From NCBI GenBank assembly GCA_012521805.1, contig JAAYLQ010000055.1:1-53335 (forward strand): DNA of 53,335 nt, read 5' to 3'. Positions 1-53,335 of this stretch are shown piece after piece. Position 1 is the first letter of the stretch. Each line of letters starts with the position of its first letter. A program made the position numbers and the translations under genes. The DNA is from Bacillota bacterium. Its GTDB lineage: Bacteria; Bacillota; Limnochordia; Darwinibacteriales; DTU012. Under the pieces are notes generated by a model. The model did no database searches. It was not told where the DNA came from and saw nothing but the letters and a program-made list of their open reading frames with translations.

Positions 1-2
1 GC

Positions 3-911
3 AGCGAAAAGGTTACCGGTCCTTATGTTGGCAATCCAGGCAACCCAGTTTTAACCCACCGCCATCTTGGTAGAAACTATCCAATCGTTAACGTTGGCCA
101 CGGCGATTTAGTCGAAACTCAAAACGGTGAATGGTGGCTGGTCGTGCTGGCATCACGCCCTTATGGTGGTTACTACCGCAATATGGGAAGGGAAACTTTC
201 CTAGTTCCGGTAACATGGGAAGACGGTTGGCCGATTATGAGTGAGGGCAGTGGGAAAGTGGAGTTTACTTATCCGAAACCGAATTTAGAAGAACATGTAT
301 GGCTGCCTTCTGGTGCCTGCGACCATTTTGATGAACCGACATTGGATTTCCAATGGAATTCACTGCGCGGTCCCCTTGAGGAATACAGCAGCTTGACAGA
401 TAGACCTGGATTTTTACGGTTATACTTGAAACCAGATAAACTAACAGATTTGAGTACTCCTAGTTTTGTAGGCAGAAGGCAGCAGCACATCAATTTTACA
501 GCAGCCACTGTGATGGAATTTGATCCAAAACAAGAAGGCGAGTGTGCTGGCCTAGTAGTGGTTCAGAGCAATGAATATCATTACAGGTTAACTAGAGTTC
601 TGAAGGATGGTTCTCAACGCATCGTTTTAATTAAGTGCGAGGGCGGTAAGGATGAGGTAGTGGCTGAACAGGAATGCGATCTTAACAAGATCTACCTCAG
701 AGTTGTAGCTAGAGGTCAAGATTACAGTTTCTATTACGGAGAAACGCCATCTTCTTTACAGCTGTTGTTAGGTAATTGTGATGGAAGAATTTTAAGCACA
801 GATGTAGCAGGCGGGTTTGTTGGTACCTATATCGGGCTGTATGCCAGCAGCAATGGGGAAACCAGCGAAAATTTTGCCGACTTTGATTGGTTCGAATATA
901 CATCTTTGTAA
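3..911 (+). CDS. Glycoside hydrolase family 43 (beta-xylosidase/arabinofuranosidase-like) with C-terminal beta-sandwich domain; 5'-truncated by window edge
   Basis: Open frame continues upstream of the listed Met to base 3 (SEKVTGPYVGNPGNPVLTHRHLGRNYPIVNVGHGDLVETQNGEWWLVVLASRPYGGYYRNMGRETFLVPVTWEDGWP), typical GH43 C-terminal catalytic motifs followed by a GH43_C2/DUF1349-like domain. Confidence 0.88.
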   Translation, partial: SEKVTGPYVGNPGNPVLTHRHLGRNYPIVNVGHGDLVETQNGEWWLVVLASRPYGGYYRNMGRETFLVPVTWEDGWPIMSEGSGKVEFTYPKPNLEEHVWLPSGACDHFDEPTLDFQWNSLRGPLEEYSSLTDRPGFLRLYLKPDKLTDLSTPSFVGRRQQHINFTAATVMEFDPKQEGECAGLVVVQSNEYHYRLTRVLKDGSQRIVLIKCEGGKDEVVAEQECDLNKIYLRVVARGQDYSFYYGETPSSLQLLLGNCDGRILSTDVAGGFVGTYIGLYASSNGETSENFADFDWFEYTSL

Positions 912-917
912 AACTAG

Positions 918-962
918 ATATGCTAAAAAACCCTTTGGAACACCAATGGGTTTTTAGCATAT
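918..962. terminator. Bidirectional intrinsic terminator between convergent GH43 and GH27 genes
   Basis: ATATGCTAAAAAACCC ... GGGTTTTTAGCATAT inverted repeat with inner TTGG-aaca-CCAA. Confidence 0.75.
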
Positions 963-972
963 GTTTTGATGA

Positions 973-2133
973 TTATTTTACTAATTTTGCCCGAACAACT
1001 ACGCAATCGCGAGCAGGTACTACTGGACTAAAGCGCTCTTTGAAAACTCCCAACTCTTTATGCTCCCAGCAGTCATACAAGGAAAGGGCTACACCAGAAG
1101 CGTAAGGGATTCCCAAATCCCAGAACAATAAGGACATTTCACGGTCGTGGTCGGTGAGATTAAAGAAACCAATTGCGATATCACCATTTGAAAGAACTTT
1201 AGCAAGCATAAATGTTTCGTTTGTATGGAACCATTGTGGTTCAGGTTTGATCCGATAGGCTCCACGGCTTTCAGGATCTTGGTTGATCGCGATCAGGTCC
1301 CGATTTAAGAGAATGTCCTTTGTTGTTTGGTTGGCTTTTCTAATATCGCAGCCGATCATCAACGGTGAACCCATCATACACCACAATGAGAAGTGAGTTT
1401 TGTACTCGTTATCGCTGCAGCCGCCGCCTTCGCTTCTGATAAAGGCGTTGTTGCTGCCGCCATACATGCCTACTACCAGCATATCCATGTCATTGTGGCA
1501 GTAAGGACCTGTATATGGAGTTTTGTCCAGCTGAGAGATGGCTATATTCTTAATTGATTCCCAGCTGTCCTGAATATCGCCAGTAGAGCGATACATATGT
1601 GCACCAGACTCGCGGATCCAATGGTGTACATTATCTGCACCCCAGTTGCACGCAGAGAACAAGATGTCGCGTCCGCTGTTTCTGAGTGCAAGACTCATTC
1701 TTTTATATAAAAGTTCGCCGGAAATGTTGCGGGGTTTAAAGCAGTAATCGTATTTTAAATAGTCCACGCCCCATTCGGCAAAGAGAGCAGCATCTTTGAA
1801 TTCATGCTCGAAACTGCCGGGATAGCCAGCACAGGTATGAGTTCCTGCACAAGAATAGATGCCAAATTTAAGCCCTTTAGAATGGATATAATCGGCTAAT
1901 GCTTTCATTCCACTTGGGAATTTTTCAGGATCTGGAACCAGATTTCCATTTTCATCTCGTTCTCTAAGGCTCCAGCAATCATCGATTACTATATACTCGT
2001 ATCCTGCGTCTTTGTACCCTTCTTTTACAAACACATCTGCCACTTCACGAATTAGATTTTCGTTAATATCCCAAGTGAATGTGTTCCATGAATTCCAGCC
2101 CATGGGTGGTGTCATAGCAAGCGGCTTTTTCAT
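973..2133 (-). CDS. Alpha-galactosidase, glycoside hydrolase family 27
   Basis: 386 aa; MTPPMGWNSWNTF, VIDDCW, GIYSCAGTHTCAGYPGS, DYLKYDYC, MGSPLMIGCDIRK motifs of GH27. Confidence 0.93.
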   Translation of the reverse strand: MKKPLAMTPPMGWNSWNTFTWDINENLIREVADVFVKEGYKDAGYEYIVIDDCWSLRERDENGNLVPDPEKFPSGMKALADYIHSKGLKFGIYSCAGTHTCAGYPGSFEHEFKDAALFAEWGVDYLKYDYCFKPRNISGELLYKRMSLALRNSGRDILFSACNWGADNVHHWIRESGAHMYRSTGDIQDSWESIKNIAISQLDKTPYTGPYCHNDMDMLVVGMYGGSNNAFIRSEGGGCSDNEYKTHFSLWCMMGSPLMIGCDIRKANQTTKDILLNRDLIAINQDPESRGAYRIKPEPQWFHTNETFMLAKVLSNGDIAIGFFNLTDHDREMSLLFWDLGIPYASGVALSLYDCWEHKELGVFKERFSPVVPARDCVVVRAKLVK

Positions 2134-2205
2134 AACTATTATCCCTTCCTTCCAAATACTGTGATTAACACCATCTACTACTTCGGTGAGTGGTCCTTAA
2201 ATCCT

Positions 2206-2315
2206 CTAACTATTTTAAGTTAGTTAGATTGTTGATGGTAGTGCTAGACAATATTACGGTAAATATTTCAATATCCTTGTATCAAATTAGTTAAAGTGTT
2301 GCTGAGCTTAACTAA
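2206..2315. promoter_or_regulatory. Candidate operator region: two inverted-repeat pairs with TTAGTTA-type half-sites
   Basis: CTAACTA-N8-TAGTTAG (2206-2227) and TTAGTTAA-N13-TTAACTAA (2287-2315) in the divergent GH27/SBP intergenic region. Confidence 0.4.
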
Positions 2316-2624
2316 AATTTTCCAACAAGTAGGTCAATTCATTAGGGTTTTGCCATTATAGTAAAAAAGTTGTTTTTTCCGGAAGGGAATTTGCGATAAA
2401 TGGTTAATTATATATTGCAGAGATATTAATCTGTTCGTGGTATAATGTTATAAGCAAAGGAGGTTAAGAAAGGACTGTACATTACAACCGTATTAACATC
2501 GGCAGGCATAACTCTAGTAATTATTACGAAATTAAAAGGGTTTGTTTGCCTCGGTGTTTAATTAATACTTATCCGACTTTGATAAGCTTCGGTTACTGGG
2601 ATGAGAAAGGAGATTATCTCGAAA

Positions 2625-5600
2625 ATGTGGGAAAACAGAAACAGAAAAACTGCAATTCTTACTACTGTTCTTCTTGCTTCAGCTTTAATTATCGGCCTTA
2701 TAGGTTCACCACACATGGCCTTGGCACAGGAGGACGATAATGCAGTTGTTGCCGCAGAACAAGCAGTACCAAACGATGAGCTTTCACAGTTAGAAGAAGA
2801 TGTATCGGTGGAGGAATCCGCTACAGCACAGCTAACAGTCTACAGACGCGCTACCACTTATCCGGAGTATTTAGAAAAATTTACGGAAATAGTTAGACCG
2901 AACAAAGAGATCATTGTACCGGCAGAAAACATTGTGAACACAACAACAGATATTGAGGTCTTATATGATTATGAAGGTGTGCCGGGAATTTCGGTCCGGA
3001 CAGGTGAACGCGGCTATGTAGAGTGGCAGGTTGAGGTTGAAGAAGCTGGTTTTTACAATATCGAGGTTATGTATTATCCTGTAGTAGGTCGCAGTGCACC
3101 GATTCAAAGAGCTATAGAAATTAATGGAACTAGACCTTTCCTCGAAGCGGGCTACCTTACCTTACCTAGAACTTGGGGCGACGCGGGTCCGATTGAAGAA
3201 GATATCTACGGCAACCAATTAAGACCAAGACAGGTTGAAAAGCCGATGTGGCGCACCCAGGCTCTAAGCGATCCGTCAGGATATGAAAGCCTTCCATTCT
3301 TGTTTTATTTTGAAGAAGGGACTAATACAATTAAATTAGAAGCTATATCGGAAAGTGCAATTATTCATTCCCTCAGATTATACCAGCATGAAGCACCTCG
3401 CCCATATGCAGAGGTTAAAGCTGAATATGAAAAACTGGGTTACAAACCGACAACCGGCATCTTTATTCAAATTGAAGGTGAAGCAGCCGATTACCGTTCC
3501 AGTCCGACAATTATGCCGCAGCATGACATGGGTGATCCAACAGTTGTACCTTACCATCCGGCTCAGATCCGCCTGAACTCCATTGGTGGTATTGGATGGA
3601 AAAATGTAGGGGATTGGGCAGAATGGGAGTTTGAGGTACCTGAAAGCGGACTTTATCAGATTGTGATTAAAGGTAAGCAGGATCAGCGCCGTGGTATTTA
3701 TACATCTAGACGTATGTTGATTGACGGTAAAGTACCATTTGCAGAAGCGGATGCTTTGGAATTTCCCTTTGACAACCGCTATGTCAATGTAGTGCCGACC
3801 TCTGAAGATGGTGAAACAGCACTGGTCTATCTGGAAGCTGGAAAACACACACTGACTTTAGAGGCTGTTTTAGGGGATACGGCTGAGATTTTACGGAGAA
3901 CAGAGAATGCCATCTACGATCTGAATACCATTTATCGCCGGATTATCATGATTACATCAGGCCAACCAGACCCTCTCCGCAGTTATCAGCTGGATAAGAG
4001 GATTCCTGGCTTGATTGATGCTCTGAAAGAACAAGCACAGGTATTAACTGATATTGCAAACGAACTTGAAGAGTATACTGGTCAAAAAGGTGGACACATA
4101 GCGGTGTTAACCACTTTTGCCAGAGTGCTGGAAGACATGGCAAGAAGACCATATGCTATACCTGGTTTGATTGGTGAGTTCCGCGATAACGTGGGTGCTC
4201 TTGGAACATGGATGAACCAAACTATGGAGCAGCCGGTTCAGATTGATTATATTCTCGTTACTTCGCCAGATCAGGAGATTCCAAATGCAAAACCGACTGC
4301 GCTTCAAACATTTACTCATGAAATCAAAGCTTTCTTAGCTTCATTCACCTACGATTATACTCGTGTGGGTGATCGGGGCGAATTAGGAGATACAGACGAA
4401 GTTCTACGGGTATGGATTGGTTCAGGGCGCGACCAGGCGCAAGTATTAAAGCAGATGATTGAGGACAGTTTTACTCCTACAACAGGTATACCTGTTGATT
4501 TAGAGCTGATTCAAAGTATGGATGCTTTATTGATTCCTTCAATCATTGCAGGAACTCACCCAGACGTAGCTTTGGGGGCTTCCAATATGGACTTGGCGTT
4601 CCGTGGTGCTTTAGCAGACTTAACCCAATTTGATGATTTTGAAGAAGTAGCTCAAAGATTCATGAGGAGTGCCTTTGTACCATTTAGATTTAGAGAAGCT
4701 GTTTATGCTTTACCAGAGGTTCAAGGCTTCCCAATGTTGTTCTATCGGAAAGATATTTTAGCAGAATTGGGATTTGAAGTTCCTCAAACTTGGGATGATG
4801 TCTATGCAATGATTCCAGAGCTGCAGAAAGAAAACATGGATTTTGGGCTCAGACCTGATATGGGAACCTATCAGATGTTCCTCTATCAAAAGGGTGTACC
4901 GCTCTTTAAAGAAGACGTTATTATGACCAACCTCGACTCTGAAGTTGCAGTTCAAACCTTTAAAGAGTTAACTAATCTGTATACCTTGCACAATATGCTT
5001 TTAGCTTATGATGAAGCAAACAGGTTCCGTACCGGTGAGATGCCGATCTTGATTGCTAACTATGGACTGTATAATACCCTGTCAGTATTCGCTCCTGAGC
5101 TGAGGGGTGAATGGGGAATGACTCTGGTTCCTGGTACCAGAATGGAAGATGGTACAATCAATCGCACAGTTCCGGTTGGTGGAACAGCTGTCGCTCCTGG
5201 TGCTGTAGCGGTACCGGCGGGAACATCTGGTGCGGTTATTCTCGAAGCATCTGATAAAAAGGATTGGGCATGGGAGTTCCTTAAATGGTGGACTTCAGCA
5301 GATGCGCAGGCACGTTTTGGACGTGAAATGGAAAGTCTGATGGGAGCAGCTGCCCGCTATGCCACTGCTAATATTGAAGCGTTCACGATGCTTCCATGGA
5401 ATGTGGAGGACCGAGATGTACTCTTAGAACAGTGGTACTGGGTTGAGGGAGTACCAGCAGTACTAGGCGGATACTATGTAGGTCGTCAGTTTGATTGGTT
5501 GTTCCGTGCTGTTGTCCTCAACAACGAACCACTGCGGGAATCCATCTTAGAATATAACCGTGCCATTAACGAAGAAATTGCCCGCAAGCGAGAAGAGTTC

Positions 5601-5693
5601 GAGCTTGTCACGGATTACGATGAGCTGAGTCAAGAACTCAAGGATCTATACTGGAGTCACTATACTCACTTATATAGATTAGAAGTAGAATAA
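2625..5693 (+). CDS. Large extracellular solute-binding protein with N-terminal carbohydrate-binding-like modules fused to a C-terminal ABC sugar-binding domain
   Basis: ORF from 2601; Met at 2625 preferred (AAAGGAG upstream, then signal peptide MWENRNRKTAILTTVLLASALIIGLIGSPHMALAQ). CBM6/35-like segment GWKNVGDWAEWEFEVPESGLYQIVIKGKQ; C-terminal SBP motifs (LRVWIGSGRDQAQVLKQMIEDSF ... WEFLKWWTSADAQARFGREMES); followed by two permeases. Confidence 0.85.
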   Translation: MWENRNRKTAILTTVLLASALIIGLIGSPHMALAQEDDNAVVAAEQAVPNDELSQLEEDVSVEESATAQLTVYRRATTYPEYLEKFTEIVRPNKEIIVPAENIVNTTTDIEVLYDYEGVPGISVRTGERGYVEWQVEVEEAGFYNIEVMYYPVVGRSAPIQRAIEINGTRPFLEAGYLTLPRTWGDAGPIEEDIYGNQLRPRQVEKPMWRTQALSDPSGYESLPFLFYFEEGTNTIKLEAISESAIIHSLRLYQHEAPRPYAEVKAEYEKLGYKPTTGIFIQIEGEAADYRSSPTIMPQHDMGDPTVVPYHPAQIRLNSIGGIGWKNVGDWAEWEFEVPESGLYQIVIKGKQDQRRGIYTSRRMLIDGKVPFAEADALEFPFDNRYVNVVPTSEDGETALVYLEAGKHTLTLEAVLGDTAEILRRTENAIYDLNTIYRRIIMITSGQPDPLRSYQLDKRIPGLIDALKEQAQVLTDIANELEEYTGQKGGHIAVLTTFARVLEDMARRPYAIPGLIGEFRDNVGALGTWMNQTMEQPVQIDYILVTSPDQEIPNAKPTALQTFTHEIKAFLASFTYDYTRVGDRGELGDTDEVLRVWIGSGRDQAQVLKQMIEDSFTPTTGIPVDLELIQSMDALLIPSIIAGTHPDVALGASNMDLAFRGALADLTQFDDFEEVAQRFMRSAFVPFRFREAVYALPEVQGFPMLFYRKDILAELGFEVPQTWDDVYAMIPELQKENMDFGLRPDMGTYQMFLYQKGVPLFKEDVIMTNLDSEVAVQTFKELTNLYTLHNMLLAYDEANRFRTGEMPILIANYGLYNTLSVFAPELRGEWGMTLVPGTRMEDGTINRTVPVGGTAVAPGAVAVPAGTSGAVILEASDKKDWAWEFLKWWTSADAQARFGREMESLMGAAARYATANIEAFTMLPWNVEDRDVLLEQWYWVEGVPAVLGGYYVGRQFDWLFRAVVLNNEPLRESILEYNRAINEEIARKREEFELVTDYDELSQELKDLYWSHYTHLYRLEVE

Positions 5694-5710
5694 TTAAGCA
5701 GCAGTCAGTA

Positions 5711-5741
5711 GTTCCACCGCAGGCTGGGCTTGCGGTGGAAC
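5711..5741 (+). promoter_or_regulatory. Intercistronic stem-loop between SBP and permease genes
   Basis: Perfect 11-bp stem GTTCCACCGCA / TGCGGTGGAAC, 9-nt loop, no strong T-tract. Confidence 0.65.
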
Positions 5742-5777
5742 TGCGGCAAAATATTTCCAGGATTGGAGGGACTCATT

Positions 5778-6722
5778 GTGAGTTCTGTAGTTTCTCGTAA
5801 ACAAGTGATCCGTCCAGGTTTGGAAGGTAAGGAAAGCCTTTGGACCCGTATGAAAAAGAATAAAGTTTCATACGTTTTCGTAGGACCTTTCATTCTTCTG
5901 TTTACAGTTTTTACAGTTGTTCCTGTGCTATTATCCATTGTGCTGAGTTTTACCTATTTTAATATGCTGGAGTTTCCAACTTGGATTGGATGGACCAATT
6001 ATATTCGTCTCTTTCTAGCTGATGAAGTGTTTCTGATTGCAGTTAAGAATACACTGCTGTTTGCTGTTATCACAGGCCCAGTCAGCTACCTAATGTGCTT
6101 TCTCTTTGCGTGGTTCATTAACGAACTGCAGCCAAAAGTGCGGGCATTTATGACCCTGTTATTTTATGCACCATCAATTTCCGGTAACGTTTATGTAGTT
6201 TGGACCTGGCTGTTCAGTGGGGATACTTACGGATACATCAACGCCCACTTAATGAATTTAGGTATCATTGATAGACCGGTTCAGTGGCTGGTTGATCCGA
6301 CGTGGATGATGCCGATTGTAATTGTTGTGTCGTTGTGGATGAGTTTAGGTACAACATTCTTGGTCTTTATCGCTGGTCTGCAGGGAATCAGCCAATCGCT
6401 CTATGAAGCTGGTGCTATTGATGGCATCAAGAACAGATGGCAGGAACTGTGGTATCTAACTCTGCCAGCTATGAAAGAGTATTTGATGTTTGGTGCTATT
6501 ATGTCAATTACGGGATCATTTAACGCTGCTGGTCAGATTCAGGCATTAACCGGACCTACACCGACAGACTACGCAACCTGGACTGTTATGCAGCACTTGC
6601 TTGACTATGGTCATGTGCGTTATGAGATGGGATACGCATCCGCTATCTCTGTCGTTCTCTTCTTAGTAATGGTAGGAAGTCAGAGATTAGTGCAGCGGAT
6701 GCTTCAAAAGGTCGGGTCATAG
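5778..6722 (+). CDS. Sugar ABC transporter permease (MalF/UgpA-like)
   Basis: Multiple TM segments; EAGAIDGIKNRWQELWYLTLPAM EAA-loop motif; GTG at 5778 with GGAGGG upstream preferred over 5730. Confidence 0.9.
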   Translation: MSSVVSRKQVIRPGLEGKESLWTRMKKNKVSYVFVGPFILLFTVFTVVPVLLSIVLSFTYFNMLEFPTWIGWTNYIRLFLADEVFLIAVKNTLLFAVITGPVSYLMCFLFAWFINELQPKVRAFMTLLFYAPSISGNVYVVWTWLFSGDTYGYINAHLMNLGIIDRPVQWLVDPTWMMPIVIVVSLWMSLGTTFLVFIAGLQGISQSLYEAGAIDGIKNRWQELWYLTLPAMKEYLMFGAIMSITGSFNAAGQIQALTGPTPTDYATWTVMQHLLDYGHVRYEMGYASAISVVLFLVMVGSQRLVQRMLQKVGS

Positions 6723-6733
6723 GAGGGATTTCA

Positions 6734-7600
6734 GTGGCAATTAGAATTAGAAAAAAACGGCTGTCCCGTTCTACTGGCGGAGATTTAGTGATATTCTTCT
6801 TTCTAGCATTGGGTGCCGCTTTTATGGCGATGCCTATGGTTTATACTATCAGTCAGGCTTTTAAGCCCCTTAATGAGCTGTGGTTGTACCCACCTCAGTT
6901 TTTCGTGAGAAATCCTACTTTGAATAACTTCAACGATTTGCTGGTTTTAATGGGTCAATCTTGGGTACCGATTACCAGATATCTATTTAACTCTTTGTTT
7001 ATTGTTATTGTGGGTATGCTTGGCAACGTGATCACCGGGTCACTGGCTGCATACGCGCTGTCCAAGCACGTTTTTCCAGGCAGAAAGTTAATCAATGAAG
7101 TTATTGTTTTATCATTGATGTTCACGCCAACCGTTACTGCCATTCCTAACTATTTAACTATTTCTACGTTAGGATGGGTTAACACATATTGGTCTGTAAT
7201 TGTTCCTCAATGGCAGTGGACCTTAGGGTTGTATCTGATGCGGAATTTTATCACCGCAATGGTTCACGATTCTCTGTTAGAAGCTGCTAGAATTGACGGA
7301 GCTAGTGAGTTCCGGATTTATGCACAGATTGTCATGCCGCTTGTTAAACCTGCTTGGCTGACCTTAATTATCCTGGTGTTCCAAAATCTCTGGAGAGAAA
7401 CAGGATCAATGTTTATTTACGCTGAAGAGCTGAAAACCCTGCCGTATGCTTTAGGTCAGGTTGCAGCTGGTGGAATTGCCCGTGCAGGTGTATCTGCAGC
7501 GATTACTCTGGTTATGATGTCAGTTCCAATTATTGTCTTTATCTTTAACCAGAGTAAAATTGTTGAAACGATGGGTACTTCCGGTATGGGTGGCGAATAA
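6734..7600 (+). CDS. Sugar ABC transporter permease (MalG/UgpE-like)
   Basis: EAARIDGASEFRIYAQIVMPLVKPAW EAA loop, multi-TM; overlapping operon context. Confidence 0.92.
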   Translation: MAIRIRKKRLSRSTGGDLVIFFFLALGAAFMAMPMVYTISQAFKPLNELWLYPPQFFVRNPTLNNFNDLLVLMGQSWVPITRYLFNSLFIVIVGMLGNVITGSLAAYALSKHVFPGRKLINEVIVLSLMFTPTVTAIPNYLTISTLGWVNTYWSVIVPQWQWTLGLYLMRNFITAMVHDSLLEAARIDGASEFRIYAQIVMPLVKPAWLTLIILVFQNLWRETGSMFIYAEELKTLPYALGQVAAGGIARAGVSAAITLVMMSVPIIVFIFNQSKIVETMGTSGMGGE

Positions 7601-7627
7601 AATACGGAAAGAAACCAGAGATCAAAA

Positions 7628-7664
7628 AAAGAGCTGTTTGCACATCCGGTGCAAACAGCTCTTT
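7628..7664. terminator. Bidirectional intrinsic terminator
   Basis: Perfect 16-bp stem AAAGAGCTGTTTGCAC / GTGCAAACAGCTCTTT between convergent genes. Confidence 0.9.
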
Positions 7665-8393
7665 CTAATATTTAAAGAAGGTATGACCATCGATAACAGT
7701 GGTAACAGGGTGTGACCGCACCCAACGGTCTCGTGTCTTAGCAGGATTATAGAATCCTGTAGCGCCGTAAGTGGGGTCGCTGCCTGCCAGTGCTTGAAAT
7801 GCGGCGTGATAATCCTCAGAACGGGGGGGTACATTGATCCTGCCATTTGCAACAGGAGAATACTGATATCTACCGTTTACGCGCTGGTAGACAACGCCAG
7901 CTATGGTTGATGGGTAGCGCTTACTTTTTACGCGATTTAATATGGTAGCTGCAACAGCAGTTTTCCCTAATGCCGATTCTCCCTCGGCTTCTGCGCGAAT
8001 TATTTTAGCTAATAAATCTATTTCGCCTTGATCAAACCGAGAGCTGACTGAAAACTCATGTTGATTGATTCCCGGTTCGACAATAATCGCTGCGGTGAAG
8101 GATTGGCGGTAGGGTCCCGAAATCTCAACTGTGTGGGTCCCCAAGGGAATATCTTTGACAACAAAGTGACCATTGCTGATTTCAGCGGTTTTTCCATTAA
8201 TTGATACAGTTCCATGCACAAGGGGTAACCCTGATTCATCAGCACGTACTATGCCGGTAACTGTATTGGTTTCTACTCGGTTTGACAGGGTAATTGTTAA
8301 GCTGGCAGCAGACACTGCTGCATAGGCAAGAGCTGTGAAACAGTATACCGCAAGGATCAAAATAGTCAAACCTTTGGTTAAACCAGAACGCAT
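7665..8393 (-). CDS. SleB-like cell wall hydrolase (Hydrolase_2) with N-terminal carboxypeptidase-regulatory-like domain
   Basis: LLAKIIRAEAEGESALGKTAVAATILNRVKSKRYPSTIAGVVYQ motif; TGIVRADESGLPLVHGTVSINGKTAEI beta-sandwich; N-terminal TM/signal. Confidence 0.87.
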   Translation of the reverse strand: MRSGLTKGLTILILAVYCFTALAYAAVSAASLTITLSNRVETNTVTGIVRADESGLPLVHGTVSINGKTAEISNGHFVVKDIPLGTHTVEISGPYRQSFTAAIIVEPGINQHEFSVSSRFDQGEIDLLAKIIRAEAEGESALGKTAVAATILNRVKSKRYPSTIAGVVYQRVNGRYQYSPVANGRINVPPRSEDYHAAFQALAGSDPTYGATGFYNPAKTRDRWVRSHPVTTVIDGHTFFKY

Positions 8394-8518
8394 ATATCTT
8401 CCTCCTTCTGCAGTGTTTATTGCAGATTACGGTTACTAAGGATAACACAATAATCATGATATGGTCAAAGGTAATTGCTTACCTGAATGGACATTGTTGG
8501 ATATTGCACCAGATTTAA

Positions 8519-8540
8519 ATATGTGATATATTTAACATAT
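8519..8540. promoter_or_regulatory. Candidate ArsR-family operator upstream of the regulator gene
   Basis: ATATGT-N10-ACATAT inverted repeat in AT-rich leader. Confidence 0.3.
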
Positions 8541-8632
8541 AGCATTAACCAATTGATGCCAATATCGTTGGCTATTTTTTAAATAAATATGTGCCAAAAA
8601 TCACAAACGTGGAGGGATGAAAAATAGTTAAG

Positions 8633-8911
8633 TTGGAAACTACTGCAAGAAACTTTCATCTATTAGCCGATCCGATTAGGCTCAAAATCTTATGCTTACT
8701 AAAGAAACAGGAAATGTGTGTAGCAGATTTGTGCAAGGAGTTGGATTTGAGTCAGCCGAAAGTGTCCTACCACTTAAAAATTCTACTGGATGCGGAATTA
8801 ATTGAGCGGCGGGTTGCAGGTACCTGGTCTTATTATCGCTTGTGTACCGATTTAGAAGGCTGGTTGAAAAAGGAATGCAAAGAACTGTTGAAAGAAGCTA
8901 CTATTAACTAG
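8633..8911 (+). CDS. ArsR family winged-helix transcriptional regulator
   Basis: 92 aa; LLADPIRLKILCLLKKQEMCVADLCKELDLSQPKVSYHLKILLDAELIERRVAGTWSYYRL. Confidence 0.92.
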   Translation: METTARNFHLLADPIRLKILCLLKKQEMCVADLCKELDLSQPKVSYHLKILLDAELIERRVAGTWSYYRLCTDLEGWLKKECKELLKEATIN

Positions 8912-8930
8912 ATTAATAGTAGCTTCTTTC
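8890..8930. terminator. Bidirectional intrinsic terminator overlapping the arsR-family stop codon
   Basis: Perfect 18-bp stem GAAAGAAGCTACTATTAA / TTAATAGTAGCTTCTTTC, loop CTAGA contains the TAG stop. Confidence 0.88.
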
Positions 8931-8934
8931 ATAT

Positions 8935-11067
8935 TTAATTGCGGTTATGGGTTAGCCTCGCTTCATATTCAGACTTTTTACCACTCGCAAAGCGGTGAAT
9001 ATATGAGAGATAGCCAGTAACACGCCGAACGCGGTTTATTTCGGTGCTGCCGCAGTTTGGACAAGTTTCTCCAATGATACCATGAAATGCGCAGTCTTCA
9101 CATTCATCGATAGGGAAGTTGACACCCGCATAACCCATGTCTGCTTCAGCCATCATCCGGTGCATTTGCTCCAAGGCTTGAGGGTTATCCGCTAATGGAG
9201 AGTCAACCTCGATATATGAGATATGTCCAGCATCATGATATTTGTGGAATGGCCCCTCTAATTTAATCTTTTCTCTGATTGAAATCGGATAATAAACTGG
9301 TATATGAAATGAGTTCGTATAAAAATTACGATCAGTAACTCCAGCAATTTCGCCGAAACGAGTCCGGTCAAGGGCAACAAATCTTCCGGACAGTCCTTCA
9401 GCGGGGGTGGCATAAAAGGTGACGTTGAGATTATGGCGATTCCCCATATCTTCACAGAACCGACGTAGGTATTCAGCGATTTCTAATCCCAGCTGGTAGG
9501 TTGTTTCATCTTCGCCGTGGTGCTTTCCGGTAAGAGCTTTTAGACATTCCGCTAAGCCTATATAGCCAATGGAAAGGGTGCCGTGTTTAATTGCTTCAGC
9601 AATGCTGTCATTGGAGCCTAGGTTTTCAGACCCCATATATAGGCCCTGACCCATAGTGAAAGGCAGGTCTTTAACCCGCAGTTTGCATAAGATTTCAAAT
9701 CGATGCATTAACTGTTCTTCAGCCAGAGCTAAAATGCTGTCAAGCCTAGACCAAAAACTGCGCAGATCCTTGCGATACATATTACCGTCAGATTCAATTG
9801 CTATCCGGACTAGGTTTATGCTTACTGGTGCAAGGTTACCTCGGCCTTCAGGTACAGCTTGTCCATGTTTATTAGCAATAACGCGAGAACGACAGCCCAT
9901 GTATGAGACCAAATCGCCATAGGGCGCATTGAACGATGCATCCATAAATGAAAATGTGGGGTTCATGCGGCGGCTGGCAACCCTGAGAGCCAATTGATAA
10001 AGATCGTAGTATGGATCCCCTGGATTGAAGTTTACTCCAGCTTTTAAGCGAAAGACAAGGTTAGGGAAGATAGGGGTTTCTCCTCGGCCTAATCCGGCAT
10101 TAAAAGCTAAGAGAAGCTGAGTGTCTAGCATATATTCCCGGTAATTTCGCGGACAGCCTAAATTTAATGTCGAAAATGGAACCTGTGACCCGGCACGGGA
10201 ATGCATAGTATTTAAGTTGTGGACAAGTGCTTCACAAGCCTGATAAGTTTCCTTTTCGATGGCAGTTTTGGCCGCATACTGTTCTGGAGTAAGCTCGGAT
10301 TCAGGGATTGCAGCTAGGGTTTCGTATTCTTCTGGAATGAATCTGGCAGCGTCTTCAAACCGAGGGTCAGATTGGCCGCCAAACATATCATTCTGATTGG
10401 ACTGGAGGATAATTGCTTCCTGAGCCAAAGCAGAGCTGATCCGCTTCGGTCGACGCAGCCAACCATATCCTGTACTGAATCCTTCACGCTCCCAAATTTT
10501 CCCGAATGGAATTTGCAGGCAGTTAATGGTTGTCCCATAGCTGTCCAAATCATGAATGTGGATATAGCCATCGCGGTGAGCATCAGCTATATGTTCGGGA
10601 ATAACCGCATCTAAATAAAACTCTTTAAAAGCCTCACTCGCTCCAAGCAGCAGTTTTGCGGAAAAATTGGAACCAACATTGGCGTTGGCCTCAACCCCGC
10701 GGTTAAGGTTCCACACAATTTTTTCTAATTTTTTGTGCAGTCCTGAAGTGGCTCTCCGGACACGGCTCCGTTTTTGGCGATACTTGACATATGCTTCACT
10801 TAGTTCCTGGTATCCCAGCTCTTTAATAGCCATCACTACCAAGTCTTGGATGTTTTCCACATGCGGTTTAATTTCTCTAAACTTTTTTTCCAGCTGTGCT
10901 TCAACCAGCTTGGTTACAGCGTCTGCGACAGCCGGATCATGACCGGTTTGCTCAGCTGCTTTGGCTACAGCATTCCGGATCTTGCTGGGGTTATATGGTA
11001 CCGTCCGCCCGTCCCGTTTAATAATCTCTTTGATTTGTATACCTTCGGTCATTAACGTTGAATTCAC
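8935..11067 (-). CDS. nrdD: Anaerobic ribonucleoside-triphosphate reductase
   Basis: 710 aa; N-terminal ATP-cone (IIKRDGRTVPYNPSKIRNAV), C-terminal zinc site CEDC...CPNC and glycyl-radical loop RRVTGYLSYIHRFASGKKSEYEAR; GTG start with GGGAGG. Confidence 0.95.
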   Translation of the reverse strand: MNSTLMTEGIQIKEIIKRDGRTVPYNPSKIRNAVAKAAEQTGHDPAVADAVTKLVEAQLEKKFREIKPHVENIQDLVVMAIKELGYQELSEAYVKYRQKRSRVRRATSGLHKKLEKIVWNLNRGVEANANVGSNFSAKLLLGASEAFKEFYLDAVIPEHIADAHRDGYIHIHDLDSYGTTINCLQIPFGKIWEREGFSTGYGWLRRPKRISSALAQEAIILQSNQNDMFGGQSDPRFEDAARFIPEEYETLAAIPESELTPEQYAAKTAIEKETYQACEALVHNLNTMHSRAGSQVPFSTLNLGCPRNYREYMLDTQLLLAFNAGLGRGETPIFPNLVFRLKAGVNFNPGDPYYDLYQLALRVASRRMNPTFSFMDASFNAPYGDLVSYMGCRSRVIANKHGQAVPEGRGNLAPVSINLVRIAIESDGNMYRKDLRSFWSRLDSILALAEEQLMHRFEILCKLRVKDLPFTMGQGLYMGSENLGSNDSIAEAIKHGTLSIGYIGLAECLKALTGKHHGEDETTYQLGLEIAEYLRRFCEDMGNRHNLNVTFYATPAEGLSGRFVALDRTRFGEIAGVTDRNFYTNSFHIPVYYPISIREKIKLEGPFHKYHDAGHISYIEVDSPLADNPQALEQMHRMMAEADMGYAGVNFPIDECEDCAFHGIIGETCPNCGSTEINRVRRVTGYLSYIHRFASGKKSEYEARLTHNRN

Positions 11068-11099
11068 CCATGATTCCTCCCATAAATACTTCTTTTTCT

Positions 11100-11175
11100 A
11101 CTATATGGCAGATGGCAGTTAATGTCAAAGCTTATATCTTGGGTTTAACTAGCGATAATGTACTAGATGTTGTGT
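11100..11175 (-). promoter_or_regulatory. nrdD promoter with tandem NrdR-like boxes
   Basis: Minus strand: TTGACA (11128-11123), 17-bp spacer, TATAGT (11105-11100). Upstream 16-mers at 11129-11144 (agcttatatcttgggt) and 11160-11175 (gtactagatgttgtgt) resemble NrdR box ACACWATATATWGTGT and are exactly 31 bp apart. Confidence 0.7.
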
Positions 11176-11247
11176 TTTCTCTTGGATTTGGCTTTATAGA
11201 TAAAATTTATTCTTTGCAGGGAATGCTACCAACTAGAGGTGAGTTTA

Positions 11248-12453
11248 ATGGTTGATTTATCGATGATTAAATCAGCTGCTGCTGTGATTCGACCAGTGGT
11301 TAAGAAAACCCCATTAGATTACGCATCATATTTAAGCGAGCGGTGGGGCCGCACTATCTTTTTAAAGCTGGAAAACAGACAGAAGACCGGTTCTTTTAAA
11401 ATTCGGGGAGCGTACTATAAGCTGAAATGCCTGATGGAGCAAGAGGCAGTAAAATCTGTGGTGGCTGCTTCTGCTGGTAATCATGGACAGGGAGTAGCGT
11501 TAGCTGCAAATCTCTTAAATTTGCCCAGTACCATTGTTATGCCGCAAAATGCAGCAATTGCAAAAATAAACGCAGTCAAGGCATTTGGAGGTCAGGTTAT
11601 CTTAAAAGGCAGTACGATGGACGACTGCTTTGCAGAAGCATTCACCCTGCATATTGAACATGACCAACACTTAATCCACGCATTTGATGATGCCGACATC
11701 ATCGCTGGCCAAGGCACTGTTGGACTGGAGTTAATAGATGAGTTGGATTCAATCGCTTGTGTGGTGGTGCCAGTAGGAGGGGGCGGATTAATTGCTGGAA
11801 TTGCTGCCGCTGTCAAAGAATCGATTCCTACGGTTAAAGTAATTGGTGTGCAGGCTGCAGGAGCTGCCTCCATGGTGAATGCAGTCAATTCTGGTCGAAT
11901 CGAAAAATTGCCGATTGTTAGTACCATCGCTGATGGGATAGCGATTCAACAACCCGGTGAACTCACCTATGCTTTGGTACGCAAGTATGTGGATGAACTA
12001 GTAACCGTAAGTGATGAGGAAATTGCCAGCGCCATTCTCTTTGCTCTCGAACAAAGCAAGTTGGTGGTTGAGGGAGCCGGTGCAGTAACCCTTGCAGCGC
12101 TCCTCCACAATCATTTAGATCTGCCCCAGGGAAATTCTGTGTTAATTTTGAGCGGCGGCAACATCGATATTAATCAGCTGGCTAGGATTATTGAACGAGG
12201 CTTGGTGAAATCTCACCGCCGCATGAGACTGCGCACAGTAATTCCTGATCTTCCTGGAGCGCTGACCGAGCTGATACAGATTATTGCCCAATCCCAGGCT
12301 AATATAGTTGAAATTTATCATAATCGATTAGCTCTTGATGTATTATTAAATGACACCGAAGTTGTGCTCAATGTGGAGATTCGTGATCAAGCACATGCCA
12401 GCCAAGTTCTTGCTGCTCTAAAGCGGGCTGGCTATCAACCAGTGCTCATTTAG
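11248..12453 (+). CDS. ilvA: Threonine ammonia-lyase (catabolic/ilvA-type) with C-terminal ACT-like domain
   Basis: PLP motif KLENRQKTGSFKIRGAYYKL, SAGNHGQGVA, VPVGGGGLIAG; start at 11248 after AGAGGTGAG. Confidence 0.92.
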   Translation: MVDLSMIKSAAAVIRPVVKKTPLDYASYLSERWGRTIFLKLENRQKTGSFKIRGAYYKLKCLMEQEAVKSVVAASAGNHGQGVALAANLLNLPSTIVMPQNAAIAKINAVKAFGGQVILKGSTMDDCFAEAFTLHIEHDQHLIHAFDDADIIAGQGTVGLELIDELDSIACVVVPVGGGGLIAGIAAAVKESIPTVKVIGVQAAGAASMVNAVNSGRIEKLPIVSTIADGIAIQQPGELTYALVRKYVDELVTVSDEEIASAILFALEQSKLVVEGAGAVTLAALLHNHLDLPQGNSVLILSGGNIDINQLARIIERGLVKSHRRMRLRTVIPDLPGALTELIQIIAQSQANIVEIYHNRLALDVLLNDTEVVLNVEIRDQAHASQVLAALKRAGYQPVLI

Positions 12454-12552
12454 GAGAAATAAAATACAGTGGACATACACATGCTGAATCTTCTGATCAT
12501 ATTATGTATAGTCGTGATTTTGCGGTGCATCTTTGATCAGGAGGTGACAGGG

Positions 12553-13254
12553 ATGCTTACAACATTAGCGGCACTAGCTTTTGGATGGGTGTTCGAAGGC
12601 ATTGGTCTGCTCGTTTCGTACATTGCAAATACTAATGTGTTTCCCAAACCTCTAAGTCCAAAGGAGGAAAAAGTGCTGCTGGAAAAAATGAGGTCCGGAA
12701 GCCTAGAGGCACGAAATACGTTAGTGGAGCGGAACCTCAGACTTGTTGCTCATATTGTTAAGAAATTCGATAAAAAGGGTGAGGATTTAGAAGACCTAAT
12801 CTCAATCGGTACCATCGGACTAATTAAGGCCATAAATACTTATGATCCGGATAAACAGACTAGACTAGCAACTTATGCTGCCCGCTGCATTGAAAATGAA
12901 GTTTTAATGCATCTGCGCTCTACGAAAAAATTGAGAAGAGAAGTTATGCTGTATGATCCTATAGGGTCGGATCGGGAAGGCAACGAACTTAATTTGATCG
13001 ATATTTTTGGAACAGATACCGATAATGTTTTTGATCAGGTTGAACTGCAGGTTGATCAGGAGTCTCTTCGTGACAAACTTAAATATCTAAGCAGCCGCGA
13101 AAAACAAGTGTTGATTCTGCGTTACGGTTTGGGAGAGACAGAGCGCAAAACCCAACGCGAAATTAGTAAAAAAATGGGGATATCTCGATCTTACGTTTCG
13201 CGCATCGAAAAACGAGCTTTATCTAAACTTCAGGAAAAAATGTGTATAGATTAG
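12553..13254 (+). CDS. sigK: RNA polymerase sporulation sigma factor SigK (intact)
   Basis: NVFPKPLSPKEEKVLLEKMRSGSLEARNTLVERNLRLVAHIVKKF..., C-terminal region 4; ATG 12553 preceded by AGGAGGTGA. Confidence 0.92.
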   Translation: MLTTLAALAFGWVFEGIGLLVSYIANTNVFPKPLSPKEEKVLLEKMRSGSLEARNTLVERNLRLVAHIVKKFDKKGEDLEDLISIGTIGLIKAINTYDPDKQTRLATYAARCIENEVLMHLRSTKKLRREVMLYDPIGSDREGNELNLIDIFGTDTDNVFDQVELQVDQESLRDKLKYLSSREKQVLILRYGLGETERKTQREISKKMGISRSYVSRIEKRALSKLQEKMCID

Positions 13255-13259
13255 CAGAT

Positions 13260-13279
13260 AGGGGCGATTGCCCCTTTTT
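13260..13279 (+). terminator. Intrinsic terminator after sigK
   Basis: AGGGGC-gatt-GCCCCT followed by T-run. Confidence 0.75.
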
Positions 13280-13334
13280 CAGTTTGACCACAGTTATGGT
13301 ATAATAAGGAAAAATGTTTTGATAAGGAGTTGCC

Positions 13335-13874
13335 ATGAAGCTGTTACTGCCAAATCAAGTCTACAACCGAGTAACTGATATAGATTTGGATCATTTGAGT
13401 TCCCTTGGGATTTCGGGACTGCTGCTTGATTTAGATAATACCCTGGTTAAATTTGATAGCGATCAACTAGATAATGAATTTAAGGCATGGATTGAACAGG
13501 TCAAAGCAAAAGGATTTAAGGTTTGTTTAGTGTCTAACGGCAAGCCTAAGCGGGTGATCCGGTTTGCCAAGCAGATGGACATGCCGGCAGTGATTCGGGC
13601 ATTTAAGCCCAAGCGCAGCCCTTTTTTACGGGCATTAGAACTGATTGGAAAAAAAGCTTCTGAAGCTGCGATGATTGGCGATCAGCTATTTACAGATGTT
13701 TTGGGGGCAAACCGCCTTGGGATTCATTCCATTTTGATTACACCTTTGGGAAAAAAAGAACTGAGCACCACTCGCATGGTGCGTAAACTAGAACGGAGAA
13801 TGCTAAATCGGTTTGTAAAGAAGAGAATGCTTACAGCTGAAGCAGTTAAACAACGACACGGAGGGAAACAATGA
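13335..13874 (+). CDS. yqeG: YqeG family HAD-superfamily (IIIA-type) phosphatase
   Basis: LLLDLDNTLVKFDS, VSNGKPKRV, MIGDQLFTDVLGANRLGIHSILITPL. Confidence 0.93.
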   Translation: MKLLLPNQVYNRVTDIDLDHLSSLGISGLLLDLDNTLVKFDSDQLDNEFKAWIEQVKAKGFKVCLVSNGKPKRVIRFAKQMDMPAVIRAFKPKRSPFLRALELIGKKASEAAMIGDQLFTDVLGANRLGIHSILITPLGKKELSTTRMVRKLERRMLNRFVKKRMLTAEAVKQRHGGKQ

Positions 13875-14953
13875 ACAAAAACAGACAGTGCCGCGGCTGC
13901 GGTGCTACGCTACAATCAGAAAATCCAAACGCAGTAGGATATCTGCCAGAACACTTGTTAAGTGAGCCGGGAAAAGAGTTGATCTGCCAGCGCTGCTTTA
14001 GAATCAGGCATTACGGCCAGCATCAAGAATATCAAGGTATTTCTGATGCCGAGCAGGTTATTGCCCAAAGCATGAATTGGGCTCAGGGTACCATTTTGAT
14101 TCTAGACTTGATGGATTTTGAGGCGAGCATTCCTAGAAACATTGATTTGTTTACCGGGAAGCAGAATATAGTTGTCGCCCTTAATAAAGTGGATCTGCTG
14201 CCGCCCAAAACACCTGTGCTCGAGGCAAGGGATTGGGCTCTTCGGCGCCTGCGCGCCCTCAACATTAAAGCCGAGGTAGTCCCGATCAGCAGCCTTAGCG
14301 GCTTCGGTATTAAGGATCTGCTTGCTGCTCTTTACGAATCGTCAGCTCGCAGATGGCTGGTTTGTGGAGTGACCAATGTCGGGAAATCTACATTAATTAC
14401 TAAAATTCTCCAGAGCCAGGGGAAAAAGCAAGGTTTAACGCCGACTACTGCCCGCTTTCCTGGAACTACTGTAGCCTGCACCAGATGGGCTATTGATCAG
14501 GGAATCATACTCAGCGATTCACCTGGCTTAACACCGCAGGGGAGACTTACAGATTTTGTCTGCATGGATTGTGCTGTTAAATTAATACCCTCCCAGCGGC
14601 TAAATGTAAGTGTTTATAATCTCAAGTCCCAAGGAGCGCTGGTAGTTCCCGGATTAGCAGCATTCCGACCGAAGCAAGATGGTGCACTGATCATAGGATT
14701 TACCGCATCTCAGGTTAAATGGCAGCGTGCTAATATAAGTAAACTTGATAGCTGGTTAACACAGAGCTGCGCCGAATGCAGGGTAACTAAATGGGATCGA
14801 GTTGATGTGGAGCTCAAACCGCATCAGGATCTATATATCCATGGATTAGGTTGGATTTCCGTTAGACATCATTCTACAGCTGGTGAGCTGATCATCCCCC
14901 ATGGTGTAGATTTTACTGTGAGGCCAAATTTAATTGGGGGAAAATTGGAATAA
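13871..14953 (+). CDS. yqeH: Ribosome biogenesis GTPase YqeH (circularly permuted)
   Basis: N-terminal Zn finger CRGCG...CQRCF; G4 NKVDLL precedes G1 GVTNVGKSTLI; overlaps yqeG by ATGA. Confidence 0.94.
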   Translation: MNKNRQCRGCGATLQSENPNAVGYLPEHLLSEPGKELICQRCFRIRHYGQHQEYQGISDAEQVIAQSMNWAQGTILILDLMDFEASIPRNIDLFTGKQNIVVALNKVDLLPPKTPVLEARDWALRRLRALNIKAEVVPISSLSGFGIKDLLAALYESSARRWLVCGVTNVGKSTLITKILQSQGKKQGLTPTTARFPGTTVACTRWAIDQGIILSDSPGLTPQGRLTDFVCMDCAVKLIPSQRLNVSVYNLKSQGALVVPGLAAFRPKQDGALIIGFTASQVKWQRANISKLDSWLTQSCAECRVTKWDRVDVELKPHQDLYIHGLGWISVRHHSTAGELIIPHGVDFTVRPNLIGGKLE

Positions 14954-14995
14954 AATGAGCCTCTCCTGCTTATACTGGTAGCAGGAGGGGTTGAC

Positions 14996-15196
14996 ATGCA
15001 GTCATATGTATATCATGTTAATATTCCTTATGCTGATAGCGACAGTATTTTAGCAGCTATCCGCCACAAGGTGAGCCAACTGCGGAAGGCACACCCGAAT
15101 TTAGCTGACTGTCAGTTGGCGGACGTTGGTATGAAAAGGGCAGATAATGGGGTAGATATTACGCTGCATTTTGCTCAAACTCAGTCAATCAGTTGA
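14996..15196 (+). CDS. Small conserved-looking hypothetical protein (66 aa)
   Basis: ATG with GGAGGGG upstream, followed by a terminator. Confidence 0.65.
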   Translation: MQSYVYHVNIPYADSDSILAAIRHKVSQLRKAHPNLADCQLADVGMKRADNGVDITLHFAQTQSIS

Positions 15197-15227
15197 ACAG
15201 CTCCTAAATTTAGGAGTTGTTTTTTTT
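15197..15227 (+). terminator. Intrinsic terminator
   Basis: ACAGCTCCTAAATTTAGGAGTTGT followed by T-run. Confidence 0.85.
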
Positions 15228-15301
15228 GGCAGGAATTTCCATACTTGATAGAGAAGTGTTAAAATCTAATTGTAGTGCTGGTGCTATAGGAGCTAGAGCT
15301 T

Positions 15302-15826
15302 ATGGGTAAGAATTTGACTTTGATTGGATTTATGGGAACGGGAAAAACTAGTGTTGGATATCTCTGTGCCGAACTGCTCGGCTGGGCATTTATTGATTGT
15401 GATGCTCAGATTGAGGCAGCGCATCAATGTACAATTACCGAGATCTTTAGAGCTCACGGTGAGGCGTATTTCCGCCAGTTGGAAACTCAGCACCTTGCTG
15501 CTGTTTTGGAAAGCTCGGAGCAGGTAATTTCTACTGGAGGTGGAATCGTAACAGCAGAGCAGTCGCGCAGTTTATTGCTTAAGAGCAAAGCGAGCGGCAA
15601 TAAAGTTCTCTGGCTGAAAGCACACCCTGAGGTTATTTATGAACGAGTCCGTTCATCGCAGGACCGACCTCTGCTTAAAGTTGCCGACCCTCGGGCAGAA
15701 ATAGCGCGTTTGCTTGAACAGCGGCAGCAGTGGTACGAGCTGCTTGCCGATGCTGTTGTTGATACATCCACTTTAAATCTTCAACAAGCGGCAGAAGCTG
15801 TTTTAAAAATTATTGGACAGTGGTGA
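15302..15826 (+). CDS. aroK: Shikimate kinase
   Basis: LIGFMGTGKTSVG P-loop, DCDAQIE, STGGGIV, RPLL. Confidence 0.94.
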   Translation: MGKNLTLIGFMGTGKTSVGYLCAELLGWAFIDCDAQIEAAHQCTITEIFRAHGEAYFRQLETQHLAAVLESSEQVISTGGGIVTAEQSRSLLLKSKASGNKVLWLKAHPEVIYERVRSSQDRPLLKVADPRAEIARLLEQRQQWYELLADAVVDTSTLNLQQAAEAVLKIIGQW

Positions 15827-15832
15827 GTTCAG

Positions 15833-16312
15833 ATGGAAATCTTATTAGTAAACGGTCCAAACTTAAATCTGCTTGGAACCAGGGAGCCGGATGTGTATGG
15901 TGACACCACCTTAACCGACATTGAAAAAATGGTTGCTCACGCTGCCGCGAAGCAGGGATTTACTTTAAAATGTTTCCAAGCCAATGGCGAAGGTGAAATT
16001 ATTGACTTTTTACAGGAACATCGTGGTGCGGCAGGTTTGATTATTAATCCTGGTGCTTATACACACTATTCATATGCAATTCGCGACTGCATTAAGGCAT
16101 TAGAAATGCCCGCAGTTGAGGTTCATATTTCCAATATCTATCAGCGCGAAGCATTTCGCCATACTTCGGTAATCTCACCTGTGTGCCTTGGCCAAATCTG
16201 TGGATTTGGCGATTTTGGCTATCTGCTGGCACTGCAGGCTTTAATTGATTTTTTATGTGGAGAGGAGAAGATTAGTGTTAGAGCAGATACGCAGCCATAT
16301 GAAGAAGACTAA
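15833..16312 (+). CDS. aroQ: 3-dehydroquinate dehydratase, type II
   Basis: [58 protein letters not shown]. Confidence 0.96.
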
Positions 16313-17333
16313 TTGTGATGTATTTATTACTACCAATAAAATTCACAGAAGATATTTAACCAATTTTACCGGGAGTGCCGGCTTAGTCTGGATTGGTGCC
16401 GATACTAATATCTTGGTGGTAGACTTTCGCTATGTAGAGCAAGCTGGTGAACAGAGCCCAAATTGGGAGCTGGTCAAACAGGAGCCTACTTTAACAGAGA
16501 CTATTAAATCTTTAATTGATAAATTTCAAGTTAAGCGCATCGCTTTCGAGAGCGAGTATATTACCATTGATCAGCTGAATCAATGGCAGCAGAGCTTCGG
16601 AGTAGAGTTTGTTCCGACAAAAAACTGGATTGCAAAGCTGCGGATGGTTAAGCGGGACGATGAGATCGAAAAAATTGTCAAGGCAGTTGAAATAGCCGAT
16701 CAGGCTCTTAAGACAATTATTCCGACTATCAAGCCTGGGGTGAAAGAAGTAGAGCTGGCTTTAGAGTTAGAATATACAATGCGCAGGCTTGGTGCGGAAG
16801 CAGTTGCTTTTGATCCGATCGTTGGCTCCGGGCCGCGGGGTGCACTGCCCCACGCTGTCCCAGGTGAAAGGGAGATTACTTACGGCGATTTCATTGTGAT
16901 TGATATGGGCTGTGTCTATCAGGGCTATTGCTCCGATATGACTCGGACTTTGGTTGTGGGTCAGCCGACAGATAAGCATCTGGAAATCTATAATTTAGTA
17001 CTAAAAGCTCAGCTCGCTGCTTTAGAAGCAATAAAACCGGGGTTGACCGGTAAGCAGGTTGACAGTGTTGCTAGGGATATTATTACTGAGGCAGGATATG
17101 GTCCAAACTTTGGTCACAGCCTAGGACACGCTGTCGGTTTAGAAATCCATGAAGAGCCCCGCCTATCCCAGTTAGGAGAAGCTGTACTGGAACCGGGGAT
17201 GGTTGTGACAGTGGAACCTGGTGTTTACCTACCTGGTTGGGGAGGCGTAAGGATTGAGGATCTTGTTGTGGTCACTGAAACTGGGTGCCGAATTCTCACT
17301 CAGACCACTAAAGAACTGGTGATCATTGAATAG
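16275..17333 (+). CDS. M24B Xaa-Pro aminopeptidase (YqhT-like)
   Basis: Metallopeptidase motifs [49 protein letters not shown] 16275 after GGAGAGGAG. Confidence 0.94.
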
Positions 17334-17357
17334 ATTTAATAGAAGGGAAGTAATGAT

Positions 17358-17915
17358 ATGATTTCAGTAAATGATTTAAGGACAGGTTTAACTATTAAGG
17401 TAGAAGGCGATGTCTATAGTGTGATTGAGTTTCTCCACGTTAAGCCTGGGAAAGGCGCGGCTTTTGTCCGGACTAAACTCAGAAACGTGAAAACTGGCGC
17501 TGTCAGGGAAATGACCTTTAGAGCAGGCGAGCGGGTTGAACGGGCGATTGTTGAAACAAAACAAATGCAGTTTCTTTATAGTTCAGGTGACGAATATTTC
17601 TTTATGGACACAAATACCTACGATCAGATCAGCTTGACTAAAGATGATTTAGGTGATGCACCTAATTACTTACTAGAAAATATGACCATCGGCATTCAGT
17701 TCTATGAAGGCGCCCCAATTGGTATTGATCTGCCGACAACTGTTAATTTAAGGGTTGTTCAGACTGAACCCGGTTTCCGGGGTGATACCGCTACTGGTGC
17801 TACTAAACCTGCTACTTTAGAAACTGGAATTACAGTGCAGGTACCGCTGTTTATTGAACAGGATGAGATAATCAAAGTCGATACCCGTACAGGCGAATAT
17901 CTCTCCAGGGCATAA
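17358..17915 (+). CDS. efp: Elongation factor P
   Basis: [60 protein letters not shown]. Confidence 0.97.
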
Positions 17916-17943
17916 GCCAATACTAAAATAGGGGGTGCATAGA

Positions 17944-18372
17944 GTGGATACCATTAGAGAAAAAATTGCGTATTTGCGCGGAAGGCTTGATGGTACAGGA
18001 GATATTACACAAGAAGAACAATTAAAGCACATAATTCAGCGCCTGATCGACATACTGGATGAGCTTGCTGATGATGTTGATGACTTGTTTTTTGGCTTAG
18101 ATGAAATTGAAGAGTATGTTGAGGCTGTTGATGCTGATCTGGCTGATTTAGAAGAGTTTTCCTGTGATTGCGATGCACACGATTCTGACTTAGAATTAGA
18201 TATGGTAGAGCTTGAATGTCCCAGCTGTCAAAACTTGGTTGCATTTGAAGAAGACTTTCTTTATGATGATGGTGAAATTGAAATTTCCTGTCCAGAGTGC
18301 GGCGAAACTATTTACTATAATGACAGCAGTGACTTAGATGATGATTACGAAGACGAGGACTTTGATGATTAA
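17944..18372 (+). CDS. CD1247 N-terminal-domain-like protein with zinc ribbon and acidic tail
   Basis: DTIREKIAYLRGRLDGTGDITQEEQLKHIIQRLIDILDELADDVDDL; CPSCQN...CPECGE; extremely acidic. Confidence 0.8.
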   Translation: MDTIREKIAYLRGRLDGTGDITQEEQLKHIIQRLIDILDELADDVDDLFFGLDEIEEYVEAVDADLADLEEFSCDCDAHDSDLELDMVELECPSCQNLVAFEEDFLYDDGEIEISCPECGETIYYNDSSDLDDDYEDEDFDD

Positions 18373-18396
18373 GAATGAAGAAAAACATATTTTTAG

Positions 18397-18441
18397 AAGT
18401 ACCGCAGTTACTCACTCGAGTAATTCCGCGGTACTTTTTTT
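18397..18441 (+). terminator. Intrinsic terminator
   Basis: AAGTACCGC-AGTTACTC ... GAGTAAT-TCCGCGGTACTT followed by T-run. Confidence 0.85.
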
Positions 18442-18444
18442 GTG

Positions 18445-18473
18445 TCATAACTTGTCCGTGGTAGACATATATT
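18445..18473 (+). promoter_or_regulatory. Candidate sigma-E promoter of the spoIIIA operon
   Basis: TCATAAC-N14-CATATATT versus sigma-E consensus KMATATT-N14-CATACANT. Confidence 0.6.
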
Positions 18474-18504
18474 GCATTAGAAACCTTAGAAGGAGTTAGG
18501 CAGT

Positions 18505-19398
18505 ATGCGTTCTACCTTATTACAACATCTAGCACCTAACCTGAGAACTTTATTGGAGCCGATCCGCACATGGGAGCTGATTGAAGAAATTAGACTGCGG
18601 ATCAATCAGCCGCTATTAATCAAGGAACGGGGCTTGGAGTATGGCGTTAACCGAATGGGAATCTGCCGGGTCCATGAGAGCTATTGTGTGACGATGGAGG
18701 ATTTAACCCGCAGTTTCGAAATTATGACCGATAATTCTTGGTACGCTCTAGAGGATGAGATTCGTTCGGGATACCTAACGCTTAGTGGAGGTCATCGGGT
18801 GGGAATCAGCGGGAAGGTTGTTTTAGAGCGGGGATATATCAAAACTTTAAAGTATATTAACGGCTTGAATATCCGTTTGGCAAGAGCTGTACCAGGTGCT
18901 GCTGATCCAGTGATGCGCCAGATTTTACGGGGTGATCGTATAGTCTCGACTCTTATAATTTCACCCCCAGGTTGTGGTAAAACAACACTGTTAAGGGATA
19001 TCTGTCGCCAGCTGTCCAACCGGGGATTTAATGTGGTTGTGATTGATGAACGCTCCGAAATAGCGGCATGCCATCGAGGAATTCCCCAGCTGGATATTGG
19101 GGAGTCCACTTATGTAATTGATAGCTGCCCAAAAGCTCAAGGTATATCCATGGCCCTTAGGGGATTGGCCCCCGACGTGATCATTACCGATGAAATCGGA
19201 CATCCCGATGATGGCACAGCGTTAGCAGATGCAATTCGAGCTGGCGTGGAGGTGATTTCGTCCTGCCATGGTGCGGATTGGGATAGTGTTCAGCAGAGAA
19301 CTTGGATGCAGTATGGTCGAGCAGCTTTTGCCCAGGCAGTATTCTTGTCTCGGCGCTGTGGTCCGGGTACTGTTGAACAGGTTCTGAAATTGGATTAG
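18505..19398 (+). CDS. spoIIIAA: Stage III sporulation protein AA (secretion-type ATPase)
   Basis: ISPPGCGKTTLLRDICR, VIDERSEIA, ITDEIG motifs; first gene of 8-gene cluster. Confidence 0.96.
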   Translation: MRSTLLQHLAPNLRTLLEPIRTWELIEEIRLRINQPLLIKERGLEYGVNRMGICRVHESYCVTMEDLTRSFEIMTDNSWYALEDEIRSGYLTLSGGHRVGISGKVVLERGYIKTLKYINGLNIRLARAVPGAADPVMRQILRGDRIVSTLIISPPGCGKTTLLRDICRQLSNRGFNVVVIDERSEIAACHRGIPQLDIGESTYVIDSCPKAQGISMALRGLAPDVIITDEIGHPDDGTALADAIRAGVEVISSCHGADWDSVQQRTWMQYGRAAFAQAVFLSRRCGPGTVEQVLKLD

Positions 19399-19436
19399 CT
19401 TGCATAGTATTAGATACCACGATGGGAGTGGATTCC

Positions 19437-19952
19437 ATGCTGCGGTTGTTTGGAGCACTGATAGTTATCATCGGATGTGGTTTAGGGGGGATGGTGGTCG
19501 CTAAAAGTTATGCACTGCGTCCTCAACACCTGAGGGAACTATCCAATGCACTGCAGTTGTTGGCAACAGAAATTGATTACGCCAGAACATCCTTATCTGA
19601 AGCTTGCAGTAAAATTGCTGGTCAAACCAAGGGACCGGCTGCTCAGTTTTTTGCCCAGTTTGCAGCTTACCTTGAGGGACGCAGCGGCATGAGCGCCAAT
19701 GAGGCTTGGAGCAAATCGCTCCAGGTTTTAGCAGATGCAGGTTTTGTGAAACAGGAACTGGAAACGATTGGTCATTTTGGCAGCGTGCTGGGACGCAGTG
19801 ATGCTGAAGATCAGCTGAAGCATCTTGCTCTTTTACAGACTAGGCTGGAACAGTTTGGCGATCAGGCTGAGCAGGAAAGGGAGAAAATGGTTCGGCTTTG
19901 GAATTATCTCGGCTTTTGTATTGGCGCTCTGGCAGTGTTAATGCTGATTTAG
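19437..19952 (+). CDS. spoIIIAB: Stage III sporulation protein AB
   Basis: Order and GCGLGGMVVAKSYALRPQHLRELSNALQLLATEI; ATG 19437 after GGGAG. Confidence 0.93.
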   Translation: MLRLFGALIVIIGCGLGGMVVAKSYALRPQHLRELSNALQLLATEIDYARTSLSEACSKIAGQTKGPAAQFFAQFAAYLEGRSGMSANEAWSKSLQVLADAGFVKQELETIGHFGSVLGRSDAEDQLKHLALLQTRLEQFGDQAEQEREKMVRLWNYLGFCIGALAVLMLI

Positions 19953-19966
19953 AAGGGAGTTAGGCA

Positions 19967-20164
19967 ATGACTGATTTAACACCTATTTATCGTATCGCTG
20001 GTTTGGGAATTTTGGTTGCTGTGCTGAACATCTTTCTTCAGCAGGCGGGCAGACAAGAACAAGCACAGATGCTCAGCCTAGCGGGAGTAATCATTGTGCT
20101 ACTCTGGCTTGTGCAGATGGTAGCCCGATTGTTTGAGAATGTTGAAGCAGTTTTTCGCTGGTAA
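19967..20164 (+). CDS. spoIIIAC: Stage III sporulation protein AC
   Basis: 65-aa two-TM protein in cluster order. Confidence 0.94.
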   Translation: MTDLTPIYRIAGLGILVAVLNIFLQQAGRQEQAQMLSLAGVIIVLLWLVQMVARLFENVEAVFRW

Positions 20165-20181
20165 ACTAGGGAGTGTTTCTA

Positions 20182-20571
20182 ATGTTGTGGGTTCCTTTAA
20201 TAACAGGACTAGCTGTTATCTTGGTGATTGTCCAAACCCAGCTCCGTGCGGTTAACCAGTCCTGGGCTGTTTTAACCTCAACAACGTTCACAGTAGTAGT
20301 GGCATTATTATTAATTCCTCAGTTAAATCAAATAGTGGGTTTTCTCCAGAGCCTTTCTGCCCAAGCAGGAGTGAGCGCCCATTATTTAGCACCAATTTTA
20401 AAAACCACAGCAATAGTCTATGTCACATCATTTGGTACCGAAATCTGTCGAGATGCAGATGAAAATGCCATGGCTGTTGTTGTGGAGTTAGCCGGGAAGC
20501 TGATTATTTTAATCATTGCGCTGCCGCTGATCGAAGCAATTCTAACTGCTGTATTAGGAATATTGGGATAG
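20182..20571 (+). CDS. spoIIIAD: Stage III sporulation protein AD
   Basis: Multi-TM, FGTEICRDADENAMAVVVELAGKLIIL. Confidence 0.94.
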   Translation: MLWVPLITGLAVILVIVQTQLRAVNQSWAVLTSTTFTVVVALLLIPQLNQIVGFLQSLSAQAGVSAHYLAPILKTTAIVYVTSFGTEICRDADENAMAVVVELAGKLIILIIALPLIEAILTAVLGILG

Positions 20572-20584
20572 TGGGTGGAGGCTA

Positions 20585-21766
20585 GTGAATAAAAATCGTG
20601 GTGTTATAGTGCTGCTGCTGTTTTTGTTTATAACAGCATACTCCGTAAGTACAGCTGCTGCTGATCCCACTCAGATCGACATCTTGGCCCAATCAGTGGA
20701 AGAGCAGCTGCGGACTCTCAATCTTGAAGAATTGTTAGGATTCGTTGACAGTATTGATCCAGAATTTCAAGAGTTTGTTCCGGCGTTGAACTGGCAGACA
20801 ATTTCCAGTCAGGGACTGAAGGGACTTAATCTAATAGATATACTGAATACTTTTGTCCGCGCGCTGTTTAAAGAAGTGATATTCAGTTCATATTTAATGC
20901 GCCAGCTGCTGGTAGCAGCTCTATTGTCAGCAGTGCTGCGGCAGTTACAGCTTTCTGTGGAAGATAAAGGAATAATCAATATCGGGCTTTTAGTCTGCTT
21001 TCTGGTGATTATCTATATTGGGCTGCAGAGTTTTCGCTCCGCCTTAGCCTTGGCATATCAAAGTCTAGATGATATGGTTTCGTTTATGTATGCCTTACTG
21101 CCGATGCTGGCTACGTTGGTGGCGTCAGTTGGGGGGATCACCTCGGCTGCTATCTTTCATCCGGTACTGATCGCTGTGGTCAGCGGTGTTGCCTTTTTGA
21201 TAAGAACTGTTTTGTTTCCTCTGCTGAATGTATCTGCTGTTGTTGGTTTGCTGGTACATATTTCCCCTGATTTTCCTTTAACCCGTTTGAGCAGCCTGCT
21301 TAAACATTTATCGACAATGCTGCTTTCTTTTGTTTTTACAATCTTTTTAGGTGTATTAGCGGTGCGAGGAGCGGTTGCACCTGTAGCAGATGGGGTCGCT
21401 CTAAGAGCGGCAAAATTTTTAACTAGCAATGTTGTGCCGGTGATCGGTTCCATGTTTGCTAATGCGGTAGAAGTGGTAGTCGGAGGGTCACTATTAATCA
21501 AGAACACTGTAGGAATGTTTGGGATGCTGATAATTTTCCTTTTAGTAGCCCTGCCAATAATTAAGATCTGGGCGATCGTTCTGATTTACCGTATTGTGGC
21601 TGCCTTGGTTGAGCCGATCAGCGATAAGCGGATTGCTGAGGTGGTGGGCAGTATGGCGGGCTCCCTCACTTTGGTCATGGTGTCACTGGCTACTGTTGCG
21701 CTGATGTTTTTCCTGACAATTACGATTTTAGTTGGCATTGGCAATTTAGCTGCGGTAATGAGGTGA
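20585..21766 (+). CDS. spoIIIAE: Stage III sporulation protein AE
   Basis: 393-aa multi-TM protein with signal-like N-terminus in cluster order. Confidence 0.94.
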   Translation: MNKNRGVIVLLLFLFITAYSVSTAAADPTQIDILAQSVEEQLRTLNLEELLGFVDSIDPEFQEFVPALNWQTISSQGLKGLNLIDILNTFVRALFKEVIFSSYLMRQLLVAALLSAVLRQLQLSVEDKGIINIGLLVCFLVIIYIGLQSFRSALALAYQSLDDMVSFMYALLPMLATLVASVGGITSAAIFHPVLIAVVSGVAFLIRTVLFPLLNVSAVVGLLVHISPDFPLTRLSSLLKHLSTMLLSFVFTIFLGVLAVRGAVAPVADGVALRAAKFLTSNVVPVIGSMFANAVEVVVGGSLLIKNTVGMFGMLIIFLLVALPIIKIWAIVLIYRIVAALVEPISDKRIAEVVGSMAGSLTLVMVSLATVALMFFLTITILVGIGNLAAVMR

Positions 21767-21767
21767 G

Positions 21768-22301
21768 ATGATGAGTGAATTACAGCAGTGGCTGCGGATG
21801 GCAGTAGGCATAATCTTGATGACAGCGATCTTTGATCTTCTGCTGCCGGCAAATGATAATAAGAAGCTGGCAAAGCTGGTGATGGGATTAGTGATCATGA
21901 TGGTGCTGCTGGAACCAATATTAGCAGTAGTTTATTCGGGGTGGAGAGCTGATTGGTTCTCACTAGGGAACCCTGCGCTGCCGCCGTCTGTTAACTTGGC
22001 TGATGCCAGCAGTCGGATCCACAGTGCCGGAATGCAGCCAGTGATGCAGCTGGTTACGGAAAATGCTGCTCATCAATTGGAAGCGCTGTTAATCAGCAGT
22101 CCAGCAATCGCGGATGCGCGGCTCACAATTACCATGAGTGAAGACGGTTCGATAACAGCTGTAGAGGTGAGGGTAATCCCAACAAATGCTGCGGAACAAC
22201 TTTCACAGAAGGATCTACAAGAGCTGGAGCTCTTAGTGAAAGATTTGGTTTCTAGGTATTTGCAGATCGCTCAAGCAAATATTTATGTTGAAATTGGCTA
22301 A
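21768..22301 (+). CDS. spoIIIAF: Stage III sporulation protein AF
   Basis: Two-TM N-terminus plus soluble domain, cluster order. Confidence 0.9.
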   Translation: MMSELQQWLRMAVGIILMTAIFDLLLPANDNKKLAKLVMGLVIMMVLLEPILAVVYSGWRADWFSLGNPALPPSVNLADASSRIHSAGMQPVMQLVTENAAHQLEALLISSPAIADARLTITMSEDGSITAVEVRVIPTNAAEQLSQKDLQELELLVKDLVSRYLQIAQANIYVEIG

Positions 22302-22318
22302 AGTGAGGAGGAAGTGGT

Positions 22319-22852
22319 GTGTTAGATAGACTATCGGTGTTTCAGCGCAAACTGATCAATTGGTTAGGTTTCTTAGTCGTAATCGGCATTGGCTTTATGC
22401 TGATTCAACCTCCTAAATCAACTTCAAATCGAGGTGGATTGACCCAACCCCCCACAAGTCCTCCAGTTAGCCATGAGCAGAACAGCGGCAGTTATGAGGG
22501 TCAAATTGAACAGCGGTTAGTGCAGATACTTTCACAGATTGCGGGCGTTGGTGATGTTGAGGTCTTTGTAACCCTGGAACGGAGTTCAAAAATCGTGATT
22601 GCTGAGTCAATTACTGAGGAAATTAGAGAGGGGGAAATGCGTCAAACTAAATCGCCTATTACATTGAGGGCTGATGGAGGCAGTTATGAAGTACCCGTGA
22701 TTTTAGAAGAGTATGAGCCACAGCTCCGGGGAGTTTTAATTGTAGCCAGCGGTGCTGAACACCCTCAGACTAGGTATCAGATTCTGCAAGCAGTCCAAAC
22801 AGTGCTGCAGCTGCCGATGTACAAGATTGAAGTGCTGGCTAAAGCAAACTAG
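22319..22852 (+). CDS. spoIIIAG: Stage III sporulation protein AG
   Basis: Single TM then ring-building-motif domain: LVQILSQIAGVGDVEVFVTLE, YKIEVLAKAN. Confidence 0.94.
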   Translation: MLDRLSVFQRKLINWLGFLVVIGIGFMLIQPPKSTSNRGGLTQPPTSPPVSHEQNSGSYEGQIEQRLVQILSQIAGVGDVEVFVTLERSSKIVIAESITEEIREGEMRQTKSPITLRADGGSYEVPVILEEYEPQLRGVLIVASGAEHPQTRYQILQAVQTVLQLPMYKIEVLAKAN

Positions 22853-22869
22853 AGAAAGGTGGTCGTGCT

Positions 22870-23466
22870 GTGTATTATGTGATTCATGCTAAAAAGATTG
22901 TTCTGCTGATGATTATCTTGGTGTTGATTGGCGTAACATTTTGGGCAGGTTTTTATGGTGAAGAAGGAATTCGTGAGACAGGAGCGGAGTTTGGTTCTTA
23001 TGCAGATCAAGATATTGATCCAGACCAAGAACCAGTAGTGGATGTTTTCGCACAAACACCGCGGACAGTAAGTGAGCTGGAAGAAGGGGTGGTTGTTGCT
23101 GTCACACCGGTACCGACTAAATTTGTGGAATATCGGATCGAGCGGGAAAAAGTAAGAAGTCAGCGGCTTGATCTGCTGGAGCGGATGCTGGAAAGCCCAG
23201 AACTTGATGCTGAAGAGCGTCGGCAGCTGCAGTTAGAACTGATTAGTTTGTTGGACAATATGGCAAAAGAGACTGAGTTAGAAAATCTATTGAAAGTAAA
23301 TGGATATATTGATGCTGTGGTGCTGATTGAAAACGATTCGGCGACAATAGTCGTTCCAGTGACGCTCACAAGCACAGAAGTGGAGGCCATTGGCGAAATG
23401 GTGCGCAGGATCACCAATATCAGGTTTGACAGGATAACGATTATTGATGAGTTGACCAGAAGTTAG
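22870..23466 (+). CDS. spoIIIAH: Stage III sporulation protein AH
   Basis: Single TM, EREKVRSQRLDLLERMLES, VTSTEVEAIGEMVRRIT-type RBM domain. Confidence 0.94.
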   Translation: MYYVIHAKKIVLLMIILVLIGVTFWAGFYGEEGIRETGAEFGSYADQDIDPDQEPVVDVFAQTPRTVSELEEGVVVAVTPVPTKFVEYRIEREKVRSQRLDLLERMLESPELDAEERRQLQLELISLLDNMAKETELENLLKVNGYIDAVVLIENDSATIVVPVTLTSTEVEAIGEMVRRITNIRFDRITIIDELTRS

Positions 23467-23470
23467 TGTG

Positions 23471-23512
23471 AAACCAAGGTTCCACCAACCAAGGGTAGAC
23501 CTTGGTTTTTTT
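23471..23512 (+). terminator. Intrinsic terminator after spoIIIA operon
   Basis: AAACCAAGGT ... ACCTTGGTTT followed by T-run. Confidence 0.85.
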
Positions 23513-23628
23513 TGGCATGAAATTGATGTATCAGTGGAAAAGTATACCATGAAACAGGACATTACTTTAGAATGTCGAAACTATTATTACTTCCCTGCTT
23601 AATCCTGAAGAAAGTTGAGGCGGTAAGG

Positions 23629-24084
23629 ATGAATATTGACCTGAAAGAGATAATTACCGTGTTTAGTGACAGTAATGTGAGTGAATTAAAACTAGAGCTT
23701 GAGAATCTCAAGCTGTATTTGGCAAAATCGATGCAGGTATCAAGTCCTCCTCTCCAGGCTTCACCAGCACCGGTTGAGCAGGAGGTTGGGGAACAGGGAT
23801 CCGCTATCGAGGTGCAGCAGCGGGAAAAATATGGACCGAACGTACATGAGGTTTGTTCTCCCATGGTTGGTACATTTTATCGTGCACCATCCCCCGATAG
23901 CGAGCCTTTTGTAACTGAAGGTTCTATGGTGGAAAAGGGACAGACATTATGTATAATCGAAGCGATGAAATTAATGAATGAGTTGGAATCTGAGTATAAC
24001 GGTAGAATTGTTAAGATTTTAGTTGAAAATGGACAACCTGTGGAATTTGGACAGCCTTTATTTTTAATTGAATCTGGAGAATAG
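23629..24084 (+). CDS. accB: Acetyl-CoA carboxylase biotin carboxyl carrier protein
   Basis: Biotinylation motif EAMKLMNE; Met at 23629 preferred over 23572. Confidence 0.95.
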
Positions 24085-24087
24085 CGA

Positions 24088-25449
24088 GTGGTTGCAGTGT
24101 TTGGAAAGATTCTAATTGCAAATCGTGGGGAAATAGCAGTAAGAGTGATCCGTGCATGCCGCGAGTTAGGTATAAAAACGGTAGCAATTTATTCTGAAGC
24201 TGACCGAAATTCACTCCATGTGAAGCTGGCTGATGAAGCTGTGTGCGTTGGTCCTGCACCATCCCAATCAAGCTACCTACATGTTCCTAATATCATTGCT
24301 GCAGCGGTGATGAGCAAAGCAGATGCGATTCATCCTGGATATGGCTATCTCAGCGAGCGTGCTGACTTTGCTGAGATCTGTGAGGATTATGGAATCACTT
24401 TCATCGGACCTAAGGCTGCTCAGATCGAGCTCATGGGTGATAAATCACGAGCTAAAGCGGTGATGGAAGCGGCAGGCGTTCCTGTAGTTCCCGGCAGTGA
24501 TGGACCAATAGCTGATGAAACGGAACTTCAGGCTGTGGCTGAAAAAATTGGTTATCCGGTAATCATTAAGGCATCAGCTGGCGGAGGCGGCAGAGGCATG
24601 CGGGTAGCATATAATGAAGAAGAGCTGCTGAAAGGGTACCGCTTGGCCCGCAGTGAGGCAGGGGCTGCTTTCGGTAATGATCAAGTTTACGTTGAGCGCT
24701 TTATTAATAATCCTCGGCATGTAGAAATTCAACTCCTTGGTGACCAGTATGGAAATATAGTACACTTTGGCGAGCGGGAATGCTCGATTCAGCGGCGGCA
24801 TCAAAAACTGATAGAAGAATCTCCCTCCCCAGCAGTTAGTGACCGTTTGCGGGAGCAGATGGGAGAGGCCGCGGTAAAAGGCGCTAAAGCAGTAAATTAT
24901 CTCAATGCAGGTACGATTGAATTTCTCTTGGATGAGGAAGGTAACTTCTACTTTATGGAGATGAATACAAGAATCCAGGTGGAACATCCTGTTACCGAAA
25001 TGGTGTATGGTATAGATTTAGTAAAGGCCCAGATTCAAATTGCAGCAGGTGCTGAATTAGATTATAATCAGCAGGATATCGTTCCTTCTGCCCATGCAAT
25101 TGAGTGCCGAATCAATGCTGAAAATCCCGATAACGGTTTTTTACCATCACCAGGCTTGATTTCACAACTCCATATTCCTGGAGGACATGGTATCCGCTGG
25201 GACAGCTATGTTTACCAAGGCTGTGAGATTTCGCCATATTATGACTCGATGTTTGGTAAACTAATTATATGGGGTACTGATCGAGAAGAAGCGATCAACC
25301 GCATGCAGAGCGCATTAGCTGAGATTGAAATAGAAGGGATCACCCATAATGTCAGGTTCCATCAACGCATACTGCAGGATTCACGTTTTCGTGCTGGTAA
25401 ATATGGGGTAGATTTTGTTGATCGTTTTTTGGCGGAAACTAAGAGATGA
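24088..25449 (+). CDS. accC: Acetyl-CoA carboxylase biotin carboxylase
   Basis: [50 protein letters not shown]. Confidence 0.97.
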
Positions 25450-25454
25450 GTTAA

Positions 25455-25483
25455 TTGTCAAATATTAGGTGGTTTGTTATAAT
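25455..25483 (+). promoter_or_regulatory. Strong sigma-A promoter for asp23/amaP/nusB segment
   Basis: TTGTCA-N17-TATAAT with TG extended -10. Confidence 0.75.
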
Positions 25484-25508
25484 ATCAACGTGAGGAGGTG
25501 CCAAAATT

Positions 25509-25910
25509 ATGGCAGATGAGCAGCGCACTAGTTTAGGTGAACTTAAGATTGCTAACGAAGTAGTGGGTATTATCGCAGGTTTAGCTGCGACTGAGATCGA
25601 AGGTGTAGCTGGAATGAGCGGTGGACTCGCCGGCGGTATTGCTGAAATGTTAGGTAGAAAAAATCTATCAAAAGGAGTTAAGGTTGAAGTCGGTGAGCAT
25701 GAAGCTGCGGTAGATCTGTTTATTATCGTTAATTATGGAACACCTATTCCAGAAGTGGCGAGAAATATACAGAATAATGTTAAGCAGGCTATCGAAGGGA
25801 TGACTGGTCTTAACGTTGTGGAAGTAAACGTTCATGTATTAGGAGTGCATTTTCCACAGCCAGCACCAGAAGAACCGCCCCAAGAGACGCCGCAGCCACG
25901 GGTGAAGTAA
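25509..25910 (+). CDS. Asp23/Gls24 family envelope stress protein (YqhY-like)
   Basis: IANEVVGIIAGLAATEIEGVAGMSGG ... GLNVVEVNVHVLGVHF. Confidence 0.94.
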   Translation: MADEQRTSLGELKIANEVVGIIAGLAATEIEGVAGMSGGLAGGIAEMLGRKNLSKGVKVEVGEHEAAVDLFIIVNYGTPIPEVARNIQNNVKQAIEGMTGLNVVEVNVHVLGVHFPQPAPEEPPQETPQPRVK

Positions 25911-26435
25911 ATGACTACACTTGATCGGTTGATTTTACTAGTTGTTGCCATTGTATTGCTGGTGATCAGTGCGTTTGTTGCCATGACTCTCTTTGGCAGC
26001 AGCGCACTGATAGATTGGCTGCTGATTGTTCAGTCGGGAAAATTTGATGGGATTTTGTTAATTGTAATTCTGCTTTTACTTGTTGGGTATTTAGCGTTAA
26101 TGCTGGCAAACGAACGTAAAGTTGATGAAAGGGCAGTTGTTCAACAGACGCCCTTAGGAGACGTACGGATCACTGTTCCGACCATTTCTGAGCTGGTTAA
26201 TAAAGCTGTACAGGGTATCGAGGGGATCAAAGAGCTTTCAATTACAGTGACAGAGATTGAGCCTTTAAGTCTCAGACTGGAGCTGCAGCTCTTGCCAGAT
26301 CGACCGATACCTCAATTAACCGAAATGGTCCAAGCCAGCGTAAGCGACTATTTACAGCAGACCATCGGAGTTGGAGCATCAGTTATCAATGTTGTTGTGA
26401 AAGGAGTTGCTTCTCAACAGCAGATACGAATGTAG
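25911..26435 (+). CDS. amaP: Alkaline shock response membrane anchor protein AmaP
   Basis: Two TM helices then Asp23-like domain; directly follows Asp23. Confidence 0.88.
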   Translation: MTTLDRLILLVVAIVLLVISAFVAMTLFGSSALIDWLLIVQSGKFDGILLIVILLLLVGYLALMLANERKVDERAVVQQTPLGDVRITVPTISELVNKAVQGIEGIKELSITVTEIEPLSLRLELQLLPDRPIPQLTEMVQASVSDYLQQTIGVGASVINVVVKGVASQQQIRM

Positions 26436-26465
26436 TAAATGATTTCTAATTTGGAGGTGAGTGGC

Positions 26466-26882
26466 TTGAGCAGACGTTTAGCGCGGCGAACAGCATTGCA
26501 GTTACTCTATCAGATCGATCTTACAAAATGTTCAACAGCAGATGCATTGGCGAATACAGCAGTGGAAACACCATTATCGTCTGTGGACCAAGAGTTCGCT
26601 CACCTGCTGGTTAAAGGTGTTAGGGAACGTCTTCAGGAACTCGATGAGCTGATTGCTCGTTTTGCGAAAGATTGGACACTTGAACGGATGTCTGTCGTCG
26701 ATCGCAATATTCTGCGACTAGCTATTTTTGAACTAAGGTACATGCCGGATGTTCCAACCAAAGTAAGTATTAATGAAGCGGTAGAACTGGCTAAAGCTTT
26801 TAGTGATGAGCAAGCTGCCAAGTTCATCAACGGAATATTAGGTACAGTAGTAGATTATCTAGCGGGAGTACATAATGAGTAG
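26466..26882 (+). CDS. nusB: Transcription antitermination factor NusB
   Basis: RRLARRTALQLLYQIDL ... DRNILRLAIFELRYMPDVPTKVSINEAVELAKAFSDEQAAKFINGILG; TTG 26466 after GGAGGTGAG. Confidence 0.95.
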   Translation: MSRRLARRTALQLLYQIDLTKCSTADALANTAVETPLSSVDQEFAHLLVKGVRERLQELDELIARFAKDWTLERMSVVDRNILRLAIFELRYMPDVPTKVSINEAVELAKAFSDEQAAKFINGILGTVVDYLAGVHNE

Positions 26883-27849
26883 AGCATATTTCTTAGGAAT
26901 AGATACCAGCAATTACACAACATCTATTGCCCTAGTGGATGAGCAAGCTCAGCTGGTTGCAGACATTAGACAGTTACTACCGGTCAAATCTGGACAAAGG
27001 GGTCTTCGTCAATCGGAGGCTCTTTTTTGGCACGTAAAGCACCTGCCGCTCTTAATTGAGCAGGCAGCGGCTGTTGTTCCTAATCTATCGGAAAAGCTGC
27101 GGGCAGCTGCGGTTACTACCAAGCCGCGTCCAGCTTCAGATTCATATATGCCTGTTTTTTTAGCAGGCACTGGCATTGTCGATACTTTAGCATCAGTTTT
27201 GCAGATACCAAAGTTTACCCTATCGCATCAAGAAAGTCATATTTGGGCTGGTCTCTTCAGTGCTAAAGGACCAGCTGCAGATCACTTTTTAGCCCTGCAT
27301 CTGTCTGGAGGTACATCTGAGATTTTAGTGGTGACGGTAAAACCAGATTATCGCTTGGAGATCCAACTTTTAGGAGGAACAGCAGATCTGCATGCGGGAC
27401 AGTTAGTTGACCGAGTTGGTGTAGCCATGGGACTGCAGTTTCCCGCAGGCCGCGATTTGGAACAGCTAGCCCTAGCCAGTACCAAAGACTTGATTATTCC
27501 TTCATACCATCACGAGGGACAAATTAGTTTTTCTGGAGCGGAAGCGGCAGCCTTACGGATGCTGAATAAGGAGAAAAAGGAAGATGTAGCGAGGGCGGTC
27601 CTGCTTAATATTGCCCGGGCAACCACCAAACTGATTCAGTGGGCAGGCACGAGGACTCGAATAACCCAAGTACTATTGGTTGGCGGTGTATGTTCTAACT
27701 TAATTCTGCGGGCAGAATTATTGGAGCGGCTAACTGATTTTGAGCTGTTCTTTGCAGAACCAAAATTCAGCGTTGATAATGCTGTGGGCGCCGCAGTATT
27801 TTCAGCCCTTTCTTTTGCTGGAGATTCGTTTAGTCGTCATGTTTTTTGA
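26875..27849 (+). CDS. M22/Kae1-TsaD-like family protein (TsaD paralog)
   Basis: FLGIDTSNYTTSIALVD, LSHQESHIWAGLFSA (HxxxH), LHLSGGTSEIL, LLGGTADLHAGQLVDRVG, VGGVCSN, DNAVGAAVF. Confidence 0.88.
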   Translation: MSRAYFLGIDTSNYTTSIALVDEQAQLVADIRQLLPVKSGQRGLRQSEALFWHVKHLPLLIEQAAAVVPNLSEKLRAAAVTTKPRPASDSYMPVFLAGTGIVDTLASVLQIPKFTLSHQESHIWAGLFSAKGPAADHFLALHLSGGTSEILVVTVKPDYRLEIQLLGGTADLHAGQLVDRVGVAMGLQFPAGRDLEQLALASTKDLIIPSYHHEGQISFSGAEAAALRMLNKEKKEDVARAVLLNIARATTKLIQWAGTRTRITQVLLVGGVCSNLILRAELLERLTDFELFFAEPKFSVDNAVGAAVFSALSFAGDSFSRHVF

Positions 27850-27886
27850 CCAGGCTGCATATTATTCAGCAGAGGGAGGGATAGCT

Positions 27887-28045
27887 GTGTGGCTTAAAAT
27901 TATCATTGGAGCTGCAGCAGGCTTGATTGTTGGGCATTGGGTACCTCCAGGGTATGCAGTTTGGGCATTGATTGGTGTAGTGCTGGGTGCTTTAGCAGAC
28001 ATAGTTTTAAATCGCTATTTGAAAAAGGAGAAAGAACAAGAATAA
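27887..28045 (+). CDS. Small membrane protein (about 52 aa)
   Basis: GTG after GAGGGAGGG; WLKIIIGAAAGLIVGHWVPPGYAVWALIGVVLGALADIVLNRYLKKEKEQE, two hydrophobic segments. Confidence 0.65.
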   Translation: MWLKIIIGAAAGLIVGHWVPPGYAVWALIGVVLGALADIVLNRYLKKEKEQE

Positions 28046-28047
28046 TC

Positions 28048-28072
28048 TACCGGGGCTGTCCCCCGGTTTTTT
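28048..28072 (+). terminator. Intrinsic terminator
   Basis: ACCGGGG-CTGTC-CCCCGGT followed by T-run. Confidence 0.8.
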
Positions 28073-28139
28073 CTTTGGCGATGAAAATCCAAGCAGGTTT
28101 TCAAAACAGCCGGAGAGAACATAACTGAGGGGGGATACA

Positions 28140-29351
28140 ATGAATCAGCCGCAAGTAATCAGTGTGAGTGAACTGACCAAAATGATAAAACGACAGTTGG
28201 AACAGCCTATGTTCAGCTTCATTGCTGTGGAAGGCGAAATATCCAACTTTATACATCACTCGTCTGGGCACATGTATTTTACGTTAAAGGATGAATTCAG
28301 CCGGATCAAGGCTGTGATGTTTCGCAGTCGCAATGCTGGGCTGAAGTTTAAACCGAAAGACGGAGATACTGTTGTTCTAATGGGCTCTATTGGAGTTTAT
28401 GAGCCTAATGGGGAATATCAAATTTATGTAGAGCGGATGCTGCCTCAAGGTATCGGGGCATTACATATTAAATTTGAAGCGTTGAAGCAGAAGCTGGCAG
28501 AGGAGGGTCTGTTTGCTCACGAACGAAAAAAACCACTGCCGTTTTTGCCGCGTCGAATCGGGATTATCACTTCTCCTACAGGAGCAGCTGTACGGGACTG
28601 CATCAGCGTAATTCGCAGACGCTATCCCCTGATGGATATTCTGATTATTCCAGCTATCGTACAGGGTGATGAGGGACCACGAAGCATCACTGCAGCTTTA
28701 AAATCAGCGGCTGCCCAAGATCTAGATGTCATCATTCTTGCTCGTGGCGGTGGTTCCATCGAAGAGCTGTGGAGCTTTAATGACGAAGCAGTGGCGAGGG
28801 CGATTGCTACCAGTCCGATTCCTGTGATCAGTGGGGTTGGGCATGAAACCGACTTTACCATTGCTGATTTTGCTGCAGATTTGCGGGCGCCAACACCGTC
28901 AGCAGCTGCAGAATTGGCTGTACCCGATTATCAGCAGTTGACGGAAGCTGTAGAACAGTTATCTAAACGGCTTAAATTGGCGGTGCAGAATTCGCTTAAC
29001 GAAAGGCGGCAGGCTGTTGAATATTTAACACAGCGGCGGGTATTTCTGCAGCCTCAAGAGAAAATTAACCAGGAACAGCAGCGGGTTGACGAGCTAACTG
29101 CAAAAATTAGCATGCTCACGGCCCACCGCTTGAGTATGGCAGGGCAAACTTTCGAAAATCTTGCTGGCAAATTGGACAGCCTTAGTCCTCTTGCAGTACT
29201 GTCTCGAGGATACGCTGTTTGTCAAAAACTTGATCATACTTTAGTCACTCATGTCCGTCAAGTGGCTTCCGGTGAGCAGGTGAAGGTTCTGCTGAAATCG
29301 GGGTGTTTATTATGTCGGGTAGAGAAAGGAGAAGCTAATGACAGTGTGTGA
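28140..29351 (+). CDS. xseA: Exodeoxyribonuclease VII large subunit
   Basis: ISVSELTKMIKRQLEQ...VEGEISNF, GHMYFTLKDE, RIGIITSPTGAAVRDCISVIRRRYP, ARGGGSIEELWSFNDE. Confidence 0.97.
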   Translation: MNQPQVISVSELTKMIKRQLEQPMFSFIAVEGEISNFIHHSSGHMYFTLKDEFSRIKAVMFRSRNAGLKFKPKDGDTVVLMGSIGVYEPNGEYQIYVERMLPQGIGALHIKFEALKQKLAEEGLFAHERKKPLPFLPRRIGIITSPTGAAVRDCISVIRRRYPLMDILIIPAIVQGDEGPRSITAALKSAAAQDLDVIILARGGGSIEELWSFNDEAVARAIATSPIPVISGVGHETDFTIADFAADLRAPTPSAAAELAVPDYQQLTEAVEQLSKRLKLAVQNSLNERRQAVEYLTQRRVFLQPQEKINQEQQRVDELTAKISMLTAHRLSMAGQTFENLAGKLDSLSPLAVLSRGYAVCQKLDHTLVTHVRQVASGEQVKVLLKSGCLLCRVEKGEANDSV

Positions 29352-29583
29352 AGCTAAAGATATCAGCTTTGAAACTGCAATCAAAGCTTTAGAAGAAATT
29401 GTACATCAGTTAGAGGCAGGTACTACCAGTCTTGACGATTCACTTAAGCTGTTTGAGGAGGGAGTTAAGCTGGCCCGTATCTGCCGCATGAAATTAGACC
29501 AATATGAAGCTAAGATTGAAATTTTGTTGGAGAAAAATGGTGAGTCTATAACTGAATCATTCGAACAAAAGGAGAATGAGTAG
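29338..29583 (+). CDS. xseB: Exodeoxyribonuclease VII small subunit
   Basis: SFETAIKALEEIVHQLEAGTTSLDDSLKLFEEGVKL. Confidence 0.96.
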   Translation: MTVCEAKDISFETAIKALEEIVHQLEAGTTSLDDSLKLFEEGVKLARICRMKLDQYEAKIEILLEKNGESITESFEQKENE

Positions 29584-29586
29584 CCC

Positions 29587-30468
29587 ATGGGAATGAGAGA
29601 ATATTTGAAGACCAATGCTCAAATTGTTGAGGATAGACTAAATCTGCTGTTACCTGAATCAGTGGTGAAACCTGATGTTATTCACAGAGCAATGCGTTAT
29701 TCCTGTTTAGGTGGGGGCAAACGTCTGCGGGCGATCTTGGCCATGGAAGCATGTGCAGCAGTTGGTGGTAAACGGGAATCGGCTTTAGATTTTGCCTGTG
29801 CGATTGAAATGATCCACGCTTATACATTGATTCATGATGATTTGCCAGCGATGGATGATGATGATTATCGCCGCGGTAAATTAGCCAATCACAAAGTGTT
29901 TGGTGAAGGGATTGCTATCCTAGCAGGAGATGCTCTATTAACATTCGCCTTTGAAGTGTTGTCCGGCCTGGAAAATATAGAAAGCAGCCGCGTTCTGCGA
30001 TTAATTCAAGAAGTAAGCGTTGCTTGTGGATCTCAGGGATTGATCGGTGGACAAGTGGTCGATTTAGAGTCAGAAGGCCAGGAGATTGACCAGCTGACAC
30101 TTGAGTACATCCACCGTCATAAGACTGGAAAGTTGTTTTCAGCTGCGCTCCGGGGTGGAGCAATAATTGGCGGAGCTGATGAGGCACAGCTATCGGATCT
30201 CGCCTTGTATGGGGAGAACTTGGGTTTAGCATTTCAAATCACCGATGATATTTTAGATGTATCTGGTGATATTGCCAAATTAGGCAAGGCAACTGGTGCA
30301 GATTTACGGAAAGGCAAATCAACATCTGTTTCTCTGCTGGGTTTAGAAGGAGCTAAGGAACAAGCAAAAAAATGTGTGGAACAATGCAAACGTTATGCGG
30401 AAAGACTTCCCAGCAGCGATCACCGTTTAGTTGAGCTTGCAGAATATGTTCTCAACCGGGACTTCTAG
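29587..30468 (+). CDS. ispA: Polyprenyl (farnesyl) diphosphate synthase
   Basis: LIHDDLPAMDDDDYRRGK and ITDDILDVSGD Asp-rich motifs. Confidence 0.96.
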   Translation: MGMREYLKTNAQIVEDRLNLLLPESVVKPDVIHRAMRYSCLGGGKRLRAILAMEACAAVGGKRESALDFACAIEMIHAYTLIHDDLPAMDDDDYRRGKLANHKVFGEGIAILAGDALLTFAFEVLSGLENIESSRVLRLIQEVSVACGSQGLIGGQVVDLESEGQEIDQLTLEYIHRHKTGKLFSAALRGGAIIGGADEAQLSDLALYGENLGLAFQITDDILDVSGDIAKLGKATGADLRKGKSTSVSLLGLEGAKEQAKKCVEQCKRYAERLPSSDHRLVELAEYVLNRDF

Positions 30469-30473
30469 CCGCA

Positions 30474-30502
30474 TTGAAGATCCAGTTGTGATATGTTATA
30501 AT
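30474..30502 (+). promoter_or_regulatory. Strong sigma-A promoter in ispA-dxs intergenic region
   Basis: TTGAAG-N17-TATAAT with TG extended -10. Confidence 0.75.
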
Positions 30503-30506
30503 ATGG

Positions 30507-30728
30507 ATGTCCTTCAATGATGAAATACGCAGTATTTTCAGGTTTTGGTGGAAGGGTAAACTACTAAAGCAGTAGGCACACACCCTTCCATCACAATTCT
30601 CTGGGGAAACTCATTGACTGTTTCGGCAGCGGAGATTACTCGCTTTACAGTCATTAATCTTAATAATATCAAGAGCATATTAAACACATACTTTCTCCAC
30701 TGTCGGCCAGCTTTGCGCTGCTTTTTTT
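30507..30728 (+). ncRNA. Putative structured non-coding RNA or dxs leader RNA
   Basis: Follows promoter; hairpins TGAAATAC/GTATTTTCA (30521-30540), GGTGGAAGGGT/ACCCTTCCATC with inner CTACT/AGTAG (30547-30592), TGACTGT/ACAGTCA (30615-30653), long-range GGCAGCGGAGA/TCTCCACTGTC (30625-30635 / 30694-30704); ends CAGC-TTTGC-GCTG then T7; no coding frame seen. Confidence 0.5.
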
Positions 30729-30817
30729 ATTGTTTTATTAGGCTATTCAGTGATTAAAAATCGGAAAAACAGCTAAGGCTAAAACGGAAATAATAACCAG
30801 AAAGGAGCCTACCTTCT

Positions 30818-32674
30818 TTGTTGGGATCGATTCAATCTCCGCAAGATTTACATAAATTAGACCATAACGAATTGGCAGAACTTGCCAAGGAAATCCGGAT
30901 TAAAATTATTGAAACTGTGACCAATACAGGCGGCCATTTAGGAGCGAATTTGGGAGTAGTGGAGCTGACAATTGCCATTCATTCAGTCTTAAACAGCCCT
31001 CATGACAAAATTATTTGGGATGTAGGGCATCAATGCTATCCCCACAAACTGCTGACGAATAGATATAAAGAGTTTGATACGCTGCGGCAGTTAGGAGGGA
31101 TCGCTGGGTTCCCCTGTCCAGAGGAGAGCCCCCATGATGTTTTTCGTGTTGGTCACAGCTCGACATCAATCTCTGCTGCACTGGGGATTGCTGTAGCACG
31201 AGATCTGCAGCAGCAAGATTTTCATGTCGTCGCGGTGATTGGTGATGGAGCTTTAACTGGCGGAATGGCTTTTGAAGCTTTGAACCATGCGGGGCAGTTA
31301 GATACAGATCTAGTTGTCATTTTAAATGATAATGCCATGTCTATTGCGGAAAATGTGGGAGCTTTGAATAACTATTTAAACACGCTGCGTCTAGATCCTA
31401 CTTTATCCAAAGCTAGAAATGAATTAGAAAGTTTCATTAAAAGAATACCAGCCATCGGTGGATCAGTCAGCCGCTTAGGCTCCTCTTTTAAAGATGCGAT
31501 CAAAAGTTTGCTGCCTGGGCAGCTTTTTGAAGAACTGGGTTTCAGTTATTTTGGTCCCTTTGATGGTCACAATATTCGTCAGATGCAGCGGGCTCTGCGT
31601 GATGGTATTAAAAGAGGTGGACCAGTGTTAATTCATGTTCTCACCCAAAAAGGGAGAGGATTCACACCGGCGGAAAAAAATCCTGAGAAATATCATGGGT
31701 TGGTGCCCAGCTACAGTAACAGCAAAACCGGTACAGTCAGCTTTAGTAAGGTTTTTGGCGAGAGCTTGGTCAAACTGGCTGAAGCAGATAAGCGGATCGT
31801 TGCAATCACAGCGGCTATGCAGGATGGCACAGGACTGTCACCATTTGCTGCTCAGTTTCCTGACCGATTTTTTGACGTTGGCATTGCCGAACAGCACGCT
31901 TTAACGTATGCAGCTGGTTTGGCGGTTCAGGGACTGAGACCAGTTGTGGCAATCTACTCTACATTTTTACAGCGGGGTTATGACCAGATCCTTCATGATA
32001 TCTGTCTGCAGGATCTGCCGGTGGTGATCGCGGTTGATCGCAGCGGAGTTGTCGGAGAAGATGGACCAACTCATCATGGCGTATTTGATCTGAGCTATTT
32101 AAGCCACATGCCCAATTTGATTATTTTAGCTCCCAAAAATGGGTCTGAGCTTAAGGCGATGCTGCAGTGGGCATTGGTTCAGAATCATCCAGTGGCTATT
32201 CGGTATCCGAGAGCGCAGACAACTGTCACCGATCAACTAGAATTTAGTTCAGATGAGCTGATAAATGGTGAAGTGGTTGTCGATGGCAGCGATTGTACAC
32301 TTTTGGCGGTAGGTGGTATGGTGGATTGTGCTGTGAAAGCGGCAGAGCTGCTTTCGCCGAGTATTAACTGCCGAGTAATCAACGTACGCACTGTCAAGCC
32401 ATTTAATGAGCGCGATTTAGACAGATTTACCCGGGATACCAATCTAATCTTTACCATCGAAGATAACGCTGTTATTGGCGGTTTTGGCAGTCATGTAGCA
32501 CGGTTAGCTGCCGCGTCAGGCCAAAAGCGGGTAATCACTTTTGGATATCCGGATCAATTTGTGCCCCAAGGCCGTATCGACCAGCTGCACAGTATGTTTG
32601 GATTGACACCAGAACAAATTGCGGCTGCGGTAAACAAACAAGTGCAAGCACAGCTTGAATATCGTAAGAACTAA
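30818..32674 (+). CDS. dxs: 1-deoxy-D-xylulose-5-phosphate synthase
   Basis: IWDVGHQCYPHKLLT, VIGDGALTGGMAFEALNHAG, DRSGVVGEDGPTHHGVFDL. Confidence 0.97.
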   Translation: MLGSIQSPQDLHKLDHNELAELAKEIRIKIIETVTNTGGHLGANLGVVELTIAIHSVLNSPHDKIIWDVGHQCYPHKLLTNRYKEFDTLRQLGGIAGFPCPEESPHDVFRVGHSSTSISAALGIAVARDLQQQDFHVVAVIGDGALTGGMAFEALNHAGQLDTDLVVILNDNAMSIAENVGALNNYLNTLRLDPTLSKARNELESFIKRIPAIGGSVSRLGSSFKDAIKSLLPGQLFEELGFSYFGPFDGHNIRQMQRALRDGIKRGGPVLIHVLTQKGRGFTPAEKNPEKYHGLVPSYSNSKTGTVSFSKVFGESLVKLAEADKRIVAITAAMQDGTGLSPFAAQFPDRFFDVGIAEQHALTYAAGLAVQGLRPVVAIYSTFLQRGYDQILHDICLQDLPVVIAVDRSGVVGEDGPTHHGVFDLSYLSHMPNLIILAPKNGSELKAMLQWALVQNHPVAIRYPRAQTTVTDQLEFSSDELINGEVVVDGSDCTLLAVGGMVDCAVKAAELLSPSINCRVINVRTVKPFNERDLDRFTRDTNLIFTIEDNAVIGGFGSHVARLAAASGQKRVITFGYPDQFVPQGRIDQLHSMFGLTPEQIAAAVNKQVQAQLEYRKN

Positions 32675-32688
32675 AGGAAGATAGAGTT

Positions 32689-33498
32689 ATGGCGAGACAG
32701 AAAAAACGGATCGATCTGCTATTAGTGGAAAGAGGACTATTCGAGACTCGAGAGCAGGCACGGCGCTCGATAATGGCTGGGTTAGTTTTTATTGATCAAG
32801 AGCGCATTACTAAACCCGGTACCGCGGTAGATTTGGATGCAGTGATTGAAGTAAAAGGTGAGCTGCACCCATTCGTCAGTAGGGGAGGATTAAAACTGGC
32901 AAAAGCCCTTGAGGTGTTTAATGTTGATGTCACTGGTTTGACAGCGATCGATGTTGGAGCTTCTACTGGTGGTTTTACTGACTGCCTGCTGCAGAACGGT
33001 GCGGCCAAGGTATATGCTGTCGACGTAGGCTACGGACAGTTGGATTGGAAACTTAGAAACGATCCCCGGGTGATTGTAATGGAACGCACTAATATCCGGT
33101 ATGTCATGCCTGATGATATCGGTGAATTATTGGATCTAGCGGTAGTTGATGTCGCTTTCATTTCACTCACTAAGTTTTTTGCAAATCTGCTGGCACTGCT
33201 GAAAGCGGAGGGCGAAATTATCACGCTGATCAAACCCCAGTTTGAAGTTGGGCGAGAATTAGTAGGCAAAAAGGGTGTGGTGCGGGACTTCAATATTCAT
33301 CGCGAGCTCTTAGTGGACCTAATAGAAGAACTCCAGCAATCTGGTGCTGGTTTAGTGAACCTGGACTATTCACCAATTCGAGGTCCAAAAGGGAATGTTG
33401 AATATTTGGCGTATTTTTCTAAATGCAGACCAGCTGTTGATTGTGCTGATCTGGTAAATAGGACTGTCGATGCTGCACAGGATGATCCAAACTTATAG
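32689..33498 (+). CDS. tlyA: TlyA/YqxC family rRNA 2'-O-methyltransferase
   Basis: S4 domain KKRIDLLLVERGLFETREQARRSIMAG; AIDVGASTGGFTDCLLQNGA. Confidence 0.95.
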   Translation: MARQKKRIDLLLVERGLFETREQARRSIMAGLVFIDQERITKPGTAVDLDAVIEVKGELHPFVSRGGLKLAKALEVFNVDVTGLTAIDVGASTGGFTDCLLQNGAAKVYAVDVGYGQLDWKLRNDPRVIVMERTNIRYVMPDDIGELLDLAVVDVAFISLTKFFANLLALLKAEGEIITLIKPQFEVGRELVGKKGVVRDFNIHRELLVDLIEELQQSGAGLVNLDYSPIRGPKGNVEYLAYFSKCRPAVDCADLVNRTVDAAQDDPNL

Positions 33499-33519
33499 TT
33501 TTGGTTGGAGGTGGAGAGG

Positions 33520-34395
33520 CTGGTTAAAATTGGCATTATGCCCCATACCGGTAAAAAGCTGGCTCTAAGATTAACCCAAAATGTAATCACATGCCTCGAA
33601 GCAAGAAATATATCACCTTGGGTTGAACCTAAGGCAGCTGCTGTTCTGGGTCGGGAAGATTTGTCCCCACCAGATCTAGATTTAGCAAGTCTGGATGTGC
33701 TGCTGGTGCTGGGAGGAGACGGTACTTTGTTGAGAGCTGCTCGCAAAGCTGCCCAGCACGACCTACCGCTGTTAGGGGTAAATGTAGGACATTTAGGATT
33801 CTTGACTGAGTTGGAGACAGATAATCTGGAGCTGGCATTAGCGGCAATTATTAACAAGGAATATAAAATTGAAGAGCGAATGTTAATATCGAGTCGCGTA
33901 ATCCGCGAACAGCAAGTGGTTGCCAGCTATCATGCACTTAATGATGCTGTGATTGCTCGTGGTACCTTTGCCCGCATAATTCAACTCCAGACATTTGTAG
34001 ACGAACAGCCGGTTGTGAATTACCAGGCAGATGGACTTATTGTTGCTACTCCTACTGGTTCTACAGCTTATTCCTTGTCGGCAGGCGGTCCCATAGTAGA
34101 ACCACAGGTGGAATGTCTTATTATCACTCCCATATGTCCCCATACATTAGCCGCCCGCTCTGTGGTTGTAAGTCATGATTCGGTTGTTAAAGTACTTATT
34201 GAAGCAACCCACAAGGACATCATGCTCACAATTGACGGTCAGATTGGATTCCCGCTTCAAAGCAGAGATGTGATCGAAGTAGTCAAAGCTGATATTAAAG
34301 CTAAATTCGTTAAGCTGCACGGGCGTAATTTTTTCACAATTCTTAATAACCGCCTTAAGACGATCACGACAAGAAAGGAATACGAAGATCAGTGA
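33520..34395 (+). CDS. nadK: NAD kinase
   Basis: VLGGDGTLLRAAR, GVNVGHLGFLTEL, TPTGSTAYSLSAGGPIV; possible CTG start at 33520 (SD GGAGGTG at 33508), alternative TTG 33505. Confidence 0.93.
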   Translation: MVKIGIMPHTGKKLALRLTQNVITCLEARNISPWVEPKAAAVLGREDLSPPDLDLASLDVLLVLGGDGTLLRAARKAAQHDLPLLGVNVGHLGFLTELETDNLELALAAIINKEYKIEERMLISSRVIREQQVVASYHALNDAVIARGTFARIIQLQTFVDEQPVVNYQADGLIVATPTGSTAYSLSAGGPIVEPQVECLIITPICPHTLAARSVVVSHDSVVKVLIEATHKDIMLTIDGQIGFPLQSRDVIEVVKADIKAKFVKLHGRNFFTILNNRLKTITTRKEYEDQ

Positions 34396-34877
34396 AAAGT
34401 AGACGACAAGCGTATCTCTTACAGCTGATAAAAACCCATGAAATTGAAACTCAAGAGGAATTAATGAGTTACCTGCATGAAGCCGGTTTTGCCGTTACTC
34501 AAGCAACAGTATCCCGTGATATAAAGGAACTGCGGTTAGCAAAAGTACCAGACGGAAAGGGCGGATATAAATATGCCCTGCCTCAAGGAACAGTCAAGGG
34601 AGATCTAAATCGGCGGGCACAACGGGTTTTTGAAGACTATGTTAGGGATATTGACTTCAGCGGTAATATCCTGGTTGTAAAAACGTATCCTGGCGGCGCA
34701 AATGCGGTAGCCGCTGTATTGGATGAATTGGAGTGGGATGGGGTTGTAGCATCGCTAGCAGGAGATGATGTGATTCTGTTGGTTGTGCGCGACGAGGCGG
34801 AAAAGAATTTAGCTCGTCCAAAAGGGATTGCCGGCAAACTTTACCAACGACTTGAAGATTTGCTTTTCGGACGCTGA
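34392..34877 (+). CDS. argR: Arginine repressor
   Basis: KSRRQAYLLQLIKTHEIETQEELMSYLHEAGFAVTQATVSRDIKELRLAKVP. Confidence 0.96.
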   Translation: MKSRRQAYLLQLIKTHEIETQEELMSYLHEAGFAVTQATVSRDIKELRLAKVPDGKGGYKYALPQGTVKGDLNRRAQRVFEDYVRDIDFSGNILVVKTYPGGANAVAAVLDELEWDGVVASLAGDDVILLVVRDEAEKNLARPKGIAGKLYQRLEDLLFGR

Positions 34878-34888
34878 GGTGACTTAAT

Positions 34889-36562
34889 GTGTTAAGAGAA
34901 CTGCAGATCAGTGACTTTGCCCTGATTGATAGTGTGCATTTATCTTTTTACTCCGGTTTTAGCGTATTGACGGGAGAAACAGGTGCTGGAAAATCAATAA
35001 TTATTGATGCTCTTAGTTTACTGCTGGGCGCCCGGGCATCAACAGAGATGATCCGTACCGGCAGTGAACGAGCAGTGATTGAAGGAGTCTTCCAACCACC
35101 ACCAGCTGCGTTATCGCTTTTGGACGAATGGGGAATTGAATCTGATATGGAAATAATTATCAGTCGCGAAATTTATCGAAATGGCCGCAATCGCTGTCGG
35201 CTCAACGGCTCGCTGGTCACTGTCAATCAATTGGCACAACTTGGAAACTACCTGGTGGATATTCTAGGACAGCATGATCACCAAAGTCTGCTGGATGTCA
35301 CCCGCCATTTAGAAATTCTCGATGGCTTTGGGGATGCTGAACACCAAAGTTTAAAGGCTTCTGTAAGGGAGCTGTACAGAAAATATGAGCAGGTAAGGCG
35401 GGAACGGATAAAGCTTCAGGCAGAAGAACGGGACCGACTGGCTCGGATCGATCTTCTGCAGTTTCAGATTGAGGAGATCAGACAAGCGGAGATTAAAGTT
35501 GGGGAAGAAGAAGAGCTGCTTCAGCAGCAGCAGCGTCTTGCTAATATAGAGCGAATTACCACAACCGCCGAAAGTGTGTACGCTAGACTCCGAGAGCAGC
35601 TGCCTGATCAGCCTCCATTATATGATCAGCTGGCTCAAGCCATCAATGACTTATCTTCACTAAACCGTTATGATCAGGAAATAGCTTCAATTGCGGACCT
35701 GTTTAACCAGGCATTAGTCCAGCTTGAGGAAGGTTCAAGGGATCTGCGGCAGTACATTGAGAGTTTTGAGCGTGATCCTGAAGCCCTGGAGCAGGTTGAG
35801 GCACGCCTAAGTCTGTTAAGAACTTTAAAGCGCAAGTATGGTGAAGATGAGCAGGCTATCCTGGATTATGCTGAGGGGATCGAGCAAGAGCTCGAGATTC
35901 TCCAGTCCAGTGAAATTACTATCGAGCAGTTGAAAAACGAAGAAGAGGAACTCTATCAGCAGCTCAGGTCGATGACTGAACAGCTGAGTGAGAAGCGGCG
36001 GCAGTGTGCTGCAAAAATGGAGCGGCTGATCGAAGCCCACTTAGCTGATTTAAACATGGAACGCACAAAATTCGTGGTGGAAATTGCCCCTGCCGAGCTG
36101 GGAGAAACGGGAACCGATGCAGTTGAGTTTAAGCTGTCGCCTAATCTCGGAGAGGCATTAAAACCGTTAGCAAAAATCGCTTCAGGAGGGGAAATGTCCC
36201 GCATTATGCTGGCGATCAAGAACAGTTTAGTTCAGGTAGAGCGGATTCCAGCCTTAGTATTCGATGAGGTTGATACCGGTATCGGTGGACGGACAGCTCT
36301 GAAGGTAGCAGAGAAGCTCCGCAGCCTAAGCAAGCAGTTTCAGGTTTTTGCTGTAACCCATCTGCCGATTGTTGCCAGCTATGCCCAGCATCATTATTAC
36401 GTGGAAAAACATGAAATCAACGGCAGAACAGCGGTTAAAGTAACACTGCTTGATGAGGACGGTCGTGTCAATGAATTGGTAAGAATGCTTGGGGGACAAG
36501 CTGACCAATTGGCCACGAGAGCCCATGCTAAAGAACTGCTACAACAGGCAGCTACCAGCTAG
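34889..36562 (+). CDS. recN: DNA repair protein RecN
   Basis: FSVLTGETGAGKSIIIDALSLLLG, LVDILGQHDHQSLL, KIASGGEMSRIMLAIK, FDEVDTGIGG. Confidence 0.97.
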   Translation: MLRELQISDFALIDSVHLSFYSGFSVLTGETGAGKSIIIDALSLLLGARASTEMIRTGSERAVIEGVFQPPPAALSLLDEWGIESDMEIIISREIYRNGRNRCRLNGSLVTVNQLAQLGNYLVDILGQHDHQSLLDVTRHLEILDGFGDAEHQSLKASVRELYRKYEQVRRERIKLQAEERDRLARIDLLQFQIEEIRQAEIKVGEEEELLQQQQRLANIERITTTAESVYARLREQLPDQPPLYDQLAQAINDLSSLNRYDQEIASIADLFNQALVQLEEGSRDLRQYIESFERDPEALEQVEARLSLLRTLKRKYGEDEQAILDYAEGIEQELEILQSSEITIEQLKNEEEELYQQLRSMTEQLSEKRRQCAAKMERLIEAHLADLNMERTKFVVEIAPAELGETGTDAVEFKLSPNLGEALKPLAKIASGGEMSRIMLAIKNSLVQVERIPALVFDEVDTGIGGRTALKVAEKLRSLSKQFQVFAVTHLPIVASYAQHHYYVEKHEINGRTAVKVTLLDEDGRVNELVRMLGGQADQLATRAHAKELLQQAATS

Positions 36563-36632
36563 TTCCTAATATATAACTTCTCTAACCCGGGTACGATACA
36601 AGCAGACTATGATTTGAGGGGAGTATTCGGGT

Positions 36633-37988
36633 GTGAAGAGATTGCATTTGTTGTTGCTGCTGCCTGGATTGGTCATTCTTGGTTTGTTGGTTTCACCAGT
36701 GCTGGCATCACTGGCAGGTATTCCCGGCGAAGTTCGTCTATTTCCGGGGACAGAGTTTTCATTATCGGTTCAGCTGCCGCTGCGTTTGATTGATGGTGAT
36801 GGGTTGGATGTTACTGGACCAAAAGGCGAGTTTTTCGTTAAAGCAGAACAGGTCGGTAAACAGTATTTCCAAGTAAGGCTATTTGGTTTCATTCCCGTTC
36901 GGGAACTGGTGGTTGATGTTGTTCCCGAGGTTGAGGTCTTTCCAGGCGGCCATTCTATTGGAGTTTTGGTAAATCCTATTGGTTTGATGATCAGCAGGAT
37001 AGTACCGGTTCGAGGGGTTGACGGTCAGGAGTATTATCCAGCTGCCGAAGCAGGGCTTCAGCCAGGAGATGTGATTATTTCCATCGGAGGAAGGGAAGTT
37101 TCCCGCCCAGAGCAGGTCGGTCAGATTGTTAACGAACTGGCAGCAGATTCACCTCAACTGCAGATAGTGATTCAACGCAATGATACCAGGCTGAATACCA
37201 CTATCACCCCAGTGCTGTCTATTCAAGAAGATTTGCGGGGCAATCAGCGCGAGGTTTATCTCCTTGGTGTCTTTTTAGAAGATCCGGCGAGCGGCGTTGG
37301 TACTCTTACGTTTTTTGATAAAAATACCAAAAGATACGGCGCTTTGGGACATACAATTACCGATGGCTTGGGACGCAGTTTAGAAATTACTGATGGCACC
37401 ATTGTTTCAGCCAGCATAGAGAGTGTGAAACAGGGTTTAAGGGGTTTACCTGGAGAAAAATTAGGGGTCTTTTTAGATCATACAGTAATGGGCACGATTG
37501 ATAAAAATTCGAAGTTTGGTATATTTGGCAGTTTAACAGAGGATCTGGAGAATCCTTTTTTTAAAAGTCCAATTCCAATTGCTTTAAACCACGAAGTGAA
37601 AGCTGGTCCTGCTAAGATCTATACGGTAGTTGACGGCAGTCGGATCCAGGAATTTGATGTGGAGATTACTAGGGTTTACCATCAATCAAAGCCGGCTGAT
37701 AAAGGTATGATTATTCGGGTTGTCGATCCGGAGCTGCTGCAGAAAACCGGAGGGATTGTGCAGGGAATGAGCGGCAGCCCAATAGTACAGAATGGTAAAT
37801 TAGTTGGTGCGATTACTCATGTGTTTGTCAACGACCCGCGGATGGGTTATGGTGGATTTATCGAGTGGATGGTCTATGAGTCGGGGATAAGTGGTGAAGT
37901 TCCAACTAGTGAATACAGTTTTATTGTAGCGAACCAGATCCGTTTTTCGGAGTCGGTTCGTTTTTTTTTGCAGGAAAACAAAGTTTAA
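36633..37988 (+). CDS. spoIVB: SpoIVB peptidase (S55)
   Basis: Signal/TM, PDZ (AAEAGLQPGDVIISIGGREV), GALGHTITD, GMSGSPIVQNGKLVGAITHVFVNDP. Confidence 0.95.
   Translation: MKRLHLLLLLPGLVILGLLVSPVLASLAGIPGEVRLFPGTEFSLSVQLPLRLIDGDGLDVTGPKGEFFVKAEQVGKQYFQVRLFGFIPVRELVVDVVPEVEVFPGGHSIGVLVNPIGLMISRIVPVRGVDGQEYYPAAEAGLQPGDVIISIGGREVSRPEQVGQIVNELAADSPQLQIVIQRNDTRLNTTITPVLSIQEDLRGNQREVYLLGVFLEDPASGVGTLTFFDKNTKRYGALGHTITDGLGRSLEITDGTIVSASIESVKQGLRGLPGEKLGVFLDHTVMGTIDKNSKFGIFGSLTEDLENPFFKSPIPIALNHEVKAGPAKIYTVVDGSRIQEFDVEITRVYHQSKPADKGMIIRVVDPELLQKTGGIVQGMSGSPIVQNGKLVGAITHVFVNDPRMGYGGFIEWMVYESGISGEVPTSEYSFIVANQIRFSESVRFFLQENKV
37930..37969 (+). terminator. Intrinsic terminator embedded in 3' coding sequence of spoIVB
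   Basis: CGAACC-aga-TCCG-ttttt-CGGA-gtc-GGTTCG followed by nine T, 19 nt before end of spoIVB. Confidence 0.8.
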
Positions 37989-37999
37989 CTCGCGAAGTT
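37970..37999 (+). promoter_or_regulatory. Candidate sigma-H promoter for spo0A
   Basis: gcAGGAAAA-N12-cgcGAAGtt vs RnAGGAwWW-N11-12-RnnGAATww. Confidence 0.45.
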
Positions 38000-38035
38000 A
38001 GCTGAAGTTGGGGGAAGGTTGTGGAGGTGCCGGAA

Positions 38036-38788
38036 TTGATTAAAGTAGTGGTAGGAGATGAAAATCCAAAATACATTGAGCTAATATCGCGAGAGTTAAA
38101 ACACGAATTGGAAATTTCTGTGCTGGGCACAGCGTCGAATCCAAATGAGTTAATAAAAATTATTGGTCAAGAACAACCTGATATTGTGGTGCTGGATTTT
38201 ATGCATCCGGTTGAAACAGGGATTTCTGTGGTTCAGCGGATATTGAAGAAACAGCCTTTAACTCAAATTCTAGTTATCTCAGATATTGAAAATGATCAGT
38301 TTGTGGGAGAGCTTCTTAATATTGGTGTGGCTTATTATATGATCAAACCATTTCAAGTTTTGGATCTGATCGAGAGGCTCAAGTTCATTCATAATTACTA
38401 CAGCAGTATGCTTGATCTCTTTTACATCCGTGATCGTAGAGCGATTCAGCAGTTCTTGGTCAACTGCTTTGCCGAGTTAGGTATTCCTCCTAATTATAAG
38501 GGGCATCGTTATCTTATGGATGCGATTCTTTTGGTTAGTCAGGATGATTCATGGCTGAATGGAATTACCAAAAGACTGTATCCGGCAGTTGCTCGAGGTA
38601 ATCGGACTACCGCCAGCCATGTGGAACGGTCAATTCGTTATGCTATCGACACTGCTTGGGCGAAGGGCGACTTTAATCAGCTGCAGAAATTATTCCCTTA
38701 TGCTATTGATCCAGCCCGAGGCAAACCGACTAATGCAGCGTTTATTGCCAAAATGGCAGATATTATTAACCTTAGGTTTTCCAGATAG
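38036..38788 (+). CDS. spo0A: Sporulation transcription factor Spo0A
   Basis: Receiver (GDEN, VVLDF, IKPF) plus Spo0A_C: SITK-like NGITKRLYPAVARGNRTTASHVERSIRYAIDTAWAKG ... KPTNAAFIAKMAD; TTG 38036 after GGAGGTG. Confidence 0.93.
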   Translation: MIKVVVGDENPKYIELISRELKHELEISVLGTASNPNELIKIIGQEQPDIVVLDFMHPVETGISVVQRILKKQPLTQILVISDIENDQFVGELLNIGVAYYMIKPFQVLDLIERLKFIHNYYSSMLDLFYIRDRRAIQQFLVNCFAELGIPPNYKGHRYLMDAILLVSQDDSWLNGITKRLYPAVARGNRTTASHVERSIRYAIDTAWAKGDFNQLQKLFPYAIDPARGKPTNAAFIAKMADIINLRFSR

Positions 38789-38821
38789 GTGACTAAACCA
38801 AAAGCTAAAAGACCATATTAA

Positions 38822-38851
38822 AAAGGACGAAGATTTTTATCTTCGTCCTTT
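38822..38851 (+). terminator. Intrinsic terminator after spo0A
   Basis: AAAGGACGAAGAT-tttt-ATCTTCGTCCTTT perfect 13-bp stem. Confidence 0.85.
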
Positions 38852-38877
38852 CCAGTTATTTGTAGGGGTGGAGTCAG

Positions 38878-40002
38878 TTGCGGTATAAAGGGCAGGTCAG
38901 GCTGGGTCGCAAGACAAAAGAACTGGTTAAAAACTTAAAATCTCGAGAGATTGCTGTGATCGATCATCCTGATTTGGATGCGGTGGGAGCGATGCAGCTG
39001 GCTGATTCTGGGGTCAGCGTTGTTTTAAACGCTGCTGATTCAATTACTGGTCGCTATCCTAATTTAGGACCGGAGTTGTTGTTGGAGCGGGGGATTGTGT
39101 TGATTGATCGCTTAGGTGACGCAATCTTCACCCAGCTTCAAGATGGAGATCAAATCCAGATTGTTCAGCAAAATATTTATTTGAACGAGCATTTGGTTGC
39201 AAGTGGGAGATTGGTTACTCGTGATCTCGTGCTGTCTTTAATGGAAGAGGCACGGAAAAACATTGATGCGGAAGTATTTCAGTTTGTCGACAACACCATT
39301 GAATACATGCAGAAGGAAAAACAATTGATGTTGGCAGATCTGATAATTCCTAAAGTGCGAACTCCGATTAAAGATCGACATGTGGTCGTGGTTGTGCGGG
39401 GAATCAACTATCGGGACGATCTGCGGGCTATTGGTGCTTACATCGACGATATGAATCCTGTTCTGATCGGGGTTGATGGTGGTGCCGATGCTCTTCTGGA
39501 GTTTGGTCATACACCAGACCTGATCATTGGTGATATGGACAGTGTTAGCAGTGAGACTCTCAACTGTGGTGCTGAAATTCTGGTCCACGCGTATCAGGAT
39601 GGTAGAAGTCCGGGAGCAAGGCGGTTAAGTGAGTTGGGGATAGATTATAAGATTTTTCCTGCACCGGGAACTAGCGAAGATATTGCCCTTTTACTTGCCT
39701 ATGAGCTGGGAGCACAGTTAATTGTTGCAGTAGGCCTGCATTCGAATTTAATCGATTTTTTGGAAAAAGGCCGGCCTGGTATGGCCTCGACTTTTTTGAC
39801 CAGAATGAAGATTGGCTCGATATTGGTTGATGCTAAAGGAGTTAGTCAGCTGTACAAAGGTAAAGCTGGTATTCTTCCTATACCGCTTTTGATTGCTGCT
39901 GTAATTCCAATTCTGTTGATAATTATGCTGGCTACATCTTGGCGTGATCTGCTCAGACTGTTTTGGTTGGAGTTGAGGCTGTTCATAGGAGGACTGCTGT
40001 AA
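38878..40002 (+). CDS. steA: SteA-like protein (thiamin-pyrophosphokinase-fold, membrane-anchored)
   Basis: IGVDGGADALLEFGHTPDLIIGDMDSVS, SEDIALLLAYELGAQLIVAVG, C-terminal TM; adjacent MctB/SteB-like gene. Confidence 0.8.
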   Translation: MRYKGQVRLGRKTKELVKNLKSREIAVIDHPDLDAVGAMQLADSGVSVVLNAADSITGRYPNLGPELLLERGIVLIDRLGDAIFTQLQDGDQIQIVQQNIYLNEHLVASGRLVTRDLVLSLMEEARKNIDAEVFQFVDNTIEYMQKEKQLMLADLIIPKVRTPIKDRHVVVVVRGINYRDDLRAIGAYIDDMNPVLIGVDGGADALLEFGHTPDLIIGDMDSVSSETLNCGAEILVHAYQDGRSPGARRLSELGIDYKIFPAPGTSEDIALLLAYELGAQLIVAVGLHSNLIDFLEKGRPGMASTFLTRMKIGSILVDAKGVSQLYKGKAGILPIPLLIAAVIPILLIIMLATSWRDLLRLFWLELRLFIGGLL

Positions 40003-40722
40003 ATGCATATAGGCTTCAGATATCATGTTGCTACTCTCGTTGCCGTATTCTTCAGTCTTTTTTTGGGAATTATAGTTGGCAGCATTTTGTTTCAGGATGA
40101 TTTATTGGTTCAGGAGCAAAACAGCATTATAAATGAATTGGAACAGCGGTTTAAGCAGTTAGAATTATCGACAAAAGAAATGCAGGCTAACTTGAAGCAG
40201 ATCGAAACTCGAGATCAACTTCTGATCGAGGGCTGGGATCTGGTCCGCGCAGCATTAATCCATGAACAGCTGTTAAATCACCAGGTCATGTTTTTTCATA
40301 ATGGAGAACAGCTTGCTCCCATTAAACGGTTAACCAAACTAGTGGAAGATGCTGGAGCTGAAGTTTATGGGAGTTTCGTGTGGCCAAATGCGCCGGAGAA
40401 ACTACAAAATTTTTTTGAGGACATCAATTCTGAAAAATTTGACAAACCAACAGCTGTGGTTTGGGTTGACAAACCTTTAAGCGAAACAGTTAAGCAGGGG
40501 TTAGAATATCTGCATCAGCTCGGCTGTAAGCTCTGCATTGTTCAGCCGTACAGTGCTGATGTTAATTTAGCTGAGTTTGCAGAAAATGCACTAATTATAG
40601 ATCTCGGCGATACATTTATAGGCGAATTGGCTGTGATTCGTGGTTTAAGTGCAGGTTTAACCGGCATCTACGGTCACAGCAGTGCAGCGGTGGGCTTAAT
40701 TCCTCAGATCGATATGGAGTAG
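40003..40722 (+). CDS. MctB/SteB-like (copper transporter family annotation) membrane protein
   Basis: FRYHVATLVAVFFSLFLGIIVGSIL + coiled coil (EQRFKQLELSTKEMQANLKQIE). Confidence 0.8.
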   Translation: MHIGFRYHVATLVAVFFSLFLGIIVGSILFQDDLLVQEQNSIINELEQRFKQLELSTKEMQANLKQIETRDQLLIEGWDLVRAALIHEQLLNHQVMFFHNGEQLAPIKRLTKLVEDAGAEVYGSFVWPNAPEKLQNFFEDINSEKFDKPTAVVWVDKPLSETVKQGLEYLHQLGCKLCIVQPYSADVNLAEFAENALIIDLGDTFIGELAVIRGLSAGLTGIYGHSSAAVGLIPQIDME

Positions 40723-40729
40723 AACGAGA

Positions 40730-41407
40730 ATGAAGGTGACAGCGCTAATACCAGCGTTCAATGAGGCGGAACGGATTGGAGAAACTCTTACAGCGGTACT
40801 GGAAATAAAATCAGTTAATCAGATCGTTGTTATTGACGATGGTTCCACTGATGAAACTGCTTCTGTCGTGGAGCGTTATCCGGTAGAATTGATCAGGCTG
40901 GAAAAAAACCAAGGCAAGGGTGGAGCTCTTAATGTCGGTTGGCAGACGTATTCTTCCGATATTTACCTGCTGTTAGACGCTGATCTTAAGTCAAGTGCAG
41001 TATACGCCCAAGCCCTACTTAAGCCGGTGCTGGACAATGAGGCAGATATGACAATTGCTAACCTAGTCAATCAAACCGGCAGCAGGGGTAAAATGGGATT
41101 TGGAATTGCTAAGAATATAGCTAAATATGGGATAAAGTTATTAACCGGCCATGAGCTTATCAGTCCCCTATCTGGACAGCGGGCGGTTACTCATCAGGTT
41201 TTGGTAGACTGCGGGGGATTTGCACCCGGGTTTGGAGTAGAGGCTGCCTTAACGATTCAAGCTCTCCGCCGCGGTTATCGGATTGTCGATATCGATCTGC
41301 CGATGACGCATCGCGCAACTGGAAGAAATTGGGCTGGATTTAGACATCGCGGCAGACAACTATGGGCAATAGTCTTAGAACTTTACAAAGCATGGAGGAA
41401 TCATTAG
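40730..41407 (+). CDS. Glycosyltransferase family 2
   Basis: ALIPAFNEAERIGETL, VIDDGSTDET, LLDADLKS. Confidence 0.9.
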   Translation: MKVTALIPAFNEAERIGETLTAVLEIKSVNQIVVIDDGSTDETASVVERYPVELIRLEKNQGKGGALNVGWQTYSSDIYLLLDADLKSSAVYAQALLKPVLDNEADMTIANLVNQTGSRGKMGFGIAKNIAKYGIKLLTGHELISPLSGQRAVTHQVLVDCGGFAPGFGVEAALTIQALRRGYRIVDIDLPMTHRATGRNWAGFRHRGRQLWAIVLELYKAWRNH

Positions 41408-42214
41408 GTGCAGTGGTTGGTTATATTGGCTGCAGTTGTTTACATTGGAACGCTCTATTTGATGCCATTGCTGATCAAAATGATTGCACCCCGCCAGACC
41501 GCATTAAATTATCGCAATCAAGAGATACCCGTTGGTCTGGGCCTAGTTTTCAGCCTTACAGCAGTACCCACCTTGATTTTTGGGGTGGTTATTAAACTAA
41601 CTTCTTTGAGTCAAACTGCGGTGGCTGTGATTACGATCCTTAGTTTCGGATTTTTGGGTTTAATCGACGACACTCTCGGCAGCCGGGAAGCCCGGGGCTT
41701 TCGAGGTCATTTTCGAGCTTTAAGGAATGGCTACCTCACCACCGGCGCCCTTAAAGCAGGGTTTGGTCTTGTAACCGCTCTGTTGGTGTCATCAGTTGGG
41801 GCCACTAGTCTGATAAACATTATCCTTAATGCCCTCATTATCGCATTGAACGCTAATTTAGCAAATTTACTTGACGTTCGCCCAGGCCGAGCTGGTAAAT
41901 TTTATTTGCTGGCAGCTTTTGTTCTAAGTTTAACTGGCTATTTCAGTCCTGCCCTGATTTTTGTCGCAGTCAGCGCAGCTGCCTATCTGCCTTGGGATCT
42001 CAATGCTGAAGTAATGATGGGAGATGTCGGTTCAAACGTGCTGGGGGCGGTTATCGGTTTGGCTGTGATTGAGTTTTCGCTGCAGGGTAGAGCTGTCTCT
42101 TTGGCATTGTTAATTTTTGTGCATCTGTATGCGGAACGCCGCTCATTGACTGAACTGATTGAGAATACGCCTATCCTTAATTATTTCGATTTGATAGGCC
42201 GTAAAAGAACCTGA
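41408..42214 (+). CDS. MraY/WecA-like (GT4) polyprenyl-phosphate phosphosugar transferase family membrane protein
   Basis: Multi-TM; FLGLIDDTLG, NANLANLLDVRPGRAGK, MMGDVGSNVLG. Confidence 0.85.
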   Translation: MQWLVILAAVVYIGTLYLMPLLIKMIAPRQTALNYRNQEIPVGLGLVFSLTAVPTLIFGVVIKLTSLSQTAVAVITILSFGFLGLIDDTLGSREARGFRGHFRALRNGYLTTGALKAGFGLVTALLVSSVGATSLINIILNALIIALNANLANLLDVRPGRAGKFYLLAAFVLSLTGYFSPALIFVAVSAAAYLPWDLNAEVMMGDVGSNVLGAVIGLAVIEFSLQGRAVSLALLIFVHLYAERRSLTELIENTPILNYFDLIGRKRT

Positions 42215-42258
42215 AACAGACAAAATGCAGGTATAATCTGCTTTATGTAGAATAAATA

Positions 42259-42282
42259 ACTCACCCGCTTGCGGAGGTGAGT
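42259..42282 (+). promoter_or_regulatory. Hairpin sequestering the dinG Shine-Dalgarno
   Basis: ACTCACC ... GGTGAGT with inner CCG/CGG; 3' arm overlaps GGAGGTGAG. Confidence 0.5.
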
Positions 42283-42286
42283 ATTT

Positions 42287-44347
42287 TTGTATTACGACCG
42301 CAATTTTTTTCTGCCTTCGGGCAAACTCGCTCAATTAGAAGGTTATGAATATCGAGAACAACAGCAGAAAATGGCTGATCAAGTTTTAGATATCCTTATA
42401 AATGGTCATATAGGTTTGATTGAAGCTGGAACGGGAACAGGTAAATCATTGGCATATCTCTATCCTGCGGTTTGCTTTGCAGTTTCGAAAGGTGAAAAGG
42501 TGGTCATTTCAACCAACACAATCAATCTGCAGGAGCAGTTGTTAGATAAAGATATACCTGTGCTAAAAAAACTGGGACTCCAATTTAAGGCAGCTGTTGT
42601 CAAGGGTTGGAGCAATTATCCATGCTGGCTGAGGTTAAAGGATCTCCAAGAACAGCTGCAGGATGAAGCTGATGCTGAAACCATGCTACAGATGGAAGAA
42701 CTGCTGGAAAAAGAATCAATCGCTGAAATCACGAAACTATTTGACAGCTTAAGTGCGGACATAAAAGAACAGATCCAGGCCGAATCTGATTTATGTATTC
42801 GCGGTAAGTGCAGCTTTTTTAATCAGTGTCCTGTTTTTATCAACCGCCGTCTGGCAGAAACAGCAGATATTGTAATCGTCAATCACCATCTTCTGCTGGC
42901 GGATATCGCTGTGCGTCAGGCTGTAGGGTGGGAGGAAAATGCTGTACTGCCCTTATACTATCACCTGGTGGTCGATGAAGCTCATCATATTGAAGATATC
43001 GCAACCGAGTATTTCGGTGTACAGCTTTCGCTGCTCCGGATTAGGAGGCTGTTGGGTTTTTTAAACCGACCATATGGCAAAAATCGCGGTGTATTAGCCA
43101 GTCTGCGCCAAAAACTAAGCCGCAATCCATCCGAGGAAAACGATGACATTTTATCAGTCTTAGATTGGCAGCTGCTGCCGCAGTTGAGAATAGTTGATGA
43201 GGCTGCTGTCAAGTATTTCGCCGCGTTAGAAAAGGAATTCTTCAAGGAAAGTGAGGATTCGGAAACTGTTTTGATCTCCTACTGCGGCTTGGAAAGAGAA
43301 CCGCTTTTAGAAAGTTATGATCGTTTTTTTAGTGCTTTAGTCACCTTAAAAACGCAGCTGGAGAATTTAGTCCACCTGCTTGAGCCAGATGAAGGCGATA
43401 AATTAATGCCTTATTTAAAGCGGTTCGAATCAGTAATTGCTGATTTAGAGTTTTTAATGGAAGCAAATGATCGAAGCTGTGTCTACTGGTTGAAAAAACA
43501 ATCGAAACAGTTCGGCTGTGTACTTCAGGCAGCACCAATTTATGTTGGTGAACAGCTGAGGGAGAATCTGTTGTTTCAGGTTAAATCCGCTATCTTTACC
43601 AGTGCTACTTTAACTGTTAACCAAGAATTTACTTTCTTTTGCAACAGCATCGGTATTGATCAGAATGAAAATTGGGATCTAAATACGGCCATTTTCGCAT
43701 CCCCTTTTGATTATCAAAAACAGGTTTTCCTGGCTGTCGCTAAAGACATGCCCTCGCCGGATCGGTCAGAATTTACAGAGGTGCTGGTCGATCACTTAGA
43801 GCCGCTGTTAGCAGTGACGCAGGGACGAGCATTCATCTTGTTTACTTCCTATGCTATGCTGCGGAAAACTGCTCAACTTGTCAGGGAGCGGGGATTAGAT
43901 CAGGAGTACAACTTTTTGGTTCAGGGAGAAATGCCCCGTACCGAGATGCTGGATCGCTTTCGCGGGGAACTAAAGACTGTTCTTCTCGGAACCGATAGTT
44001 TTTGGGAAGGTGTGGATGTTGCAGGAGAGGCTCTATCGACGGTTATTATTACCAAATTGCCTTTTAAGGTGCCGACTGAACCGATTGCAGCCGCCCGCAG
44101 CGAGCAACTGCGCCAAAGCGGCAGTAATCCTTTTCTAGAATATTTTTTACCGCAGGCTGTTTTGAAGTTTCGCCAGGGATGCGGACGCCTAATTCGCACC
44201 AAGACAGATAGGGGCATGATTTTAATCTGCGATAAACGAATTATGGAGCGGAACTATGGGAAATTTTTTATTAAGTCACTGCCCGCTTGTTCTATTCATT
44301 ATGATAAATTAGAAGCAATTGAGCAGGAGGTTAGGTCATGGGTTTAA
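42287..44347 (+). CDS. dinG: DinG-family ATP-dependent helicase
   Basis: LIEAGTGTGKSLAYLYPAV, VVDEAHHIEDIA, Fe-S-like Cys CW...CIRGKCSFFNQC, TDSFWEGVDVAGEALSTVIITKLPF, QGCGRLIRTKTDRG. Confidence 0.93.
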   Translation: MYYDRNFFLPSGKLAQLEGYEYREQQQKMADQVLDILINGHIGLIEAGTGTGKSLAYLYPAVCFAVSKGEKVVISTNTINLQEQLLDKDIPVLKKLGLQFKAAVVKGWSNYPCWLRLKDLQEQLQDEADAETMLQMEELLEKESIAEITKLFDSLSADIKEQIQAESDLCIRGKCSFFNQCPVFINRRLAETADIVIVNHHLLLADIAVRQAVGWEENAVLPLYYHLVVDEAHHIEDIATEYFGVQLSLLRIRRLLGFLNRPYGKNRGVLASLRQKLSRNPSEENDDILSVLDWQLLPQLRIVDEAAVKYFAALEKEFFKESEDSETVLISYCGLEREPLLESYDRFFSALVTLKTQLENLVHLLEPDEGDKLMPYLKRFESVIADLEFLMEANDRSCVYWLKKQSKQFGCVLQAAPIYVGEQLRENLLFQVKSAIFTSATLTVNQEFTFFCNSIGIDQNENWDLNTAIFASPFDYQKQVFLAVAKDMPSPDRSEFTEVLVDHLEPLLAVTQGRAFILFTSYAMLRKTAQLVRERGLDQEYNFLVQGEMPRTEMLDRFRGELKTVLLGTDSFWEGVDVAGEALSTVIITKLPFKVPTEPIAAARSEQLRQSGSNPFLEYFLPQAVLKFRQGCGRLIRTKTDRGMILICDKRIMERNYGKFFIKSLPACSIHYDKLEAIEQEVRSWV

Positions 44348-44922
44348 TCATTGCATTCATCATATTACTGCTGGCGGTTTCCGCTCCAGCCCAGATGGTG
44401 GAACAGGTGTATATAGTCCAGCCGGGAGATACGTTATCGGAAATCGCATTGGAGTATAATCTTGATTGGCGTTACCTGGCCCAATTTAATGACATTAAGG
44501 ATCCGACTCGGATGCGAGCGGGAATGAAACTCCGGATTCCCAGCAAAGTCTATGTGGTCGATTTTACTCCCGAAGAACGGGATCTTTTAGCGCGATTGAT
44601 TCATGCTGAAGCCCGGGGTGAGCCCCTTGAGGGGCAGATTGCTGTCGGAGCAGTTGTAATCAATCGGGTAAAGAGTGACAAGTTTCCCGATACAATTACA
44701 GAGGTAATCTATCAGAAGGGACAATTTAGTCCAATAGCTTTGGGCACCATGCCAAAAGTTCCCCAAGAGTCTGCGGTCGAAGCTGCTGAGAGGGCTTTAG
44801 CTGGTGAAGATCCCACCGGAGGGGCACTATTCTTTTATAATCCAAAGACAACGGCTGCGCCTGAGTTTTGGAAAACAAGGCCGGTGATCAAACAAATTGG
44901 CAATCATAACTTTGCAATCTGA
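44338..44922 (+). CDS. LysM-SleB-like cell wall hydrolase (spore cortex-lytic type)
   Basis: YIVQPGDTLSEIALEYNLDWRYLAQFNDI LysM; LLARLIHAEARGEPLEGQIAVGAVVINRVKSDKFPDTITEVIYQ. Confidence 0.92.
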   Translation: MGLIIAFIILLLAVSAPAQMVEQVYIVQPGDTLSEIALEYNLDWRYLAQFNDIKDPTRMRAGMKLRIPSKVYVVDFTPEERDLLARLIHAEARGEPLEGQIAVGAVVINRVKSDKFPDTITEVIYQKGQFSPIALGTMPKVPQESAVEAAERALAGEDPTGGALFFYNPKTTAAPEFWKTRPVIKQIGNHNFAI

Positions 44923-44954
44923 GGCAAATACTTGTTATTTGCCTCTTTTTTTTT
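44921..44954 (+). terminator. Intrinsic terminator
   Basis: GAGGCAAATA-cttgt-TATTTGCCTC then nine T. Confidence 0.9.
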
Positions 44955-44984
44955 GAATATGAATACATGAGGAGGGGATTAGTG

Positions 44985-45764
44985 ATGCGCGTATTTGTCT
45001 TGAAGCTTAACTTCGCTCATGTATTGGTTGCTGTTGTGGCGCTGCTCCTGATATTCAGCGTTTATCACGAAACTGTTCTGCCAGCAATTTCTCATGTGAT
45101 CAGTGTGGCGTCGAATCGGTTAGTGCCAATCTATGCGGTAAATACAGAAGCAAAAAAAGTTGCCATCTCGTTTGATGCGACTTGGGGAACCGACTTAACC
45201 GATGAGATCTTAGGGATTCTGCGGGAGTATGATATTAAAACCACATTTTTTTTGGCGGGCTATTGGGTTGATAAATATCCTCAGTATGTAGTTAGAATTG
45301 CAGAGGAAGGTCATGAGATTGGAAATCACAGCTACTCCCATCCCCATATGAATAATCTTACTTTTGAACAGGCTGTGATGGAATTAGAGCGTAATCATGC
45401 AATGATTTATGATTTAACTGGTCAAAACTCATTTCTCTTCCGTCCGCCTTTTGGAGAGTACAATAACACTGTAATTAAAGCTGCAGATTCTTTGGGTTAC
45501 TATACTATTCAATGGTCGGTCGACTCGCTTGACTGGAAAAATACCACTTCAGACCAGATTTATCAGCGGGTAATGGGGCAGATCAAACCTGGTGCAATTG
45601 TTCTTTTCCATAACGCAGCTGTGGGGACACCAGATGCTATTCGCAGAATCATTCCTGATTTGCTTGCTCAGGGATATGAGATTGTGCCGATTTCAGAATT
45701 GATTTATCGCGAGAATTACTATATTGATAACAACGGTATCCAACATCTGCGGAGAGGAGACTAG
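44985..45764 (+). CDS. pdaB: Polysaccharide deacetylase (PdaB-like, sporulation)
   Basis: KKVAISFDATWGTDLTDEIL, GHEIGNHSYSHPHM, FRPPFGEYN. Confidence 0.88.
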   Translation: MRVFVLKLNFAHVLVAVVALLLIFSVYHETVLPAISHVISVASNRLVPIYAVNTEAKKVAISFDATWGTDLTDEILGILREYDIKTTFFLAGYWVDKYPQYVVRIAEEGHEIGNHSYSHPHMNNLTFEQAVMELERNHAMIYDLTGQNSFLFRPPFGEYNNTVIKAADSLGYYTIQWSVDSLDWKNTTSDQIYQRVMGQIKPGAIVLFHNAAVGTPDAIRRIIPDLLAQGYEIVPISELIYRENYYIDNNGIQHLRRGD

Positions 45765-45768
45765 GGCA

Positions 45769-46761
45769 ATGGCTCGGAGAACTTGGTTTTCGTTGGTTAT
45801 CACCAAAAAGACTCTATTTATCAGTGCGGCTGGATTGCTTGTAATTGTTTTCGTTCTGGTTGGCTCAAGTTTGTATAATCAGCTGCTGCGCCGGGTGCAT
45901 GGGGTAAAACCAGGAGTGAAAATTGCCGGACATGATGTTGGCGGTCTCTTAAGAAGTGAATTATATGATGCTTTGATCAAAATAAGTGAAGGAGAAATTA
46001 AAGAAGCTAGAAATGCTAGTTATGACTGGAACAGCGATGTCGTTCACCCGGAACAGGTGGGTCAAGTGATTGACTTTAACGCAACTCTACATTTGCTTAT
46101 GCAGGCTTCAGCGGGCTCTATAGTAGAATTTGTAACGGTACCGGTTATACCTTCAATCACCCAGGCAAATTTTTCCCCCTATTACCGAGGACCGGCTGAT
46201 AAGCCTTGGGTCAGTTTGATGGTCAATGTAGACTGGGGTAATGAATATATCCCATCCATGTTAGAAACATTTAAGCGCTATGGTGTCACCACCACTTGGT
46301 TCCTAACGGGAACATGGGCAGAAAAGTTTCCTGATTTAGCTGAGCAAATATCACAAGCGGGACACGAAATCGGGAATCACGGCGGCTGGCACGGAATGCC
46401 AAGTCAAATGAGTCAGGAACAGGTGCGGGACCTGATCTTAACTGGGGAGGAGAAAATTATGGATATAACTGGTCAGAAACCAATGCTGTTCGCACCGCCA
46501 GCAGGGGATTTTAACAAACAAACCGTGGCAGTGGCAGCTGAACTGGGCTACAAAACCATTTTATGGACTCTTGATACGATTGACTGGCAGCGCCCTGCGC
46601 CTACAGTAATTATTGATCGGGTTGTAGGTAGAATTCAGAATGGCGCCTTTGTACTTATGCATCCTACCGAGCCTACCGCACAAGCTCTACCCTTAATCAT
46701 TGAGCAGCTGCAGCAAAAAGGTTACTCTGTAGTGCCGGTGTTGCAAATCTTGAATCAATAA
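45769..46761 (+). CDS. Second NodB-domain polysaccharide deacetylase-like protein with extended N-terminal domain
   Basis: MVNVDWGNEYIPSMLETFKRYGVTTTWFLTGTWAEKFP, GHEIGNHGGWHGMP, FAPPAGDFN. Confidence 0.87.
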   Translation: MARRTWFSLVITKKTLFISAAGLLVIVFVLVGSSLYNQLLRRVHGVKPGVKIAGHDVGGLLRSELYDALIKISEGEIKEARNASYDWNSDVVHPEQVGQVIDFNATLHLLMQASAGSIVEFVTVPVIPSITQANFSPYYRGPADKPWVSLMVNVDWGNEYIPSMLETFKRYGVTTTWFLTGTWAEKFPDLAEQISQAGHEIGNHGGWHGMPSQMSQEQVRDLILTGEEKIMDITGQKPMLFAPPAGDFNKQTVAVAAELGYKTILWTLDTIDWQRPAPTVIIDRVVGRIQNGAFVLMHPTEPTAQALPLIIEQLQQKGYSVVPVLQILNQ

Positions 46762-46762
46762 T

Positions 46763-46790
46763 AAAAGAGTTCCCGCGCAGGAACTCTTTT
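46763..46790. terminator. Bidirectional intrinsic terminator
   Basis: AAAAGAGTTCC-cgcgca-GGAACTCTTTT. Confidence 0.88.
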
Positions 46791-48072
46791 ATTTTAGGGT
46801 ATTGTTAATAACATCCCATATGCCTGAATCCTCTTGACCTAAACGCCACAGTGCTATACCATTTAACTGATATTGATTAACTAGTTCAAGTTTGTACTTT
46901 ATGCTGTAGCGGTTTTCGAACCAGACTTGGCGGTTGCTTCCGTAGGTAAAATACGGAACCTTATCCTCACCCTGCCAGCGGATGCTTGCATTGTTGGAAG
47001 CTGCCAGCTGCATTGTTTGATCATAAGTGAGGGCTGACGCCATGCCGGTTTGCGGCCAATCGTAGCCATAGTTAGGAATGCCTAGAATGATCTTATCTGA
47101 GGGTACCTGGCTGACTGCGAACTTAACTACATCTTCCACCCATTTGATTGATGCGATTGGTCCCGGTGGTCCGGCACGATAATGCTGATCGTATGCCATG
47201 ATTACCAGCTGATCCACGTGTTTGCCTAATTCAGCATAATCGTATGCTCCCGAAAAGTTATTGTCAGGATTGTCTGCGGTTTTAGCCGGAACAGCCATTG
47301 TCACTTTCAGTCCCTCAGCATGGAGAGCTTGGCTCAGTTCTGCAACAAAGCTTGTAAGAGCTTGCCGGTCAGTGGCGGGCACATTTTCTAAGTCGAGATT
47401 TACACCGGTCATACCCCAGTTAATTAAAGCAGATTTGATTTCGGTAACCGCTCTAGCTCGAGCAACTTCGCTGTTTAGCAGTGCACTAACAACCTTTGGA
47501 TCGAAACTGCCGTTAAACATATTATGAATTAGTGCATAAGTTTCAACTTCTCGGTTGCCGGCAAATAAGAGCACCTGTGCCATTGCTTCTGGTTCAAAAT
47601 CAGCGTTAAGGGTGCCATAACTAGATAAACCCCAGCTCCAAGGTGCGATGCCGGTAAGGTAGTTGCTGTTCTGAATCAAGCTGTTGTATGATGATGTGCC
47701 TACTAGATAATAACCTAAAACTGATTTTCCATGCGGTTTTGCCTGTGGTTTATTCGGGACTGTTTTTATCAAATACTCAGCAATCCAGCCGATGCGCCCA
47801 TCGGAAAGTTTAACTTCATACCAATCATCTTGTAAATCCAAGATGATTACCCGTTCACCTTGATGGAGTGAAGTTAGTGCATCATGTTGAGTTCCCGGTC
47901 CTGTCCGAACCGTAACTTTGTCACCAATTACTTCACCCTGCTGTCCGATTACCGCGGTTTTTGTAATTTCGCTTGGTGTTAAAACAGGCGAATCAGGAGC
48001 AGCGCCGCCGCCAAGGATGCTGGTTACATAGAACAATAGAGTTAAAACGGGAATCAAAATGTTTTGGTTCAT
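46789..48072 (-). CDS. SH3b-glycoside hydrolase family 18 protein (YaaH/spore-coat-like)
   Basis: SH3b (VTVRTGPGTQHDALTSLHQGERVIILD) and GH18 (GVNLDLENVPATDRQALTSFVAELSQALH, MAYDQHY, GIPNYGYDW). Confidence 0.92.
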   Translation of the reverse strand: MNQNILIPVLTLLFYVTSILGGGAAPDSPVLTPSEITKTAVIGQQGEVIGDKVTVRTGPGTQHDALTSLHQGERVIILDLQDDWYEVKLSDGRIGWIAEYLIKTVPNKPQAKPHGKSVLGYYLVGTSSYNSLIQNSNYLTGIAPWSWGLSSYGTLNADFEPEAMAQVLLFAGNREVETYALIHNMFNGSFDPKVVSALLNSEVARARAVTEIKSALINWGMTGVNLDLENVPATDRQALTSFVAELSQALHAEGLKVTMAVPAKTADNPDNNFSGAYDYAELGKHVDQLVIMAYDQHYRAGPPGPIASIKWVEDVVKFAVSQVPSDKIILGIPNYGYDWPQTGMASALTYDQTMQLAASNNASIRWQGEDKVPYFTYGSNRQVWFENRYSIKYKLELVNQYQLNGIALWRLGQEDSGIWDVINNTLK

Positions 48073-48202
48073 TATGCGTCCTCCTCTCCAACGTCGATAA
48101 TAATAACCAATACTATATTACCATGTTCTGCGATCCTAACACAAAGACAAATAATGTTTGCTCTGGTGTTAATTAGATATTACTAGGGGTAAGGAGAAAG
48201 CA

Positions 48203-49432
48203 ATGTACGAAAAGACGATTTTACCAAATGGTATTCGCGTAGTATCTGAATTCATACCCAATGCTAGATCGATTACGCTCGGTGTATGGTTTGAAGTTGG
48301 CAGTAGAAACGAACAAGATGACCAGCATGGTTACAGCCATTTTATCGAGCATATGGTGTTTAAAGGCAGCGAGAAGTACAATGCCCGCACGATCGCTGAA
48401 TTGATCGAAGGAGTAGGGGGCTATCTCAACGCATTTACAAGCAAAGAGTTTACTTGTTATTATGCCAGCTTTCTAGATCAGGATTTTAAACTGGTTGTCG
48501 ATATCCTTCATGAAATGCTGCTTAAACCAACATTCTTGCCAGAGGAAATAGAACGAGAGCGGCAGGTGATTCTGGAGGAAATAAAATCATGTGAGGATTT
48601 ACCTGAAGATCATGTGCATGAACTGTTTTACGCACAGCTTTGGCCGGAACAGTCCCTGGGCAGACCAATTTTAGGTACGGTCGACAGCGTGGCGGAAGCC
48701 AACCGGAATGATTTACTTAAGTTCTACCGCCAGTATTACACACCGGATCGCTTAGTAATAGCTGCTGCGGGGAATATTGAGCATCAAGTGTTAGTTGATG
48801 AATTTGCCTGGAAATTTGAAGCTCTAAATCCAAACTGCAGCGGGGAAAAAGCCATGCCATCAGCTCCAACTCCAGCGCAGCAGCAGGCATTATACGTTCC
48901 CAAAAATCTGGAGCAGGTTCATCTATGCTTTGGCGGGCCAGGACTCTCACGTTTCAACTCAGAGTTAGAGACACTGCGTTTGCTTGATGCTCTAATTGGT
49001 GGAGGCATGAGCTCTCGTTTATTTCAGGAACTGAGGGAAAACCGAGGGTTAGTTTATAATGTTTACTCTGATTATGCGGCTTATCGGGATACAGGTGAGT
49101 ATCTAATTTATGCGGCTTGTTCCCGCAGTAATTACCAGCAGGTAATCGATGTGCTGCGCCAGGAATTAAAACTTTTGGTCCAAAGCCCAGTAACTGAAAT
49201 GGAACTTGGACGGATCAAAGGACAGGTGAAAGGCAATCTTGTTTTATCATTAGAAAGCTTTATGAACCGCATGGTGAAACTAGCGAAGGATGAGTTTAAT
49301 CATAACCGCTTAGTTTCGGTTGATGAATCGTTAGCTTTAATTGACCAAATTTCTGCTCTGCAGCTGCATGCACTGGCTCAGCAAATTCTCGACGTGGATA
49401 ACTGGAACCTAGTGGTGTTGGGACTTGCATAA
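48203..49432 (+). CDS. M16 family zinc peptidase (MlpA/YmxG-like)
   Basis: HxxEH motif FIEHMVFKGSEKYNARTIAELIEGVGGYLNAFTSKEFTCYYA; GGGMSSRLFQELRENRGLVYNVYS. Confidence 0.95.
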   Translation: MYEKTILPNGIRVVSEFIPNARSITLGVWFEVGSRNEQDDQHGYSHFIEHMVFKGSEKYNARTIAELIEGVGGYLNAFTSKEFTCYYASFLDQDFKLVVDILHEMLLKPTFLPEEIERERQVILEEIKSCEDLPEDHVHELFYAQLWPEQSLGRPILGTVDSVAEANRNDLLKFYRQYYTPDRLVIAAAGNIEHQVLVDEFAWKFEALNPNCSGEKAMPSAPTPAQQQALYVPKNLEQVHLCFGGPGLSRFNSELETLRLLDALIGGGMSSRLFQELRENRGLVYNVYSDYAAYRDTGEYLIYAACSRSNYQQVIDVLRQELKLLVQSPVTEMELGRIKGQVKGNLVLSLESFMNRMVKLAKDEFNHNRLVSVDESLALIDQISALQLHALAQQILDVDNWNLVVLGLA

Positions 49433-49501
49433 TTTTCAAAATATGGTATTTTATTAATAGACTTCGTTGCCCAAGGGAGGTAGTGGAAGGAGTGATCCTT
49501 T

Positions 49502-50818
49502 ATGGCTGCTATCCGCGGAGTCTGTTTTTGTATTCTTCTCATTCTTATTTTTATCCAAATCCAGCTTCCCATATCTGCTGCAGCTTTACTTGAGCTAGAA
49601 GAGATTTCGGGCTCGCTACGCATTAACCCCATGAATTTCACTACTAGTGCCCGATTTGGTGTTGATTGTGAATTGACTCAACGTCATCGTTTATCTGGAA
49701 ATTTAACCCTAGAGTCAACAAGTTCTCAACTACTGGGGTTAACCTTTCATGATTGGGTCTTTGACTATCATCCCAGTACTAAACGTCAGCTTTCTCTGAA
49801 GTACAACAGCCCCTTGATCACTTCAAGCGACTTATTTCGCATTATCCACAAAGATTTTTACAGCGAGAAACATTTAGCCCTAGTGTATCAGCAGCAGGAA
49901 CCTCATCTAGTAGTGGTTGTGGCTGAACAGGTTCCAAGCAAAACACGCCTACCCAGCTTTGTCGGTTTCGGACAGTTTGCCTTGAGTAACGACCCGTGGA
50001 CATGGCAGATTTCCGCTGCACGCTACGATTCCCAATATTATCCTGAATTTGGACGCAACTGGGGTGAGATAGTGGTGCTGGAGACAGGTGTAGAACATGA
50101 TTCCTTTTCTTTGGAGGCAGGTTGGGGCTATCTTCAGCGCCATGATTACCAGGAAGAATCTTTGGATTTCAACCAGAGTCAGGCGCTGGCTGTAAATCTT
50201 CAAGTAAACAGCGCTCAGATATCGTTTGCTCCTAGTTTCAGGATTATCGGCAGAGAATTTGATTGGCCGCTCACGAAAACCAAACCATATCCAAATGATC
50301 GGATTGGTTTTGGGACTCAGACTCGGTTTAACGCAGAACCTTGGCGAATTACATTTAACTGGGATCGCTTTAAAGCCCTCAGCAGCGAGCGGACTTACGC
50401 GACCACAAATTTGCAGTTGGAATATGGAGAGGCCAATCAAAGCATATCAGCGGCTGTACACTGGCACCCTAATCGCCGGGTAGTATTGGGATATCGTCGC
50501 GGAGATCTGACAATTGAGTGGAGGCCGGATCTGCCGCAAATCAAGTATAGGCGCCAGATTGGGAAACACGAAATTAGCTTGGCTGGTTCATCTTTAAACC
50601 TGCACCGCATAGAATATCGGTATAACAGCAATCTGAGTTTACATTTGATCTATAAGTTTGAAGCTAAAACTGGACGTCAATTCTATTATGGAGCTCTGCG
50701 TTTGAACAGCGGAAACGGCTGGTGTGAAATCAAGTATGGGCAGAGTGACCGGGGTCAGTTAACTGCTGGATTTAATCACAGTCCGCACTTAGAAGTATCA
50801 TGGGGTTGGAGTTGGTAA
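49502..50818 (+). CDS. Secreted beta-rich protein, putative outer-membrane beta-barrel; no recognised family
   Basis: Signal peptide MAAIRGVCFCILLILIFIQIQLPISAAA; alternating polar/hydrophobic strands throughout; C-terminus HLEVSWGWSW; GGAGTG upstream. Confidence 0.7.
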   Translation: MAAIRGVCFCILLILIFIQIQLPISAAALLELEEISGSLRINPMNFTTSARFGVDCELTQRHRLSGNLTLESTSSQLLGLTFHDWVFDYHPSTKRQLSLKYNSPLITSSDLFRIIHKDFYSEKHLALVYQQQEPHLVVVVAEQVPSKTRLPSFVGFGQFALSNDPWTWQISAARYDSQYYPEFGRNWGEIVVLETGVEHDSFSLEAGWGYLQRHDYQEESLDFNQSQALAVNLQVNSAQISFAPSFRIIGREFDWPLTKTKPYPNDRIGFGTQTRFNAEPWRITFNWDRFKALSSERTYATTNLQLEYGEANQSISAAVHWHPNRRVVLGYRRGDLTIEWRPDLPQIKYRRQIGKHEISLAGSSLNLHRIEYRYNSNLSLHLIYKFEAKTGRQFYYGALRLNSGNGWCEIKYGQSDRGQLTAGFNHSPHLEVSWGWSW

Positions 50819-50821
50819 GGT

Positions 50822-51091
50822 GTGCGGTATTCCGATTTGGCTGGGAAGGAAATTGTCTGTTTTGATGAGGGGATTCGTTTAGGAGTAGTCAACGATACAG
50901 ATCTAATCATCAATACCGAGACTGGTGTGGTAGATTCAATAATTATCCCTTATGGTAAGAGCTGGTTTAACAAACGAATGATTGTAATCCCGTGGCATGG
51001 AATAAAAAAAATCGGCCGGGATTTAATCATTGTTGATTTAACCACTGCTCAGGATTACGATGATCTGGTGCGCAGACTTGATCTAGAATAA
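50822..51091 (+). CDS. ymxH: YlmC/YmxH family sporulation protein (PRC-barrel)
   Basis: MRYSDLAGKEIVCFDEGIRLGVVNDTDLIINTETGVVDSIIIP. Confidence 0.9.
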   Translation: MRYSDLAGKEIVCFDEGIRLGVVNDTDLIINTETGVVDSIIIPYGKSWFNKRMIVIPWHGIKKIGRDLIIVDLTTAQDYDDLVRRLDLE

Positions 51092-51152
51092 TTTGTCCCC
51101 TTTCATGGGTAGAATATCGATGTACCCATTTCAGGAAAGGGGGATTTGCAAG

Positions 51153-51656
51153 TTGTCAACAGTTATAGGGGTATTTAATCAAGTTGAGGCTGCCGAAAAG
51201 GCAGTAAAAGTACTGCGGGAAAAGGGATTTACTGAGAACGAAATCTCAATTATCGCCAAAGATGAAGGTAAAACCAGAAAACGCGACATGGAAGTCGGCG
51301 GCGATTTCGGGGCTGAACAAAATATTGCTGATGGCACAGCTTGGGGCGGCGCTTTAGGAGGTCTAGCTGGAATTTTAGCCGGAGTAGGCGCCCTTGCCAT
51401 TCCTGGTATTGGACCGATTGTGGCTGCTGGTCCTTTAGCTGGAGCCCTGTCAGGAGCTGTAACCGGTGGTGTAGCCGGAGGCTTGATTGACTTAGGAATT
51501 CCTGAGGAACGTGGTCAGGAGTACGAGCAGAAGTTAAAAGCCGGTGGGATCTTGGCTGTTATCGAAACCAGCCCCGAAAAGGTAAACGAGGCAAGCGAAA
51601 TTTTGCGGAGCAACGGTGCTAAAGATGTTGAAAGTCATGGCGGTGAAGATAACTAG
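51153..51656 (+). CDS. General-stress/YflT-like protein with glycine-rich hydrophobic centre
   Basis: VIGVFNQVEAAEKAVKVLREKGFTENEISIIAKDEGK; Gly/Ala-rich helix; TTG 51153 after AAAGGGGG. Confidence 0.8.
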   Translation: MSTVIGVFNQVEAAEKAVKVLREKGFTENEISIIAKDEGKTRKRDMEVGGDFGAEQNIADGTAWGGALGGLAGILAGVGALAIPGIGPIVAAGPLAGALSGAVTGGVAGGLIDLGIPEERGQEYEQKLKAGGILAVIETSPEKVNEASEILRSNGAKDVESHGGEDN

Positions 51657-51663
51657 ATACTGA

Positions 51664-51693
51664 GAAAAAGGGACTGTTAGTACAGTCTCTTTT
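51664..51693 (+). terminator. Intrinsic terminator
   Basis: AAAAAGGGACTGT-tagt-ACAGTCTCTTTTT. Confidence 0.85.
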
Positions 51694-51763
51694 TCATGTT
51701 TGCAGGATTTAACGAGCCTGATCCAGAAAAATCCAGTATTTGATTATTAGGTGGAGGAGTAGC

Positions 51764-52528
51764 ATGAAACGAGTTCTAGTAAGTGGTGCTTTAGGTAAAA
51801 TGGGTAGCGAAGTAATCAAAGCAGTGAGGCAGGCTGCTGATTTGGAAGTTGCTGCCGGTGTCGACCCAAGGGCAGAATATGATGTGGATGGAGTCAAAAT
51901 GTTTACAGAACTTGCCCCTGCGATTACAGCGACCAAACCGGATGTGGTAGTTGACTTTACTCAACCTGGCGTGGTGGTGGAAAACCTTAAAACCTGCTAT
52001 GAATTAGGTGTTAGAGCAGTAGTAGGTACCACCGGATTAACAGCAGATGATGTGGAGAAATTAAAGCGTGAACTTGTCAGGGAAGATTGGGCCGCTTTGA
52101 TTGCCCCTAATTTTGCTATTGGAGCAATTTTAATGATGCGTTTTGCGCAGGAAGCAGCTCGGTATTTTCCCAATGTGGAAATTATTGAATACCATCATTC
52201 GCAGAAAAAGGATGCTCCCAGCGGGACTGCTATTAAAACTGCAGAAATGATTAATCAGGTACTAACCGGTCAGCGAGAAACTAATCCTGATGAATTTGAA
52301 AAGCTTCCCGGTGCCAGGGGAGCTGCCAGCAGTGCAGTTCACATTCACAGTGTTCGCCTACCGGGTTATGTTGCTCACCAGGAGGTTATCTTTAGTTCTG
52401 CAGGACAGCTGTTGACTATTAAGCATGATTCAACGCATCGTGAAAGCTTTATGCCTGGAGTTTTGCTGGCGATCCGCAAAATTGGTGAATTGGAAGGAAT
52501 CGTGTACGGGTTAGAGCAGATCTTGTAG
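51764..52528 (+). CDS. dapB: 4-hydroxy-tetrahydrodipicolinate reductase
   Basis: KRVLVSGALGKMGSEVIKAV, VVGTTGLT, IEYHHSQKKDAPSGTA; ATG 51764 after GGAGGAG. Confidence 0.95.
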   Translation: MKRVLVSGALGKMGSEVIKAVRQAADLEVAAGVDPRAEYDVDGVKMFTELAPAITATKPDVVVDFTQPGVVVENLKTCYELGVRAVVGTTGLTADDVEKLKRELVREDWAALIAPNFAIGAILMMRFAQEAARYFPNVEIIEYHHSQKKDAPSGTAIKTAEMINQVLTGQRETNPDEFEKLPGARGAASSAVHIHSVRLPGYVAHQEVIFSSAGQLLTIKHDSTHRESFMPGVLLAIRKIGELEGIVYGLEQIL

Positions 52529-52610
52529 AATTATAAACTAGCTGTTCATTCACAGGCCTCCTACCCGCCTCATATACTATCCATGAGTGCATCGGGGAGG
52601 AGGTCGTTCC

Positions 52611-53335
52611 ATGGTTGTTGATCTATCTGGGATACCTGTCGCTATGCTGGGCGGGGATCGGCGTGAATTGGAGTTAGCCAAAGCACTGCTTCAGTTAAAC
52701 GTGGATTTGCGGTTAGTAGGGTTTCATCCGCATCCAGATCTTACAGCAGCACAGCTGTACAGTGATCCTGAAGCTGCGGTTGCAGGGATAAGGGCTTTGA
52801 TTGCTCCCATGGCAAATACAGACTTGGAAGGTAGAATCTTTACTCGTTTAGATCAGGGGGAGCCGATCGATCTAACCCAGCTGTTGCCGAAACTGCCGCA
52901 GGATACAATTGTGCTGATTGGAGTAGCAAAACCGGTTATCAGAGAACTTGCGCAGAAGCATAGTCTGAAGTTGGTTGAAACTGCAGAGATTGATGAAATT
53001 GCTATACTGAACTCGATACCCACCGCCGAAGGTGCAATTCAGTTGGCAATGGAAGAGCTTCCCATTACAATCCATGGATCACGCTGCATGGTAGTAGGTT
53101 TTGGTCGCTGCGGCCAGACTTTAGCTGCCAGCTTAGCAGCCTTAGGGGCATCGGTAACGATCGTTGACCGAAATAAATCAAAATTAGCCCGCGCCTTGAC
53201 AATGGGGCTGAATTCTGCTCCACTGTCAGACCTGCATCTGCATACCAATTTTGATGTAATCTTTAATACAGTACCTGCCCTGGTAATTACAAACGAATAT
53301 CTGAAAAAGCTTAATTTATCAACGCTGATCATCGA
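52611..53335 (+). CDS. dpaA: Dipicolinate synthase subunit A (3'-truncated by window edge)
   Basis: ATG 52611 after GGGAGGAGG; MVVDLSGIPVAMLGGDRRELELAKAL ... NSIPTAEGAIQLAMEELPITIHGSRCMVVGFGRCGQTLA; open to window end, absent from ORF track. Confidence 0.93.
   Translation, partial: MVVDLSGIPVAMLGGDRRELELAKALLQLNVDLRLVGFHPHPDLTAAQLYSDPEAAVAGIRALIAPMANTDLEGRIFTRLDQGEPIDLTQLLPKLPQDTIVLIGVAKPVIRELAQKHSLKLVETAEIDEIAILNSIPTAEGAIQLAMEELPITIHGSRCMVVGFGRCGQTLAASLAALGASVTIVDRNKSKLARALTMGLNSAPLSDLHLHTNFDVIFNTVPALVITNEYLKKLNLSTLII

Follow-up and report, generated by a model that had tools for sequence, protein, structure and literature searches.

Several kinds of large beta-barrel are known from bacterial outer membranes, among them the ushers PapC and FimD, which have 24 strands, and the LPS translocon LptD, which has 26; the usual pattern of outer-membrane proteins is one of long surface loops and tight periplasmic turns. 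The Limnochordia are a deep class of the Firmicutes, used in arguing for a two-membraned Firmicutes ancestor, and their outer membranes are little described. Members of this class are reported to be diderm, among other things from electron microscopy of cultured representatives (PMC11456536). OmpM of diderm Firmicutes is reported to be a tether and nutrient uptake channel (PMC10628300). Here we describe a gene (49502–50818, + strand; 438 aa) located in a window of 53,335 nt, this being the whole stretch of Limnochordia DNA that was analysed. A sequence-only reading of the window had proposed that the product, hereafter referred to as OMP, is an outer-membrane beta-barrel of a diderm spore-former. 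Based on 31 aligned relatives, an AlphaFold2 model and Foldseek searches, we assign OMP to a Limnochordia-specific family whose members are very probably outer-membrane beta-barrels.

Inspection of the gene bore out what had been read from its letters, namely a 438-aa ORF with a signal peptide, no second transmembrane helix, polar/hydrophobic alternation and an aromatic C-terminus. The ATG is preceded at 9 nt by a Shine-Dalgarno-like AAGGAG (49487–49492, + strand), and the N-terminus holds a strongly hydrophobic stretch with an A-rich site at its end. The predicted signal peptide (residues 1 to ~28; 49502–49585, + strand) appears in the structural model as a separate helix followed by a low-confidence linker. 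Beyond the N-terminus, no helix-like hydrophobic stretch was detected by hydrophobicity, the best later 19-mer reaching 0.87; hydrophobicity and the model thus agree on a Sec signal peptide and on the absence of another transmembrane helix. Within the strands, the mean hydrophobicity difference between the two faces was 2.85, compared with 1.24 ± 0.18 in 2000 within-strand shuffles, which is a deviation of ~9 SD. The last strand, HLEVSWGWSW (50786–50815, + strand), carries the putative C-terminal beta-signal. A terminal F or W is found in each of the 31 aligned relatives, as opposed to 10 of the 262 neighbouring ORFs (4%) at the same loci, a comparison in which the relatives are not independent of each other and the nominal p-value accordingly says little, and one distant class member of the family has L as its last residue. 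On comparative grounds the ORF is a genuine gene, since relatives at 16–41% identity remain open in many genomes. The copy in genome G023 (loci L045 and L030) holds runs of N and is seemingly interrupted, but the apparent break is more likely due to masked or missing bases in the database entry than real.

When AlphaFold2 was supplied with the 31-sequence alignment, OMP was modelled with a pLDDT of 91.6 and a pTM of 0.77; the single sequence without relatives gave an unusable model with a pLDDT of 31.8. The aligned model is a confident meander of ~26 strands (26 by DSSP), an even number, in which 13 odd-to-even hairpins have a mean length of 7.7 residues and 12 even-to-odd turns a mean length of 2.6 with a maximum of 5 (Mann-Whitney p=0.0006). 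The three long hairpins, of 17–23 residues, are all placed on one face and the tight turns all on the opposite face, where the labels surface and periplasmic presume a periplasmic N-terminus. With Foldseek, 220 PDB matches were obtained at E<=0.001; the best 50 of these 220 were without exception outer-membrane barrels, comprising ushers, LptD and TonB-dependent receptors. The TM-scores of OMP against known barrels were only ~0.3–0.52 with large rmsd, and OMP as modelled is therefore without a close structural template. We infer the closure of the barrel from the model, and to this extent one might think of a soluble or surface all-beta protein, such as a propeller or sandwich, whose aromatic end is accidental. 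That explanation is nonetheless very improbable in view of the signal peptide, the F/W end in 31 of 31 sequences, the amphipathic alternation, the loop topology and the exclusive presence of outer-membrane barrels among the best 50 PDB matches. The predicted fold thus resembles an outer-membrane barrel, as the sequence-only reading had supposed.

The earlier inability to assign OMP to a family was shared by our searches, as no credible match was obtained with the Pfam and NCBIfam HMMs, and no sequence match was found in the PDB. One of the 31 members matched Porin_4 weakly (E=0.0023), and no SLH domain was found in any of them. By profile search, the family was detected in 53 of the 73 genomes of the class, while a phylum-wide sample of 300 genomes gave 6 matches, in class members only. 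Within the sample searched, the suggestion of a lineage-specific protein is thereby supported, with a family that appears restricted to the class Limnochordia. Profile comparisons (hhalign) of OMP with the LptD-like protein, BamA, the YjbH-like protein and the small OMP of the same genomes revealed no similarity, and homology to any of them is not supported. Searches for related loci with OMP alone or with its alignment returned no loci; the loci were instead anchored on the conserved stress protein encoded downstream, which also revealed divergent and missing OMP copies. The literature that we searched on Limnochordia outer membranes contained no description of OMP; Taib et al. 2020, the principal inventory of Firmicutes outer-membrane genes, entered this search by way of other publications. 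In the databases searched, the family is so far unnamed and undescribed, outer-membrane barrels themselves being a known kind. As a class-wide unannotated family with a fixed genomic slot, OMP could be used as an outer-membrane marker, even in MAGs.

A barrel of this type requires a membrane and an insertion machine, and both are indicated for the host. By Pfam, contig C204 of the host genome encodes BamA with POTRA domains, LptF/G, LptC, an LptA-type protein, FabZ and LpxB, as well as a YjbH-like protein and an SLH protein resembling OmpM, and OmpH-like proteins were recognised on this contig from size and position only. BamA was present in all 61 of 61 relatives. Together with the spore genes of the window and the presence of SpoIVA across the class, these genes support the view of the host as a diderm spore-former, in which OMP would find its target membrane as well as the BamA needed for insertion. 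The search for lptD and lpxA-C that had been proposed gave a mixed outcome: an LptD-like gene, by position, and LpxB were found, and LpxA and LpxC were missing. Of the 73 class genomes, 33 have LpxA, and those without it are exactly the 37 members of the order and three genomes of f6; LpxC was split in the same way among the 61 genomes tested. A divergent LpxB was kept in 38 of the 40 LpxA-negative genomes, mostly with scores of 155–207 bits and in two cases from fragments, as compared with ~262–337 bits in LpxA-positive genomes. In the LpxA-negative genomes examined, the Lpt genes were retained in the same cluster, and BamA was retained where examined. This gene content suggests that the outer membrane of the order lacks classical lipid A, and a possible reading is that Lpt moves a non-lipid-A glycolipid in such a membrane. 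Having seemingly dropped lipid A synthesis while keeping BAM and parts of Lpt, the order makes its membrane composition directly testable. The idea that OMP itself might indicate the loss of lipid A was rejected, as relatives also occur in the LpxA/LpxC-carrying families f8, f10, f11 and f16.

Some further observations were made on the envelope genes. The Kdo transferase (PF04413) exceeded its cut-off in 1 of the 73 class genomes, and since it is nearly absent although 33 genomes have LpxA, the LPS of the LpxA-positive genomes may be Kdo-less. The LptD-like protein of the outer-membrane cluster (730 aa; L115:6106-8298, where L115 denotes G000:C204:1-20000) was named by its position and by weak PF04453 matches in relatives; it has no Pfam match itself and, unlike typical LptD, a non-aromatic end. 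The same cluster contains two small putative outer-membrane proteins (L115:3534-4966), a YjbH-like one of 215 aa and an unassigned one of 258 aa, both of which end in F.

Nearly all of the inspected OMP genes occupy one slot, in the order M16 peptidase, often a MazG-like gene, OMP, ymxH, stress protein, dapB and dpaA, with dpaA followed by further dpa/asd genes. In the window, all on the + strand, the M16 peptidase gene (48203–49432) matched NCBIfam YfmH/YfmF below cut-off, whereas the ymxH-family gene (50822–51091; TIGR02888) and dapB (51764–52528; TIGR00036) exceeded their cut-offs. The glycine-rich stress-type protein (51153–51656), 73–86% identical across the order, served as synteny anchor, and dpaA, for dipicolinate synthase A (52614–53335; NF006162 and TIGR02853), is cut by the window end. 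G039 is an apparent exception, having unrelated genes upstream and no dapB after, with ymxH and the stress protein kept. Because ymxH starts ~3 nt past the OMP stop codon, the two genes are likely co-transcribed. The M16 peptidase was rejected as a partner of OMP and is best regarded as an upstream neighbour that is not obligate: G001 has M16 without OMP, and G005 (L035) and G008 (L004/L038) have OMP without an adjacent M16.

It had been proposed that OMP may be linked to sporulation or the envelope. Of the spore genes that had been recognised in the window, SpoIIIAA, SpoIIIAE and SpoIVB scored above the NCBIfam cut-offs and the truncated DpaA was matched, while Spo0A remained just under its cut-off. 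An outer-membrane barrel dedicated to sporulation or to the spore envelope would fit the conserved slot beside ymxH, dapB and dpaA, the short gap to ymxH and the fact that 68 of the 73 class genomes carry SpoIVA. However, OMP and SpoIVA proved to be uncoupled in both directions. All four genus-mates (4/4) have SpoIVA and have lost OMP; in G001 the M16 gene is kept and OMP alone is missing from the slot, and in G002–G004 (loci L034, L032 and L033) both are missing. Conversely, G009, G012, G016 and G058 keep OMP and lack SpoIVA, two of these genomes (G012 and G058) being 97–98% complete. In addition, no OMP homologue was detectable in the SpoIVA-positive families f7, f9 and f12–f15. The proposed link to sporulation is therefore not supported, and a barrel dedicated to sporulation is quite unlikely. 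Given this two-way decoupling, the DAP/dipicolinate neighbourhood by itself is no evidence, as far as gene content goes, of a spore role for OMP, and by the same kind of comparison the losses in genus-mates show that OMP is not essential to outer-membrane assembly. OMP is more probably a channel than a protein of sporulation.

The pattern of conservation bears on this channel role. Conservation in OMP is highest in three long loops (0.55–0.63, as compared with 0.41 for the strands), all of which are encoded on the + strand: residues 102–124 (N..H.TS.D.FR...KN; 49805–49873) between strands 5 and 6, residues 250–266 (50249–50299), which link strands 13 and 14 and directly precede R267, and residues 413–429 (G..D.G[NQR]; 50738–50788) between strands 25 and 26. 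In the first, order-level alignment R267, P323, R369, K385, G413, D416 and G418 were invariant, and in the class-wide set G269, R369, D416 and G418. Conservation reaches >=70% at thirty strand positions, with 26 facing in and 4 facing out, where the facing was set by hydrophobicity, so that the inward bias of charged residues is partly circular. The mean conservation of the two faces differed weakly (p=0.07). The conserved inward positions and the long loops suggest an internal charged constriction in the modelled barrel, the overall in/out difference being weak.

We propose that the signal peptide would take OMP across the inner membrane and that BamA would insert it into the outer membrane, where it would form a monomeric barrel of ~26 short strands. 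The three conserved surface-side loops would fold inward and, with R267, R369, K385 and D416, probably narrow the interior of the barrel, such that OMP would serve either as a diffusion channel selective for its substrate or as a translocation pore. If OMP is an outer-membrane barrel, the chances that it serves as a channel are in our view about even. The fuller picture of a plug-less, 26-stranded monomeric barrel that is unrelated in sequence to LptD, exclusive to Limnochordia and translocates a specific substrate across a lipid-A-free outer membrane is a tentative one and rather unlikely as a whole.

Instead of being a diffusion channel, OMP might be a translocon, working in secretion or moving lipids or polymers as ushers and LptD do. 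This is suggested by its best Foldseek matches, PapC/FimD and LptD, and by the predicted strand count, but it is unlikely given that OMP, when its profile was compared with that of the LptD-like protein from these genomes, stayed below 10% probability (hhalign maximum 9.8%), that this LptD-like protein has its own gene in the outer-membrane cluster, and that the modelled barrel fills the mature protein, leaving no plug or usher-type extra domain. Among the closest described systems, OMP shares with LptD the outer-membrane barrel and, by prediction, the 26 strands, yet it is devoid of the OstA/jellyroll N-terminal domain: in the model the signal peptide leads directly into the barrel, no Pfam hit exceeded its cut-off, and the mature part has ~410 residues. 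The ushers PapC and FimD gave the best Foldseek E-values and are likewise large barrels, but in OMP the plug, NTD and CTD are absent, there is no Pfam usher match, and no adjacent pilus genes were seen. The TonB-dependent receptors BtuB and FepA are also large barrels among the Foldseek matches, from which OMP differs by the absence of a plug domain and of a family match. From OmpM and the general porins of diderm Firmicutes, OMP is set apart by its lack of SLH, the single weak Porin_4 match and the separate SLH-OmpM-like protein of its genome, but it resembles them in being an outer-membrane barrel and a presumed channel.
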